Shown here piece after piece: positions 1 to 45,964 of a stretch of DNA of 45,964 bases (the first letter of the stretch is position 1; every line of letters starts with the position of its first letter). Made by a program: the position numbers and the translations under genes. The notes beneath the pieces were generated by a model. It had not been told where the DNA came from, did not search any database, and was given only the letters and a program-made list of their open reading frames with translations. The stretch comes from a virus. Location: the IMG/VR virus record IMGVR_UViG_3300017928_000004, positions 1-45,964 of that record. The stretch is one strand, 5' to 3'.

Positions 1-56
1 TGACAGCCGAAGGCAGGGAGGCGCTGGCGAAGCTGAGGAGCATATCCAGACCTTGA
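1..56 (+). CDS. C-terminal end of a winged-helix protein (partial)
   Basis: Reading from base 3, the frame gives TAEGREALAKLRSISRP and then a TGA at 54-56. This is the typical end of an archaeal winged-helix transcription regulator, where the wing and last helix read 'LTAEGREAL'. The start lies outside the window. The stop overlaps the TTG start of the next gene as TTGA. The N-terminal half of a protein of the same type sits at the other end of the window (45807-45964), so both may belong to one gene broken by the contig ends. Confidence 0.6.
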   Translation, partial: TAEGREALAKLRSISRP

Positions 57-445
57 CCCAGAAAGAACAGTGGATTCGCTACAAGGACCGGGTCAAGCTG
101 GAGGACACCGCCCCCGAGAGGGCCTTCGACCAGTTAGCCAAGGGATTGAACCCTGTCAAGCCCCAGCGCCAGTCCATCATCGACGAGGACGGCCTCAGGT
201 GGGACTTCCGCCCCGACAGGGAGGTCCGAGGATGCTGGGTCGAGATTCTGGGTCCCTACCACTGGACCTCGCGGGAGGAGGCCAAGACGCGCTGGCGCTC
301 AAACCTGATAGTCAGGAAGACGGGCCGCAGGTTGCTCCTGATAGACGCCCCGCTACTGGAAGACAAGTCCCACTGGCCCTACGTCCTCAGGGAGCTGGAG
401 AGGTTCCTGCTGGGGAGCGAGCCTTGGAAACGCCTATTTGCCTAG
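53..445 (+). CDS. Hypothetical protein, 130 aa
   Basis: Not recognised. It is a soluble, charged protein rich in Arg, Trp and Glu with no membrane segment; the middle 'EILGPYHWTSREEAK' and 'RRLLLIDAPLL' suggest a small alpha/beta fold. The TTG start at 53 overlaps the TGA of the preceding winged-helix gene (TTGA), which implies coupled translation. Its 3' end overlaps the convergent gene on the minus strand by a few bases. Confidence 0.6.
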   Translation: MTQKEQWIRYKDRVKLEDTAPERAFDQLAKGLNPVKPQRQSIIDEDGLRWDFRPDREVRGCWVEILGPYHWTSREEAKTRWRSNLIVRKTGRRLLLIDAPLLEDKSHWPYVLRELERFLLGSEPWKRLFA

Positions 446-804
446 ACTGCGCTACTCATGGAGTCGGGCGGCGGGTTCGTTCCTTCTCGTGCCGATGCGG
501 TTGTCATAGCCCGCTGCCCGACAGTCTCTTTGCGTCGCGCTTCGACGTTCTGTTTGGTGAGCCTCAGAATCTCCTCGATTTTGCCGTTCATGGATGCGAT
601 TCGACCTTTCATGGTCTCATAGTCGGTCCGCATCTCTGGGATTGCCTGTTTCACTTGCTCGATTGAGCCGTTGATGCCCTCGAACCTGTCTCTCAGATGA
701 GGGAAGGCTGATTCTAGTGTGCCTAGTCGCTTGTCGAACTGGTCTAGGTGGAACTTGAGTAGCTCCACGTCGCTGAGTAGCTTGCGTTCTTGCTCGGAGT
801 TCAT
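442..804 (-). CDS. Coiled-coil protein, 120 aa
   Basis: Starts with MNSEQERKLLSDVELLKFH. Residues about 5-90 show heptad-like hydrophobic spacing (LKFHLDQFDKRLGTLESAF, then a run ending KIEEILRLTKQNVEARR), so a long coiled coil is likely. The ATG overlaps the TGA of the upstream gene (ATGA), so the two are probably co-translated. Function unknown; the C-terminal 25 residues are polar and look disordered. Confidence 0.65.
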   Translation of the reverse strand: MNSEQERKLLSDVELLKFHLDQFDKRLGTLESAFPHLRDRFEGINGSIEQVKQAIPEMRTDYETMKGRIASMNGKIEEILRLTKQNVEARRKETVGQRAMTTASAREGTNPPPDSMSSAV

Positions 805-1274
805 CTGAACATGTCGCGCTCGGCGTTGTCCTTGATTTCCTTGATTGTATAGTCGTAAACCAGCGACCTCAGCTTCTCGCTGACCGTGGTGCTCTGGGTG
901 GCATAGAACTGGAACTTCTGGGCTACGCGCTTCGGAACCTTGGTGGACAGGACTACCAAGTCGGTGATGCCCATGTAGCGGGCTAGATGCTCCCAATCCT
1001 CGAACTCTTCGTCTCCTGTGTTCCTACCAGTCAAGTTCACGGTGGCGGTCAGGTCGTTCTTCTCGGCGAAGGCTAGGAGGTCGTCCACATCCCTGTCTCG
1101 GTAGAACTCTAGGTCCCCCTTCTCGTCGGCTGGGCCTGCCTCGCTGACATCGGACTTCGTGAGATACCAGTAGCCTTCCTTCTCTTTCGTGCCCTTCCGT
1201 CTGAAAGCGACGGCGGCACCCTCGTCTATGAGCAGGGTCTGAATCTGCTCTATCTGCTCCGCTGTGGGCTTCAT
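801..1274 (-). CDS. Hypothetical protein with a possible ribbon-helix-helix-like C-terminus, 157 aa
   Basis: First gene of a two-gene minus-strand operon. The acidic N-terminal two thirds are unrecognised. The C-terminal part, 'STKVPKRVAQKFQFYATQS' followed by 'VSEKLRSLVYDYTIK', resembles a short beta strand plus two helices as in ribbon-helix-helix DNA-binding proteins. A TATA-like TTTATC lies about 30 nt upstream, and a perfect 6-bp inverted repeat lies between it and the start, so autoregulation is possible. The DNA-binding call is tentative. Confidence 0.6.
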   Translation of the reverse strand: MKPTAEQIEQIQTLLIDEGAAVAFRRKGTKEKEGYWYLTKSDVSEAGPADEKGDLEFYRDRDVDDLLAFAEKNDLTATVNLTGRNTGDEEFEDWEHLARYMGITDLVVLSTKVPKRVAQKFQFYATQSTTVSEKLRSLVYDYTIKEIKDNAERDMFR

Positions 1275-1276
1275 GC

Positions 1277-1308
1277 GTCTACCCTAGTAGACCGAGAAGA
1301 TAAACCTA
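1277..1308 (-). promoter_or_regulatory. Promoter with operator-like inverted repeat
   Basis: GTCTAC-CCTA-GTAGAC (1277-1292) is a perfect inverted repeat directly before the minus-strand start at 1274. GATAAAC (TTTATC on the minus strand, about 1300-1306) sits at TATA distance, 26-32 nt from the start codon. The arrangement suits a leaderless archaeal promoter with an operator between the TATA box and the start. Confidence 0.45.
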
Positions 1309-1427
1309 CGCCTTGCGATTTGACCCAGCCACAACGTTTCGTTCACATGGAAACTTATCTACCGAGCCAGCCCTAGCGTTGGTATTCGGCACGACCTAGA
1401 CACGCTACCCTAGACCCGAGGGAGACT

Positions 1428-1562
1428 ATGGCCGGGATGGACAAGAAGAACCAAGACCCGGACCAGCCCTCCGTCTTCGCTGGGAGCCTCGATGGGCCGC
1501 CGCCACGCCAAGCAGACAAGACGGAACTAAGAATCATCATCAAGGACTTGGGTAGAGGTTAG
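1428..1562 (+). CDS. Small hypothetical protein, 44 aa
   Basis: MAGMDKKNQDPDQPSVFAGS, then a short strand-like end 'TELRIIIKDLGRG'. A purine-rich GAGGGAG lies about 10 nt before the ATG and could act as a ribosome binding site. No family recognised. Supported only by the open frame, plausible composition and an otherwise empty interval. Confidence 0.4.
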   Translation: MAGMDKKNQDPDQPSVFAGSLDGPPPRQADKTELRIIIKDLGRG

Positions 1563-1590
1563 GTGGAATCGGAGGGAGGGGCAAAAGCTG

Positions 1591-1607
1591 ATATACCAAC
1601 ATATACA
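1591..1607 (+). promoter_or_regulatory. TATA-like promoter
   Basis: ATATACCAACATATACA contains two TATA-like elements. The second (1601-1607) lies 28-34 nt before the ATG at 1635, the usual spacing for a leaderless or short-leader archaeal transcript. It would drive the run of small genes from 1635 to 2584. Confidence 0.45.
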
Positions 1608-1634
1608 CTGTCAAGGCGTGAGCGTTGACCCAAG

Positions 1635-1954
1635 ATGGACGTGAGGGAGGAACGGCAGAAGAGGCTTCTGAGCCTGTGGGAGGTAGGCGAGAAGATGGTC
1701 CGAGAAGACGGGTTCAAATCGACCCTGCTTTTCAACGCGCTTCTGAACTACTCGCAAAGCAGGTGGGGCGTGACAAGGCAGGTGGCGAAGGACTACGCGG
1801 ACCTGACCTACATGAGGCTGACAAGTCAGTATGGGACATTATCAGCGACTACGAGTCCAAGCGGCCAACGGAACGAGAGCGCGAGCGAGAGCAAATCCGA
1901 GCCTACAACAAGCTCCACGGCGGCAACCCAGACGGGATAGTGGAAGAGGAATGA
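1635..1954 (+). CDS. Putative helix-turn-helix-like small protein, probably frameshifted
   Basis: The ATG at 1635 opens a frame (to 1940) whose first 60 residues look genuine: 'MDVREERQKRLLSLWEVGEK' and 'WGVTRQVAKDYADLTYMRL', the latter like a recognition helix. After about base 1820 this frame turns into Ser/Thr-rich filler. The -1 frame instead becomes protein-like ('VWDIISDYESKRP', then an Arg/Glu helix ending GNPDGIVEEE) and stops at 1954, where its TGA overlaps the ATG of the next gene (ATGA). The simplest reading is one gene of about 105 codons with a -1 shift, either a one-base sequencing deletion or a real frameshift. Confidence 0.55.
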
Positions 1955-2100
1955 GCCTAGACCTCTACCTAGAGCCGCGCAAGGCCCTCGTCGTGACCAT
2001 CTACCATTGTTCTCGCTGCGGCGTCAACCTGCACACCAAGGGGAGGCTCCAGGGCGAGGCGGTCGAGTGCGCGGGGTGCGGGGAGTGGAACCAGATATGA
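1951..2100 (+). CDS. Small zinc-ribbon protein, 49 aa
   Basis: MSLDLYLEPRKALVVTIYHC, then two CxxC knuckles (CSRCG and CAGCG) about 20 residues apart, a classic rubredoxin-like zinc ribbon. The ATG overlaps the preceding stop (ATGA), and its own TGA overlaps the next ATG. The role is unknown; proteins of this size in viruses often bind nucleic acid or host factors. Confidence 0.7.
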   Translation: MSLDLYLEPRKALVVTIYHCSRCGVNLHTKGRLQGEAVECAGCGEWNQI

Positions 2101-2234
2101 GCGAAGGCTACTACCTCATCCCCAACTGCGACCTATGCAAGCACCGACATCTTGTCAAGAAGGGCGGACGCTACGGGAGCCGACTGGCTGAATGTGAAGA
2201 GTGCAACTGCGGCAATCGGCAGGAAGTCGCATGA
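2097..2234 (+). CDS. Small cysteine-rich protein, 45 aa
   Basis: Has 'NCDLCKHRHL' and 'ECEECNCGNR', giving C-x2-C plus C-x2-C-x-C, so it probably binds zinc. ATGA overlaps on both sides place it in a tightly coupled run of zinc proteins. No family recognised. Confidence 0.65.
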   Translation: MSEGYYLIPNCDLCKHRHLVKKGGRYGSRLAECEECNCGNRQEVA

Positions 2235-2407
2235 CGTTCGAGTGCAAGGGCCTGTGTAAAGGACCAAGCGCGGCCATAGTCCCTCACGCCTACGGGGTCG
2301 CCAAGCGGTGCTATGTCTGCAACGTCTGGGTCGGCAAGTTCGACAGGAACCTGAGGTGCCCGTGCTGCGGCAGCCTGTATCGGACGACGAAGCGGAGCAA
2401 CAAATGA
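2231..2407 (+). CDS. Small zinc-ribbon protein, 58 aa
   Basis: MTFECKGLCKGPSAA, then 'KRCYVCNVWVGK' and 'LRCPCCGSLYRT'. Two CxxC pairs form a zinc ribbon with an extra N-terminal CxxxC. The start is set by the ATGA overlap with the upstream stop. It resembles archaeal small zinc proteins that end in a basic tail (RTTKRSNK), a feature that would suit nucleic-acid binding. Confidence 0.65.
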   Translation: MTFECKGLCKGPSAAIVPHAYGVAKRCYVCNVWVGKFDRNLRCPCCGSLYRTTKRSNK

Positions 2408-2505
2408 ATTGGGAGGACATCGAGATGCTGGCATGGTTCCTGCTCCTGTTCGGCTGGGTGGACGTGCTGGTTGACTACGCAAGAGACATGCGCCACTCAC
2501 GGTGA
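2404..2505 (+). CDS. Tiny hydrophobic protein, 33 aa
   Basis: MNWEDIEMLAWFLLLFGWVD is largely a single hydrophobic helix, followed by a polar end. The ATG overlaps the previous TGA as ATGA. It could be a membrane peptide. The evidence is the coupling and composition only. Confidence 0.45.
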   Translation: MNWEDIEMLAWFLLLFGWVDVLVDYARDMRHSR

Positions 2506-2584
2506 GGACTATGAGAGCGGTTGCGAACCCTGCTGGGAGGCTTACAAGGCTTGGGAGAACCGCGTCCTCAAGGACGAGCCGTAG
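2471..2584 (+). CDS. Small Cys/His protein, 37 aa, nested start
   Basis: The TTG at 2471 opens MTTQETCATHGEDYESGCEP, ending KAWENRVLKDEP. It contains C-x2-H and C-x2-C, a possible zinc site. It overlaps the end of the hydrophobic peptide gene and converges on the gene at 2568-2804. Protein-like codon use in this frame compared with the alternatives is the main support. Confidence 0.4.
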   Translation: MTTQETCATHGEDYESGCEPCWEAYKAWENRVLKDEP

Positions 2585-2804
2585 ATTTTGGCTCCCAGTG
2601 GTTGCAACAAGCAAATTCCCGGTCGGGGAACCCCAGCAGGGAGCACCAGTATCCAGTCACCGACTTGTCGTCCTCCCGCATCCAGGGGCAGTTGAAGCAG
2701 CAGTAGGAGCGCAGGTCCGCGTGGTAGCCTTCCTTCTCGACATAGCCAGCCTGGAGCATGAGAGCGAGGTATTGCTCACGGCCAGCGGTAGGGAAGTCAG
2801 GCAT
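2568..2804 (-). CDS. Cysteine-rich hypothetical protein, 78 aa
   Basis: N-terminal helix (MPDFPTAGREQYLALMLQAG), then a Cys/His cluster: 'SYCCFNCPW', 'GYWCSLLGFP', 'FACCNHWEPKS'. Six cysteines and one His suggest a metal site (zinc or iron-sulfur). It is transcribed divergently from the gene at 2845. No named family recognised. Confidence 0.6.
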   Translation of the reverse strand: MPDFPTAGREQYLALMLQAGYVEKEGYHADLRSYCCFNCPWMREDDKSVTGYWCSLLGFPDREFACCNHWEPKSTARP

Positions 2805-2844
2805 CTTGAACGCTTAAGAGCAGAACAGGATAAGAGGTTTCGCC
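2805..2844. promoter_or_regulatory. Divergent promoter region
   Basis: GCTTAAGAG (about 2812-2820) is TATA-like and lies about 28 nt before the ATG at 2845. On the other strand CTCTTATCC (about 2829-2837) lies at TATA distance from the start at 2804. Both genes would have short or no leaders. Confidence 0.4.
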
Positions 2845-3078
2845 ATGAATGACTACCAAGCTGCGAACCTGTTGGGGCTACTCAGCAAGTCGAGCGGGTT
2901 CAACAATGGGGATTGGTTCGGCGAACTGATGCACGAAGCGGCAGAGCTTCTCAGGAAGGACACCTACGAGAGCGGAAGGAAGCCAGCAGAGCCTTTCAAG
3001 GTAGCGAACAACTTCGGCGACGAGATAACCATAACGGAGTTCACGACCGAAATCAACGGGCACACATGGTCAGCATGA
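2845..3078 (+). CDS. Hypothetical protein, 77 aa
   Basis: MNDYQAANLLGLLSKSSGFN, then 'WFGELMHEAAELLRKD' and a strand-rich end 'DEITITEFTTEINGHTW'. A small alpha+beta protein without Cys pairs. Unrecognised. First in a plus-strand run of three genes. Confidence 0.6.
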   Translation: MNDYQAANLLGLLSKSSGFNNGDWFGELMHEAAELLRKDTYESGRKPAEPFKVANNFGDEITITEFTTEINGHTWSA

Positions 3079-3095
3079 AGGGAGAACCCTAGCCC

Positions 3096-3278
3096 ATGTG
3101 GTGCGAATCATGCAAGAAGGCGTTCAACTGCCCCGCCATCACGGTGAGCAAATCCACTTCACAACTTGTCACCGTCAACACCTTCGCCAGCACCACCTAC
3201 AACATGGAGTCTAACTTGAAGCAGTTCGTCGTCAAGGTCGCCTGTCCCCTCTGCGGAGCCGGGATACAGCCGGGATAG
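3096..3278 (+). CDS. Small zinc-ribbon protein, 60 aa
   Basis: Begins MWCESCKKAFNCPAITV and ends 'ACPLCGAGIQPG'. The CxxC pairs at both ends, with an extra Cys, enclose a beta-rich middle as in zinc ribbons. It follows the gene at 2845 closely and precedes the gene at 3282 by 3 nt. Confidence 0.6.
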   Translation: MWCESCKKAFNCPAITVSKSTSQLVTVNTFASTTYNMESNLKQFVVKVACPLCGAGIQPG

Positions 3279-3281
3279 AGC

Positions 3282-3794
3282 ATGAAGGTCTTCGTAGTGA
3301 CCGAGGGAGAATACAGCGACTTCGACATCAACAGCATGTGGTCTACCCGTGAGAAGGCACAAGCATACATCGACAAGCGGCTACCGTTCAAGAGCTACGG
3401 CGGTATCAACGAGGGAATCGAGGAATGGGAACTAGACTCAGTGGATGTGGGCAAGCAGGTCGTCTACACCACCGTCAGGATGAGCAAGGACTTCAAGCTC
3501 GTAGGTGGCGACTCTTACAACAAGCCAATCGAGCAAGAGGATGTCGTTTCACCGCCTGACATGGATTACAAGAGAGAAGGCTTCGGCTGGTATGACGAGC
3601 CTTACATCCACACAGGCCCCGCTTTCATGGACTACCACAAAGACCCGAATCCCGACCACGCAACTCTAGTCTGGACGGTCAAGACAGCCGACAAGGAGAG
3701 GGCCATCAAGGTCGTTTCTGAAGTGGTGGCGCAAATCATAGCGGCTGGCATCTGGGGCGATGAGAGCAGGACTAAGGAAGCCTTCGGCAAGTAG
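3282..3794 (+). CDS. DUF7336-like protein, 170 aa
   Basis: The start 'MKVFVVTEGEYSDFDINSMW' followed by 'STREKAQAYID' is typical of a widespread phage/archaeal family in which a short beta hairpin is followed by 'F(S/T)TxEKA'. The family function is unknown. A 54-aa protein at 28068 has a related N-terminus. The rest has an acidic middle and an amphipathic C-terminal helix. Last gene before a 600-bp interval with little coding. Confidence 0.6.
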   Translation: MKVFVVTEGEYSDFDINSMWSTREKAQAYIDKRLPFKSYGGINEGIEEWELDSVDVGKQVVYTTVRMSKDFKLVGGDSYNKPIEQEDVVSPPDMDYKREGFGWYDEPYIHTGPAFMDYHKDPNPDHATLVWTVKTADKERAIKVVSEVVAQIIAAGIWGDESRTKEAFGK

Positions 3795-4031
3795 CCCTCC
3801 AATACCACTCTCCCTGTTCATGTTCCAGCCTGGCGCCCATATTGCAATTCCTGCAAGAACTCTCGAAGCGATAACAAATCCTTATGTGCAAATGAGAGCG
3901 TTTTCACATGAGAATCGCAAACAACACATGAGACAGTATCATTTCATACACAATCGTATCATTTGTTCACATCGCACCGTATCACATGGGAATAATCAAT
4001 CGTATATACTGGGGTATGTCTAGCGTATATC
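3795..4031. promoter_or_regulatory. AT-richer intergenic region with TATA boxes and TTCACATG-like motifs
   Basis: This 237-bp interval is richer in A/T than its surroundings. It holds recurring CACATG words (TTTTCACATGAG near 3901, AACACATGAGAC near 3924, ATCACATGGG near 3979), and the related GTTCACATGAAAAC occurs near 4316. CGTATATAC (about 4000-4008) lies about 25-30 nt before the ATG at 4032. It is probably a control region; an origin role cannot be shown. Confidence 0.4.
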
Positions 4032-4199
4032 ATGCCTTATCGTGACGGGTCTAAGAAACGCGAGTATCAACGTCGGCTGATGTGGGCCAAATATCATGTT
4101 GCAGACGGGTCTAAGGAAACCAAGCCTGCAGGGTCTAAGAAACCGTCATGGTGGATTCGCCGGACCTGGGGGCACACCTACGGGTCTAAGATTCGCTGA
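4032..4199 (+). CDS. Small basic protein with in-frame GSK repeats, 55 aa
   Basis: MPYRDGSKKREYQRRLMWAK resembles the N-terminus of HNH-type homing endonucleases, but no nuclease core follows. Gly-Ser-Lys recurs four times (DGSKK, DGSKE, AGSKK, YGSKI), each encoded by the identical GGGTCTAAG. Very basic, pI high by inspection. A TATA box sits about 25-30 nt upstream, suggesting a leaderless gene. It may be a decayed endonuclease or a small nucleic-acid binder. Confidence 0.4.
   Translation: MPYRDGSKKREYQRRLMWAKYHVADGSKETKPAGSKKPSWWIRRTWGHTYGSKIR
4047..4190 (+). repeat. Four copies of GGGTCTAAG
   Basis: Copies start at 4047, 4107, 4131 and 4182. Three are followed by A/GAAAC. All spacings (60, 24, 51) are multiples of three, so each copy encodes Gly-Ser-Lys in the frame of the 55-aa gene. 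Exact conservation, including synonymous positions, is unusual for a protein repeat this diverged in its flanks. Confidence 0.7.
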
Positions 4200-4414
4200 A
4201 ACCTCGTTTTCACTCGTTTGCATGGTCCCTTGTTGCTGGTCCCTCGCTGGAACTCGGTCCCTGAGCGCTTCATGTTGTTGTAAACCTTAGCATTTGCATA
4301 GTGAAAACGGCAATACGTTCACATGAAAACGGATGGAAACGCCACCAGTTGACGCTCACCGTTAGCTTTCACTACTAAAGCACACCGACTTAGTAGCTTG
4401 CGCGACTAGTGAAA
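4200..4414. other. Intergenic, no gene recognised
   Basis: Contains GTTCACATGAAAAC (about 4316), several TTTTCAC/GTGAAAAC words and ACTAGTGAAACTAATC near 4405, but no convincing open frame. It lies between converging transcription units and could hold terminators or binding sites. Confidence 0.4.
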
Positions 4415-4636
4415 CTAATCGACCTCTTTGAGTTGCTTTGCTTTTGAGACTGGCATCCCCCACTGAATCTCATCGTGAGTCGGACATAGCTTGTCGGGAA
4501 TCCAACCGTAGACTAGCTGTGGGATTTGCCAATGTAGAGGCTGGCAATAGCATGTGTGGACTGGCTCCCAATGAAACGAGCACCCACAAGCGAAGTAGAG
4601 CCATAGGTCTTTCTCATGGACTTGTTTCGCTCTCAT
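4415..4636 (-). CDS. Cys/His-rich hypothetical protein, 73 aa
   Basis: MRAKQVHEKDLWLYFACGCS, then 'FHWEPVHTCYCQ' and 'PDKLCPTHDEI'. The CGC, CYC and C..H groups suggest one or two metal sites. Last gene of the early minus operon. Its ATG overlaps the stop of the C2H2 gene upstream (ATGA). Confidence 0.6.
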   Translation of the reverse strand: MRAKQVHEKDLWLYFACGCSFHWEPVHTCYCQPLHWQIPQLVYGWIPDKLCPTHDEIQWGMPVSKAKQLKEVD

Positions 4637-4782
4637 GCTGTAAGCCCCGAATTGCTGACGACTACCCGCTGGATGTGGTGAAATGGGTATTCCCTGACGT
4701 GCTGGACGTAGTCTGCCTCGGTGGTGAAGACGGCTCCGCAGTCGGCGCACCTGTTGGCTGGTATGCTGATGGGTGGGTTCAT
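4633..4782 (-). CDS. C2H2 zinc-finger protein, 49 aa
   Basis: MNPPISIPANRCADCGAVFT, then 'TEADYVQHVREYPFHH', giving C-x2-C-x12-H-x6-H, a classical C2H2 finger with the phenylalanine in place. ATGA overlaps on both sides. Probably binds DNA or a protein partner. Confidence 0.7.
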   Translation of the reverse strand: MNPPISIPANRCADCGAVFTTEADYVQHVREYPFHHIQRVVVSNSGLTA

Positions 4783-5225
4783 GCTCCCGCCTCTGGGTAT
4801 GCTCTCTCGTAGCGGGTGAAGAGCAGAGATTGATTGACGCCTGGTTGCCATGCTACGGTGAAACTTGGTTGCTTCACGTTCTTGCTGCCGTATGTCCAGG
4901 GCGCTAGGATATAGACGATTGGCGCGACTCGCAAGAGCTCTTTCATGGCTGCCGCTACATGTTTTTTCCATGCGGCTGTCCAAGGCAGGTCTCCCACGGC
5001 TGCGGAGAATGAATTGCTCTTGAATGGTAAGCCTTGGGTGATGTCGCAAACGATGTCTGGTTTGACTTCAGCTCTGATGTCCACATTGACGGTGCCGAAG
5101 TGGTCATTCGCGCAGCACACATGAAGTAGAGGGCGCTCAGGTATGGTGTATTCAATCCTCTCAATGTCCCGAGCTCCCTTGCTCATGGGCGCCGGTTTCC
5201 CGATTAGCCACTTAGTCAATTTCAC
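4779..5225 (-). CDS. SAM-dependent methyltransferase-like protein, 148 aa
   Basis: The block 'PLLHVCCANDHFGTVNVDIR' with 'DIVCDITQGLPFKSNSFSAA' fits motif I and the acidic strand-2 position of class I methyltransferases. 'VGDLPWTAAW' occupies the place of the DPPW signature of N6-adenine/MT-A70-like enzymes, with Leu for the first Pro. The later 'AAMKELLRVAPIVYILAPW' matches the following helix and strand. Short for the family (usually over 200 aa) and lacking a target-recognition domain. The GTG start overlaps the upstream TGA (GTGA). Role in viral DNA modification is possible; the substrate is unknown. Confidence 0.55.
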   Translation of the reverse strand: MKLTKWLIGKPAPMSKGARDIERIEYTIPERPLLHVCCANDHFGTVNVDIRAEVKPDIVCDITQGLPFKSNSFSAAVGDLPWTAAWKKHVAAAMKELLRVAPIVYILAPWTYGSKNVKQPSFTVAWQPGVNQSLLFTRYERAYPEAGA

Positions 5226-5356
5226 TCCCTCCCCCAGTTTTGGGGTGTCTGGATGACACGGTTGCTGTAGCCAACCCCGCTAACCGTGAAACAGTGAGTC
5301 CAGCGGCCCTCATGGGTTGTAGGTCTAGTGTTGCCTAGTGTTGTCGTGAATAGCAC
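5222..5356 (-). CDS. Small hypothetical protein, 44 aa
   Basis: From the GTG at 5356: MLFTTTLGNTRPTTHEGRWT, then 'HCFTVSGVGYSNRVIQ'. It ends in a GTGA overlap with the methyltransferase-like gene, which supports this frame. Its 5' end overlaps the preceding zinc-protein gene by 22 nt. Function unknown. Confidence 0.4.
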   Translation of the reverse strand: MLFTTTLGNTRPTTHEGRWTHCFTVSGVGYSNRVIQTPQNWGRE

Positions 5357-5439
5357 CCCTTGACTACGCAGTCGGTGATGTCCACCCAGCCTGTGATGAT
5401 GTCGGGCTTGAGCTCGTGGCCCTTTGGACAACGCTTCAT
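5335..5439 (-). CDS. Tiny zinc-binding-like protein, 34 aa
   Basis: MKRCPKGHELKPDIITGWVD, then 'DCVVKGCYSR'. C-x3-H and C-x4-C could bind one zinc. The ATG overlaps the upstream stop as ATGA, within the early operon. Confidence 0.5.
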   Translation of the reverse strand: MKRCPKGHELKPDIITGWVDITDCVVKGCYSRQH

Positions 5440-5612
5440 GCTGAGTCGTCTCCGTAGTCGTCGCGTATTCTGACTTCTTGAGACGGCTCCCAGTGGAAAC
5501 CTTGGTCTCCGAATGTCCCGACTTCGACGCTTATGGCTGTGTGCTCAGGTGAGAGGATTTGCTTGACTCTCAGGTGCGACTCCTCAACCAGTGGATGCAC
5601 GAAATTGCTCAT
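5436..5612 (-). CDS. Small acidic hypothetical protein, 58 aa
   Basis: MSNFVHPLVEESHLRVKQIL, then 'HTAISVEVGTFGDQGF' and an acidic end. No motif recognised. Framed by ATGA overlaps on both sides, which fixes its start and stop within the operon. Confidence 0.5.
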   Translation of the reverse strand: MSNFVHPLVEESHLRVKQILSPEHTAISVEVGTFGDQGFHWEPSQEVRIRDDYGDDSA

Positions 5613-5758
5613 GCTGTCTCACCGTTCCCCAGCTTCGGCAGCTTCCCATGCTCTTCGAGTAGTCGGCTGATGATGTCGTTGTAGGTCTCGCCCTTCTTGC
5701 CGATGGCCTTGAGGCGGTCTCTCGTGGCGATGTCCAACTGGATTACTCGGACGGTCAT
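5609..5758 (-). CDS. Small putative DNA-binding protein, 49 aa
   Basis: MTVRVIQLDIATRDRLKAIG, then 'KKGETYNDIISRLLEEHG'. A short beta strand, a helix and 'GETYNDIISRLLEE' are typical of archaeal ribbon-helix-helix / antitoxin-like DNA-binding proteins. ATGA coupled to both neighbours. A likely regulator of the early region. Confidence 0.6.
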   Translation of the reverse strand: MTVRVIQLDIATRDRLKAIGKKGETYNDIISRLLEEHGKLPKLGNGETA

Positions 5759-5931
5759 TTCGACTGGTCAACCTCCCTGATTTCCACATCTACCATGTCG
5801 CGGCCTTCGATTGACCTGTGGGTGAGAATGAACTCCATGCCGTCAACGGTGAACTTGCCGAACGCACCGTATGACATGAGTTGCTTGGCTTTGTCTCCGT
5901 AAGCTGTCAGCGTGGTCATTTCACAGGTCAT
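5755..5931 (-). CDS. Small hypothetical protein, 58 aa
   Basis: MTCEMTTLTAYGDKAKQLMS, then 'FTVDGMEFILTHRSIEG' and an acidic strand. Predicted alpha+beta. No known family. The ATG lies 10 nt inside the 3' end of the preceding gene, and the TGA overlaps the next ATG. Confidence 0.5.
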   Translation of the reverse strand: MTCEMTTLTAYGDKAKQLMSYGAFGKFTVDGMEFILTHRSIEGRDMVDVEIREVDQSK

Positions 5932-6061
5932 GCTCCTGTTCGTAGATTGCTTGCTGGACGAGTTGACAGTCTGATGAATGGCTCACGCCGTCAGGACTGT
6001 CTGTCTCAGGGTTGTGCGTTCTCCAGAACTCGTCGATTGCGCCACAGGTGCATTCGGTCAT
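5921..6061 (-). CDS. Small hypothetical protein, 46 aa
   Basis: MTECTCGAIDEFWRTHNPET and then a polar, acidic tail. The N-terminal C-x-C plus one later Cys could form a metal site. Start fixed by an ATGA overlap with the first gene of the operon. Confidence 0.5.
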   Translation of the reverse strand: MTECTCGAIDEFWRTHNPETDSPDGVSHSSDCQLVQQAIYEQEHDL

Positions 6062-6261
6062 GCTGTCTCGGCTCCGTATTTCGCCTTCAACTGAGCCTCT
6101 GCTTGCTCGACTTGCAGTAGGGTCTGTCCGACGCTTTCGCCGTGGATGGAAATCTCCCAGTTGAACCCCTTGCTGTTCTTGGTCAAGGTGATGTGGACTG
6201 GTTCGGCGATGGTCGAGATGACCTTCGTTCGGTTCTCGTCTGGTTGCGGTGTCATGCCCAT
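6058..6261 (-). CDS. Hypothetical protein, 67 aa, first gene of early operon
   Basis: MGMTPQPDENRTKVISTIAE, then 'FNWEISIHGESVGQTLL' and an amphipathic helix 'VEQAEAQLKAKYG'. This strand-strand-helix layout recurs in archaeal virus small proteins of unknown role. A TATA-like ACTATATA lies 16-23 nt, and ATATAG 27-32 nt, before the start, so the transcript is probably leaderless. Confidence 0.55.
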   Translation of the reverse strand: MGMTPQPDENRTKVISTIAEPVHITLTKNSKGFNWEISIHGESVGQTLLQVEQAEAQLKAKYGAETA

Positions 6262-6276
6262 CTGTTAGGAATAGCC

Positions 6277-6293
6277 ACTATATACAGATATAG
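6277..6293 (-). promoter_or_regulatory. TATA box of the early minus operon
   Basis: ACTATATACAGATATAG on the plus strand; on the minus strand both TATATAGT and CTATAT precede the ATG at 6261 at archaeal TATA distance. It would drive ten genes down to 4415. Confidence 0.5.
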
Positions 6294-6333
6294 GCAACTA
6301 GCATGGTCAAACCAAGAGGTAGACTGAAACTAA

Positions 6334-6708
6334 TCACGCGGCTGGCTTGGGTAGTGGCGGCGGCCCATACTTCGGCTTCAGCCCCTCGCGTTCGCCCCAA
6401 TAGACGCTCAGGAACCGCACATCCTCCTTCAGCCCAGCGAAGACTCGATGATAGGTGTCTCCACGGACTACCAGCATCTGCCCAGCCTTCACCTCATAGG
6501 TGCGCTCGGCAAGCTGGATGAGGGCGTCTGAATAGAAACAGTAGATTTCAGGCGAAGCGTGGGAGTGTCCTCTGGTGGACTTGCCCTTGTGAAGCTCGGT
6601 AGTTGAGAGGGTTAGTGGTTCTAGTCCAGCAATCATGTAGTCGAGAATCCTGTAAACGTCGGAATCAGCAGAGACGATGGTTCGGGTCTTGATGTTGTGG
6701 ACGCTCAA
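6334..6708 (-). CDS. Cupin-domain protein, 124 aa
   Basis: Single cupin barrel. 'KGKSTRGHSHASPEIYCFY' carries the H-x-H-x4-E metal-binding motif 1, and 'VKAGQMLVVRGDTYHRVFA' is motif 2 with its His. The TTG start at 6708 overlaps the upstream TGA (TTGA). Small cupins of this type include sugar-nucleotide isomerases and oxalate-type enzymes, so a link to the sugar pathway elsewhere in the window is possible but not shown. It lies in the ParB transcription unit. Confidence 0.65.
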   Translation of the reverse strand: MSVHNIKTRTIVSADSDVYRILDYMIAGLEPLTLSTTELHKGKSTRGHSHASPEIYCFYSDALIQLAERTYEVKAGQMLVVRGDTYHRVFAGLKEDVRFLSVYWGEREGLKPKYGPPPLPKPAA

Positions 6709-7055
6709 CCAGGCATCACGGTCGAACAGCTTAGAGAAGTCGTCCCTGAGGCTGTGTAGAATCCGATGTGCCACTCAAGGTCTGTCGATGTGCTGAAGTA
6801 TCTGTGACAGCCCGAGATGCAGTTCCATGTCGAGCCCACGCCCACGGTGATGCCCTCGGTGTGCTCCGGCGCGAGGATGAAATGGCTTCCACCTGATGAA
6901 TCGAACCAGACTTTCGCCTGCAAGACGCGGTTCACAAACTTGGTCGAGCAACTTGAATTGCCAGCAATCTCGCGTATCGTGAAGTTGTTGCCTGCTTCCC
7001 AGCGCATTATACTGTAATCAGTATTCGATAGCTTCCTGTGGACGACTTCGCTCAT
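6705..7055 (-). CDS. Hypothetical protein, 116 aa
   Basis: MSEVVHRKLSNTDYSIMRWE, then 'FTIREIAGNSSCSTKFVNRV' and 'GSTWNCISGCHRYFSTSTDL' with one CxxxC-H cluster. Mixed alpha/beta, no family recognised. The ATG overlaps the ParB stop (ATGA), and its own TGA overlaps the cupin TTG. Confidence 0.55.
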   Translation of the reverse strand: MSEVVHRKLSNTDYSIMRWEAGNNFTIREIAGNSSCSTKFVNRVLQAKVWFDSSGGSHFILAPEHTEGITVGVGSTWNCISGCHRYFSTSTDLEWHIGFYTASGTTSLSCSTVMPG

Positions 7056-7894
7056 TTCGCATGACCGTTGTTGTATTGTTTCTGTAGCTTCAACGCTTGG
7101 TTCTCAAGCTGTCTCATGGGATACAGGATTTCATTCGTCCACTGATGCTTCTCAGGCCCATCGGGCAGGGATTCGAGCCAGAACTGCATGTTCTTGATGC
7201 CAGACTTCAATGAGAGGACGACATGCTCCCTCACGTTGACCTTCTCGTCAATCTTCTCCTTGAACACGAGAGGGACATCAGGGAATTGCAACGCATGATG
7301 AGTGGCTTGGTCTACCGAATAGCCTGCCTTGACCGCTGAGACGGCCTGCCTCGTCTTGACCACATCCAGCCCCAGCGAAGTGACCTTGTCCATCATCTCG
7401 GTCATCTTGGCCGTGTCCAGAGAAGCTATGGCCTCCGCATGAGAGACGCTGACCTCTCCGATTATAACATGGTTAAGATTCTGGTCGCCCAGCTTGAGGA
7501 TGCTCAGTCTGGCGCTTATCTGGCCCTGAGTCAAGCCTAGCCTTGTCGCTAACTCGGTCTGCGAGCCCCAGCCGTTGTCGATGCAGTATCGTTTGTATGC
7601 CTTCGCCTCCTCGACGGGGTCCATAGAGCGGCGCTGTATGTTCTCCATCAGGGCTATCTCGAACGCCTCCTTGTCGCTGAGTTCTCTCACCGTCGCTGGC
7701 ACGTCAGTCCAGCCCAGCTCCTTGACCGCTATGAACCTGCGAGAGCCCGCCACGACCTCGAAGTGGTTGTTGACGGGCCTAGCAAGGATTGGTTCAATCA
7801 GTCCTTTCTGCTGGATGCTGGCTTTCAGGTCTTCGAGCCCGTCCATCTTCTCGCGCAACTGATACTTGGCTGGCCTGAGCTTGGATAACGGCAA
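7052..7894 (-). CDS. parB: ParB-like partition/nuclease-superfamily protein
   Basis: About 280 aa. The N-terminal ParB domain has 'LPLSKLRPAKYQLREKMDGL', then 'HFEVVAGSRRFIAVKELGW' (box I, here GSRR for the usual GERR) and 'EIALMENIQRRSMDPVEEA' (box II, ENxxR). A helix-turn-helix follows, 'TELATRLGLTQGQISARLSIL'. This matches chromosomal/plasmid ParB: a CTP-binding clamp that loads on a parS-type site. No ParA is present, so it may act in regulation, plasmid-like maintenance or DNA packaging rather than segregation. Start: TTG at 7894, or CTG at 7921 just after an in-frame stop; neither is certain. Confidence 0.85.
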   Translation of the reverse strand: MPLSKLRPAKYQLREKMDGLEDLKASIQQKGLIEPILARPVNNHFEVVAGSRRFIAVKELGWTDVPATVRELSDKEAFEIALMENIQRRSMDPVEEAKAYKRYCIDNGWGSQTELATRLGLTQGQISARLSILKLGDQNLNHVIIGEVSVSHAEAIASLDTAKMTEMMDKVTSLGLDVVKTRQAVSAVKAGYSVDQATHHALQFPDVPLVFKEKIDEKVNVREHVVLSLKSGIKNMQFWLESLPDGPEKHQWTNEILYPMRQLENQALKLQKQYNNGHAK

Positions 7895-8047
7895 CAGTTG
7901 GACCTGAAGCTGTTGGGACAGAGGCTAACGGGTCAGTGGATTCGTGGACAGACTACTTAAAGAAAACAGATTCAGCAATCCCTCTCCCAAACGAACAGTT
8001 TCAGCCATCTCCTCACCGTATAAGCCAAGTCATCAACCCGTGCCTCG
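7895..8047. promoter_or_regulatory. Divergent intergenic region between parB and the secreted-protein gene
   Basis: ACTACTTAAAGAAAAC (about 7952-7967) is the best TATA-like element on the plus strand, about 85 nt before the ATG at 8048, which implies an untranslated leader there. No clear TATA was seen for parB on the other strand. Confidence 0.3.
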
Positions 8048-8509
8048 ATGATGAAAACCAGAACATATCGAATCCTGATTGCCGTCCTTGCCACATCTCT
8101 GATTGTCTCCACCGCTACAGCGACCGCACTCTACACCATGACGATTCCAGCCACAGTGACCATCGACTCGTCGGCCTGGACCCTGTATTCCAACTCGGCC
8201 TGCACGACCCCAATCACTTCTATCAGCTTCGGCTCGGTGGCGGCTGGAGGCAACTCGTCGGTGGTCCTCTGCATCAAGAACACAGGCCCCTATGACCAGT
8301 ATCTCACATCCAACAGCGTGACCTCCACCTTGCCAGCGTCTGTCGGCTCTGTGGCTGTGACCTCGCTCGGCACCTTCTCGCTCCCCCTCGAATTTCGTTC
8401 GGGGAACACCGCGCCAATCACTTTGACCCTCACAGCCCTGCCGACGGCGCCAATCGCCACGGACAGCTTCGACATCTCCATAGCGGCGTTCAGTTCGTCC
8501 ACAGGGTAG
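8048..8509 (+). CDS. Secreted or membrane-anchored beta-sandwich protein, 153 aa
   Basis: The N-terminus 'MMKTRTYRILIAVLATSLIV' continues STATATALY, a Sec-type signal/anchor of about 25 residues. The mature part is Ser/Thr-rich and strand-forming ('ATVTIDSSAWTLYSNSACTT', 'VVLCIKNTGPYDQYL'), with two cysteines that could form a disulfide. It resembles archaeal exported Ig-like or TasA/camelysin-like domains. It may modify the host surface. It stands alone on the plus strand and faces the tail operon. Confidence 0.6.
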   Translation: MMKTRTYRILIAVLATSLIVSTATATALYTMTIPATVTIDSSAWTLYSNSACTTPITSISFGSVAAGGNSSVVLCIKNTGPYDQYLTSNSVTSTLPASVGSVAVTSLGTFSLPLEFRSGNTAPITLTLTALPTAPIATDSFDISIAAFSSSTG

Positions 8510-8546
8510 GCATCGGTCTCAGGACTGGTGCCTGCCTTCCCCGTTT

Positions 8547-9782
8547 TCAGCTTAAAGCGACGATGTAGGTATCATCGGTGTTTACAAGTTGTATGTTGGC
8601 GCCGATGAATTTCTGTATCCATACATAGCCTCTCGCGCTGAGAGCACTTCCTGACACAAAGATGCAGTATCGATACCACCGATTCTGGGCTGTGAGCCCA
8701 TAGATTCCTAGCGCATTAGGCGCGATTACGACCCCACTTGTGGCGGCAGAAGGGGCATTAGACAACAGCAACCCAGTTGGAGTAGCCCCCTGCCCGAAGT
8801 AATCATGCCATTCGATGAGCCAAGGACCAATCAGAACCTGTCCGCTGATGCTCTTGCTGAGAAACACGTTCTTGTAGGTCGGACCTACGAGGTTGTAGTA
8901 TTCTATCGAATATAATGGAGAAACATAATGTGTAGGGGTGCCCACCTGATAGATGTTCGACCATGCTCTTCCTCGATAGAATCCGCTCTGCAGGACAGCG
9001 CCGTTGTTGTCAGTGTATGTCGTGTTGCTCCCTGAGACTATGGCTATCAGGTCGAGCATGAGTTGCCCCGAGACGTTCGTGGACGCTGGCAGGTCTGTCG
9101 CGCCGCTCCACCTCCAGATGAAATACCAAGTAGGGTTCTCTGATGCTCCCACCCATGTCACCTTGTTGCCGAGCGAGGTCTGACCGCTCAACGACATCGT
9201 AGTGTTGTAGGCGGGGCCGATGTCCGACTCCCAGCCTGAGAGCAGGTAGGTCGCGGCGTAGCTCATGTTCTGTCCTGGGACGAAAGTGCCTGTCGATGTC
9301 GTCTGGAACACGAAGTTGGGCTGGTCGTTGTTGTATGTCTCGCCTATCAGCTTGATTACTCCAGAATAGCGGTTGAACAGGAGGTTGCTGAATGTCACCG
9401 TGCCTGAAGCGAGAGCACCGTTCAGGAAACCGCTCATGTAGGCCACCACAGTCAAGCTGAGAGAATCTGTGTTGGGTGATGAGTTGCCACCAGTGATGAG
9501 CCCAGACGCTCCAGAGATGGACACCTGCCATGTCATCGTGTAGGTGGATTCGTTGGTCGCCGTGAGCGGGACGGCCCCCGCATTGGCTCCGCTGAACGCT
9601 ATGCCAGAGTAGTTGCTATACCACGCGGGGGGGTTGTTGAGAGAGCCGACGAACCAGAGCGACCCCGACCAGTTGTTCATTATGTTGATTGGCAGGACTT
9701 GGGTGAACGGGTCTTGCAGTTGGAACCAGTCCATCACTATCGGGTTCTGGCCGTAGGGCGTCAGCGAGAATATCCCTGACAT
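8547..9782 (-). CDS. Tail fibre / receptor-binding candidate, 411 aa
   Basis: Last gene of the tail operon, where host-recognition proteins usually lie. Almost all beta-strand forming, with about 15 Ser-Gly pairs and many Asn-x-Ser/Thr. Examples are 'NYSGIAFSGANAG', 'SISGQVLIGPWLIEWHDYF' and 'LSARGYVWIQKFIGANI'. No enzymatic motif seen. Function inferred from position and composition. Ends in TAA. Confidence 0.55.
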   Translation of the reverse strand: MSGIFSLTPYGQNPIVMDWFQLQDPFTQVLPINIMNNWSGSLWFVGSLNNPPAWYSNYSGIAFSGANAGAVPLTATNESTYTMTWQVSISGASGLITGGNSSPNTDSLSLTVVAYMSGFLNGALASGTVTFSNLLFNRYSGVIKLIGETYNNDQPNFVFQTTSTGTFVPGQNMSYAATYLLSGWESDIGPAYNTTMSLSGQTSLGNKVTWVGASENPTWYFIWRWSGATDLPASTNVSGQLMLDLIAIVSGSNTTYTDNNGAVLQSGFYRGRAWSNIYQVGTPTHYVSPLYSIEYYNLVGPTYKNVFLSKSISGQVLIGPWLIEWHDYFGQGATPTGLLLSNAPSAATSGVVIAPNALGIYGLTAQNRWYRYCIFVSGSALSARGYVWIQKFIGANIQLVNTDDTYIVALS

Positions 9783-10397
9783 CTACACTCCGCTCGCTAC
9801 GGCGTAGCTAATAAAAGGAACGAAACCCCGCACGTTCGAGTTCAGGTTGCTGGAGTAGTCCACGAAGGGAGCGTAGCCGTAGAGCGCCACTAGCTCGTTA
9901 GTCGAGTAGTCCGTGAAGGGCGTGAACCCCTGTATCGCCACCAGTATCGAGTAGCTGTAGTCTATCCCGACCTGTCCGCTTAGGACGAACGGCGGAGGTA
10001 TGAGGCTGACCTCACCAGACAAGACCCCCTTCAGCACCCACTCGTAATACGGGTAGCCGTGCGCTTCCCTGTAGACCGTCCTGAGAGACTCGAACATCAC
10101 TCCTGTTCCACTAGGTATGAAGTAGTATCCTGAGTTGAAGCTGGGCACATGGATTTCGTTGTAGAAGCCTATCATCCCCGAAAGAGTAGCTAGACCAATA
10201 TCTGCTCCGCTCTGGTAGAACTGGCCGTGAATCTCTATCCTAGCCTGAGGCTTGCCGAGGTTCTCGACCGGCCCGCCCTCCATGCCGGGGACGGTGTGCT
10301 CCACCAAGTAGCGCGAGCCCTTGAAGATGATGTGCATCGCTCCGCTGAGTTCCTGACCGCCGATGACGGGGATTCCGGCGCCGCTCCAAGTGGACAT
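9783..10397 (-). CDS. Tail protein, paralogue of the 10401 gene, 204 aa
   Basis: 'RYLVEHTVPGMEGGPVENLG' aligns with 'MYVIEHAIPAKEGGIVEYLG' of the next gene upstream, followed in both by a strand, 'SG' and an aromatic strand. A C-terminal section repeats '(F/Y)xPFxDYS' about three times ('GFTPFTDYSTNELVALYG', 'YAPFVDYSSNLN', 'GFVPFISYA'). Probably a baseplate or distal-tail component. It starts immediately after the upstream gene and ends in TAG. Confidence 0.55.
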   Translation of the reverse strand: MSTWSGAGIPVIGGQELSGAMHIIFKGSRYLVEHTVPGMEGGPVENLGKPQARIEIHGQFYQSGADIGLATLSGMIGFYNEIHVPSFNSGYYFIPSGTGVMFESLRTVYREAHGYPYYEWVLKGVLSGEVSLIPPPFVLSGQVGIDYSYSILVAIQGFTPFTDYSTNELVALYGYAPFVDYSSNLNSNVRGFVPFISYAVASGV

Positions 10398-10400
10398 GGC

Positions 10401-11345
10401 CTAGCCCGTGACCATCGTTTGGTTGAACTGAACGCCGCTGATGTTGATGTAGCCCGACACCGACGGGGTCGAGGGGAAGCCGCTCAGGTAGGGCGCGTTA
10501 ATCTGCTGGGACTCGTCGGGAACGTCTCCCGTGCTGATGCCGCTTAGGTTGTCGAACATCGCCACGGTGAAGCCCGAAGCGTTGGAGGCGTCACCCATGA
10601 GCCCGAACAGCCAGAGGCCCGACGAGGCTTTGAACCCCGGATTTATCGGGAACCAGTTCCAGCCTGACCTTACGGGTTGAGACGCCGATTGCCCCACGAG
10701 CGTAGCGGTGTTGGGGTTGCCGCCCGAGTAGACAGCCACTTGGAGGTGCCCCGAGGCGACCGAGTTGACGAAGACGCCCAGCGAGTTGATGCGCTCTCCC
10801 TTCTGCGTCCCCGACAGGCGCCAGTAGTAGGCCCATCCGCTGAAGTAGACCCCAGAGTTGTATGGGAACGTCTGGGTGCCCGACGAGTTGCCGTAGGTCG
10901 CCGGGGTCGCGCCTCTCAGGTCTAGGGTGAACGGGTAGTATGGGTAGCCGTGGCCGCCCTCGAAGCCGAAGGTCTCCTTCTCTATTTGGAAGAACCCGTT
11001 CTCGTAGAGGACAGGATAACCCGACAGGTTGCTCCACGTGGACTCCAATACCAGCAGTTGCGCCCCGCTACCTCGGATGGCCTTCAGGTAGGACTGGGCA
11101 TCATCAGCATTTACCCCGTAGTAGGCCGTCCCCGAGAGGACAGCACCAGCGAATCCAGTAGCATCAGCCGCCAAGATGCCCTTCAGTTGGTAGGTAGTCT
11201 GCTTCGAGCCGAGATACTCGACGATGCCGCCTTCCTTCGCCGGAATCGCGTGCTCGATGACATACATGTCGCGGCGGCCACCATCAATCTTAGTCAAGTT
11301 GACTCCAGAGCTGAATGTGAACGGCCCAAACGCTTGAAGTGGCAT
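10401..11345 (-). CDS. Distal tail / baseplate-like protein, 314 aa
   Basis: Begins 'MPLQAFGPFTFSSGVNLTKI'. An N-terminal beta domain with 'EHAIPAKEGGIVEYLGSKQT' is typical of tail proteins that ring the tail tip (distal tail / gpU-like); that family call is tentative. The C-terminal half, with 'GWAYYWRLSGTQKGERI' and 'VAVYSGGNPNTATLVGQS', looks like a carbohydrate-binding jelly roll. Its first 20 codons are duplicated upstream as the start of an HNH endonuclease gene (11346-11903). Confidence 0.55.
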   Translation of the reverse strand: MPLQAFGPFTFSSGVNLTKIDGGRRDMYVIEHAIPAKEGGIVEYLGSKQTTYQLKGILAADATGFAGAVLSGTAYYGVNADDAQSYLKAIRGSGAQLLVLESTWSNLSGYPVLYENGFFQIEKETFGFEGGHGYPYYPFTLDLRGATPATYGNSSGTQTFPYNSGVYFSGWAYYWRLSGTQKGERINSLGVFVNSVASGHLQVAVYSGGNPNTATLVGQSASQPVRSGWNWFPINPGFKASSGLWLFGLMGDASNASGFTVAMFDNLSGISTGDVPDESQQINAPYLSGFPSTPSVSGYINISGVQFNQTMVTG

Positions 11346-11903
11346 CTATCGACTCCCCAACCATCCTGCGGCGGCTTCGTTGATTTGAACCATGCCTTTG
11401 CCAGTCCGAAGGTTGTGACGAACCGAATCATGTAGAGTGTTCGGGATGTAGATGCCGATGTTCGTCTCTAGGTGGTGGAGATGCGAATTGGGAAACCACG
11501 AATTGAGAGTGAATCGTATCGGCATACCGCGTCGCTTGGCCTTGCGTTTGCTTTCATAGTATCTGATTGTGTTGGGATGCGCCTTTGCCCATGCACGATA
11601 GCGTCTTGCCTTCAGCCACTGTGGTTCTGGGTGTGCTAGGCGCGACTTGCGATGCATCTCTTGTATTCGCTCTGGATGCTCTCTTGTCCATTTCTTGACT
11701 TGCTCTTTTGCTTGTTCGAGATGAGCGAGTCGCCATAGTCTGGTTCTCTCACAGGCGATAGCCTTCTTGCAGTCTGGACAATGCAACTGATGATTGCTAT
11801 GCCGTTCAGTTTCTTTTCCACATCGCTTACAGATGAGTCCGCCTATCTTGGTGAGGTTGACCCCGCTGGTGAATGTGAAGTTTCCGAATGATTGGAGTGG
11901 CAT
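11346..11903 (-). CDS. HNH homing endonuclease fused to a tail-gene 5' end, 185 aa
   Basis: Residues 1-20, 'MPLQSFGNFTFTSGVNLTKI', match 17 of 20 residues of the intact tail protein immediately downstream. From residue 22 it becomes an endonuclease: a zinc ribbon (CKRCG ... HCPDC), a long basic helical linker (QAKEQVKKWTREHPERIQEM) and an HNH core 'SHLHHLETNIGIYIPNTLHD' then 'SVRHNLRTGKGMVQIN'. That core is common in archaeal and phage homing enzymes. No separate in-frame start precedes the nuclease part, so it appears to borrow the tail gene's start. See findings. Confidence 0.75.
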   Translation of the reverse strand: MPLQSFGNFTFTSGVNLTKIGGLICKRCGKETERHSNHQLHCPDCKKAIACERTRLWRLAHLEQAKEQVKKWTREHPERIQEMHRKSRLAHPEPQWLKARRYRAWAKAHPNTIRYYESKRKAKRRGMPIRFTLNSWFPNSHLHHLETNIGIYIPNTLHDSVRHNLRTGKGMVQINEAAAGWLGSR

Positions 11904-11912
11904 TTTATCTCA

Positions 11913-14030
11913 CTAAGGGGTATATCCAACGTAGCCAGTCGGGAGGTAGTCAGAGCGCCTCGACACCGCAGGAGAGTCAATCACGGGCAACTGGTAGTCG
12001 ATGATGTTGGCCCCGCTATAAGCCGTCAATGCCGAGGTGCCCGAGAACCACGGGTAAGCCTGAATTGTAGTCTCGAAGCCCGTGTGGGTGTCGTAGTCGT
12101 GCTCCACCGAGGTGGCTCTCCAGTAGTAGAAGGTCTGTCCCGAGCCCGTGTTGAGCGTCGGCGCGTCGATGACGAATATCTGCCCCGGCTTGACCCCTAG
12201 TTGATAGCTGAAAGACTGCGCGGGGTTGTCCCTCACCACCAGCTTCGCCACCTGTTTCGGCGCCTGCCTCGCCAGCAGCTCGCTCGTTATGATTCCCGAG
12301 GCGTCAAGGTCCGTGGTCATGTAGGGATACTCGAAGGTCTCGTAGCGGGCTCCGTATTCGGCTATCGAGCCGCTGTTGTATATCTCGATGGGGCTGAACG
12401 GGTAGGAGAACGAGAACGCCATCTGGTCCACCGCCGCGCTCCAGTTGTAGGGCGCTCCCGCCTGGGAGACCTGCAGGATGAACTGGACGACATCTATGGC
12501 GTTCATGTTCGGCAGGCCGGAGAGCCCAACACTCCAGACGCTTGAGTTGAGGATGCCCCCCGAGCCGAAGATGACGAGCGACTGAGGAGCCCACCCTGAC
12601 TGTCCCGTGGTGCTTATCGGTGTGCTGGTGTAGATGTTGCGCCCGCTGGTGTCGTAGAGGTAGACATAGAACTCCGACGAGCCGGGGGCGTTGTTGAAGA
12701 CCTGATAGAAGAGGAAACCGAGGGCGACGCCGTATCCCACCCCGCCAGAGTAGACCACGTTGAACTTGTTGAGAGGCAGGTTCTGCCAGCAGTTGAACTG
12801 CAGGGCGAACGAGTTGTTGGTGACACCCGTGGCTCCGCTGTAGCCAGTCGCCATGATGGAGATGAGTCCTGCGTTGGTGCCAGGAGTGAAGCCGCTGAGT
12901 GCCGACGAGAGGAACCCTTGGACCTTGCTCCCCGAGAGCGGACCAGGAGACAGATAGCCCGAGTATGTCGTCACCCAGTATCCGCCCGACAAAGCTGGGA
13001 TGTCGGTGAACGAGTCGCCGTCCAGCGGGTATTGCGTCCAGACCGGGAACTGCCCCACGATTATGTTCTTCAGCATCGTGGTGTCCAGCGGTATGTTGGC
13101 CGTGACTATGTTGTTGAGAGGCGCTCCGCTGGTCCCTGCAGGATAGAACTGGAATACCACCCCCGACGCGAAAAATTCGTTGGAGCCCGAAGTGAAGATG
13201 TGAATATCCCCTGAGACTCCCACATAGGACTCGAACTGGACCTTGTTGCCGGCGACATCTATGGGGACGGCCATGCGCGTCATCTTCTTGAGCACGTCGC
13301 CGGCGTATTGCCGCTTGACCTTGATGGCGTTCAGGGGCATCCAGTAGTTGTTGTTGAGGTCTCCGCCTAGCGCCCCGCTGTCCGGGTAATACCAAGTCCT
13401 GTAAGCCGCGTTGAACCCTGACACCACCATGCCGCTGAAGTATGGCTTGAAGCTGAACAGTTGGCCCGAGGCCGCGCCCGTGTGGTCTGACGCCGTGCCG
13501 TAGAACTGCGACATGAAGCTGGCTACCGTCACCCCGCTGGACAGGTTCGCCCCGCTCACGAACAGCACCAAGTCCTGCCCCGTGGATGTCGCCATGCCCT
13601 GGTCGCCCGACTGCCTCAGCACCGACACCACCCCGAACCCCGATGTCTGGCCCGACAGCGGCGCCACCTGCAGGGCGGAGGGAATCCTAGCGTCTGGGCT
13701 CAGTAGCCCCAGCAGTTCTTGGCCGAAATCGTAGGCGAAGACCTTGGTGACTGAGCCGCGGTCGTAGGTCACTTCGTTCTCCGTCCGCTCGATGGTGCCT
13801 CGGAAGGCGGTCTCCACCACGCTGTTTCCCAGCATGGCGTCCAACTGCATGACGGCGTTCCCCGAGACCGTGAGCTGGGAGAACTGGCCCGTGGGGTTGG
13901 CGAGCGAGAACTGGAGCGACCCCACGGTGTCTGAGTTGCCCATGTTGAGCCGCATTATCTGGTGGTCGGTGTCCATGCTCCCGCTGACCGAAATTCCAGA
14001 AATTATCGGGTTGAAGGTGATTGTGCTCAT
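11913..14030 (-). CDS. Baseplate hub-like tail protein, 705 aa
   Basis: Largest tail protein. Start chosen at the ATG at 14030 (MSTITFNPIISGISVSG), just after the tape-measure stop. 'DTVGSLQFSLANPTGQFSQL' and 'GTIERTENEVTYDRGSVTK' with 'YDFGQELLGLL' resemble hub proteins (gp44/gpD-type domains) that bind the tape measure. A long central strand-rich region and a C-terminal 'VKPGQIFVIDAPTLN' with 'YYWRATSVEHDYDTHTGFET' repeat the hub theme. Rich in Ser-Gly. No lysozyme motif seen. Confidence 0.6.
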   Translation of the reverse strand: MSTITFNPIISGISVSGSMDTDHQIMRLNMGNSDTVGSLQFSLANPTGQFSQLTVSGNAVMQLDAMLGNSVVETAFRGTIERTENEVTYDRGSVTKVFAYDFGQELLGLLSPDARIPSALQVAPLSGQTSGFGVVSVLRQSGDQGMATSTGQDLVLFVSGANLSSGVTVASFMSQFYGTASDHTGAASGQLFSFKPYFSGMVVSGFNAAYRTWYYPDSGALGGDLNNNYWMPLNAIKVKRQYAGDVLKKMTRMAVPIDVAGNKVQFESYVGVSGDIHIFTSGSNEFFASGVVFQFYPAGTSGAPLNNIVTANIPLDTTMLKNIIVGQFPVWTQYPLDGDSFTDIPALSGGYWVTTYSGYLSPGPLSGSKVQGFLSSALSGFTPGTNAGLISIMATGYSGATGVTNNSFALQFNCWQNLPLNKFNVVYSGGVGYGVALGFLFYQVFNNAPGSSEFYVYLYDTSGRNIYTSTPISTTGQSGWAPQSLVIFGSGGILNSSVWSVGLSGLPNMNAIDVVQFILQVSQAGAPYNWSAAVDQMAFSFSYPFSPIEIYNSGSIAEYGARYETFEYPYMTTDLDASGIITSELLARQAPKQVAKLVVRDNPAQSFSYQLGVKPGQIFVIDAPTLNTGSGQTFYYWRATSVEHDYDTHTGFETTIQAYPWFSGTSALTAYSGANIIDYQLPVIDSPAVSRRSDYLPTGYVGYTP

Positions 14031-14034
14031 CTGG

Positions 14035-14859
14035 CTAACCCCTGTAGGAACCCAGCGAGCTTGCGAAGGCGGCTGGCGAGGCCGCACCGGGCACGTTCAC
14101 GTCGCCGTAGACGTTGATGTTCGTCCCCGTCGAGGCCCCGCCGCTGGGGTTCAACGCCCCGCTCGATATTGCCGCCGCTATCCCGAGGGCCGCTATCAGA
14201 CCAATCCCTGACGCCGCCATGAGGGCCAAGCGGGACGATGTGAGGGCGTTGGTCGTGGCCGTCTGGGTGACGTAGCTCGCGCTGAGTTCGGCTGAGACTG
14301 CGGTGGCCTCCTCGTCGGACAGTATCACGCCGTCCATCGACGCCGACTCTTGGACCTGCGCCGCCGTGAGGGCCTGCGTATCCGCCCCGAGGTTGAGGTA
14401 TTGGACGCTCGCCGCCTCGGTCGTCGTCCCCAGCTTGGTCATCATGCTCAGGACCTGCGGAATCGTAGTCGCCGCGGCCATCGCCAGTCTCATGTAGTAT
14501 TGGTCGGTAGCCCTGCCCACGTTGTCCGTGGCGACCTGTAGCTGTTGCTGTGCGAGGACGGCTTGGACGGAACCAGCACCATACTTCTGAACCGCCTCCG
14601 TCAGCCGCTCCTGCGCCATCGTCTGCTGCATCTGGGTGGACTGCAGCCTTTCACTGGCGGCGTCAATCATCATAAACGCCGCCATGCCTGTCACCCCCAT
14701 CCTCATCGCCCCGCCTCCCATCCCAGCCATCGCCGAAGTGGACGCTCCTACCGAGCTGTTGATGTCGCCCGTCGCGGACGATACTGCGTCAGAGGCTTGT
14801 TGCGAAGCCGACTGTAGGCTACTGGCGTCGCCGGTGTAGGTGACTGGGATTTCGGACAT
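14035..14859 (-). CDS. Short tape-measure-like protein, 274 aa
   Basis: Ala/Ser/Gln-rich and mostly helical: 'DASSLQSASQQASDAVSSAT', a coiled stretch 'QQTMAQERLTEAVQKYG', and hydrophobic segments (MRMGVTGMAAFMMIDAA; ALMAASGIGLIAALGIAAAI). It lies between the chaperone-like gene and the hub gene, the usual tape-measure place. At about 1.5 A per helical residue it would set a tail near 40 nm, which is short for a siphovirus. Start codon ATG 4 nt or less from the previous stop. Confidence 0.65.
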   Translation of the reverse strand: MSEIPVTYTGDASSLQSASQQASDAVSSATGDINSSVGASTSAMAGMGGGAMRMGVTGMAAFMMIDAASERLQSTQMQQTMAQERLTEAVQKYGAGSVQAVLAQQQLQVATDNVGRATDQYYMRLAMAAATTIPQVLSMMTKLGTTTEAASVQYLNLGADTQALTAAQVQESASMDGVILSDEEATAVSAELSASYVTQTATTNALTSSRLALMAASGIGLIAALGIAAAISSGALNPSGGASTGTNINVYGDVNVPGAASPAAFASSLGSYRG

Positions 14860-15447
14860 CTATCGCTTCAGCCTCTCGTTAGCCCTGTTCCACCACGCCA
14901 GCACCGCCTGATAGTCCGACTCGGGGAGCGCGGCCACCTGCGAAGGCGTCATGTGCATCAGCCCGAACCAGAGCTGGCCGTAGCCGTGTCCCTCATCCGT
15001 TGCGAAGTAGTCGTTCAGCTTCTTGCCCAACTCCAGGGTCATGTTGCTGGTTGACATCACGAAGTAGAACGCTGGGTCGATGTGCTCTGGGTGCTCCACC
15101 GCGAAGGACTTCCACCTGTCGGGCTCCAAGCTAGTCCTGACGAGCAGGGCCTCTTTCATCCTCCTGAACGCCGACTCCTCGGCAGAGTCCAGCGGCAGCG
15201 GGTCGGGCTTGCCGTCCTTGGTGTGCAGGAGCTTGAAGAAGAACGGCAGTCTAGTCAGGAGCGTAAGCTCGCCATGCCTCAAGCGGTGAAACTTGTAGGT
15301 CGCCTTCTCCGCGAGGTAGACAACGGGACGTTCGAAGTTGGGGTCCTCGATGTGCGACAGTATCTCTTGAGAAGCGAGCCGTTCTTTCGTCAGGAGCGCC
15401 CGCAGGTCATCGAAACTCAGCTTATTCCCACTTGCGACATTATCCAT
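14860..15447 (-). CDS. Tail assembly chaperone-like protein, 195 aa
   Basis: Helical, soluble protein between the tail completion and tape-measure genes. The segment 'HMTPSQVAALPESDYQAVLA' followed by 'WWNRANERLKR' resembles the end of tail assembly chaperones and of gpG/GT-type proteins. No second frameshifted product was evident. The start overlaps the preceding gene by 31 nt. The call rests mostly on order. Confidence 0.5.
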   Translation of the reverse strand: MDNVASGNKLSFDDLRALLTKERLASQEILSHIEDPNFERPVVYLAEKATYKFHRLRHGELTLLTRLPFFFKLLHTKDGKPDPLPLDSAEESAFRRMKEALLVRTSLEPDRWKSFAVEHPEHIDPAFYFVMSTSNMTLELGKKLNDYFATDEGHGYGQLWFGLMHMTPSQVAALPESDYQAVLAWWNRANERLKR

Positions 15448-15785
15448 GATTGCACGTATCCTGCTAGGTCGTTGACCGTGTCCTCGGTAGCCTGCTCAAG
15501 AACCGCTCTCCCCTCCATGCGAACCGAGCCCGTCTCTAATATCTGCGCGTATGGGGCTAGGCAATCGACCATCACCGACATGTCGTCAATCTGGACATCA
15601 TACCAGCCAGTAGAATACTCCCCGGTGATGACGTTGTAGAGGGTCTGCGACAGCATCAGCAAGTCGGGCATCACTATCGCGTCCACGGCCTCTTTCAGCC
15701 CTTCGCCTAGGTTCGAGATTGCCGATTGGACTGACTCCTGCATGGCGTCGAACTGGCTGGTATCCACCGTGATGACGATGGACAT
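15417..15785 (-). CDS. Tail completion / neck-like protein, 122 aa
   Basis: 'NVITGEYSTGWYDVQIDDMS' and 'LAPYAQILETGSVRMEGRAV' match the pattern of HK97 gp10-like neck/tail-completion proteins (Tyr-Ser-Thr-Gly ... Ala-Pro-Tyr-Ala ... Glu-x-Gly). An N-terminal helix precedes this. It lies between the tail tube and chaperone genes. Confidence 0.6.
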   Translation of the reverse strand: MSIVITVDTSQFDAMQESVQSAISNLGEGLKEAVDAIVMPDLLMLSQTLYNVITGEYSTGWYDVQIDDMSVMVDCLAPYAQILETGSVRMEGRAVLEQATEDTVNDLAGYVQSWIMSQVGIS

Positions 15786-15794
15786 CGATTGCCC

Positions 15795-16226
15795 CTAGCT
15801 CTGGCTTACAGTTGGTGCCAGTCCCAGTATGCCTTTCGTCTTGAACATCACGGCTCCGTCCTTCGTGAACTTGTGCTCGAAGTCCGTGAACTTGCCCGAG
15901 GCCGTCCACGTCCTAGCTCCCGACAGCGTCGCAGTAGTATCGGACTCCCTCCATGTGAAGCCGTAGGTCGAGACGACGCCTGAGGTGATGGCTATCAGGT
16001 TCTCCCAGCGGTTGTCAGGGGAGCCTATGCCGTCTAGCGTGACCTCGCCGTGGAAGACCCCCGTTCCCAAGTATGGGTTGTTGGTGCCGGTCACGACTTC
16101 CTCGTGTATCTTGTAGCCCCACTTCACGGTGATGTCAGCTATCGCGGCGTAGGTGACGCCTGAAATCGTGATGGTAGTCTGCGCGGCCCAGAACGTCTGC
16201 GTCCGGTCGGGAGGCGAAATCGCCAT
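15795..16226 (-). CDS. Major tail tube-like protein, 143 aa
   Basis: All-beta: 'TTITISGVTYAAIADITVKW', 'GVFHGEVTLDGIGSPDN' and 'FTDFEHKFTKDGAVMFKTKG'. The size, the 'GEVTLDG' strand and the position at the head of the tail operon fit a tail tube subunit. First of the tail genes after the regulatory zinc-protein cluster. Confidence 0.6.
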   Translation of the reverse strand: MAISPPDRTQTFWAAQTTITISGVTYAAIADITVKWGYKIHEEVVTGTNNPYLGTGVFHGEVTLDGIGSPDNRWENLIAITSGVVSTYGFTWRESDTTATLSGARTWTASGKFTDFEHKFTKDGAVMFKTKGILGLAPTVSQS

Positions 16227-16269
16227 AGTCTACTCTGGGTTGAAGGCTGTCGCTCTGCCTTAAAGAACT

Positions 16270-16623
16270 CTATGTGAGTCTCGTGGGCTGATGTCCCTTG
16301 GCGTAGCAGGCTTGGATTGCCTTGGTGTCGCGGATGTCCATGTCCCCACAGTGGACGCACCTGAGGAAGACGGTGGCCTTCTCTCTGCCGCCTGTCTTCT
16401 CGATAGAACGTTTCAGCGAGTGTCCCAATCCGGCGCATCTCAACAGCTTTGACCTGTTCGCAAGGTCGATGTCGATGTTCTCGGCCTCGCAGTGCGCCTT
16501 CCCTCTGGTCTCATACCGCCACCAGTTGGCCTCTCTGAGCGCCGTCCAGTTGTCTCCCGCGCCGAGGGCCTTGCCTTCGGCCTCTGGGCTGTATGGGTCG
16601 TATTCCTTGTCAGTCAGTTTCAA
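16270..16623 (-). CDS. Zinc-binding protein, 117 aa
   Basis: TTG start MKLTDKEYDPYSPEAEG. It contains 'VFLRCVHCGDMDIRD' and two related units ending in Cys-x4-Gly-His ('SKLLRCAGLGHSLKR', 'IQACYAKGHQPTRLT'). The same unit, 'SIDIELRDSAKLRSCWADGH', appears at the end of the frameshifted gene at 30790. Function unknown. Confidence 0.6.
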   Translation of the reverse strand: MKLTDKEYDPYSPEAEGKALGAGDNWTALREANWWRYETRGKAHCEAENIDIDLANRSKLLRCAGLGHSLKRSIEKTGGREKATVFLRCVHCGDMDIRDTKAIQACYAKGHQPTRLT

Positions 16624-16756
16624 TCACCTTAGCCACCTGTCGCCCAACCAGAGGCTTATGGGCTGTGATGTCTCCACAATCACAAACCCACAATAGCGGC
16701 TTCCATTCATGGGCGTGATAATCGCCAGATACTATCATGTCTTCTTTGTCGGTCAT
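16610..16756 (-). CDS. Small hypothetical protein, 48 aa
   Basis: MTDKEDMIVSGDYHAHEWKP, then 'LLWVCDCGDITAHKPLVG'. C-x-C plus several His could bind metal. The ATG overlaps the stop of the zinc-ribbon gene upstream, and its end overlaps the TTG of the 117-aa gene. Confidence 0.5.
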   Translation of the reverse strand: MTDKEDMIVSGDYHAHEWKPLLWVCDCGDITAHKPLVGRQVAKVIETD

Positions 16757-16851
16757 TTCCAATACCTGCTCTTGCACTTGGGGCACATCTTCGGCTCGCC
16801 TTCAGTCCTTGGAATCCATTCGTAGGAACACTTTCGGCACTTCAGCTTCAT
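16753..16851 (-). CDS. Archaeal-type zinc-ribbon protein, 32 aa
   Basis: MKLKCRKCSYEWIPRTEGEP, then 'KMCPKCKSRYWK'. Two CxxC pairs separated by about 16 residues, with 'YEWIPR' and 'CPKCKSRYW', match a very common archaeal mini zinc ribbon. Leaderless behind the operator-flanked TATA box at 16875. Confidence 0.65.
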   Translation of the reverse strand: MKLKCRKCSYEWIPRTEGEPKMCPKCKSRYWK

Positions 16852-16859
16852 GCCTCGCT

Positions 16860-16902
16860 CTTACCGATGATAAGTATATTAACCCTTCTTACCGATGATA
16901 AG
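16860..16902. promoter_or_regulatory. Bidirectional TATA box flanked by two 15-bp operators
   Basis: CTTACCGATGATAAG occurs identically at 16860-16874 and 16888-16902, and each copy is nearly palindromic (CTTA...TAAG). TATATTAA sits between them at 16875-16882. The box is about 27-32 nt from the minus start at 16851 and about 30 nt from the plus start at 16910. A repressor on these sites would cover the TATA box and silence both directions. Confidence 0.7.
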
Positions 16903-16909
16903 AACGCAC

Positions 16910-17059
16910 ATGATGGTAAGCACGAGCCAATCAAGCGTCGAGCAAACAAGTAATCATCACATCCAGTCATCCACTCAAGCAGTTAGCTTAGCAGGCAAAC
17001 AGACAGACTCGCTCTCCAAGCATGATGCCGTGAAACACGCAAGGACGGTGATTCTATAA
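16910..17059 (+). CDS. Small Ser/Gln-rich protein, 49 aa
   Basis: MMVSTSQSSVEQTSNHHIQS, then 'VSLAGKQTDSLSKHDAVKH'. It is the first open frame behind the operator-flanked TATA box and ends 1 nt before the next ATG. Polar, no motif. It may be a real peptide or a leader. Confidence 0.4.
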   Translation: MMVSTSQSSVEQTSNHHIQSSTQAVSLAGKQTDSLSKHDAVKHARTVIL

Positions 17060-17060
17060 C

Positions 17061-17756
17061 ATGGATTACAAAAACGACTTCAACAAACTAGACGACCAAT
17101 GGTATGAATGGCAACTGAAAATCGACAGGCTCTACGCCAGACAGGATGAGGCCAACACCGAGTTCTACAAGGGCAAGGAGATGATTCGAGTCATACAGGA
17201 GCGCACGACGGACTTCGCGCAGGGTAACGAGAAGCGCAAACGAGACACATCCACAAGGACGACCCAGAAAATCTCCAAGGTCAAGAACGACATCCCCCTG
17301 CATAAGTTCGAGGTCAAAGACGGCACCCTCATCGCTCCGCTCGCGGGGCACTACGGCATCATCAAAAACGGATTCGCAAGGGTCATCAGCGCGATGGGCA
17401 AGGCGAAATACTGGGCTCCACCAGTGGACTTGCTCACGGTCTACGGCCCCCACGGCGAGGACAACGGCACTCCAATCGGCAACGCCCCAGCAGACAGAAT
17501 ATCAGTGGAAATGCAGACAATGCACAGCAAGAGAGACGACGGCAGGATGGTCATGGTTCCCGTCGTGTGGGAAGTGGTGGAGAACCGTGGCCCCTTCTCG
17601 CTCTTCCTGAAGCAGAACGCCATCTGTCCTCTCGGCCCAAAGGAAATTCAGGCCATCATACACGGCATGGGCAGCATCCCATTCGGCCCCAACAAGCGCG
17701 GTAGCGTCTCGACAACGACCTTCAGGGAGACAGACGCGCCCAAGTGGGCCACCTAG
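17061..17756 (+). CDS. Hypothetical protein, 231 aa
   Basis: N-terminal helical, charged region (MDYKNDFNKLDDQWYEWQLK, likely coiled coil to about residue 75), then an alpha/beta domain with 'GTLIAPLAGHYGIIKNGFAR' and 'VMVPVVWEVVENRGPFSLFL'. No family recognised. It sits alone inside the minus-strand virion block, behind a strongly controlled promoter and before a hairpin terminator, so it may be expressed at a time different from its neighbours. Confidence 0.7.
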   Translation: MDYKNDFNKLDDQWYEWQLKIDRLYARQDEANTEFYKGKEMIRVIQERTTDFAQGNEKRKRDTSTRTTQKISKVKNDIPLHKFEVKDGTLIAPLAGHYGIIKNGFARVISAMGKAKYWAPPVDLLTVYGPHGEDNGTPIGNAPADRISVEMQTMHSKRDDGRMVMVPVVWEVVENRGPFSLFLKQNAICPLGPKEIQAIIHGMGSIPFGPNKRGSVSTTTFRETDAPKWAT

Positions 17757-17827
17757 ACAATCGCACACCCACTCAGCCACACAGCTACACATTCAGCCAC
17801 GCAGCCAGACAGTCGAGCCTACGACCA

Positions 17828-17859
17828 GGCAGGCGCTCTCGGGTGCCTGCCTCCTTTTT
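17828..17859 (+). terminator. Hairpin and T-run terminator
   Basis: GGCAGGC (17828-17834) pairs with GCCTGCC (17845-17851) across a 10-nt loop and is followed by CCTTTTT. It ends the plus-strand unit of the 231-aa gene just before the converging minus-strand gene at 17862. Confidence 0.7.
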
Positions 17860-17861
17860 GT

Positions 17862-18281
17862 TTAGAGCAAGTATCTGACTCGGTATTGTAATTCGCCCCT
17901 CGCAAAAGTCGCCAAGGCCAACGGATGGGTCTCACTCAGGAACCTCGGCGTCGGAATCCCAGTGTGGTTCCCCGACAGGTCCGAGCCCCAAGCGTATCCT
18001 GACACAGTCAACTTGAGGTCGCCAATCCTCTGCTCCACTATGGCTATGCTTGAGCCTGAATCTGTGACACCTGAAGATGTGGCCGTGACATCATGGTGAT
18101 ACACCTCGCATGTGACCGTGTCCGCTACCTCGGTGTAGAAGGAATTGGTGTAAGGCACACCCATGCTCCGCGAGAGCCTGAGCCCGATGAAGTCGGTGGG
18201 GCCCGAGACCCTGAACGAAGAGAGGGCATCGCCTGAGTTGACCACTCTAGCCGCCGTGATGTAGGAGTTGCCCGAGACCAC
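17862..18281 (-). CDS. Virion-associated Ser-Gly-rich protein, 139 aa
   Basis: Strand-rich: 'NSYITAARVVNSGDALSSFR', 'FIGLRLSRSMGVPYTNSFYT', 'LKLTVSGYAWGSDLSGNHTG'. Last gene of the head operon, so probably a connector, neck or decoration component. The GTG at 18281 is the first usual start, but 16 residues upstream in the same frame ('PDTVRIFLNAIQSGLV') also look coding and lack a standard start after a C7 run. Confidence 0.5.
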   Translation of the reverse strand: MVSGNSYITAARVVNSGDALSSFRVSGPTDFIGLRLSRSMGVPYTNSFYTEVADTVTCEVYHHDVTATSSGVTDSGSSIAIVEQRIGDLKLTVSGYAWGSDLSGNHTGIPTPRFLSETHPLALATFARGELQYRVRYLL

Positions 18282-18330
18282 GAGGCCGGACTGGATGGCG
18301 TTGAGGAATATCCTGACAGTGTCGGGGGGG

Positions 18331-18525
18331 CTAGTGGATAAGGTAGCCCACCACGAAGAGCAAGCCGCCCAGCAGGGGCATCACCACCGACATCCTTGCG
18401 ACCGTCCTCTCTAGCGAGACTATCGACTTGTTGTTGAGGACGACCGTGTCCTTGAGGTCGCGCATGGATGTCTCCAGCGTTGACAGTCGGTTCTCCACCA
18501 CCAGCTTGTAGGACTCCTCGCTCAT
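18331..18525 (-). CDS. XhlA/holin-like small membrane protein, 64 aa
   Basis: MSEESYKLVVENRLSTLETS, a coiled coil to about residue 43, then one membrane segment 'MSVVMPLLGGLLFVVGYLIH' at the extreme C-terminus. This layout matches hemolysin XhlA-type phage proteins that work with holins. The ATG overlaps the stop of the upstream gene (ATGA). Lysis function is inferred from architecture only. Confidence 0.55.
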   Translation of the reverse strand: MSEESYKLVVENRLSTLETSMRDLKDTVVLNNKSIVSLERTVARMSVVMPLLGGLLFVVGYLIH

Positions 18526-19022
18526 CCTCCGAAGTCCCTCGCCTGTGAAACGTCCCAGTAGGACACGGGGTTGCCGTATTCGTCGAAGCCTTGGGGTTGC
18601 GCGCTGTTGTAGACGAAGAACCACGGATGCAGCATTTTCAAGTATTCCTTCGCAATCATCAAATGGTTCCGAATGAAGTCCTCGTAGGTCTTCTGCTGCG
18701 CGCCCTGCCTCGATATGGCGAGCCCCTGCGCCGTGACGTTGAAGCCGTCCGTGATTGTCAATCCAGCGAGGTTAGCAGCTAGAACCCCTGCCGCGTATTG
18801 GACTTCATACTGCTTGACCCACTGGTTGCCGAGGACGCTCGGATTGGAGCTGGGGCCGCCCACGCCTGTCCAGCCTTGGAGGGAAGCGTTGGCTTCTTGA
18901 ATCTTCGAGTAGATGACCCCCGAGGCGACGTTGGAGTTATTGAAAAGCGTGAAGACGGCTCCCGACTGGGCTAGGAACTCGTTGGCGACATCGAAAACGG
19001 TGGCTACTGTCCCCAGCGACAT
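18522..19022 (-). CDS. Head-tail connector-like protein, 166 aa
   Basis: Predominantly helical: 'MSLGTVATVFDVANEFLAQS', 'YAAGVLAANLAGLTITDGFN', 'YEDFIRNHLMIAKEYLKMLH'. The size and position after the capsid genes suit an adaptor or connector. No diagnostic motif; the role comes from order. Confidence 0.5.
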   Translation of the reverse strand: MSLGTVATVFDVANEFLAQSGAVFTLFNNSNVASGVIYSKIQEANASLQGWTGVGGPSSNPSVLGNQWVKQYEVQYAAGVLAANLAGLTITDGFNVTAQGLAISRQGAQQKTYEDFIRNHLMIAKEYLKMLHPWFFVYNSAQPQGFDEYGNPVSYWDVSQARDFGG

Positions 19023-19046
19023 AAGAGAACGGATAGCCCTGTGAGG

Positions 19047-19448
19047 TTAAAGGATTTCCACCTGAGGCTCGGCCGGCTTGCAGTTCTCGCAGATAGTCGC
19101 TTCCTTCATCACCGGCTCCCTGCACACGAGACACTTCGGTCGATACTGCGCGTCCCACTTCGCATACTTGCGGAACCATGCTTTGTAGTTGTTTCCCCTT
19201 GCTATGTATCCGCATCTCGAACATCTGGCACCCCAACTGTCGTTGGACCTCATGCTGAAGCCCGACCGCTCCCACGCATGGTTGCAGTCTCCAGAGGACT
19301 CGGCCCAAGTAGCCTTGGCGACAGGGATGATTGGCATCCCACAGCGAGTGCAGAACTTGGCGCCGTCCTTCCAGTCCTTCCACTGGTGCTTGTGCTTTTT
19401 GGCCTTCAGCGCGTCCTCAAGTCGGCGAGGCTTGCGAAAAGGAGCCAT
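19047..19448 (-). CDS. Multi-zinc-finger protein, 133 aa
   Basis: Basic N-terminus (MAPFRKPRRLEDALKAKKHK), then CxxC pairs in 'AKFCTRCGMPIIP', 'GARCSRCGYIARG', 'PKCLVCREPVM' and 'TICENCKPAE', enough for two zinc ribbons. It lies among the head genes although it does not look structural. It may bind nucleic acid. Confidence 0.6.
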   Translation of the reverse strand: MAPFRKPRRLEDALKAKKHKHQWKDWKDGAKFCTRCGMPIIPVAKATWAESSGDCNHAWERSGFSMRSNDSWGARCSRCGYIARGNNYKAWFRKYAKWDAQYRPKCLVCREPVMKEATICENCKPAEPQVEIL

Positions 19449-19524
19449 AGCAGACCTGCTGTTCGGGCAGAGTGTAGGCGCCGCTCAGGGACGAGCCGAT
19501 GTCGGGCCAGTAGAGCGTAGGCAA
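19417..19524 (-). CDS. Tiny protein with SG motif, 35 aa (tentative)
   Basis: The TTG at 19524 follows the TAG of the upstream gene directly (TAGTTG, as also before 40674): MPTLYWPDIGSSLSGAYTLP, then 'EQQVCYGSFSQASPT'. It overlaps the next gene by 32 nt. The Ser-Gly motif resembles that of neighbouring virion proteins. Weak support. Confidence 0.25.
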   Translation of the reverse strand: MPTLYWPDIGSSLSGAYTLPEQQVCYGSFSQASPT

Positions 19525-19764
19525 CTAGATAGGTGCCTCGTCGATTAGCTTCTTGAGGGCTTGCCTGAGCCGTTCCGCGCAGACCTCACCAAGTCGCTCC
19601 CCATCGAACTTCGGAACCTCATGCTCTCCTATCTTCTGGGTGGTTTCCTTCATGGTCGAATGGGTGGCGCACTCGAACATCACCATCCCGAGCCCGTTGA
19701 AACCTATTCGTATCTTGCATGGTTCTTGCTTGACTGGCCTGCTCAGTGTGGCTGATTCGCTCAT
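19525..19764 (-). CDS. Hypothetical protein, 79 aa
   Basis: MSESATLSRPVKQEPCKIRI, then 'GMVMFECATHSTMKETTQK' and a C-terminal helix 'CAERLRQALKKLIDE'. The ATG overlaps the stop of the upstream gene (ATGA). No family recognised. Confidence 0.5.
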   Translation of the reverse strand: MSESATLSRPVKQEPCKIRIGFNGLGMVMFECATHSTMKETTQKIGEHEVPKFDGERLGEVCAERLRQALKKLIDEAPI

Positions 19765-20231
19765 CCGACGACGACCTTTTCAACCTTCGGCTGAACCCAT
19801 GTGCCGTCCTTCTTGACCCAAGGGCCACTCGGAAATGGGCCATGTTTTGGACAGTAAATCCACTGAGAGACTTCGCGTTCCTTGAATTGCAGTTGGCCCC
19901 CACCCTCGTTCTCGTCGGTCTCGAAAATCATCTTCTTGACCCTCGCCACGATGAGCTTCATCCTGCACTTGGAGCCGTTCTCCTGCTTCACGCCGCATGA
20001 TTCTGTGATTTGGAACTGCATCGGCGTCTTGCCGCCTTCGCCCTGCGGTGGTTCTGCCGTCCACTCTCTGGGCTCCCTCAGGAACTTCAGCTTGGTGGGC
20101 GGGTTGTCCCTAGAAGAGACTGGGCCTATCACGAGGTCTGGCCCCACCTTCACGCCTATGCCCTTGTTGATGGCGTCCGTCAGGTCGATTATCTTGATGA
20201 TGGGTCGGTCAGGGTCGGGTTTCTCAGACAT
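19761..20231 (-). CDS. Hypothetical protein with possible zinc site, 156 aa
   Basis: 'IIKIIDLTDAINKGIGVKVG' forms an N-terminal alpha/beta part. A later region has 'ESCGVKQENGSKCRMKLIV' and 'WIYCPKHGPFPSGPWVKKDG', so three Cys and a His may bind metal. It lies between capsid-associated genes; the role is unknown. Confidence 0.5.
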   Translation of the reverse strand: MSEKPDPDRPIIKIIDLTDAINKGIGVKVGPDLVIGPVSSRDNPPTKLKFLREPREWTAEPPQGEGGKTPMQFQITESCGVKQENGSKCRMKLIVARVKKMIFETDENEGGGQLQFKEREVSQWIYCPKHGPFPSGPWVKKDGTWVQPKVEKVVVG

Positions 20232-20267
20232 GGACTCTCAGGGAGAGGATGCGCGTATTTGAGCGTT

Positions 20268-20693
20268 CTATATCTGTCTGCCTGCGTATGTCACTAGGAG
20301 GTTGTAGGGCTGGGCGAAGCCCGATGCGCCCACGAAGGTCGAGAAGCCGCTGGTCGTGATGAAGTCGTAGTTGACGAACAACGGAGTGAGTTCTGTGACG
20401 GAACCGCTCGCCCTGCCGTAGAGGTGATAGAGGATGTTCGCCCCCGACGCCGTGGAGCCGCCCGACGTGGTGCTCTGGCCGGTCGCCACTATGACTGCGG
20501 CCCCTGAAGTCCCCGCGCCCGTGAACCCCGAGACCGACTGCAGGACGACGGACTTTATCAGCAGCTGAGGGCCAGCGACGTTCACAAGGCCGCCCGTGTT
20601 GAGCGACGTTGAGAAGGCCGTGTTTGAAGCGAGCCAGACGCCGGTGACTCCCGACGCCGAGTAGGTCTGTTCCGTGTTGATGAAAGAGGCCAT
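20268..20693 (-). CDS. Capsid-associated Ser-Gly-rich protein, 141 aa
   Basis: Beta-rich: 'TEQTYSASGVTGVWLASNTA', 'LLIKSVVLQSVSGFTGAGTS', 'YNLLVTYAGRQI'. It directly follows the major capsid gene, a position often used by decoration or head-completion proteins. No named family. Confidence 0.5.
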   Translation of the reverse strand: MASFINTEQTYSASGVTGVWLASNTAFSTSLNTGGLVNVAGPQLLIKSVVLQSVSGFTGAGTSGAAVIVATGQSTTSGGSTASGANILYHLYGRASGSVTELTPLFVNYDFITTSGFSTFVGASGFAQPYNLLVTYAGRQI

Positions 20694-20705
20694 TCTCTAT
20701 GGCTC

Positions 20706-21644
20706 CTAGCTCGTGGCGAGACTGGTTATCATATACCCAGCCTGAGACCTTGCGACGTAAGCCTTGAACCTCGTGGTGATGAAGACCCTGAACTCGTCGG
20801 TCGAGGGCCAGAAGATTGACTCCGCAGTCGGGGGGCGCTTCTCCACGAAGAACCCTAGCGGGGAATACATGTTGTTGACGTTGGCGCCGTTGGCTGCCAG
20901 AGCGTAGACGGTCCCTGCGGTGGCGACGTTGCTGACCCAGACGTTGTAGCCGTGAAGCAGTCCGATTGGTGCCGTTGCTTGCTGGAGGGCTCCCTGCACA
21001 CCGACATTGGTTCGTCCGTAGTAGAAGGCTGAGACGTAGTTCGGAATCCTGATGAGGTCTGCCGCGTTGATGGCGTTGAAGATTAGGTCTGAGATGAGGT
21101 AGTTGTTGGGGTCCTTCTCTACGTTGGCCTTGCACGTCCTGATGTCCAGTTGCGAGAAGACGTTGGCGAGGTCGAAGCCTGTCCCTGTGAAGCCTACGAA
21201 GTTGCTGGTTCCTGCGGCGTGGGCCGTGGACGAGAGAGCCGCGTTGAGCGTCTGTTCCACATGCTTGTCCCTGGTGTATTGGGTCTTGTAGGTGATGCGC
21301 TGGAGGTAGTCCTGCATCACTGGTAGCTGGAGGTCTTCCGTCACTGTTCTTGGAATCCTGATTGAGTCGCCCCAGAACTGCGGAGTCACGGTTGACTTGC
21401 TGTATGGGGTCATGTCCACGGGGATGTCCTCTGACTCACCGATGGGCAGTATCGTGGGCTGCGAGGTGGGGATGTTCTGAAGCGCGAACGTGACCGCTGG
21501 GACCTGCCTGTCTGCGATTGAGTAGTAGGTGAGGGTGTTGACGAAGATGTTGGCAGGGAAGACGGCCTGGATTATCCTCGTGGAGAGTTCAGGGTAGGCG
21601 AACTCTGTCTGCGTCGTGACTAGCTGCCCTACTGAAATTGACAT
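20706..21644 (-). CDS. Major capsid protein, HK97 fold
   Basis: 312 aa. N-arm 'MSISVGQLVTTQTEFAYPEL', E-loop/strand region 'ALQNIPTSQPTILPIGESED', spine helix 'EDLQLPVMQDYLQRITYKTQ' and 'YTRDKHVEQTLNAALSSTA', then P-domain strands ('SDLIFNAINAADLIRIPNYV', 'LLHGYNVWVSNVATAG') and 'VEKRPPTAESIFWPSTDEFR'. This is the usual order of HK97-type capsid proteins. It is preceded by the decoration and protease-scaffold genes. Unlike the tail proteins it has no Ser-Gly pairs. Confidence 0.8.
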   Translation of the reverse strand: MSISVGQLVTTQTEFAYPELSTRIIQAVFPANIFVNTLTYYSIADRQVPAVTFALQNIPTSQPTILPIGESEDIPVDMTPYSKSTVTPQFWGDSIRIPRTVTEDLQLPVMQDYLQRITYKTQYTRDKHVEQTLNAALSSTAHAAGTSNFVGFTGTGFDLANVFSQLDIRTCKANVEKDPNNYLISDLIFNAINAADLIRIPNYVSAFYYGRTNVGVQGALQQATAPIGLLHGYNVWVSNVATAGTVYALAANGANVNNMYSPLGFFVEKRPPTAESIFWPSTDEFRVFITTRFKAYVARSQAGYMITSLATS

Positions 21645-21647
21645 CTA

Positions 21648-22136
21648 CTAGAACAACTCCACCGGGATTAGCTGTCCCGAGTTCGTCGTGAGGCTGAGCG
21701 CCGCGCCGCCCGGTGCGCCCGTGCCTCCGTAGAACGGCGAGTAGAACCCTACAACGTCTATCGCGCCCGAGGTGTTGCCGAGCGTGACCCATCCCGAGTA
21801 GGTGTATGAGAGCTGAAGCTCGGTGCCCGGAGCGAGAGACGCCCCGCCCGAGTTGACCCCGTCGAAGAAGCACCTGACCCGTCCCCTGATGGTGGTCGCC
21901 AAGCTGCCGCTCACTCCCTGGTAGAGCGTGACCCCGAACACGTCCTGAGGGTCTTCCGTCCCCACCGTCTGGATGAGCCCTGAGCCCATGAGCTTGACTA
22001 TGGTTCCCGCCGGGATGGTGCTGGTGCCCGTGAAGCCCCCGAGTAGCGCGCTCCTCGCGCTGCCTTCCTTCCTCTGAATCTCTATCGCTGTGCTCTCTGT
22101 GACCGGCGTTGGACGGGGCGCTCCGAACTGCGACAT
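21648..22136 (-). CDS. Capsid decoration/stabilisation-like protein, 162 aa
   Basis: After a disordered start (SQFGAPRPTPVTESTA), a beta-tulip-like run 'STIPAGTIVKLMGSGLIQTV', 'DVFGVTLYQGVSGSLATTI', 'RGRVRCFFDGVNSGGASLAP' and 'GTELQLSYTYSGWVTLG' fits DUF2190 / lambda gpD-like capsid cement proteins. It lies between protease and capsid genes as usual. It starts right after the protease stop. Confidence 0.65.
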   Translation of the reverse strand: MSQFGAPRPTPVTESTAIEIQRKEGSARSALLGGFTGTSTIPAGTIVKLMGSGLIQTVGTEDPQDVFGVTLYQGVSGSLATTIRGRVRCFFDGVNSGGASLAPGTELQLSYTYSGWVTLGNTSGAIDVVGFYSPFYGGTGAPGGAALSLTTNSGQLIPVELF

Positions 22137-23819
22137 CTACTGATACGCCCTCTTGACTGCGGCCTTGAACTCGGCTGGCGCTCGCGGGTGCTCCGCTGCC
22201 GCGACCCATAGCTCCTTGACCCACTTCTCGCTCGCAAGAGCGGTCGATGTCGGCCTGAGAATCTTCGCCATCATGTCCTGCGAGAACGGCTGATTCCTGT
22301 TGGCCGGGAACCTCGTGGCCTGGTCCGTCTTGGCCGAAGCCTCCGCATGAGCGTCCGCGTCTCCCTTGGCGTCTGCGTCCGCTTTGGCATCGGCTTCCCC
22401 TTTCGCGTCCGCACTAGCGTCAGCGTCTGCTTTGCCCTCGGCGTCGCTCTTGGCCCTGAACTTCGCGCCTTCCGCGAGTCCCTTCTTGAAGTCGGCCATC
22501 CGCATCTCGGCGTAGGCTTCCATGTCTGCCTGCGAGAACTTGGCGTCCCCTTCGGCGTCGGACTTGCCTTCAGCGTCAGCCTTCTTGCCGCCTTCGGCCT
22601 TGGCTTGGACTGAAACTGACATCTGCACTCCCTTGGTTTCCGATTGACTAAGAGAACTTGCGTCATGCTTTACCATCTTAGACGCCATGAACTGGGTGGC
22701 GGCGCCGAACGATGGGAGTGCGATGGAGTGAGAGTAGGCAGGCTCCGCGACGTAGGAGTATTCCTTGGTCTCCACTGAGTCGAGGTCAACGCCCGAATCG
22801 TAGTGCCTGCATGTCCTGTCCATCTTGCCCTCGTCGTCAATCTTGATTGGCTTCCCGCACTCGGCGCAGAACGCCTCCGCGTTGAGACCTATCGAGCCCG
22901 TCTCCACGAACCCCTGAAGGATGTTCGTCCTCACCTGCGGGTCGGCTGGGTTAGCCACAAACTCCGCCGCGACATACATCCCCGTGGGGTTGATGCCCTC
23001 TATCTTGGAGCCCATGTATTGCGCGACCTCGGAGCCCTTCAGGACCGCGGCCTTCATCGACTTCCCGATGACGTGCTGCATGTCCTTGGAGTGGTTTATC
23101 CTCAGTTGGCGCCCCTGCTGGTATTGCGCTGCCACGCTCTGGAACTGGCTCGGCCTGACCCTCCAGCCGTTGACGTTGAACCCCTCCTCCAGCACGAGGG
23201 CCTTGATGAGTATCTCCCCCTCCTTGCCGCCGAAGTTGGGGGTGGCGACGTAGGGGGTTCTGTAAGCGGGAACGGACATGAACTGCGGCAGGCCGTCTCT
23301 CTTGCTGGCGTCCAGCTTGGTGACGTTCTTCGGCAGCCCGGTATCCTTGAGCGTCTTGTTCAGCGTGTCCTTGTCCTTCTGGTCGCTCTGAAGCTCCAGC
23401 TTGTCCTTGTTGCCGGGTTTCGTGTCGCCGCCGCCCTGCTTGTCGTCGGGGTCTTCGATTCCTTCTTGGAGGATGTCGGGCTGGCCCGTCTCGGTCTTGC
23501 GCTTCAGGTCGGGGGTGTGGTCCGCGGCTGCGGCTGGAATCTCGCCGTATTGGTCGCTGTCTGTGGAGCGGTCCAGCTCGTCGGAGATTGGCTGCTCGTC
23601 CGGCTGGTCTATCGCGGGGCCTCCCGTGTTGTCGTCGAGCAGGTCGGCTTTCATGGCCGCCCTCTGGGCAGTCTCCGAGTCGGAGATGTCGGCCTCGCAC
23701 TTCGCCATCAGGGCGTCGTAGCTCTTGAACTCGTCCTTGCTGAACGCCTCGCTCTCGTATTTCTTGAGAATCTCCTGCTTCTTGGATGGTGAGAGCTTGT
23801 TATACCAGATGTCGCCCAC
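22137..23819 (-). CDS. Prohead protease fused to scaffold, at least 560 aa
   Basis: Conserved N-terminal helices ('VGDIWYNKLSPSKKQEI'), an acidic linker, then a serine protease of the prohead type. Catalytic His is in 'QLRINHSKDMQHVIGKS' and Ser in 'VETGSIGLNAEAFC'. A Cys/His insert follows the serine (CAECG ... CRHYDSG), a probable zinc knuckle. The C-terminus is a scaffold-like Ala/Asp/Lys-rich repeat region with 'ADAKGEADAKADADAKGDAD', ending KRAYQ. It matures the capsid made by the next two genes. The GTG at 23819 is the first start in this frame, but the frame stays coding-like up to 23951 and probably begins at the ATG at 23961 with a one-base shift (see findings). Confidence 0.8.
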   Translation of the reverse strand: MGDIWYNKLSPSKKQEILKKYESEAFSKDEFKSYDALMAKCEADISDSETAQRAAMKADLLDDNTGGPAIDQPDEQPISDELDRSTDSDQYGEIPAAAADHTPDLKRKTETGQPDILQEGIEDPDDKQGGGDTKPGNKDKLELQSDQKDKDTLNKTLKDTGLPKNVTKLDASKRDGLPQFMSVPAYRTPYVATPNFGGKEGEILIKALVLEEGFNVNGWRVRPSQFQSVAAQYQQGRQLRINHSKDMQHVIGKSMKAAVLKGSEVAQYMGSKIEGINPTGMYVAAEFVANPADPQVRTNILQGFVETGSIGLNAEAFCAECGKPIKIDDEGKMDRTCRHYDSGVDLDSVETKEYSYVAEPAYSHSIALPSFGAATQFMASKMVKHDASSLSQSETKGVQMSVSVQAKAEGGKKADAEGKSDAEGDAKFSQADMEAYAEMRMADFKKGLAEGAKFRAKSDAEGKADADASADAKGEADAKADADAKGDADAHAEASAKTDQATRFPANRNQPFSQDMMAKILRPTSTALASEKWVKELWVAAAEHPRAPAEFKAAVKRAYQ

Positions 23820-23977
23820 CGTCTGCCGCGTCCTCTCGTCAAGAGTCTCCTCCGTCCAGTCTGGGTGAGCCTCCTTCAGAGAATCCTTGACGCTCTTGCT
23901 GGTCTTGTCAAACCACGACTTCGGGGGACGCTCGGGGATTGTCTCAGGCTCCTAAGTTCATTCAACCACAGTGTTAG

Positions 23978-23986
23978 CACTAAAGA
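23978..23986 (-). promoter_or_regulatory. TATA box of the head operon
   Basis: TCTTTAGTG on the minus strand lies with its first T about 25 nt before the ATG at 23961, the normal spacing for a leaderless archaeal transcript. It supports 23961 rather than 23819 as the protease start. Confidence 0.45.
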
Positions 23987-23992
23987 ACTCAG

Positions 23993-25375
23993 ATGGCTCT
24001 CGGAACCTCTAGCGGCGCAGTCACTCAGGCGAGCGGCTGGGCGCCCACGGGTCGGACGCTCTATCTTGAGCCCCTGCCTGTCGGTGTCTACGGCTCCGGC
24101 CAAGTCCAGCCTGTGACCATCTTCTCGGGCTCTGACGGCAACACGTCGCTCAACGTCAACATCTCCGGCGGGGTCGTCTCCGCGAGCTTCACGCCGCCTT
24201 CGCCGCAGTCAGGCCAGTATGTGATGCTCTCTGGGGGCTTTGCTGGAATCTCCGGCCTGCCCGTCACCGCTTCGGTCAGCGTCTCGCCTCCCGCATATCA
24301 ATCTGGAACCTTGGTCGCCCTGTCGGGTGGATTTGCCGGCATCTCTGGGCTCCCAGTCACCACGACGGTCAATCCATTCGGGCTCCAATCGGGAACGATG
24401 GTCATCCTCTCTGGAGGGTTCGCTGGGATTTCTGGGCTCCCCGTCAGCGTCTCTGGGAACTTGGTCCTTGTGGCGTCGGGCGGGACGCTCCTAGTCTCTG
24501 GGAATGTGATTGTCACCACATCGGGGGTGGCCGATGTCATAGTATCGACCCTGTCGGGGCAGCCCCTTCCTGTCTCCGGGATAGTCGCCGTGATTTCAGG
24601 CGGGACACTCCCGATAACAGGGGGGGTGACTGTCAGCGGCGGGGTTCAAGTCTCTGGGACGGTAGCCATCTCCAACACGCTGTTCGCGCTTTCGGGCGGC
24701 GGCATCACAATCTCTGGCGGCGTCACCGTTTCGGGGCTGGTGGGCATCTCCGGCGGAGGTCTAACGATTTCGGGAGGTGTCACTGTAAGCGGGACTGTTT
24801 CCATCACTTCGGGGAACGTCTATGTGACCTCGGGCGCGGTCAACGACCTCTCGGGGCTCGTCACGCCGAGGGAATGGCCGAGCTACACGATGACCGTGTT
24901 CTGGTCGGGGCCTGCGGGCGTGGGGCTGTTCGGGCTCTCGAACTACGGGAGCGGCGTCGCGGCGGGGCAGTCGGGCATGGTCTTGGAGATAACCAGAATC
25001 GAGGTGGGGATATACGCCTCCGGCAACATCAACCGCTTGGACCTCTACAGGACCGACAACTCGGTGGTCCAGATGAGCGGCCCCAAGGGAACGATAGTCC
25101 CCTACTACAGCGGCAACGCCGTCAGCATCGCCTCGGGCTTCGTGATTTCGAGTTCCGGCATGGTGTCGGGGGCGTGGAGCGGTGTCACGCCCATCGAGAG
25201 CCTATACTTGGAGGCGAACTCGTCGGGCTACATGCACAACTACGCCTTCGACTTCAACTCGTGGAGGATGCAGAACCCGCAGGTGACGAGCGGACAGGAC
25301 TTCCTCGCCATAATGACCTCGGGTATAGGCGTCGGCATGGCGTCGGTTGACTGGATTGAAAGGTATCTGAGCTAG
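23993..25375 (+). CDS. Ser-Gly repeat fibre protein, 460 aa
   Basis: Begins 'MALGTSSGAVTQASGWAPTG'. Residues about 60-155 hold three copies of a unit 'QSGTLVALSGGFAGISGLPV', then many shorter '(I/V)SGGVTVSG' units to about 285 that should form a beta-helix or triple beta spiral. The C-terminal 170 residues ('YTMTVFWSGPAGVGLFGLSN', 'VDWIERYLS') form a separate domain. A shorter relative is at 36935. Probably a tail fibre or spike shaft with a tip. Confidence 0.6.
   Translation: MALGTSSGAVTQASGWAPTGRTLYLEPLPVGVYGSGQVQPVTIFSGSDGNTSLNVNISGGVVSASFTPPSPQSGQYVMLSGGFAGISGLPVTASVSVSPPAYQSGTLVALSGGFAGISGLPVTTTVNPFGLQSGTMVILSGGFAGISGLPVSVSGNLVLVASGGTLLVSGNVIVTTSGVADVIVSTLSGQPLPVSGIVAVISGGTLPITGGVTVSGGVQVSGTVAISNTLFALSGGGITISGGVTVSGLVGISGGGLTISGGVTVSGTVSITSGNVYVTSGAVNDLSGLVTPREWPSYTMTVFWSGPAGVGLFGLSNYGSGVAAGQSGMVLEITRIEVGIYASGNINRLDLYRTDNSVVQMSGPKGTIVPYYSGNAVSIASGFVISSSGMVSGAWSGVTPIESLYLEANSSGYMHNYAFDFNSWRMQNPQVTSGQDFLAIMTSGIGVGMASVDWIERYLS
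24205..24465 (+). repeat. Three tandem ~80-bp repeats in the fibre gene
   Basis: Units near 24211, 24298 and 24385 encode QSG(T/Q)xVxLSGGFAGISGLPV. The DNA is similar but diverged at third positions, so they are old internal duplications that could still recombine and change shaft length. Confidence 0.6.
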
Positions 25376-25378
25376 GCC

Positions 25379-26119
25379 ATGCCGCTCTCGATAGAGGTCA
25401 GCGGGTTCGCCATCAACGTGTCAAGCGCGTCGGAGGTATCGGGGCTCACCGTCAGCGGCATCTCCACGGCGAACTCCAACGACATAGTCTACGTCTGGGT
25501 GGGGCAGACCTACTCCGGGACGGTCGCCATCAGCGGGGGCGGCCTGACATGGACGCAGCGCATACCCATCTTCGGGCAGGGCGGCATCCTCGGGCGGTCG
25601 TTCTACGGGATAGCCGCGTCCACCCTCAGCAACGCCAACATCACGGTCGGCAGCTTCAGCAACAGCGGCAGCAAGAACTACGCCTACCTCGCCGTGGTCA
25701 GCGTGGCCGGCGCCAACACTTCGTCGCCGTTCGACGGCAACGCCTCCATCCCGCTGACCCTGAGCGGAACGGGCTCTGTCCAAGGGGCCGCCCAGAGCGG
25801 GGTCGTGTCCACCACGAACGCGAACGACATCCTTCTCGCGTTCATGGCGACAGCCGCCTACAGCGGATGGGGCTACCACGCGAGCGGCTGGACGCAACTG
25901 AGCCAGACATCGGGCCAGACAACCGGAGGGAGCGCCGCCACGGAGTATCTCATAGTGTCGTCTGCCCAGACCAGCGCCCCCGTGTCGTTCGTGAGCGGGT
26001 CTACCGCCGCTGGCAGTCTGTGGATTCTCGCTGGCGACGCCATCCAAGCCGCTTCAGCCGCCGCTCCCTCGTTCTTCCAGCACTCCGGCCCCCTCAGGCT
26101 CAAGAGATTCAATCGCTAG
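25379..26119 (+). CDS. Ser-Gly-rich tail/fibre protein, 246 aa
   Basis: Beta-rich: 'NSNDIVYVWVGQTYSGTVAI', 'RSFYGIAASTLSNANITVGS', 'NANDILLAFMATAAYSGWGY'. The pattern of two 'NxNDI' strands resembles an adhesin or carbohydrate-binding beta sandwich of phage tails. It follows the fibre gene by 3 nt and ends with a basic tail (PLRLKRFNR). Confidence 0.5.
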   Translation: MPLSIEVSGFAINVSSASEVSGLTVSGISTANSNDIVYVWVGQTYSGTVAISGGGLTWTQRIPIFGQGGILGRSFYGIAASTLSNANITVGSFSNSGSKNYAYLAVVSVAGANTSSPFDGNASIPLTLSGTGSVQGAAQSGVVSTTNANDILLAFMATAAYSGWGYHASGWTQLSQTSGQTTGGSAATEYLIVSSAQTSAPVSFVSGSTAAGSLWILAGDAIQAASAAAPSFFQHSGPLRLKRFNR

Positions 26120-26151
26120 TGGTCTTATCCACCGCTCTGCAAGATTCCCTG

Positions 26152-26313
26152 ATGGGCAACGCGGTAGTCAGCTTCACGGTCACTGGCGTCACGGAAGACC
26201 AAGTCTCAGGCGCGAACTCCACCCTGAAGGGGGAGATAGTCGCCCTCATCGGAGGGGTCAGCGGTGCGACGCTCGCGTCCTACGGCATCCAATACAGCTC
26301 GGCCTTCGGCTGA
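26152..26313 (+). CDS. Small virion-like protein, 53 aa
   Basis: MGNAVVSFTVTGVTEDQVSG, then 'STLKGEIVALIGGVSGATLA' and 'SYGIQYSSAFG'. A small beta-alpha protein with two Ser-Gly pairs, in the fibre cluster. No family recognised. The 117 bp after it have no separate gene; their 3' part reads into the next gene's frame. Confidence 0.45.
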   Translation: MGNAVVSFTVTGVTEDQVSGANSTLKGEIVALIGGVSGATLASYGIQYSSAFG

Positions 26314-26430
26314 AACTCAAATACTCTGCCGTGAGACGCTGAACGGGGATTTACCATCAGCGGGTCGTGGGAGCGGGCTAACCAAGTCAACGACATCCTG
26401 ATTGCTCACGCCATCTCGGGCTGGGAGCAG

Positions 26431-27078
26431 GTGCCCTACGAGTGGAGCGAACGCATGAACCAGATAATCCAGAACGTCCCTCAGGGCATGAAGGTCGCCC
26501 GCATGAGGTTCCCCGAGCCCGTGGTGGATGTCTCACGGGACAAGGCGGTCCAGACGGCTATCCAGATGGGCGCCCGCTGGCTTTGGTTTTGCGACACGGA
26601 CCTCATGTGGCCCCCCGACGTTCTACCGCGCTTGATGGCGCACAACCAGATGATAACCTCGGGCTTGTATGTGAGGAGGCACAACCCGCCTTTCAACGAG
26701 ATGCTCAAGTTCCGACAGGACGGCAACCCCGGACTCCAGCCCATCAGGGACGGCGAATACCAGCCCGGTGAACTGGTGAAGTGCGACGCTGTAGCTACTG
26801 GAGGGATGCTCCTCAGGATGGACCTCTTCGAGCAGTTGAAGCCGTTCCAGATAGCGATTGACGGTGTGCTTGGCAGACCTGCTTGGTTCCTGTGGACGGA
26901 GTGGCGCTCGCTCAACCCCAACGAATCGGCGAGTGAGGACTTCAGCTTCTGCATGAGGGCGGCGAGGCAAGGAATCCCGAGCTATTGCGATACGAGCCTA
27001 GCGGGACGCCACCTAGGTCCTGTGCGCTTTGCCCCCAGCGGGAACAACTCGCTTTCGATTGAGTTCATGGGAACCTAG
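26431..27078 (+). CDS. Glycosyltransferase, GT-A/GT2-like, 215 aa or more
   Basis: 'ARWLWFCDTDLMWPPDVLPR' carries the D-x-D of GT-A enzymes. 'VDVSRDKAVQTAIQMG', 'NQMITSGLYVRRHNPPFNEM' and a late 'SASEDFSFCMRAARQGIPSY' (E-D motif) match viral and bacterial GT2-type enzymes that bind a metal and a nucleotide sugar. The GTG at 26431 is the first usual start, but the frame is coding-like upstream ('NDILIAHAISGWEQVPYEW'), so the true start may be CTG 26398 or another non-standard codon. It overlaps none of its neighbours and ends just before the next glycosyltransferase. Confidence 0.65.
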   Translation: MPYEWSERMNQIIQNVPQGMKVARMRFPEPVVDVSRDKAVQTAIQMGARWLWFCDTDLMWPPDVLPRLMAHNQMITSGLYVRRHNPPFNEMLKFRQDGNPGLQPIRDGEYQPGELVKCDAVATGGMLLRMDLFEQLKPFQIAIDGVLGRPAWFLWTEWRSLNPNESASEDFSFCMRAARQGIPSYCDTSLAGRHLGPVRFAPSGNNSLSIEFMGT

Positions 27079-28077
27079 ATGAAGCTCCTCATCGTCAGCA
27101 CTTCAGTTGTCCCGATAGGCGAGAATAGGTATGGCGGAGTCGAGCTAATGGCCGCGACGCTTGCTGGGGCTCTCAAGCGGGCTGGTCATTCCGTCGATAT
27201 TGCCGCTCCCATCGGTAGCGAACCGCCTCAGGGCGTCAAACTGCTCCCCACCGTGAAGCTGCCTCAGGAGCAGGACAGGGATGGTATTGCGATGAGGCGG
27301 CTCTGGTTCGAGCAGGCTGGGCCTTACGACGCCATCCACGACTTCTCACATGGTCACGCTCTCGGGGTGGACGAGGCTTACGCCAGTGAGAAGCTGCCAG
27401 CCTGCTTCATGGTGTGGGACCCCGTCGTGACCCGCTACAACAAGTCCCGTTTCAACATCTGCTGTGTGAGCGAGTGGCAGGCGGAGAGGTTCAGGCACAT
27501 GTATTCGCAGGAGGCCAAGGTCTTCCCAAGCTGGGGCTATGTGGACGGTCGCAAGTATCATCCAGTGAACGAGCCCCTCAGGGAGCGGTTCCTCTTCTTG
27601 GGGAAGCTGACCCCGAACAAGGGGGCGATGGAGGCTATCTCGCTGGCAAAGGCTTGCGGAGCGAAGCTGGACGTTGTTGGTGGGTTGCTTGCGACTGACG
27701 ACATGCGCTACCTTGAAGACCTGCGGAAGCACGAGAGCGACGACATCAGCATCAGGTTCAACGTCACCGAGGACGAGAAGATTAGGCTGATTCAGGATGC
27801 GGTAGCAATCTTGTATCCGCTCCAGTTCGACGAGGCGCACAACCTAGTGGCTATCGAAGCGGCCCAGTGTCACACGCCCATGATAAGCTACTCAAGGGGA
27901 GCGTTGCCGTCGCTGGGGATAACCCGTTGCGTGGGGTCGGTGCCCGAGTTCTTGGAGGCCATGAAGACGGTGAATCAATGGTTTCAGCCGAGTCCCGTGG
28001 ATTGGAGCGTGGATTCTCGCATACCCAAATATGAGGCGTTCTACCGTGAGATTGCGGAGGGGATGAGATGGGCATAG
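27079..28077 (+). CDS. Glycosyltransferase family 4-like, 332 aa
   Basis: GT-B fold. N-terminal 'MKLLIVSTSVVPIGENRYGG' followed by 'VELMAATLAGALKRAGHSVD' is the classic Tyr-Gly-Gly-x-Glu entry. The C-domain has 'RFLFLGKLTPNKGAMEAISL' (GT1/4 core) and 'PLQFDEAHNLVAIEAAQCHT' (E-x7-E-like nucleotide-sugar site). It is the intact paralogue of the interrupted gene at 32097, which makes it the reference for that finding. It starts at the stop of the preceding gene. Confidence 0.8.
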   Translation: MKLLIVSTSVVPIGENRYGGVELMAATLAGALKRAGHSVDIAAPIGSEPPQGVKLLPTVKLPQEQDRDGIAMRRLWFEQAGPYDAIHDFSHGHALGVDEAYASEKLPACFMVWDPVVTRYNKSRFNICCVSEWQAERFRHMYSQEAKVFPSWGYVDGRKYHPVNEPLRERFLFLGKLTPNKGAMEAISLAKACGAKLDVVGGLLATDDMRYLEDLRKHESDDISIRFNVTEDEKIRLIQDAVAILYPLQFDEAHNLVAIEAAQCHTPMISYSRGALPSLGITRCVGSVPEFLEAMKTVNQWFQPSPVDWSVDSRIPKYEAFYREIAEGMRWA

Positions 28078-28232
28078 AAATGGAGGTTTGGTTGCTGATA
28101 TTACGAGGCGACGACTATTCGTATCATTCTGTCGAGGCTTTCACATCACAAGAGAAGGCCAACTCCGCGTTTGAGAAGTTAGACAAGTGGTGGAGAGAGA
28201 ACGCAATCGTGACACATGGTGTAGTCAAGTGA
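28068..28232 (+). CDS. Small DUF7336-like protein, 54 aa
   Basis: MGIEMEVWLLILRGDDYSYH, then 'SVEAFTSQEKANSAFEKLDK'. The short strand followed by '(F)TSQEKA' mirrors the N-terminus of the 170-aa protein at 3282. It overlaps the glycosyltransferase by 10 nt, and its stop overlaps the acetyltransferase GTG (GTGA). Confidence 0.55.
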   Translation: MGIEMEVWLLILRGDDYSYHSVEAFTSQEKANSAFEKLDKWWRENAIVTHGVVK

Positions 28233-28798
28233 TAGTCCGCGAGCTTGAGACGACCGACAGGGACGCGCTCCACGCCTTTTTCTTGAGCTTGAGCGATGAG
28301 ACGATAACCCAGTTCAATCGCTTCAACGGTCGCTTGGGCCCAGTCAACAGGGAGCCAGCCGCGAGGGCGATGGCCGACCTCCAGACCAGCCTCATCAGCA
28401 GGGAGCCGGACGAGGAGCAGGGATGGGTTGCCGTTGAGAACTTTTCGTTCAGAGATGCAAGCGGTCAGTCTGGGGCAGTATATTCAGAGATTGTGGGCTA
28501 TGGGTTCCTAAGGTTCTCCCCGCACAGGCCGACCCAGAAATGGACTTGTTCGCTCGGCATCGTCGTCAAGGATGAATACCAACACCACGGAGTCGGCTCG
28601 ATGCTGATGGCCGTGATGCTGACGGAGGCCAAGAAGCGGGGGATGCGGAAGATTTACCTCCAATGCTACTCGGACAATTTCGCCGCCATCAAGCTATACA
28701 GGAGTTGCGGGTTCCAGCTCGAAGCGGTGTTCAAGAAGCAGGAGTGGCTGGACGATGTGCCGCTTGAGGTGGACTCGTGGGCGTTGTTTCTGAGATGA
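28229..28798 (+). CDS. GNAT-family acetyltransferase, 189 aa
   Basis: 'LGIVVKDEYQHHGVGSMLMA' is motif A of GNAT enzymes (Q-x-x-G-x-G, acetyl-CoA pyrophosphate binding), followed by 'EAKKRGMRKIYLQCYSDNFA' and 'AIKLYRSCGFQLEAVFKKQE' (motif B with the Tyr/Gly-Phe). The GTG start is set by the GTGA overlap. Its place between a glycosyltransferase and a DegT aminotransferase suggests it N-acylates an amino sugar. Confidence 0.8.
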   Translation: MIVRELETTDRDALHAFFLSLSDETITQFNRFNGRLGPVNREPAARAMADLQTSLISREPDEEQGWVAVENFSFRDASGQSGAVYSEIVGYGFLRFSPHRPTQKWTCSLGIVVKDEYQHHGVGSMLMAVMLTEAKKRGMRKIYLQCYSDNFAAIKLYRSCGFQLEAVFKKQEWLDDVPLEVDSWALFLR

Positions 28799-28938
28799 GG
28801 GTTCTCTCTAGGGTCGTGCCAGAACTCAGGTTTGCTTTCAATATAATTCGGGAGTCTCTTTTCCACATGAATGAGACATCGGAGATTAGCACCGAGACAG
28901 GAAGGATTGTAAGGAGATGGAAGGAAGAGAAGAAATGA
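28795..28938 (+). CDS. Small basic protein, 47 aa
   Basis: MRVLSRVVPELRFAFNIIRE, then 'TSEISTETGRIVRRWKEEKK'. Helical and basic. ATGA overlaps with both the acetyltransferase and the aminotransferase make it a likely translated linker gene. Unknown function. Confidence 0.45.
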   Translation: MRVLSRVVPELRFAFNIIRESLFHMNETSEISTETGRIVRRWKEEKK

Positions 28939-29993
28939 GAGTTCCCTTCAGCGATTTGACCGTCAGCGAGGAGGAGAAGCAGGCCGTGAGAGCCGTTTTG
29001 GATTCGGGCTGGCCCAGCAAGGGGAAGGTTTCGCAGCGGTTTGAGGACGCCTTGGCTGACTATCTCCACAGCAACATCGCCTTGGTCAACTCAGGGTCTG
29101 CCGCTCTCATGGTGGCGCTCCTAGCGAACGGGGTCAAGGCTGGGGACACCGTGCTGGTTCCTGATTTCACCTTTGTCGCTACGGCTTCGGTTCCAGCCAT
29201 CTTGGGGTGTAAGATTGTCCCTGTAGATGCAGACCCAGAGACGTTCAATGTGGGCGATGATTTCGCCAAGGCATACGACAGGACGAAGCCGACAGTTCCG
29301 TGGTCGATAGTGACCGATGTGGCTGGATTGCCAGTTCCTCAGGATGACTACGCGGTATGGATTATCGAAGATGCCGCAGAAGCGTTAGGGGCTGAAGCAG
29401 ACGGTCGCAAGGTTGGCTCTACCAAGAATCTCACCATCTTCAGCTTCCAAGCCACCAAGCAGTTGAGCACCGTCGAGGGGGGCGCGATAGCTTCCAAGGA
29501 CGCGGAACTCATCGAGAAGTGCCGACGCATCAGCGACTATGGCAGAACCAAGGAACGCTACGTCCATTCGGAAATCGGCATGAACTTCCGCACGACCGAT
29601 ATTGCATCAGCGATAGGGCTTGTCCAGTTGTCGCGCCTTGAGGAGAGCCTGAAGCGCAGGAACGAGATTGCAGCGAGGTATCGCAAGGAGATTGCAGGGT
29701 TGACGTTCCAGAGGGTTCCTGACTATGTGACCCGACATGCCTACTGGACGATGATTGGGCTGACGAAGGATTTGACCGAGTGGGTTGCGCTAGTCAAGAA
29801 GTTCGAGGCCGCAGGGGTTGACGCGAGGCAGGCATGGCGACCAATCCATCTCCAAGACCCGTTTGACCAAGACTACCCGCTAAACTTCAATCTCAACGCC
29901 GTCAACATCTTCTCCCGCGCCGTGATGCTTCCCATCTTCAATTCGATGTCGGATGCTCAAGTAGACGAGGTAATCAGGGTGGCTAACAGTTGA
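28935..29993 (+). CDS. DegT/DnrJ/EryC1-type sugar aminotransferase, 352 aa
   Basis: PLP-dependent fold I enzyme. 'NSGSAALMVALLANGVKAGD' binds the PLP phosphate, 'WIIEDAAEALGAEADGRKVG' has the Asp that contacts the PLP nitrogen, and 'IFSFQATKQLSTVEGGAIAS' holds the catalytic Lys. 'YGRTKERYVHSEIGMNFRTT' completes the family signature. Members transaminate 4-keto or 3-keto nucleotide sugars. With the GDP-mannose dehydratase at 41412, perosamine-type 4-amination is the simplest inference. Start set by the ATGA overlap at 28935. Confidence 0.85.
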   Translation: MRVPFSDLTVSEEEKQAVRAVLDSGWPSKGKVSQRFEDALADYLHSNIALVNSGSAALMVALLANGVKAGDTVLVPDFTFVATASVPAILGCKIVPVDADPETFNVGDDFAKAYDRTKPTVPWSIVTDVAGLPVPQDDYAVWIIEDAAEALGAEADGRKVGSTKNLTIFSFQATKQLSTVEGGAIASKDAELIEKCRRISDYGRTKERYVHSEIGMNFRTTDIASAIGLVQLSRLEESLKRRNEIAARYRKEIAGLTFQRVPDYVTRHAYWTMIGLTKDLTEWVALVKKFEAAGVDARQAWRPIHLQDPFDQDYPLNFNLNAVNIFSRAVMLPIFNSMSDAQVDEVIRVANS

Positions 29994-30223
29994 GCCAACA
30001 TTACTCTCTTGTCTGTCCCAAATGTGGGGCTGGACCGAATCCGATAACCGCGAGGCTTGTCTCTTGGACACCTGATGGAGTCAATGGCGTAGCTCGGAAG
30101 GATGGAACTCATTCAATGCTCTGCGGCAATGGTCATGTCTGGATACTTGAAACCAACTCGTATCTCTATACTGTTGCTTCGGCGCAGACGCCAGCCAAGA
30201 AGAAACATTGGTGGCAGAATTGA
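29990..30223 (+). CDS. Small zinc-ribbon-like protein, 77 aa
   Basis: MSQHYSLVCPKCGAGPNPIT, then 'HSMLCGNGHVWILETNSYLY'. CxxC plus C-x3-H form a zinc site. The TTG start overlaps the aminotransferase stop (TTGA), and its own TGA overlaps the next TTG. Role unknown. Confidence 0.6.
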   Translation: MSQHYSLVCPKCGAGPNPITARLVSWTPDGVNGVARKDGTHSMLCGNGHVWILETNSYLYTVASAQTPAKKKHWWQN

Positions 30224-30501
30224 GCGACCCCAAGACTCTCTGGTTGAAGCAGTTCGAGGGACAGGCCGACATCACCGTCCTCAACGAGACGCTGACCATA
30301 CAAAAGGTTAAGACCTATGCTGATATGCCCATAGTCGATGCCCAGAGGAATCTACCCCCACAAATCGCTCTCCGAGAGGTTCTGGCCGAAGGTAAGAAAG
30401 ACGGAAGGATGTTGGCTTTGGACGGCGTCGCTGGACACGGCAGGATACGGACTATTCGGGACATGGGAGGGCGGCAGAGTGAGATTGCACGGTGCTCATA
30501 G
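30220..30501 (+). pseudogene. 5' remnant of the 30790-type gene, invaded by an HNH gene
   Basis: From TTG 30220: MSDPKTLWLKQFEGQADITV, then 'LNETLTIQKVKTYADMP'. This resembles the start of the intact protein at 30790 ('MTPKEQYLGQFANQVDMTI'); P-K, L, Q-F, Q, D and T align. From 30338 the DNA encodes an HNH enzyme in another frame, and the remaining residues here look like its shadow. Best read as a truncated copy left by endonuclease insertion. Confidence 0.5.
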
Positions 30502-30793
30502 AGTGGCTTACGAACTCGTCAAGGGGCCGATTCCCGAAGGCAAAGACCTCCATCATCTTTGTCACAACCCCCCATGTGTGAACCCCGACCATCTCCAACC
30601 AGTCACACCGAAGGAACACAACCTGTTGAGCGAGAATGTCACAAAACTCAATACGGAAAAGACTCATTGTCCGAGAGGGCATCCGCTTGCAGGGGATAAC
30701 TTGGTTCTCTTCCAGTTGAGGCGGGGATATAGAGAATGTTTGACTTGCAAACGTGAGAAAGAACTACGATGGTATTATGAGCACAAGAAATGA
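30338..30793 (+). CDS. HNH homing endonuclease, 151 aa
   Basis: N-terminal 'RFWPKVRKTEGCWLWTASLD' and 'GYGLFGTWEGGRVRLHGAHR' are typical of phage HNH_3-type nucleases. The core is 'GKDLHHLCHNPPCVNPDHLQ' (H-H, C, N-P-D-H), and a C-terminal CPRGH/CxxC zinc knuckle follows. It has no clear promoter of its own and lies inside a duplicated gene start. Its end overlaps the next ATG. Confidence 0.85.
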   Translation: MPRGIYPHKSLSERFWPKVRKTEGCWLWTASLDTAGYGLFGTWEGGRVRLHGAHRVAYELVKGPIPEGKDLHHLCHNPPCVNPDHLQPVTPKEHNLLSENVTKLNTEKTHCPRGHPLAGDNLVLFQLRRGYRECLTCKREKELRWYYEHKK

Positions 30794-31287
30794 CTCCAAA
30801 AGAGCAGTATCTCGGGCAATTTGCGAACCAAGTAGACATGACCATCTCCGATGAACTTTTGCAGAAGTCCGACGACCCTGTTGCGGATTTGAAGGCCGTC
30901 ACTACCGGAAGGCTGGTCATAGTGGTTCCTAACGAGTGGAACTGGCCCCCTCAACTGGCCCCGATGAAAAATCCCTCACATAAGCGGTTCTACGACGCCG
31001 ACCTCTTGGTGGAGCACCTCGAAGCCGCCGGCTGGGAAACCTATATCCTCCGCTCCATCGAGTCGGGTGGCTGGTCTTGGTTGAGCATAGAAGCCGTAAG
31101 AGGCGAGCCAAGGGCAATCATGTCGTCAGTCCCAGTCCCGAAGCTGGACAGCAAGGAGCGCCGCAAGCAGAAGCGCGCCGCACTACAGAGAGGGCAGTCC
31201 ACTTCCGCTGTGACACCGAGTCCATCGACATCGAACTCAGAGACAGCGCCAAGCTCCGCTCCTGCTGGGCAGACGGGCACCAAGTGA
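30790..31287 (+). CDS. Hypothetical protein, probably frameshifted near its end
   Basis: MTPKEQYLGQFANQVDMTIS, then 'GRLVIVVPNEWNWPPQLAPM' and 'HLEAAGWETYILRSIESGGW'. After about residue 138 this frame becomes Ser/Thr/Pro filler, while the -1 frame encodes 'VHFRCDTESIDIELRDSAKL' and 'RSCWADGHQVRRLTF' and stops at 31304. That unit also occurs in the 117-aa protein at 16270. A one-base deletion or real -1 shift near 31185-31195 would join them. Function unknown. Confidence 0.55.
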   Translation: MTPKEQYLGQFANQVDMTISDELLQKSDDPVADLKAVTTGRLVIVVPNEWNWPPQLAPMKNPSHKRFYDADLLVEHLEAAGWETYILRSIESGGWSWLSIEAVRGEPRAIMSSVPVPKLDSKERRKQKRAALQRGQSTSAVTPSPSTSNSETAPSSAPAGQTGTK

Positions 31288-31306
31288 GGAGGCTGACGTT
31301 TTGAGA

Positions 31307-31471
31307 CTATACTACGATTAGAGGCAACCGAGTTCCTGCGTCCAGCATCTGTCCGTCAATCTCTGCCCATTGGAATCCACAGATTCGGCATTGATGGGGA
31401 GTCAGGTGTTTCCACGACTTGAACCGAATAGCCCCGCACCTATGAGGCCGACCGCACTTGGGGCAGTTCAT
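31307..31471 (-). CDS. Small zinc-ribbon protein, 54 aa
   Basis: MNCPKCGRPHRCGAIRFKSW, then 'HLTPHQCRICGFQWAEIDG'. Two CxxC pairs form a zinc ribbon. AAGGAGG lies about 15 nt before the ATG, one of the few convincing ribosome-binding sequences in the window. A GTG 12 nt upstream in frame is an alternative start. Confidence 0.6.
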   Translation of the reverse strand: MNCPKCGRPHRCGAIRFKSWKHLTPHQCRICGFQWAEIDGQMLDAGTRLPLIVV

Positions 31472-31514
31472 AGTTTCATCCACCTCCTTACCCTTGTCAC
31501 ACTCAATAGATAAG

Positions 31515-31524
31515 GGTTAATTTA
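31515..31524 (+). promoter_or_regulatory. TATA box of the 31547 nuclease gene
   Basis: GGTTAATTTA lies 24-32 nt before the GTG at 31547, so that gene probably has its own leaderless transcript. Confidence 0.5.
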
Positions 31525-31546
31525 GTGGAGGGTTAGAGAGTGTGGT

Positions 31547-32095
31547 GTGCCATACGACAAGAAGGCTGGAGACAAACGCTACCGTGACGCTCACCGAGAG
31601 GAACACAAGGTCTACGCCAAGGACTACTACGAGAAGAACAAAGCTCACCTAGCAGAGAACACGCACGACCATAGGCTAGCCCGCAGGAGAGAGATTCAAC
31701 GGCTCTGGGGCGTTGTCGGTGGAGAGAAGGGGACATGGCGGAATCTACATTGGGTAGACTCTGAGAAGGTCGCTGTCAAGGTTCTCGAAGCCGAGGGCTA
31801 TCATAATGTCAGACGGCTAGACTACTTCAAGACCAGCCCTTTCGACATTCGGGCGGAGAACGAGTCGAGTCAAGTCTGGGTATTCCAGATAACCATGCGA
31901 ACTCACCAAGACTCGCACAGGTGGCATCTCAGGCTTGCTGAGGATTTGGGCCTCTTGTGGCGCGTCCTCTATATCCGTCCTCGATTGGATAAATACATCA
32001 TCAAGTCCCCGTATGAATCAGGATGCGAAGAACTCACACTCGGAGACCTTCAGAACCTAAAGGCGGTTCCCCTTGAAGCTACTGCTAATCAGTAG
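31547..32095 (+). CDS. Putative homing nuclease, PD-(D/E)xK-like, 182 aa
   Basis: Basic helical N-terminus (DKRYRDAHREEHKVYAKDYY, like the DNA-binding arm of phage homing enzymes), then 'VKVLEAEGYHNVRRLDYFKT' and 'SPFDIRAENESSQVWVFQIT'. This gives D-x2-A-E ... Q-x-T, compatible with a restriction-endonuclease-like core. Helix 'SHRWHLRLAEDLGLLWRVLY' follows. The family is not certain. It ends 1 nt before the ATG of the interrupted glycosyltransferase gene, which matters for the bypass hypothesis. Confidence 0.5.
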   Translation: MPYDKKAGDKRYRDAHREEHKVYAKDYYEKNKAHLAENTHDHRLARRREIQRLWGVVGGEKGTWRNLHWVDSEKVAVKVLEAEGYHNVRRLDYFKTSPFDIRAENESSQVWVFQITMRTHQDSHRWHLRLAEDLGLLWRVLYIRPRLDKYIIKSPYESGCEELTLGDLQNLKAVPLEATANQ

Positions 32096-32096
32096 C

Positions 32097-33176
32097 ATGG
32101 CCCTCAGGACGCCCCCGACTAGCTACGGAGAGTAGGCAAACCTACCCGCAGGACTAGAACGGGTCGTCTATGAGGAGGCTAAGGGCCTCCATGAGTTAGG
32201 CCACGATGTCACGCTGGTAGCCACCAAGGACTCCGAGCCTCCCGAGGGCGTCTCCATGATTAAGACCGTGGAGCCGTGGAACAAGCTGAACGACGCACAG
32301 AGGCAGAGCTATGCGAAAGCAGATAGAGTTTGGAACGGCTGGCGAAGCGCCGAGGAAGAGGCTTATGGCTTCTACAGGGACAGGCTCCCAGAGTTCGACG
32401 CCGTCTTGGACGCCTCGTGGGCCAAGTGGAGCTACACCAGCAAGAAGGACGAAATCCTCGGGGTGAACCACTCGGTCAAAAGCTACAACGTCAAGCCTCC
32501 GCGTGACTTCCCCCTGTTCCTTGGAGTGTCTCATGCTCATTCTAGGTTCCTGTCCCAGCAGTTGCACATCCCCGTGAGGACACAGTGGAACCCCGTCGAT
32601 GTAGACGCAATCCCGATGCAGAGGGACAAGTCGGAGAGGCTGCTGTCGCTCAACAGGGTCATGCCCACCAAGGGGATACACTACTTCTTGGATGTCTGCG
32701 AGAAGACGAAGGCCAAGGGAGATGTCGCTGGGGACGATTCCACGCTGGTTCCAGACCAAGGATATGTCAACATGGTCAAGCAACGCTGTGCCAAGAGCGC
32801 GAACGTGGTCTATCATGGGCTAGTCAGTGATGCTGAGAGGGTCAAGTTGCTCCAGAACGCCAAGGCGACGCTCTGCTTCGTCGATGGGGGCTATCAGGAG
32901 GTCTTCGGGATGCAGGCTGTCGAGTCGCTCGCGGCTGGGACTCCAGTGATTGCGGCTGATAGCTGGGGCTTTTCTGACACAATTCAGGACGGCGTGACAG
33001 GGTTCATCATCAAGAACATCGACGAGGCCGTGAAGCGGGTGACCGAGGTGATGGACGGGACTGTCCGATTCGACCCTGCTGTTTGCCGTGCGAGTGCTGA
33101 GAGGTTTGCCCGAGGTCCGATAGCGCAACGGCTGGAAAAGACGCTTAAGTCTGTGCAGAGGGGATGTAGATGGTAG
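32097..33176 (+). CDS. Glycosyltransferase family 4, interrupted by an in-frame TAG at codon 13
   Basis: From the ATG at 32097: 'MALRTPPTSYGE', then TAG (32133-32135), then in the same frame 'ANLPAGLERVVYEEAKGLHE', 'LGHDVTLVATKDSEPPEGV' and an intact GT-B body. The body includes 'LFLGVSHAHSRFLSQQLHIP', 'LSLNRVMPTKGIHYFLDVCE' and the nucleotide-sugar site 'FVDGGYQEVFGMQAVESLAA'. Without the first 50 residues the N-terminal Rossmann domain is incomplete, so use of the internal ATG at 32256 alone should not give a whole enzyme. The paralogue at 27079 shows that only a 21-nt insert separates the two glycines of the entry motif. See findings. Confidence 0.75.
32127..32153 (+). other. Candidate translational bypass element
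   Basis: GGA (32127-32129), then GAG TAG, then a loop and GCA before a second GGA (32151-32153). GTAGG (32132-32136) and CCTAC (32141-32145) form a perfect 5-bp stem with loop CAAA that contains the stop codon. Matching GGA codons, a stop just after the first, and a hairpin between them are the elements of the T4 gene 60 hop. Function here is hypothetical. Confidence 0.5.
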
Positions 33177-33388
33177 AAGATGGATATTGCCAGAAATGCG
33201 AGAGATTCTATCCCGACGCGCAAGAGGCGTTTCAAAAGTGCCCCGAAAACCATCCGCTTCTCCATCACCATGAATGTAGCATCTGCCACAAGACGAAGAT
33301 GTATTTCCAGACTGACGACGATTACTGTGGCCCTGAGAAGCCTCTCATCTGCGGGAGTTGTGCCATAGTTGGCCGCCGAACTGATTGA
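33170..33388 (+). CDS. Multi-Cys zinc protein, 72 aa
   Basis: MVEDGYCQKCERFYPDAQEA, then 'HHHECSICHKTKMYF' and 'CGPEKPLICGSCAIV'. Three CxxC groups plus His suggest two zinc sites. It overlaps the end of the glycosyltransferase by 7 nt. Confidence 0.6.
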   Translation: MVEDGYCQKCERFYPDAQEAFQKCPENHPLLHHHECSICHKTKMYFQTDDDYCGPEKPLICGSCAIVGRRTD

Positions 33389-33396
33389 CGACCCGA

Positions 33397-33612
33397 TTAG
33401 GATTCCCTTTCTCTATACCATGTAGCCAAGACTGCCTTCCGATAACGTGGTATATCCTTGACAACCGCTTCGAGACATTCCTGTGAATGAACTTTCTTGA
33501 TTGTCCATCCAGTCGCCGTCTTGAATGTGACAGTCGCTGTGTCTGGATTCGTCGGCTCATGGAACATCGCCTTACACCAGTCACAACGGGTTCGTCTTTC
33601 TTTTCCAGCCAT
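33397..33612 (-). CDS. Zinc-binding hypothetical protein, 71 aa
   Basis: MAGKERRTRCDWCKAMFHEP, then 'TVTFKTATGWTIKKVHSQEC'. One CxxC and a later His/Cys pair could hold zinc. Leaderless behind a TATA box shared with the divergent HNH gene. Confidence 0.6.
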   Translation of the reverse strand: MAGKERRTRCDWCKAMFHEPTNPDTATVTFKTATGWTIKKVHSQECLEAVVKDIPRYRKAVLATWYRERES

Positions 33613-33635
33613 AAGCTGTGTCTTGGAACCGATGG

Positions 33636-33643
33636 TTAATATA
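33636..33643. promoter_or_regulatory. Shared bidirectional TATA box
   Basis: TTAATATA lies 24-31 nt before the minus-strand start at 33612 and 29-36 nt before the plus-strand start at 33672. One near-symmetric box may serve both genes. Confidence 0.5.
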
Positions 33644-33671
33644 GCTTGTTGATGACTCTGTGGGGTCGTCA

Positions 33672-34151
33672 ATGGCTAGAGCGAAAGGAACGCCCCAGTA
33701 TGGCGGTGCGAAGGGAGCGCGTTGGAGCAAGACAGGGCTACCACACCACTGTCCCAATCACAACAAGCGGGAGAATGGTTGTGCTGAATGTAGACGACTG
33801 AATACGGCATACAATCATGCGCTGAGGCATTTGGACCTCAAACGCTACAGCACCATCCAAACTGCATCCAAAGTTCGTCTGAAATTGGCGGTGATAGCGA
33901 AACTTGGCGGCAAGTGTGTAGCCTGTGGAATGACCGACCCTAGAGTGCTTCAAGTCAATCATAAGAACGGAGGTGGGCTGAAGGAGTTGAAGCGAATTGG
34001 GAGCACCCATATCTATCGCGGGATAGTCTTAGGAACGCGGACAACAGACGATGTGGATTTGAGATGCGCTAACTGCAACATAATCTATGAATACGAGCGT
34101 GGCGCAAGGAGGTGGATAGATGATGGCAGAACTTATCGACAATCCCGCTAA
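33672..34151 (+). CDS. HNH endonuclease, 159 aa
   Basis: Zinc-binding N-terminus 'HHCPNHNKRENGCAECRRL', basic linker, then the core 'GGKCVACGMTDPRVLQVNHK' with 'NGGGLKEL' and 'DVDLRCANCNIIYEYERG'. This is the CxxC ... NH ... CxxC layout of the free-standing HNH enzymes common beside virion genes. Its 3' end overlaps the gene before the terminase by 32 nt, suggesting insertion next to terS/terL. Confidence 0.85.
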   Translation: MARAKGTPQYGGAKGARWSKTGLPHHCPNHNKRENGCAECRRLNTAYNHALRHLDLKRYSTIQTASKVRLKLAVIAKLGGKCVACGMTDPRVLQVNHKNGGGLKELKRIGSTHIYRGIVLGTRTTDDVDLRCANCNIIYEYERGARRWIDDGRTYRQSR

Positions 34152-34374
34152 GCTCGTAGCATACTGCAACCAGAACATCAAGGCGGTCGAGGCTGAGATG
34201 GCCGACGCGGAGCCGGAAATCAGGCTGAAGCTGAGGAACCAACTGCTCGGGTTCACGGAGTTGCTTGAGAAGGGCCTTCACCAACTGCATCAGCAGGGCT
34301 ACCAGACCGAGGACATAGCCGTGGGTGCGCCGACCAAGAAGGGCAGGAGGAAAAGCCGATTTGACGCCGATTGA
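34120..34374 (+). CDS. Helical protein directly before terL, 84 aa (small terminase candidate)
   Basis: MMAELIDNPAKLVAYCNQNI, then 'VEAEMADAEPEIRLKLRNQL' and 'TELLEKGLHQLHQQGYQTED'. All-helical with a basic end (KKGRRKSRFDAD). Position and helical make-up would fit a small terminase subunit, but no helix-turn-helix is obvious. Overlaps the terL start. Confidence 0.4.
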   Translation: MMAELIDNPAKLVAYCNQNIKAVEAEMADAEPEIRLKLRNQLLGFTELLEKGLHQLHQQGYQTEDIAVGAPTKKGRRKSRFDAD

Positions 34375-35206
34375 GCGAGAACAGATGGTTCTTGCTGACC
34401 CCGAACTCTTTGCGGCTAGGGTGACTCTTGAGAGTTGGCGCTGGAAGAATATAGACGGCTGGCAGCGAGAGGTCCTGAAGTTCAGCGAGCGGTTCGCCAT
34501 CCTCAACTGCTCGCGCCAATCAGGGAAGAGTAGCATCCTAGCGGTGAAGGCCCTGTGGACGGCCCTAGTGAACGAGAACTGCCTGGTGCTGATAGTGGCT
34601 GAACAGCGACAGTCGAACGAGGACTTGCGCAAGGTGCGGGAGCTGGTGAGGGGCTACGACAAGTATCTCAGGAAGAAATACGGAGGCTCCCTGACCTGCA
34701 ACCTGCTCACGGAGAACCTGACCTCGCTGGAGTTCGCCAACCACTCAAGAATCATAGCCCTGCCCGCCAACGAGAAGGTCAGAGGCTTTTCGGCACCTAC
34801 TCTGGTGATAATCGACGAAGCTGGGTGGGTGGACGACGAGGTGTTTGTGGCGATAGACCCCATGATGGAGGTCTCTCAGGGGCAGTTGATTCTCGCATCC
34901 ACGCCTAACGGGACAGACGGCTTCTTCTGCAGGGAGTGGAAGACGAACCCGCGCTACAGGCACTTCAGGGTGACTTGGGCCGACTGCCCCCGCATCAGCA
35001 AGGAGCGCATCCAGGAGAGACGGCAGTTGTATGGCGACGCCTTCGTGAACCAAGAGTATGAGTGCATCTTCTTGGACGATGTCTCTTCCCTGTTCCCGGA
35101 GCAGGCCCTCAAGGACTCCATCGACGAGAACGAGAACGTCTTTTCAGCCCAGATGGAGCAGATTCAGAAGGTCATAGGCCCCAAGGGAGACGTGGAACTG
35201 ATTTGA
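34361..35206 (+). CDS. terL: Large terminase, ATPase half, 281 aa
   Basis: Packaging ATPase: Walker A 'CSRQSGKSS' at about residues 50-58, Walker B 'LVIIDEAG' at about 148-155, and coupling motif 'LASTPNG' near 178-184. The N-terminal 'WQREVLKFSERFAILNC' adenine motif precedes Walker A. Start TTG 34361 (MTPIEREQM), with GTG 34325 as an alternative. The protein stops at 35206 exactly where most terminases continue into the nuclease domain; the nuclease is the next gene, coupled by TTGA. Confidence 0.85.
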   Translation: MTPIEREQMVLADPELFAARVTLESWRWKNIDGWQREVLKFSERFAILNCSRQSGKSSILAVKALWTALVNENCLVLIVAEQRQSNEDLRKVRELVRGYDKYLRKKYGGSLTCNLLTENLTSLEFANHSRIIALPANEKVRGFSAPTLVIIDEAGWVDDEVFVAIDPMMEVSQGQLILASTPNGTDGFFCREWKTNPRYRHFRVTWADCPRISKERIQERRQLYGDAFVNQEYECIFLDDVSSLFPEQALKDSIDENENVFSAQMEQIQKVIGPKGDVELI

Positions 35207-35874
35207 GCGCCCGAGAGCGGGATTTCAGAATCGGATTGGACTTCGGACAGCGCCAAGACCATAGTGCGCTCTGCTTGGTCGAGGTCGGCGAGAAGGCCGT
35301 GGTGAAGGCCCTCGTGAAGTATCCTCTCGGGACTGGCTACCCTACAGTGGTGGAGACTGTGGTGGGGCTCTACAAGTCGGTGGTTTCGACCCACACGGAC
35401 GAGGACGGCTCATGGAACGGCACCGTGACCACGTTCGCGGCTGACGCCACAGGGGTAGGTTCTGAGCCAGCCAAGTATCTCCAAACGCTCCTACCTGACG
35501 CTAGGGTCGAGCCCTTCGTGTTCACCAACCAGAGGAAGCGGGAGCTTGTCGGCAAGGTGAAGGTGCTCCATGCTTTCGGGAGGCTGAAGTTCGCCCGCCG
35601 CAAGGGGGATGAAGTCTACAACCGCACCCTTTCAGAGTTGATAACCGAGATGAAACAAGTTCAGGCCAAGGTGGTGAGGGAGGACATGTCGAACCCAGAG
35701 ATTGAGATATTCAAGACGGGAATGCACGACGATTTATTTACGGCTCTTGCTCTTGCTGTGAAGGATATTCATATTGACGAGAGCTGGTCGGATTATCAGA
35801 TGTTTGTTCCTGACAAGACTTGGATGAAGACCCCGCTCGAAGAACGAACCTACCCCGAACCTCTTTTCTTTTGA
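35203..35874 (+). CDS. terL: Large terminase, nuclease half, 223 aa
   Basis: RNase H-like nuclease of the terminase: catalytic acidic residues in 'FRIGLDFGQRQDHS' (D13), 'TTFAADATGVGSEP' (D81) and 'KTGMHDDLFTALALA' (D176/D177). The TTG start overlaps the TGA of the ATPase gene (TTGA), with the frame moving by -1. Together the two proteins equal one normal terminase. Its 3' end is overlapped antisense by an HNH gene for 137 bp. Confidence 0.8.
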   Translation: MSARERDFRIGLDFGQRQDHSALCLVEVGEKAVVKALVKYPLGTGYPTVVETVVGLYKSVVSTHTDEDGSWNGTVTTFAADATGVGSEPAKYLQTLLPDARVEPFVFTNQRKRELVGKVKVLHAFGRLKFARRKGDEVYNRTLSELITEMKQVQAKVVREDMSNPEIEIFKTGMHDDLFTALALAVKDIHIDESWSDYQMFVPDKTWMKTPLEERTYPEPLFF

Positions 35875-36334
35875 TGCTTCCTTCCTGTAGTTGGGCTTCA
35901 GTTTTCTCCGCCATCACGATGAACTGGCAGTTCAGACAGAGAACTCGGAACCCCTCGGGGAAATTGTTCTCGATTAGCCATTCGTAGAAGATTCTCCCGC
36001 CTCTCTTGGCACCGAAGAGTTGTATCAGATGCTTAACCCCACCTCCGTTGATGTGGTCGATGGACAACGCCCTCATGTCGGAGAATCCACAACGCACACA
36101 CACCTTGTCGGGCGAATAGTGCTGGATGACGATTTCCTTCTTCTTTTGGTTGTATCGTCTGGCAATCCATTTCGCCCTCGGCCTGTGAGCCTCGTGGTAG
36201 TTTTTGCGATATTGACGCCTGTGCTCTGGGTCGTGCCAGTTCATACACCTACGACAGAACTTCTGGTTATGCCCAGTCGGAGTGAAGGTCTTGTAGCAGA
36301 TGGCGCATATCTTGTCGTGGAATCTATCAGGCAT
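35738..36334 (-). CDS. HNH endonuclease with C-terminal extension antisense to terL, 198 aa
   Basis: Zinc knuckle 'KICAICYKTFTPTGHNQKFC', linker, then the core 'KVCVRCGFSDMRALSIDHIN' with 'GGGVKHL' and 'VLCLNCQFIVMAEK'. This is the same type as the 33672 and 38344 enzymes. The usual end would lie near 'LNCQFIVMAEKTEAQLQ'; here the frame runs on for about 45 residues antisense to the terminase nuclease gene, so the original stop may have been lost on insertion. Confidence 0.8.
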   Translation of the reverse strand: MPDRFHDKICAICYKTFTPTGHNQKFCRRCMNWHDPEHRRQYRKNYHEAHRPRAKWIARRYNQKKKEIVIQHYSPDKVCVRCGFSDMRALSIDHINGGGVKHLIQLFGAKRGGRIFYEWLIENNFPEGFRVLCLNCQFIVMAEKTEAQLQEGSIKRKEVRGRFVLRAGSSSKSCQEQTSDNPTSSRQYEYPSQQEQEP

Positions 36335-36449
36335 CGGAAGGATGCTCCCTCTTCATGTGCCTCGGCAGATAGGACGCGCCGACCTTCTCGCCGCACTTGG
36401 GGCACTCGACTGGTGGATACTTGCGGGGGTTGCCGTGAGGGGTTGTCAA
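36327..36449 (-). CDS. C2H2 zinc-finger protein, 40 aa
   Basis: TTG start overlapping the upstream TGA (TTGA): MTTPHGNPRKYPPVECPKCG, then 'KVGASYLPRHMKREHPSDA'. The C-x2-C-x12-H-x4-H spacing is a C2H2 finger. Its end overlaps the HNH start by 8 nt. Confidence 0.65.
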   Translation of the reverse strand: MTTPHGNPRKYPPVECPKCGEKVGASYLPRHMKREHPSDA

Positions 36450-36826
36450 TATCCTACGACCGTCTTCACGCCGAACTTGGCCGCGTATTTCTTGGTGGCT
36501 TCGTCTGAAGAATATGGGATACCTGCCTTCTTGACCCATGCTGGCGGGGAATGTCCCTTCGTCATGGAGGCGTAATCTCGCTTGGATATTTGAGGGCCTT
36601 TCCATAGGAACCAACAAGACGACGCGAAAATCATCAAGTCCTTCTCAAGTTGTTTATCGGTTATCGTATCTGTCGCACCCTCGAAAGTGTGAGTGTGATG
36701 GGGTCTTTTGTCTTTACAGTCCCATTCTTCGCGTCGGGTGGCATCTCTCAAGACTGAATAGAGAACCGCGCCAGCAGTCAGATGACTCTCTCTCATGGCG
36801 CAAACCAACGCGGAACCGACGCTCAT
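36446..36826 (-). CDS. Hypothetical protein, 126 aa
   Basis: 'MSVGSALVCAMRESHLTAGA' and 'KQLEKDLMIFASSCWFLWKG', then 'HSPPAWVKKAGIPYSSDEAT'. Helical, no known motif. First gene of a minus-strand unit whose TATA box is flanked by two 10-bp direct repeats, so it is probably tightly regulated. Confidence 0.6.
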   Translation of the reverse strand: MSVGSALVCAMRESHLTAGAVLYSVLRDATRREEWDCKDKRPHHTHTFEGATDTITDKQLEKDLMIFASSCWFLWKGPQISKRDYASMTKGHSPPAWVKKAGIPYSSDEATKKYAAKFGVKTVVGY

Positions 36827-36850
36827 CTTCCTCTACCCCTCTATACCTAC

Positions 36851-36876
36851 TAACGCTACGTTATATTAACGCTACG
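36851..36876 (-). promoter_or_regulatory. TATA box between two 10-bp direct repeats
   Basis: TAACGCTACG (36851-36860), TTATAT (36861-36866), TAACGCTACG (36867-36876). The TATA box for the minus-strand start at 36826 (about 25-40 nt away) is embedded in the repeats. The period of 16 bp suggests cooperative binding of a regulator. Confidence 0.6.
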
Positions 36877-36934
36877 CTAGGGATTCTTCTAGGCTCGGAG
36901 AGTGAAAGTTATGGAAAAGCCTCTCTTCATCGCC

Positions 36935-37555
36935 CTAGCTGGTGGCTGTTCTCCACGCGACCGAGGCGTTCCATGTCACGCCGGACGAGCTGACCACGAG
37001 GCCGCTGGTGAAGAGGATGTCGTATCTCAGGCTGGACGCCTGGTTGGACGCCGCCGTGGCGCCTGAGAGGCCGAAGCCTGTTATCGCGTTCCCTGCAGCC
37101 CCTGAGAGGGAGTCGTAGACCGTGATGACGCCGCCCGAGCACCAGTTGGTGACGTTGATTGTGTGGAGGAAGCCAGCCCCGCTGTGGATGTTGAAGATTC
37201 CTGCTCCCGAGACGAGTTGGTAGGAGTATCCGACAGGCTGGAAGGCCAAGACGCCAGCGGCTCCGCCTGAGCTGCTGATGACGGTCGCGTTGATTCCCGA
37301 GAGGGCCACCAAGGTCCCTGACTGGTAGGCTGGTAGCGTGAGGACCGTCCCGCCCGATGAGATGATGTTGGTGACAAGCGAACCGCCCGAGATGTTGACG
37401 TTCAGGGCTCCCGAGTAGTGGGTTATCGTGTTGTTGCCCGACGCAGACGCCCCGAGGGCTCCCACGAGGACGACCGGCTGCGGGAAGGCGATGAGTTCCG
37501 CACCTGCGGCCCCCGAGGCAGAAGTGATGAGGCCGCTCGGAATCTGGATTGCCAT
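36935..37555 (-). CDS. Ser-Gly-rich virion protein, short paralogue of the fibre, 206 aa
   Basis: 'GALNVNISGGSLVTNIISSG' and 'LTLPAYQSGTLVALSGINAT' correspond to 'SLNVNISGGVVSASFTPPSP' and 'SPPAYQSGTLVALSGGFAG' of the 460-aa protein at 23993. The C-terminal half ('VSGAGIFNIHSGAGFLHTIN', 'SSLRYDILFTSGLVVSSSGV') is a beta sandwich common in phage tail proteins. It may be an alternative fibre or a decoration protein. Confidence 0.55.
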   Translation of the reverse strand: MAIQIPSGLITSASGAAGAELIAFPQPVVLVGALGASASGNNTITHYSGALNVNISGGSLVTNIISSGGTVLTLPAYQSGTLVALSGINATVISSSGGAAGVLAFQPVGYSYQLVSGAGIFNIHSGAGFLHTINVTNWCSGGVITVYDSLSGAAGNAITGFGLSGATAASNQASSLRYDILFTSGLVVSSSGVTWNASVAWRTATS

Positions 37556-37579
37556 CTAGGCTAGTTCTGATATGCCCTC

Positions 37580-37852
37580 TTGATAAGAATACTTGTCGTG
37601 TCGTCCTCGCCCTCGCCAGCATCGGAACTGAATCCTTTCACGGCGTCAGGGGTCTCCCAGATTGCAGGGCAAGCTACCGTCTATGTGACGATGCCGGGCA
37701 ATTTCTTCAACGTGCCAGTGGACAACCCGGCGAACATCGACCCCGTGCCGGGGCTCCTGTTTGTCGCAGGAAACGTTAGCTTTGGAACCGACCAATTCGG
37801 GAACGTGAGAGCTGTCTCGAAAAACCAAGACGGGAGCACCCCAACTTTATAG
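37580..37852 (+). CDS. Hypothetical protein, 90 aa
   Basis: TTG start MIRILVVSSSPSPASELNPF, then 'GVSQIAGQATVYVTMPGNFF' and 'VPGLLFVAGNVSFGTDQFGN'. Beta-rich and similar in style to the virion proteins. No TATA box was found in the 24 bp upstream, so the start or promoter is uncertain. Confidence 0.45.
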   Translation: MIRILVVSSSPSPASELNPFTASGVSQIAGQATVYVTMPGNFFNVPVDNPANIDPVPGLLFVAGNVSFGTDQFGNVRAVSKNQDGSTPTL

Positions 37853-37877
37853 ACGACTCTACTCCTAGCCTGTGACG

Positions 37878-38006
37878 ATGGACTGCACTTGTGGCAGAGA
37901 AACATATTCCGCTTTCAAGGGATACAGGATGTTCATTTTCTGCATAAGATGTGACGAGACACCCAAGTTCTGCCAGTGTCCATTTGCGGCGCAGAGGTCT
38001 ACCTGA
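37878..38006 (+). CDS. Small zinc-binding protein, 42 aa
   Basis: MDCTCGRETYSAFKGYRMFI, then 'FCIRCDETPKFCQCPFAAQ'. C-x-C, C-x2-C and C-x-C. A GTG two codons upstream is an alternative start. The TGA overlaps the next ATG by one base. Confidence 0.55.
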   Translation: MDCTCGRETYSAFKGYRMFIFCIRCDETPKFCQCPFAAQRST

Positions 38007-38269
38007 TGGTTCTAGCCTGCCGCATCTTCGGCCATAAATGGGATTTTCTCGTCGGGGAGCTGAAGAAGGACAACCGCACCACCACGTTCAGGGCCTGTTC
38101 TCGTTGCCTGCTCCAACAGGATTTGCAGATTCCGTCCCAGTGCGAGGTCTACGGCCACGAGTGGGACATCCTAGCCCAAGACCAGCCCGAGGGGACGCAA
38201 CAGCCGAAAGCTCTGCTGTTCTACTGTAAGAAATGCCATGTGAGGGACAAGGTTCCAATCAAGGCTTAG
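38006..38269 (+). CDS. DUF1660-like zinc protein, 87 aa
   Basis: 'MVLACRIFGHKWDFLVGELK' and 'FRACSRCLLQQD', then 'QCEVYGHEWDILAQD' and 'FYCKKCHVRDK'. Two units of C...GH(K/E)W with CxxC resemble the phage 'C..FGHxW' small zinc family, here duplicated. The start at 38006 overlaps the stop of the previous gene. Confidence 0.6.
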   Translation: MVLACRIFGHKWDFLVGELKKDNRTTTFRACSRCLLQQDLQIPSQCEVYGHEWDILAQDQPEGTQQPKALLFYCKKCHVRDKVPIKA

Positions 38270-38313
38270 TTTCAGAGTGGTCTCCCTAGTGGGCAGACTG
38301 ATTATGCGGTTGG

Positions 38314-38321
38314 TTTAATAT
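38314..38321 (+). promoter_or_regulatory. TATA box of the HNH gene
   Basis: TTTAATAT lies 23-30 nt before the ATG at 38344, consistent with a leaderless archaeal transcript. Confidence 0.5.
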
Positions 38322-38343
38322 CCTGATTGATGCCTGACGCGGT

Positions 38344-38775
38344 ATGCCACGACCACGCGGCGGTCCCAATGGGACATATCTGACTCCTGAGAAGAAACGG
38401 AATTACTGGTATCAATGGGCGGCGAAGAATCAGGAGCATCTCAAGGACTACCAGCGCACACCAGAGTATCGAGCGGCTCGGAACGCGGGGATGAAGACTT
38501 GGTATGCAAAGACGAAAGCCAGAATCTACACGGGGAAGATTTGTGTTTGTTGCGGAGCAACGCCTGTCGAGCTAGACCACGTAGCGCCGTCTCCTCTCCC
38601 GCGATGGGACAGGAACTCGCAACTCACGATGCGTCAGTATCTCGGGAATCCTAGCAATTTCCAGTTCCTCTGCCGACCCTGCAACACCGCCAAGCGGGGA
38701 GGCCACACCTGCGTCCGACACCACAAGTATCTCGGCATCTGGAATCATCTTCCGAATCTGACTGACCTCGGTTAG
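38344..38775 (+). CDS. HNH endonuclease, 143 aa
   Basis: Basic N-terminal arm 'GTYLTPEKKRNYWYQWAAKN', then the core 'GKICVCCGATPVELDHVAPS' and 'SNFQFLCRPCNTAKRGGHTC': CxxC, D-H and CxxCN. It sits directly upstream of the portal gene with its own TATA box, as expected for a free-standing homing enzyme targeting a virion gene. Confidence 0.85.
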   Translation: MPRPRGGPNGTYLTPEKKRNYWYQWAAKNQEHLKDYQRTPEYRAARNAGMKTWYAKTKARIYTGKICVCCGATPVELDHVAPSPLPRWDRNSQLTMRQYLGNPSNFQFLCRPCNTAKRGGHTCVRHHKYLGIWNHLPNLTDLG

Positions 38776-38810
38776 TTCCTTAATGCTGTCGGGAACCCCA
38801 TTCTCTGCAC

Positions 38811-40673
38811 TTGGCTCAATCGAGATGGGTGGCCCGCAATCTTGATTCCGACACTGTGAGCAAGATTGCACCCGATACTTGGGTGCTTTGGACGGAAACC
38901 ACTGAATATTACAGGGGCTGGGGCTATCGTGGAGGAACCAAGCCGCCCGAAACAGGGCAGCTAATGGTGGCCAGTCCCTATATTGACTGGTTCAACCTGA
39001 CGTGGGGGCTCGCTCCGAACGCGGACATGCCGAAGTGGCGCTACATGTTCCGCGCCCGACCCGAAATCCGGCAGGGGATTGATTTGATGACTATCCTCGC
39101 GGTCGGCAAAGGTTTCACCATCACATGCGAGAAGAACAAGGAAATCGAGGCTTACGCTAACCAGCTAGTGAACCATCTTGGGATGAGGGACGTTCTCCAG
39201 ATGGCGGTCTCGGACATGCTGGTCTATGGGCAAGCGTGGTTCGAGAAGATTCGGACTACAGCCTCTGAGAAGCAAGAGTATGAAGAGTTGGAACTTGCGC
39301 CCATCGAGAAGAGGGTTGAGGCTGGGGCGATTCCCAAGCCGACGCTGGGCAGGGAGTGGATGTATTCAGACTTCGATTTCAGCGAGGGCGACAGCATCGA
39401 CAAGGTGAAGGACACCATCGAGGCTTACAACAAGGACATGCGCTCGATGGACAGGTGGATGGCGCAGAACGGCGGCGAACTGGTCCGGGTGTTCGCCAAG
39501 ATGAAGCAGGACTATCATTCGTTCCTTGCGAAAGCCGAGTCCGCCGTCAGGAAACGGTGGAGGGCGCAGCAGAGCATGGGGCAGATTCCGCCGAAGGGCA
39601 TGGGCGTGACCCCGCAGCAAGGCACGACAGGCGCCCCCGTGGTGATGGGGAGCATGGACGAGATGAGGGCCGGACTTGACAGGCCCGAGGCCGGGGAACT
39701 CGTGGAGCTAAAGCCCATCGACCCCATGTGGATGAGGGTCAACCGCGATGCGTTCAACAACACCATAGGCTACGTCCAGTGGGGATTGACCCCGATTCCG
39801 CAGGGGATACTCCCCGACAGGCTGGTCTACCTGAAGTGGATGCCGAAGTCGTGGGCCTACGAGAACGCGTATGGCACGTCGTTGTTGATGCCTGTCCAGA
39901 GGCATGTTTCACTTCTGATTCAGGCCGAGGAGGACATGAAGGTCTTCTGGCACCAGTATGCGAAGCCGATGCTCGTGGTGAGAGGCGGGACCGAGGAGAA
40001 GCCCTATCCTGTCCCTGCGCTCCAGAACCTGCAGTCCAAGTTCGCCGCTAGGCAACCGAACACTGATGCTGTCGTGCCGGGTGATGTCACCGTGGAGATG
40101 GTCCAGTCGGGGACTCGGAACACAGCTACCACGTTCGACGTGTGGGCCAAGTATCTCCGCGAGAAAATCTACGAGACCCTTGGTGTTCCTGACGTGCTGA
40201 TGAACCTGCCAGGGGAGATGACTAGGGCAACCTCTGACGTGACCCTGCAAGCCTTCGTTGCGAAGGAGAGGATGATACAGGACATGATTGGGGAGCAGTT
40301 CTTGAAGCAGGTCATAGAGCCCGAGATTCGGAGGCACTTCGCTGGGAGGTTCAACCCCGAGGACATGCCCATCGTGAAGATAATGTGGCCGCCCATACTG
40401 ACGGAGGACAGGAACAAGATTGCGGACAGGGTCGTGAAGACGGTCGGCAGGCCGATAGAGACGGTGAACGAGGGAAGGGCCGAGATTGGAGTTGAGCCGC
40501 TGCCTGACGCCAAATACGACATAATCCCTGATGCCCCCGCTACGGGGATGGGGCCGAACATGGCTCCCTCGAAGAACCCTGAGCAGAGCGAGTCCACGCG
40601 AACAGGTGCTGGCGAGGAGATGGCCTCGAAACTTGATAAGGGCAACAGCGACGCTGATGGCCCTGTCAGATAG
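38811..40673 (+). CDS. Portal protein, 620 aa
   Basis: Starts with TTG: MAQSRWVARNLDSDTVSKIA. 'KWRYMFRARPEIRQGIDLMT' and 'VLQMAVSDMLVYGQAWFEKI' are the wing/stem start of portals. 'MWMRVNRDAFNNTIGYVQWG' and 'VYLKWMPKSWAYENAYGTSL' continue it, and 'TLGVPDVLMNLPGEMTRATS' with 'FVAKERMIQDMIGEQFLKQV' are the conserved stem and clip end. The dodecameric ring at one capsid vertex would dock the split terminase. The C-terminal tail is disordered. It has a larger middle insert than HK97 portals (about residues 175-300). Confidence 0.85.
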   Translation: MAQSRWVARNLDSDTVSKIAPDTWVLWTETTEYYRGWGYRGGTKPPETGQLMVASPYIDWFNLTWGLAPNADMPKWRYMFRARPEIRQGIDLMTILAVGKGFTITCEKNKEIEAYANQLVNHLGMRDVLQMAVSDMLVYGQAWFEKIRTTASEKQEYEELELAPIEKRVEAGAIPKPTLGREWMYSDFDFSEGDSIDKVKDTIEAYNKDMRSMDRWMAQNGGELVRVFAKMKQDYHSFLAKAESAVRKRWRAQQSMGQIPPKGMGVTPQQGTTGAPVVMGSMDEMRAGLDRPEAGELVELKPIDPMWMRVNRDAFNNTIGYVQWGLTPIPQGILPDRLVYLKWMPKSWAYENAYGTSLLMPVQRHVSLLIQAEEDMKVFWHQYAKPMLVVRGGTEEKPYPVPALQNLQSKFAARQPNTDAVVPGDVTVEMVQSGTRNTATTFDVWAKYLREKIYETLGVPDVLMNLPGEMTRATSDVTLQAFVAKERMIQDMIGEQFLKQVIEPEIRRHFAGRFNPEDMPIVKIMWPPILTEDRNKIADRVVKTVGRPIETVNEGRAEIGVEPLPDAKYDIIPDAPATGMGPNMAPSKNPEQSESTRTGAGEEMASKLDKGNSDADGPVR

Positions 40674-41063
40674 TTGAGCTACGAGAAACTTCGGAAGATG
40701 GGCGTTCTAGCGGTCAATCCGAACTCGGTGGGCCATCCAGACCCCCGATTCCACGGTGTCCAGACCACGCACCCCGCCAAGTTGGTCTCCAACACGAAGT
40801 CTGACATGGCCCTGCTCGACCTCTACAGCAAGGGAGCGTTCAAGTTCGAGGATACTGGCAAGGTCTGTGCCGAGTGCGTCAACTACTACCCCGACCCCAA
40901 CTTGGGCAAGGGGAACGGCAGATGCCGTGCTAGAGGGTTCATGCGCGTTAGTGAAGATACTCCTGCCGACCACCGCAAGAGCTGGACTAAAGATGGCGTG
41001 ACGTTCAAGGATTTCCCAGAGTGCCCCCTGTTCACAGAACGCTCGCGGCTGTCGAGACGATGA
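40674..41063 (+). CDS. Hypothetical Cys-containing protein, 129 aa
   Basis: The TTG start follows the portal TAG directly: MSYEKLRKMGVLAVNPNSVG. It contains 'GKVCAECVNYYPDPNLGKGN' and 'GRCRARGFMRVSEDTP', then 'FPECPLFTERS', giving C-x2-C ... C ... C, a metal site of iron-sulfur or zinc type. It sits behind the portal gene, but the role is unknown. Confidence 0.6.
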   Translation: MSYEKLRKMGVLAVNPNSVGHPDPRFHGVQTTHPAKLVSNTKSDMALLDLYSKGAFKFEDTGKVCAECVNYYPDPNLGKGNGRCRARGFMRVSEDTPADHRKSWTKDGVTFKDFPECPLFTERSRLSRR

Positions 41064-41188
41064 ACTGCCCTCGTGACGGCACCGAACTCAAGGAGCAGGC
41101 CGACTCCGCGCTGGACAAGGCCCTGATGCGCCTCCGATGCTCCAAGTGTCAGGGGACGTGGATTGAGCCGAGGCCCTACGGCAGATGA
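41060..41188 (+). CDS. Small zinc-ribbon protein, 42 aa
   Basis: MNCPRDGTELKEQADSALDK, then 'LRCSKCQGTWIEPRPYG'. C-x2-R-D and CSKC resemble the 'zf-TFIIB'-like mini ribbon (MxCPxDGxxL ... CxxCxGxW). ATGA overlaps on both sides. Confidence 0.65.
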   Translation: MNCPRDGTELKEQADSALDKALMRLRCSKCQGTWIEPRPYGR

Positions 41189-41415
41189 GCGAACAAGCAA
41201 AGAAGGCTTACGCGGCTGACCACCTGATTTGGAAACTGAGGAATCGAACCGTAATAGCGGGACGTACGACGAAGTGCCCTACCTGTCTTGAAAACGCTTG
41301 CACTACCCCATTCTCTGAGCATAAGTTCGGGCGAGACCCTCAAGGGAATGAGGGAGCCAAGATGAACTGTCCTAACTGCCCGTGTGAGGAATACTTAGAG
41401 ACAGAAGAACCATGA
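41185..41415 (+). CDS. Small Cys-rich protein, 76 aa
   Basis: MSEQAKKAYAADHLIWKLRN, then 'TKCPTCLENACTTPFSEHKF' and 'MNCPNCPCEEYLET'. Three Cys pairs and a His could hold two zinc ions. ATGA links it to the dehydratase gene downstream. Confidence 0.6.
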   Translation: MSEQAKKAYAADHLIWKLRNRTVIAGRTTKCPTCLENACTTPFSEHKFGRDPQGNEGAKMNCPNCPCEEYLETEEP

Positions 41416-42338
41416 AGGCTCTCATCACGGGTTGCACAGGTCAGGACGGCTCATATCTTGCCGAGTTGCTTCTCAAGAAGGGCTACGAAGTCCACGCTTT
41501 CATCCGCAGGTTCGAGTCCACCAAGAACATCGCCCCGATTCTCCCTCAGTTGAACGTCCACGATGTCGATTTGCTCGATTTCCCCTCCATGCTCGCGGCC
41601 ATCCAGTCGGTGAAGCCTGACGAGGTCTACCACTTGGCTAGTCAGTCCTTCGTGGGCTCGTCCTTCGATTCCCCAGTCCACACGGGCGAGGTCACGGGCA
41701 TGGGGACGCTTCGCTTGCTGGAGGCCATCAGGATGTCGGGGGTCAAGCCACGGATTTACAACGCGGCGACCTCGGAGATGTATGGCGGCGGCGAGAACCT
41801 CGACGAGTCCACTCCTTTTGCTCCCAAGTCGCCCTACGGGTCGGCCAAGCTGTTCTCCTACTGGCTCTGCCGCAACTACCGCGAGTCGTATGGGCTCTAT
41901 GTCTCGAATGGGATACTCTTCAATCACGAATCAATCAGGCGAGGGTCGGAGTTCGTCACCAAGAGGATTGCCGAAGGCGTGGCTAGAATCAAGCGCGGCG
42001 AGTCGAACTTCGTGACGCTGGGGAACCTGACGGCCAAGCGTGACTGGGGCTGGGCTCCCGAGTATGTGGCTGGCATGGTCGAGATGCTGAAACTGGACGA
42101 GCCGACCGACATGGTGCTGGCGACTGGGGAGGCTCACTCCGTCAGGGAGTTCGCAACCGAGGCGTTCAAGGCCGCTGGCATCCCCTACCGTGTGCTGGTC
42201 GATTCTTCCCTGATGCGCCCCAACGACATCCAAGTCCTGTCGGGGAACCCTGCGAAGGCGCGGAGGCTCATCGGATGGGAGCCGAAGGTCAGGTTTACGG
42301 ACATCGTTCAGAAAATGGTCGCTCACGAACTGGAATAG
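41412..42338 (+). CDS. gmd: GDP-mannose 4,6-dehydratase, 308 aa
   Basis: Extended short-chain dehydrogenase. NADP site 'MKALITGCTGQDGSYLAELL' (G-x2-G-x2-G), 'YHLASQSFVGSSFDSPVHTG', catalytic 'ATSEMYGGG' (Thr-Ser-Glu) and 'SPYGSAKLFSYWLCRNYRES' (Y-x3-K), then 'GILFNHESIRRGSEFVTKRI' and 'GNLTAKRDWGWAPEYVAGMV'. These are diagnostic of GMD rather than UDP- or dTDP-sugar enzymes. It converts GDP-mannose to GDP-4-keto-6-deoxymannose, the precursor of perosamine, rhamnose or fucose. Slightly short (usual about 340-370 aa). Confidence 0.9.
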   Translation: MKALITGCTGQDGSYLAELLLKKGYEVHAFIRRFESTKNIAPILPQLNVHDVDLLDFPSMLAAIQSVKPDEVYHLASQSFVGSSFDSPVHTGEVTGMGTLRLLEAIRMSGVKPRIYNAATSEMYGGGENLDESTPFAPKSPYGSAKLFSYWLCRNYRESYGLYVSNGILFNHESIRRGSEFVTKRIAEGVARIKRGESNFVTLGNLTAKRDWGWAPEYVAGMVEMLKLDEPTDMVLATGEAHSVREFATEAFKAAGIPYRVLVDSSLMRPNDIQVLSGNPAKARRLIGWEPKVRFTDIVQKMVAHELE

Positions 42339-42364
42339 TTTCACGCTACTCTCCTACAATAACA

Positions 42365-42372
42365 CTTAAGTA
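42365..42372 (+). promoter_or_regulatory. TATA box of the ribbon-helix-helix gene
   Basis: CTTAAGTA lies 24-31 nt before the ATG at 42396, suggesting a leaderless transcript for the small regulator and the genes behind it. Confidence 0.5.
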
Positions 42373-42395
42373 AGCCCACTCTGCTACTCGTAGGC

Positions 42396-42527
42396 ATGGC
42401 AACGACAGTGACCTCGATGAAGGTGGACGACGAGGTTTGGAAGAGAGCCAAGAAGAAGGCCATCGACGAGGGGATTTCTTTACAGCAACTCGTGGATGAG
42501 GCTCTAAGAGCGAGGCTGACGAAGTGA
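42396..42527 (+). CDS. Ribbon-helix-helix protein, 43 aa
   Basis: MATTVTSMKVDDEVWKRAKK, then 'KAIDEGISLQQLVDEALRA'. The strand 'TSMKVDDEVWKRAKKKA' and two helices match CopG/Arc-type DNA-binding proteins. Its TGA overlaps the next ATG (TGATG). Probably regulates its own operon. Confidence 0.7.
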   Translation: MATTVTSMKVDDEVWKRAKKKAIDEGISLQQLVDEALRARLTK

Positions 42528-42661
42528 TGCCAATCTTCACCTACAAGGCGACAATCGTAGTGACTACGCGGGGGCAGCAACCGACAGTAGAAGGGTTCGC
42601 TGAGTTTCTGAGAGCCAAAACCAACAACTATGTCAGAGAAATCGAGGTAATGGAACTGTGA
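42527..42661 (+). CDS. Small hypothetical protein, 44 aa
   Basis: MPIFTYKATIVVTTRGQQPT, then 'VEGFAEFLRAKTNNYVREIE'. Strand-helix-strand. The stop overlaps the OB-fold GTG start (GTGA). Function unknown. Confidence 0.5.
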   Translation: MPIFTYKATIVVTTRGQQPTVEGFAEFLRAKTNNYVREIEVMEL

Positions 42662-43197
42662 ACATCCGCGACCTGCGCGACGGGATGCGGAAGGTGGATG
42701 TGGAGGGCGAGATTACCGAGGTCGGCGAACCGCGCCATGTAAACCTCAGAGACGGCGGCGAGGCAAGGACGGCCACAGTCGTAATCAAGGACTCTACGGG
42801 TTCTATCGACCTGACCCTGTGGGACGACAAGATTGACGAGGTGATGGTCGGCTTCAAAGTCAGAATCAGCAACGCCTACACCAAGTCCTACCGAGGCAAG
42901 TTGAGCGTGGACATCGGCAAGTATGGCAAGCTGGAAGTCCTCGAAGCGCAGACCAAGAAGGAGACACCCAAGGAGACCCACAGCACTCCCTTCGAGCCAG
43001 TCAAGGGGAACGCGCCTCTCACACACTACTACGCCAACGTCAAGGAGGTCCGCGAGTGCAACATGACGCAGGCCAACGACCTCATCGCGCAGGGCTGGAC
43101 GTGGGAGGGCACCAAGGAGAGGGCATCTGACGAGGTCAAGGACGGAGCCGTGATTCATAATCATGGGTTTGTCTACATCGTCTCTCGTCGCTTCTAG
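42658..43197 (+). CDS. RPA-type OB-fold protein, 179 aa
   Basis: N-terminal OB fold of the archaeal RPA/SSB type: 'IRDLRDGMRKVDVEGEITEV', 'RTATVVIKDSTGSIDLTLWD' and 'DKIDEVMVGFKVRISNAYTK' with 'YRGKLSVDIGKYGKLEVLE'. The C-terminal 70 residues are an unrecognised helical domain. It probably binds single-stranded DNA during replication or recombination, and it is the only replication-like protein in the window. GTG start by GTGA overlap. Confidence 0.75.
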   Translation: MNIRDLRDGMRKVDVEGEITEVGEPRHVNLRDGGEARTATVVIKDSTGSIDLTLWDDKIDEVMVGFKVRISNAYTKSYRGKLSVDIGKYGKLEVLEAQTKKETPKETHSTPFEPVKGNAPLTHYYANVKEVRECNMTQANDLIAQGWTWEGTKERASDEVKDGAVIHNHGFVYIVSRRF

Positions 43198-44374
43198 GGG
43201 TGATTGCAGGGTCTGCAAAGGCCCTCTTTCGCTTCTTTTCGACTTGGGCTATCAGGAGGTCATCAACTTGGGCGACCGCGAACCCCTGAAGGCCCCTCTC
43301 ACTGTGATGCGCTGTCAGTCGTGCAACTTAGTCCAGCTTGATTCGACCGTCAGCAAGGACTACCTGTTCAGGTCAGGCTACAATTACAGGAGTGGGGCTA
43401 CCCAGACTATGAGGAGTCACCTGAAAGGGATTGTGGAGGATGTAATGAAACGCGCTCCGTGGAAGAGACAGCAAATCGTTGTAGACATCGGAAGCAACGA
43501 TAATACGCTGTTAGGATTCTATCCCAACGAAGCAATCAAAATCGGATTCGACCCTGCTGGACTACAGCCCGACCCCATGATACCCCACATCACCGTCGAG
43601 AAGGATTTCTTTTCTGCCGACAGGTTTGAACAAGTCATGGCCGACTTCTGGCCTGATGAGGAGAGGCAAGCAAGCGTCATAACCTGTCTCAGCGTCTTTT
43701 ACGACCTCGACGACCCCGACGCCTTCCTAGCGGATGTCAAGAAGGTGCTGGCCCCTGACGGGCTGTTCGTGCTCCAAGTCAACGATTTGGCTCAGACGCT
43801 CAGGAACAACGCGGTAGGCGACTTCGTGCATGAACATCTCACCTATTGGACTCTTGAGACGCTCCAGAGGGTTCTCAGGGACAACGACTTTGGCGTAGAG
43901 GACTACAAGTTGGGCCCCATCAACGGAGGCAGCGTCGTGGTCTATGCTCGGCACCTGACGAGGAAGAACGATGTCCCTTGGGCTCCCGGCGAGGACGAGT
44001 TGGACTTCTCAGGGTTCTACGACAGGGTGATGAACGCGGCCATCCGGACAAGGGCTTACACGCTCGGCAAGGTCGTGGACGTTCTGGGAGCCTCGACTCG
44101 TGGCGCGACCTTCATCCAGCTTGCGAACATCCAGGGGCGGTTCTGCGTCGAGAGAGACGATTCCAAGATTGGCAAGACCTACCTCGGCATGCCCATAGTC
44201 TCCGAGAGCCTCTCGTTCGCCAATCCCCCTGAGTGCAAGGTCGCCATGATTGGATGGTTCAAGGACGAGATGCTGGCGCGCGAGAAAGCGTTCTTGGATG
44301 GTGGAGGGACTGTCATCCTGCCCCTGCCGGAGCCAAGGTTGATTACGAAGGATGGGGAGAGGCCATTACCATGA
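43163..44374 (+). CDS. Sugar C-methyltransferase-like protein, 403 aa
   Basis: TylC3/NovU-like architecture. The N-terminal zinc domain has 'DCRVCKGPLSLLFDLG' and 'MRCQSCNLVQLDSTVSKDYL'. The Rossmann methyltransferase has 'QIVVDIGSNDNTLLGFYPNE' (SAM motif I; the family usually reads GSNDGTLL), 'FVHEHLTYWTLETLQRVL' with the Glu-His pair used in catalysis, and 'LGPINGGSVVVYARH'. The C-terminal domain 'VLGASTRGATFIQLANI' is family-typical. It would C-methylate a 4-keto nucleotide sugar. Its start overlaps the OB-fold gene by 35 nt. Confidence 0.8.
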   Translation: MGLSTSSLVASRGDCRVCKGPLSLLFDLGYQEVINLGDREPLKAPLTVMRCQSCNLVQLDSTVSKDYLFRSGYNYRSGATQTMRSHLKGIVEDVMKRAPWKRQQIVVDIGSNDNTLLGFYPNEAIKIGFDPAGLQPDPMIPHITVEKDFFSADRFEQVMADFWPDEERQASVITCLSVFYDLDDPDAFLADVKKVLAPDGLFVLQVNDLAQTLRNNAVGDFVHEHLTYWTLETLQRVLRDNDFGVEDYKLGPINGGSVVVYARHLTRKNDVPWAPGEDELDFSGFYDRVMNAAIRTRAYTLGKVVDVLGASTRGATFIQLANIQGRFCVERDDSKIGKTYLGMPIVSESLSFANPPECKVAMIGWFKDEMLAREKAFLDGGGTVILPLPEPRLITKDGERPLP

Positions 44375-44454
44375 AGCGCGACTCAATCCCTGATGAACTG
44401 GCCTTCTGCCCTCATGGGAAGCTGTGGGGCGAGTGCTGGGAGTGCCCGCCATGA
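44371..44454 (+). CDS. Tiny Cys/His peptide, 27 aa
   Basis: MKRDSIPDELAFCPHGKLWG, then 'ECWECPP'. C-x2-H and CWEC could bind one zinc. ATGA overlap with the methyltransferase. It is followed by another ATGA-linked frame of only 12 codons (44451-44489). Confidence 0.4.
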   Translation: MKRDSIPDELAFCPHGKLWGECWECPP

Positions 44455-44485
44455 CGACCTCAGCCAAGCAGACGGGGAGCCAGAG

Positions 44486-44707
44486 ATGAGCCCACTAAAG
44501 GTTGAATCCCTTGGCACACTGAAAGACTATGTCACCGACTTCCCTCAAGTGCCCGTCTTCTACCGCAGACAGGACTCCATCTTCGAGGTCTCGGCTGGCA
44601 AGGTCGCGTGGGAGGGCGAGTCGGACGACGAGCTTGAGAAGTGGCTCAAGGAGAAGGGGGCGAAGCGGATTAGCGGCTGGGTGGAGCTGTCCGAGCTGTT
44701 CGCCTAG
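44486..44707 (+). CDS. Hypothetical protein, 73 aa
   Basis: MSPLKVESLGTLKDYVTDFP, then 'SIFEVSAGKVAWEGESDDEL' and 'EKWLKEKGAKRISGWVELSE'. Alpha/beta, acidic. Start fixed by an ATGA overlap with the 12-codon frame upstream. No family recognised. Confidence 0.5.
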   Translation: MSPLKVESLGTLKDYVTDFPQVPVFYRRQDSIFEVSAGKVAWEGESDDELEKWLKEKGAKRISGWVELSELFA

Positions 44708-44844
44708 CGGAGGGCTATCTCGATTATCTGACGGAAGTGCTTGCGGCACATCTCGACCCCGGCGAACCTGACGAGTTCCCCGTCGCATGGACCGAGGCCG
44801 CCCTTGAAGATGCACCCCAGATAAGAAAAAACCGGCTCGGCCAT
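44704..44844 (-). CDS. Small Cys/His protein, 46 aa
   Basis: MAEPVFSYLGCIFKGGLGPC, then 'ELVRFAGVEMCRKHFRQIIE'. Three Cys and a His in a strand-loop-helix order that could bind zinc. It lies 3 nt behind the membrane-protein gene and ends against the converging gene. Confidence 0.5.
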   Translation of the reverse strand: MAEPVFSYLGCIFKGGLGPCDGELVRFAGVEMCRKHFRQIIEIALR

Positions 44845-44847
44845 GCC

Positions 44848-45036
44848 CTAGTCGGCCTTCCAGGCGATGACCGTAGCCATGCTCCCGCCGCCAGCCGCAG
44901 CCGCCCCCAGCATCAACTTAGTCACCTCGGAAGCGGCCATCAGGGCGCGGAGGATGTCCCACGTCAGGAACAGTCCCCCGCCGACGGCGACGGCGAAGGA
45001 GACCGGCCCGATTGCCTTTCGGATTTTGCTGTTCAT
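44848..45036 (-). CDS. Small membrane protein, 62 aa
   Basis: MNSKIRKAIGPVSFAVAVGG continues into one membrane segment (about residues 11-32), and a second ends 'MLGAAAAGGGSMATVIAW'. Two membrane helices with a short polar loop, holin-like in size. The start was chosen at the ATG after the basic 'MNSKIRK'. Confidence 0.55.
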   Translation of the reverse strand: MNSKIRKAIGPVSFAVAVGGGLFLTWDILRALMAASEVTKLMLGAAAAGGGSMATVIAWKAD

Positions 45037-45155
45037 GGTCCCAGAGAAATGAGCCAGAATACTAACCTTTGTGGAGTGCAAAACTAGAGTCTGAATCTTG
45101 TAATTCTTGTGGGTTCCTCGGCTAAACCTCTTATCCGAGGCCGGGGAGACTGCTG

Positions 45156-45569
45156 ATGAACACGATGAGCAACAACCAGTCGTCAGGACTGTTCGCCGCG
45201 CTAGACTTCATTGACTTCCTTATCGGCGGGGCTCTCGCAGTCGGTGGCGCCATCTTCGGCTACCTTCTGGGAGTCGCTCTCTACATCACAATCCTGTCAA
45301 GCTCTGCCTTCACATCCAGCGTCCCCATACTCGCAGCCGCAACCAATTCAGGCACCTTCCCAATCCTCTTCGCCTTCGGATTTGCCGCGCTCGGATTCTT
45401 CGTGGGCGTCGTGTGGTCGGCAAGCCACTCGCCCAACGGTTCGACCTCAGCCCAGACCATAGTAATCACAATCCCGCAAGCGGCGCTTCTCACAGCCGCA
45501 ACCGCAGCCCAGAAGGAACAGCAACTAGCACCTACGGCGACCTCTCCAGCAGCAGGCCCGCCTTCGTAG
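45156..45569 (+). CDS. Membrane protein, 137 aa
   Basis: Two hydrophobic segments: about residues 16-48 ('IDFLIGGALAVGGAIFGYLL' onward) and 68-90 ('FPILFAFGFAALGFFVGVVW'). The polar Ala/Thr/Gln-rich tail is probably disordered. It could act in lysis or envelope remodelling; that is inference. Confidence 0.6.
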   Translation: MNTMSNNQSSGLFAALDFIDFLIGGALAVGGAIFGYLLGVALYITILSSSAFTSSVPILAAATNSGTFPILFAFGFAALGFFVGVVWSASHSPNGSTSAQTIVITIPQAALLTAATAAQKEQQLAPTATSPAAGPPS

Positions 45570-45607
45570 CCGCGCCTTTTTTAGCGGCCCCTCTTTTTCT
45601 CTGGGCG

Positions 45608-45769
45608 TTGGACTCTCTTACCAAGGCCGCGATGAAGGATCATGTCGTGGACGGGGCCGTCGCCGGAGTCCTCGTCTCGTTCTTCATCCCGAAGCCGTTC
45701 GACGTGGTGGTGGCGGCCATCTGCTCGGGGATAGCGGTGGACGCCTGGGTCCATAAGTTCCGGCATTAG
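45608..45769 (+). CDS. Small membrane-associated protein, 53 aa
   Basis: From TTG 45608: MDSLTKAAMKDHVVDGAVAG, then 'VLVSFFIPKPFDVVVAAICS' and 'GIAVDAWVHKFRH'. One to two hydrophobic segments. TTTTTTAGC lies about 25-33 nt upstream as a possible TATA box. The frame is open further upstream, so the start is uncertain. Confidence 0.45.
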   Translation: MDSLTKAAMKDHVVDGAVAGVLVSFFIPKPFDVVVAAICSGIAVDAWVHKFRH

Positions 45770-45806
45770 CTCTCGTTTTTATCGCACTCTCCCGCTGACA
45801 TGGGCG

Positions 45807-45964
45807 TTGAGAGGGTTCCTTGACGTGCTGTCCGACTTCCTCGCTGCTGCCGAGGCGAACCCCGTCCCTACCCGCATCATGTATGCCGCCGACCTGAACT
45901 GGAACGTCCTGAAGAGGCTCGTCGAGTATTCCATGAAGCACGGCTACCTTGAAGAGAGGACCAA
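45807..45964 (+). CDS. Winged-helix DNA-binding protein, N-terminal part (truncated by the window end)
   Basis: From TTG 45807: MRGFLDVLSDFLAAAEANPV, then 'PTRIMYAADLNWNVLKRLVE' and 'YSMKHGYLEERT'. This is the archaeal ArnR1-like winged helix: 'PTRIMYAxxLxxxxLxxxxxxxxxxGxLEE'. TTTTTA lies about 26-31 nt before the TTG. Only the first three helices are present; the missing wing and last helix match what is found at bases 3-53. Confidence 0.7.
   Translation, partial: MRGFLDVLSDFLAAAEANPVPTRIMYAADLNWNVLKRLVEYSMKHGYLEERT

Follow-up and report, generated by a model that had tools for sequence, protein, structure and literature searches.

Is a viral gene that is interrupted by an in-frame stop codon still decoded into a full-length protein, by ribosome hopping or stop-codon readthrough, or has it been silenced? 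The question is raised by a glycosyltransferase gene in a 45,964-nt stretch of viral DNA (IMG/VR virus record IMGVR_UViG_3300017928_000004, positions 1 to 45,964; hereafter "the window"), for which an initial annotation had proposed a translational bypass resembling that of phage T4 gene 60. The features concerned are:

27079-28077, plus strand: uninterrupted paralogous glycosyltransferase of the same virus, reading YGGVE (Pfam, alignment).
31547-32095, plus strand: endonuclease-like ORF that shares 23 nt with the gene start (sub-threshold Mrr_cat only).
32073-33176, plus strand: GT4-type glycosyltransferase gene with a TTG start and an in-frame TAG inside (Pfam, alignment, AAAGG, model).
32127-32129, plus strand: GGA codon 5' of the insert, would-be take-off codon and first Gly of the YGG motif.
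32130-32150, plus strand: 21-nt (7-codon) in-frame insert, GAGTAGGCAAACCTACCCGCA, absent from 60 of 60 alignable relatives.
32133-32135, plus strand: in-frame TAG stop, the same in IMGVR_UViG_3300017955_000003.
32151-32153, plus strand: GGA codon 3' of the insert, would-be landing codon and second Gly of the YGG motif.
32256-33176, plus strand: 306-codon stretch, possible product of an internal ATG.

The gene had been described as opening with ATG 32097, running for 12 codons up to Tyr-Gly-Glu, meeting TAG at the next codon and continuing in the same frame into a conserved GT4 domain, and sequence and translation bear this out in all but the start codon. Apart from a single internal stop (TAG 32133-32135), frame 32097-33176 is open as far as TAG 33174-33176, with no additional stop and no frameshift in the 346 codons after the insert. 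The GT4 domain is recognizable from a Pfam Glycos_transf_1 match of the 32073-33176 gene (E=2.3e-18), from an EX7E motif (EVFGMQAVE in the translation) and from a structure model of the readthrough product, which has a GT-B fold (mean pLDDT 81.7, below 50 in the insert region at residues 17-26 and in short segments at 68-71 and 82-91) and is closest to the tll1591 glucosyltransferases among solved structures (PDB 7fg9 and 8x3q, TM-score about 0.8). The true start is probably TTG 32073 rather than ATG 32097, since AAAGG lies 9 nt upstream and the residues added by this start (MKLLLISS ahead of MALRTPPTSYG) line up with the relatives' first strand and form strand 2-6 in the model. The gene start then overlaps ORF 31547-32095 by 23 nt, and the frame reads MKLLLISSMALRTPPTSYGE-stop-ANLPAGLERVVYEEAKGLHELGHDVTLVA. 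Further details of the initial annotation held at the level of individual letters, namely the two GGA codons (32127 and 32151) with 21 nt (32130-32150) between them, the YGGVE of the paralogue at 27079, and the perfect 5-bp stem GTAGG/CCTAC holding the TAG at 32132-32145.

The interrupted gene was compared with PDB sequences, viral glycosyltransferases (30-35% identity), plasmid-borne ones, and glycosyltransferases from Pseudomonadota and Actinomycetota genomes, in a combined alignment of 68 relatives from which eight wrong-direction rows were set aside, leaving 60 alignable. An alignment of this kind had been proposed as a check on whether homologues lack the 21 bases, and exactly seven codons are missing in 60 of 60: viral and cellular relatives alike read Y-x-(G/P)-x-E with zero residues at the insert position, where EXANLPA occurs in the window's gene only. 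Because the seven codons are missing from every alignable relative, the alignment indicates that a fixed-length loop has genuinely gained exactly these seven codons by insertion, and the Gly-Gly loop of this GT4 gene, with TAG and insert inside it, no longer lies in an uninterrupted frame. This absence is the strongest fact of the case; the components that occur at chance level (see below) are not striking singly. A longer loop at this position is found in some distant GT4 enzymes (9v0l alignment), and is thus structurally not impossible.

We found no second copy of the insert in the window and no copy of its sequence in 150 genomes. An unrelated viral contig, IMGVR_UViG_2700989145_000001, shares 21 nt (GGAGAGTAGGCAAACCTACCC; reverse strand, about 835-855, in a non-coding stretch), a match that we treated as chance, and the insert was not retained as a candidate repeated or mobile element. 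By eye, the shared stretch of that contig resembles the end of a 5S rRNA gene, and it gave no Rfam 5S match.

A second IMG/VR record, IMGVR_UViG_3300017955_000003, carries identical letters for the insert, the TAG, the GGA pair and the stem. Five substitutions and no indels separate its 28.2 kb from the window, none of the differences lying in the glycosyltransferase gene, and by this comparison the record represents a separate assembly of almost the same virus. The insertion, the stop and the otherwise intact gene are therefore present in two assemblies. Scans of IMG/VR with the glycosyltransferase, terminase, portal, and endonuclease-like proteins returned this near-identical contig or distant glycosyltransferases only, and scans of GTDB contigs returned no glycosyltransferases or few, distant ones. 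No diverged allele with the insert was found in these collections.

The reading of the interrupted gene depends on how TAG is decoded. TAG ends 29 of the 55 long ORFs in the window (chosen mechanically, some being spurious), in agreement with the earlier statement that it is a common normal stop in this genome. As it is the commonest stop and often abuts the next start, TAG is a working stop in this virus, and this use as the main stop rules out TAG as a genome-wide sense codon. No tRNA genes were found in the window. Conversely, TAA is rare (3 of 55 long ORFs), and such TAG-rich, TAA-poor stop usage is unusual for a bacterial virus.

The gene neighbors include an aminotransferase, an acetyltransferase, an epimerase, and a methyltransferase, which suggests that the surroundings are a phage sugar-modification locus. 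Directly upstream, ORF 31547-32095 matches Mrr_cat at E=0.048, under the curated cut-off; no other family match, no PDB match and no relatives were found for it, no HNH, GIY-YIG, LAGLIDADG or PD-(D/E)XK domain was recognized beyond this Mrr_cat match, and its single-sequence model is unusable (pLDDT 38). The term "endonuclease-like" is thus a lead rather than a finding. The 9 kb that surround the glycosyltransferase and terminase contain four clear HNH endonuclease genes (30338-30793, 33660-34151, 35738-36334 on the minus strand, and 38344-38775), so that homing-type genes are common in the region. The start of ORF 30208-30501 resembles ORF 30790-31287 (33% over 55 residues); the two flank an HNH gene, as though this gene had inserted into or next to a duplicated gene. 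The terminase large subunit is split into an ATPase ORF (34325-35206) and a nuclease ORF in another frame (35203-35874), for which TTG 35203 is a possible start that overlaps the ATPase stop (ATTTGA); the split recurs in the second assembly.

Four perfect hairpins lie in and around the insert:

32053-32069, plus strand: 5-bp hairpin with the AAAGG ribosome-binding sequence in its loop.
32078-32096, plus strand: 7-bp perfect hairpin upstream of the insert, one of two such stems in the window.
32132-32145, plus strand: 5-bp hairpin GTAGG-CAAA-CCTAC enclosing the TAG.
32174-32190, plus strand: 6-bp hairpin GGAGGC-TAAGG-GCCTCC, downstream of the landing codon.

The interval 32053-32190 is the only place in the window with four perfect hairpins in 140 nt and forms its densest cluster. 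The window has fewer perfect short hairpins than random sequence would have (7 bp, 2 vs. about 20 expected; 6 bp, 24 vs. 77), and random placement yields a cluster of at least four somewhere about 60% of the time, so that the weight of the cluster rests solely on its coincidence with the insert. Taken alone, the insert hairpin is ordinary, a perfect 5-bp stem being present in about 2-3% of the window's 21-24-nt stretches. The local 61-nt fold is no better than shuffles (z = -0.1), while the 128-nt region folds moderately better (z = -2.3) and ranks high among plus-strand windows, a noisy estimate from 25 shuffles. No known RNA elements were found in the window, with chance-level matches alone near the insert. 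A random 21-mer contains an in-frame stop with a chance of 21%. From codon usage, GGA makes up 17% of Gly codons, the chance that both Gly codons are GGA is near 3%, and that of any matched Gly pair is about 31%; the paired Gly codons derive from the Gly-Gly motif of the family.

We consider that these observations are probably best explained by the silencing of a dispensable glycosyltransferase gene through a recent insertion that kept the frame but brought in an amber codon. A 21-nt insertion with an amber codon would have landed exactly between the glycines of the Y-G-G-x-E loop, possibly left during repair by the neighboring endonuclease-like gene. Ribosomes would initiate at TTG 32073, or re-initiate at ATG 32097 just past the upstream ORF, and would stop at TAG 32133, yielding little or no full-length enzyme and thus a loss-of-function allele. 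Silencing is favored because the insert breaks a loop of fixed length in all 60 uninserted relatives, because TAG is read as a stop in this virus, because neither recoding product restores the motif, and because the same allele is found in the second assembly, five SNPs apart in 28.2 kb with no indel. The clean downstream frame and intact fold are as expected for a young lesion, hence a presumably recent loss. On the other side, the insert preserves the reading frame (a 1 in 3 chance), the next 346 codons are clean, and the insertion fell within the densest hairpin cluster of the window. Even so, silencing needs fewer assumptions than either recoding route.

Stop-codon readthrough, in which a suppressor tRNA, possibly one of the host, or a near-cognate tRNA would decode TAG and place EXANLPA in the glycine loop, is an unlikely alternative to silencing. 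It would account for the clean continuing frame, the longer loop of some distant GT4 enzymes (9v0l alignment) provides a structural precedent, and in-frame stops of bacterial genes have been argued to be often read through (PMC7918605). The initial annotation had held that readthrough would restore the protein, but the product would lengthen a motif of otherwise constant length by seven residues, at a position modelled with pLDDT below 50, and would have to arise at the main stop codon of this virus, in a window without a tRNA gene.

Programmed bypass, with take-off at GGA 32127, landing at GGA 32151 and 24 nt skipped to give ...TSYG-LERVV..., is quite improbable. Several elements are in place, including the matched GGA codons, a gap that contains a stop and a hairpin, hairpins on both sides that formally resemble T4 gene 60's 5' and 3' stem-loops (PMC11194080), and an endonuclease-like ORF directly upstream, as mobA is upstream of gene 60 in T4 (PMC5009743). 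However, bypass in T4 requires a stop directly 3' of the take-off codon (PMC5009743), and here the codon after GGA is GAG; T4 also needs a KKYK nascent-peptide signal about 30 residues before the P site (PMC5009743, PMC11194080), whereas only 19 codons are available here, TTG 32073 through the take-off codon, and KKYK is not encoded among them, which makes a long T4-like signal impossible. No Shine-Dalgarno-like GAG is present 6 nt before the landing site, CTACCCGCA preceding GGA 32151; the 61-nt structure is at shuffle level, and hairpin and GGA pair are both explicable by chance. The 24-nt hop product had been predicted to read SYG-LERVV, one residue shorter than the paralogue. This is correct, and the resulting Y-G-L-E is therefore one residue short of the motif invariant in 60 of 60 relatives, leaving it unrestored. 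Of the T4 features, the matched GGA codons are present, the stem-loops are present but of doubtful significance, and the adjacent stop, nascent-peptide signal, landing GAG and restored motif are absent; overall, the T4-type hop is weakly supported. No matched codon pair was found 21 nt apart, the sole spacing that restores the family sequence, and hops other than GGA-GGA (GAG to GAA, TAC to TAC), examined by eye, lose conserved residues or meet the TAG.

A broader version of bypass, for which we see very little probability, would make the locus a second phage cassette like T4 mobA/gene 60, in which a mobile endonuclease gene comes with a target-protecting insert in the neighboring glycosyltransferase gene; ribosomes would cross this insert by means of the GGA pair and the hairpins on either side, with no need of a long nascent peptide. 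In T4, mobA lies upstream of gene 60, and the 50-nt insert may shield the endonuclease's target from attack (PMC5009743); by analogy, it is possible that the 21-nt insert has a similar origin. It is likewise very doubtful that the functional protein is a shorter product from the internal ATG 32256: GAGGG lies at a usable distance upstream, but, according to the model, this product would be missing the N-terminal domain's first strand, Gly loop and first helix, and the codons ahead of 32256 already encode family sequence. Lastly, an assembly or sequencing artefact hiding a virus without insert or TAG is conceivable for a metagenome-derived contig but highly improbable, since a second record that is identical here and differs by five substitutions elsewhere makes a one-off error unlikely.

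Among known systems, the tll1591-type GT4 enzymes (PDB 7fg9, 8x3q) share the GT-B fold (TM-score about 0.8), EX7E motif and domain order of the gene, but their PPxxYGGxE loop is short, with neither the 7-codon insert nor a stop. The in-frame stops of bacterial genes (PMC7918605) are similar in that the frame is intact bar one in-frame stop. The byp inserts of Magnusiomyces capitatus mitochondria likewise place a short block of extra bases in an otherwise intact gene (PMC5009743), but these are 81 cases in a mitochondrion with relaxed decoding, whereas we describe one case in a phage with ordinary TAG stops. Programmed bypass was called apparently unique to T4 gene 60 by a 2010 review (PMC3014915), and a Streptomyces phage terminase has since been suggested as a further case (PMC5009743). 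The present locus shares with T4 gene 60 the matched GGA codons around a gap with stop and stem-loop (PMC5009743, PMC3014915), an endonuclease-like gene upstream, and a gap missing from relatives. It differs in a gap of 24 nt in the same frame vs. 50 nt in T4, in a sense codon between take-off and stop, in having no room for a nascent-peptide signal and no GAG before landing, in a hop product that breaks an invariant motif, and in an upstream ORF that is endonuclease-like by weak sequence match only, vs. T4 mobA. A matched GGA pair in a glycosyltransferase can, as a caution, arise simply from the conserved Gly-Gly motif. If the gene is silenced, as is likelier, the locus represents a phage sugar transferase gene whose fixed glycine loop received a precise in-frame insertion, beside a possible mobile endonuclease; were bypass true, a second phage case, short and lacking a long nascent peptide, would alter the view of which signals are necessary.
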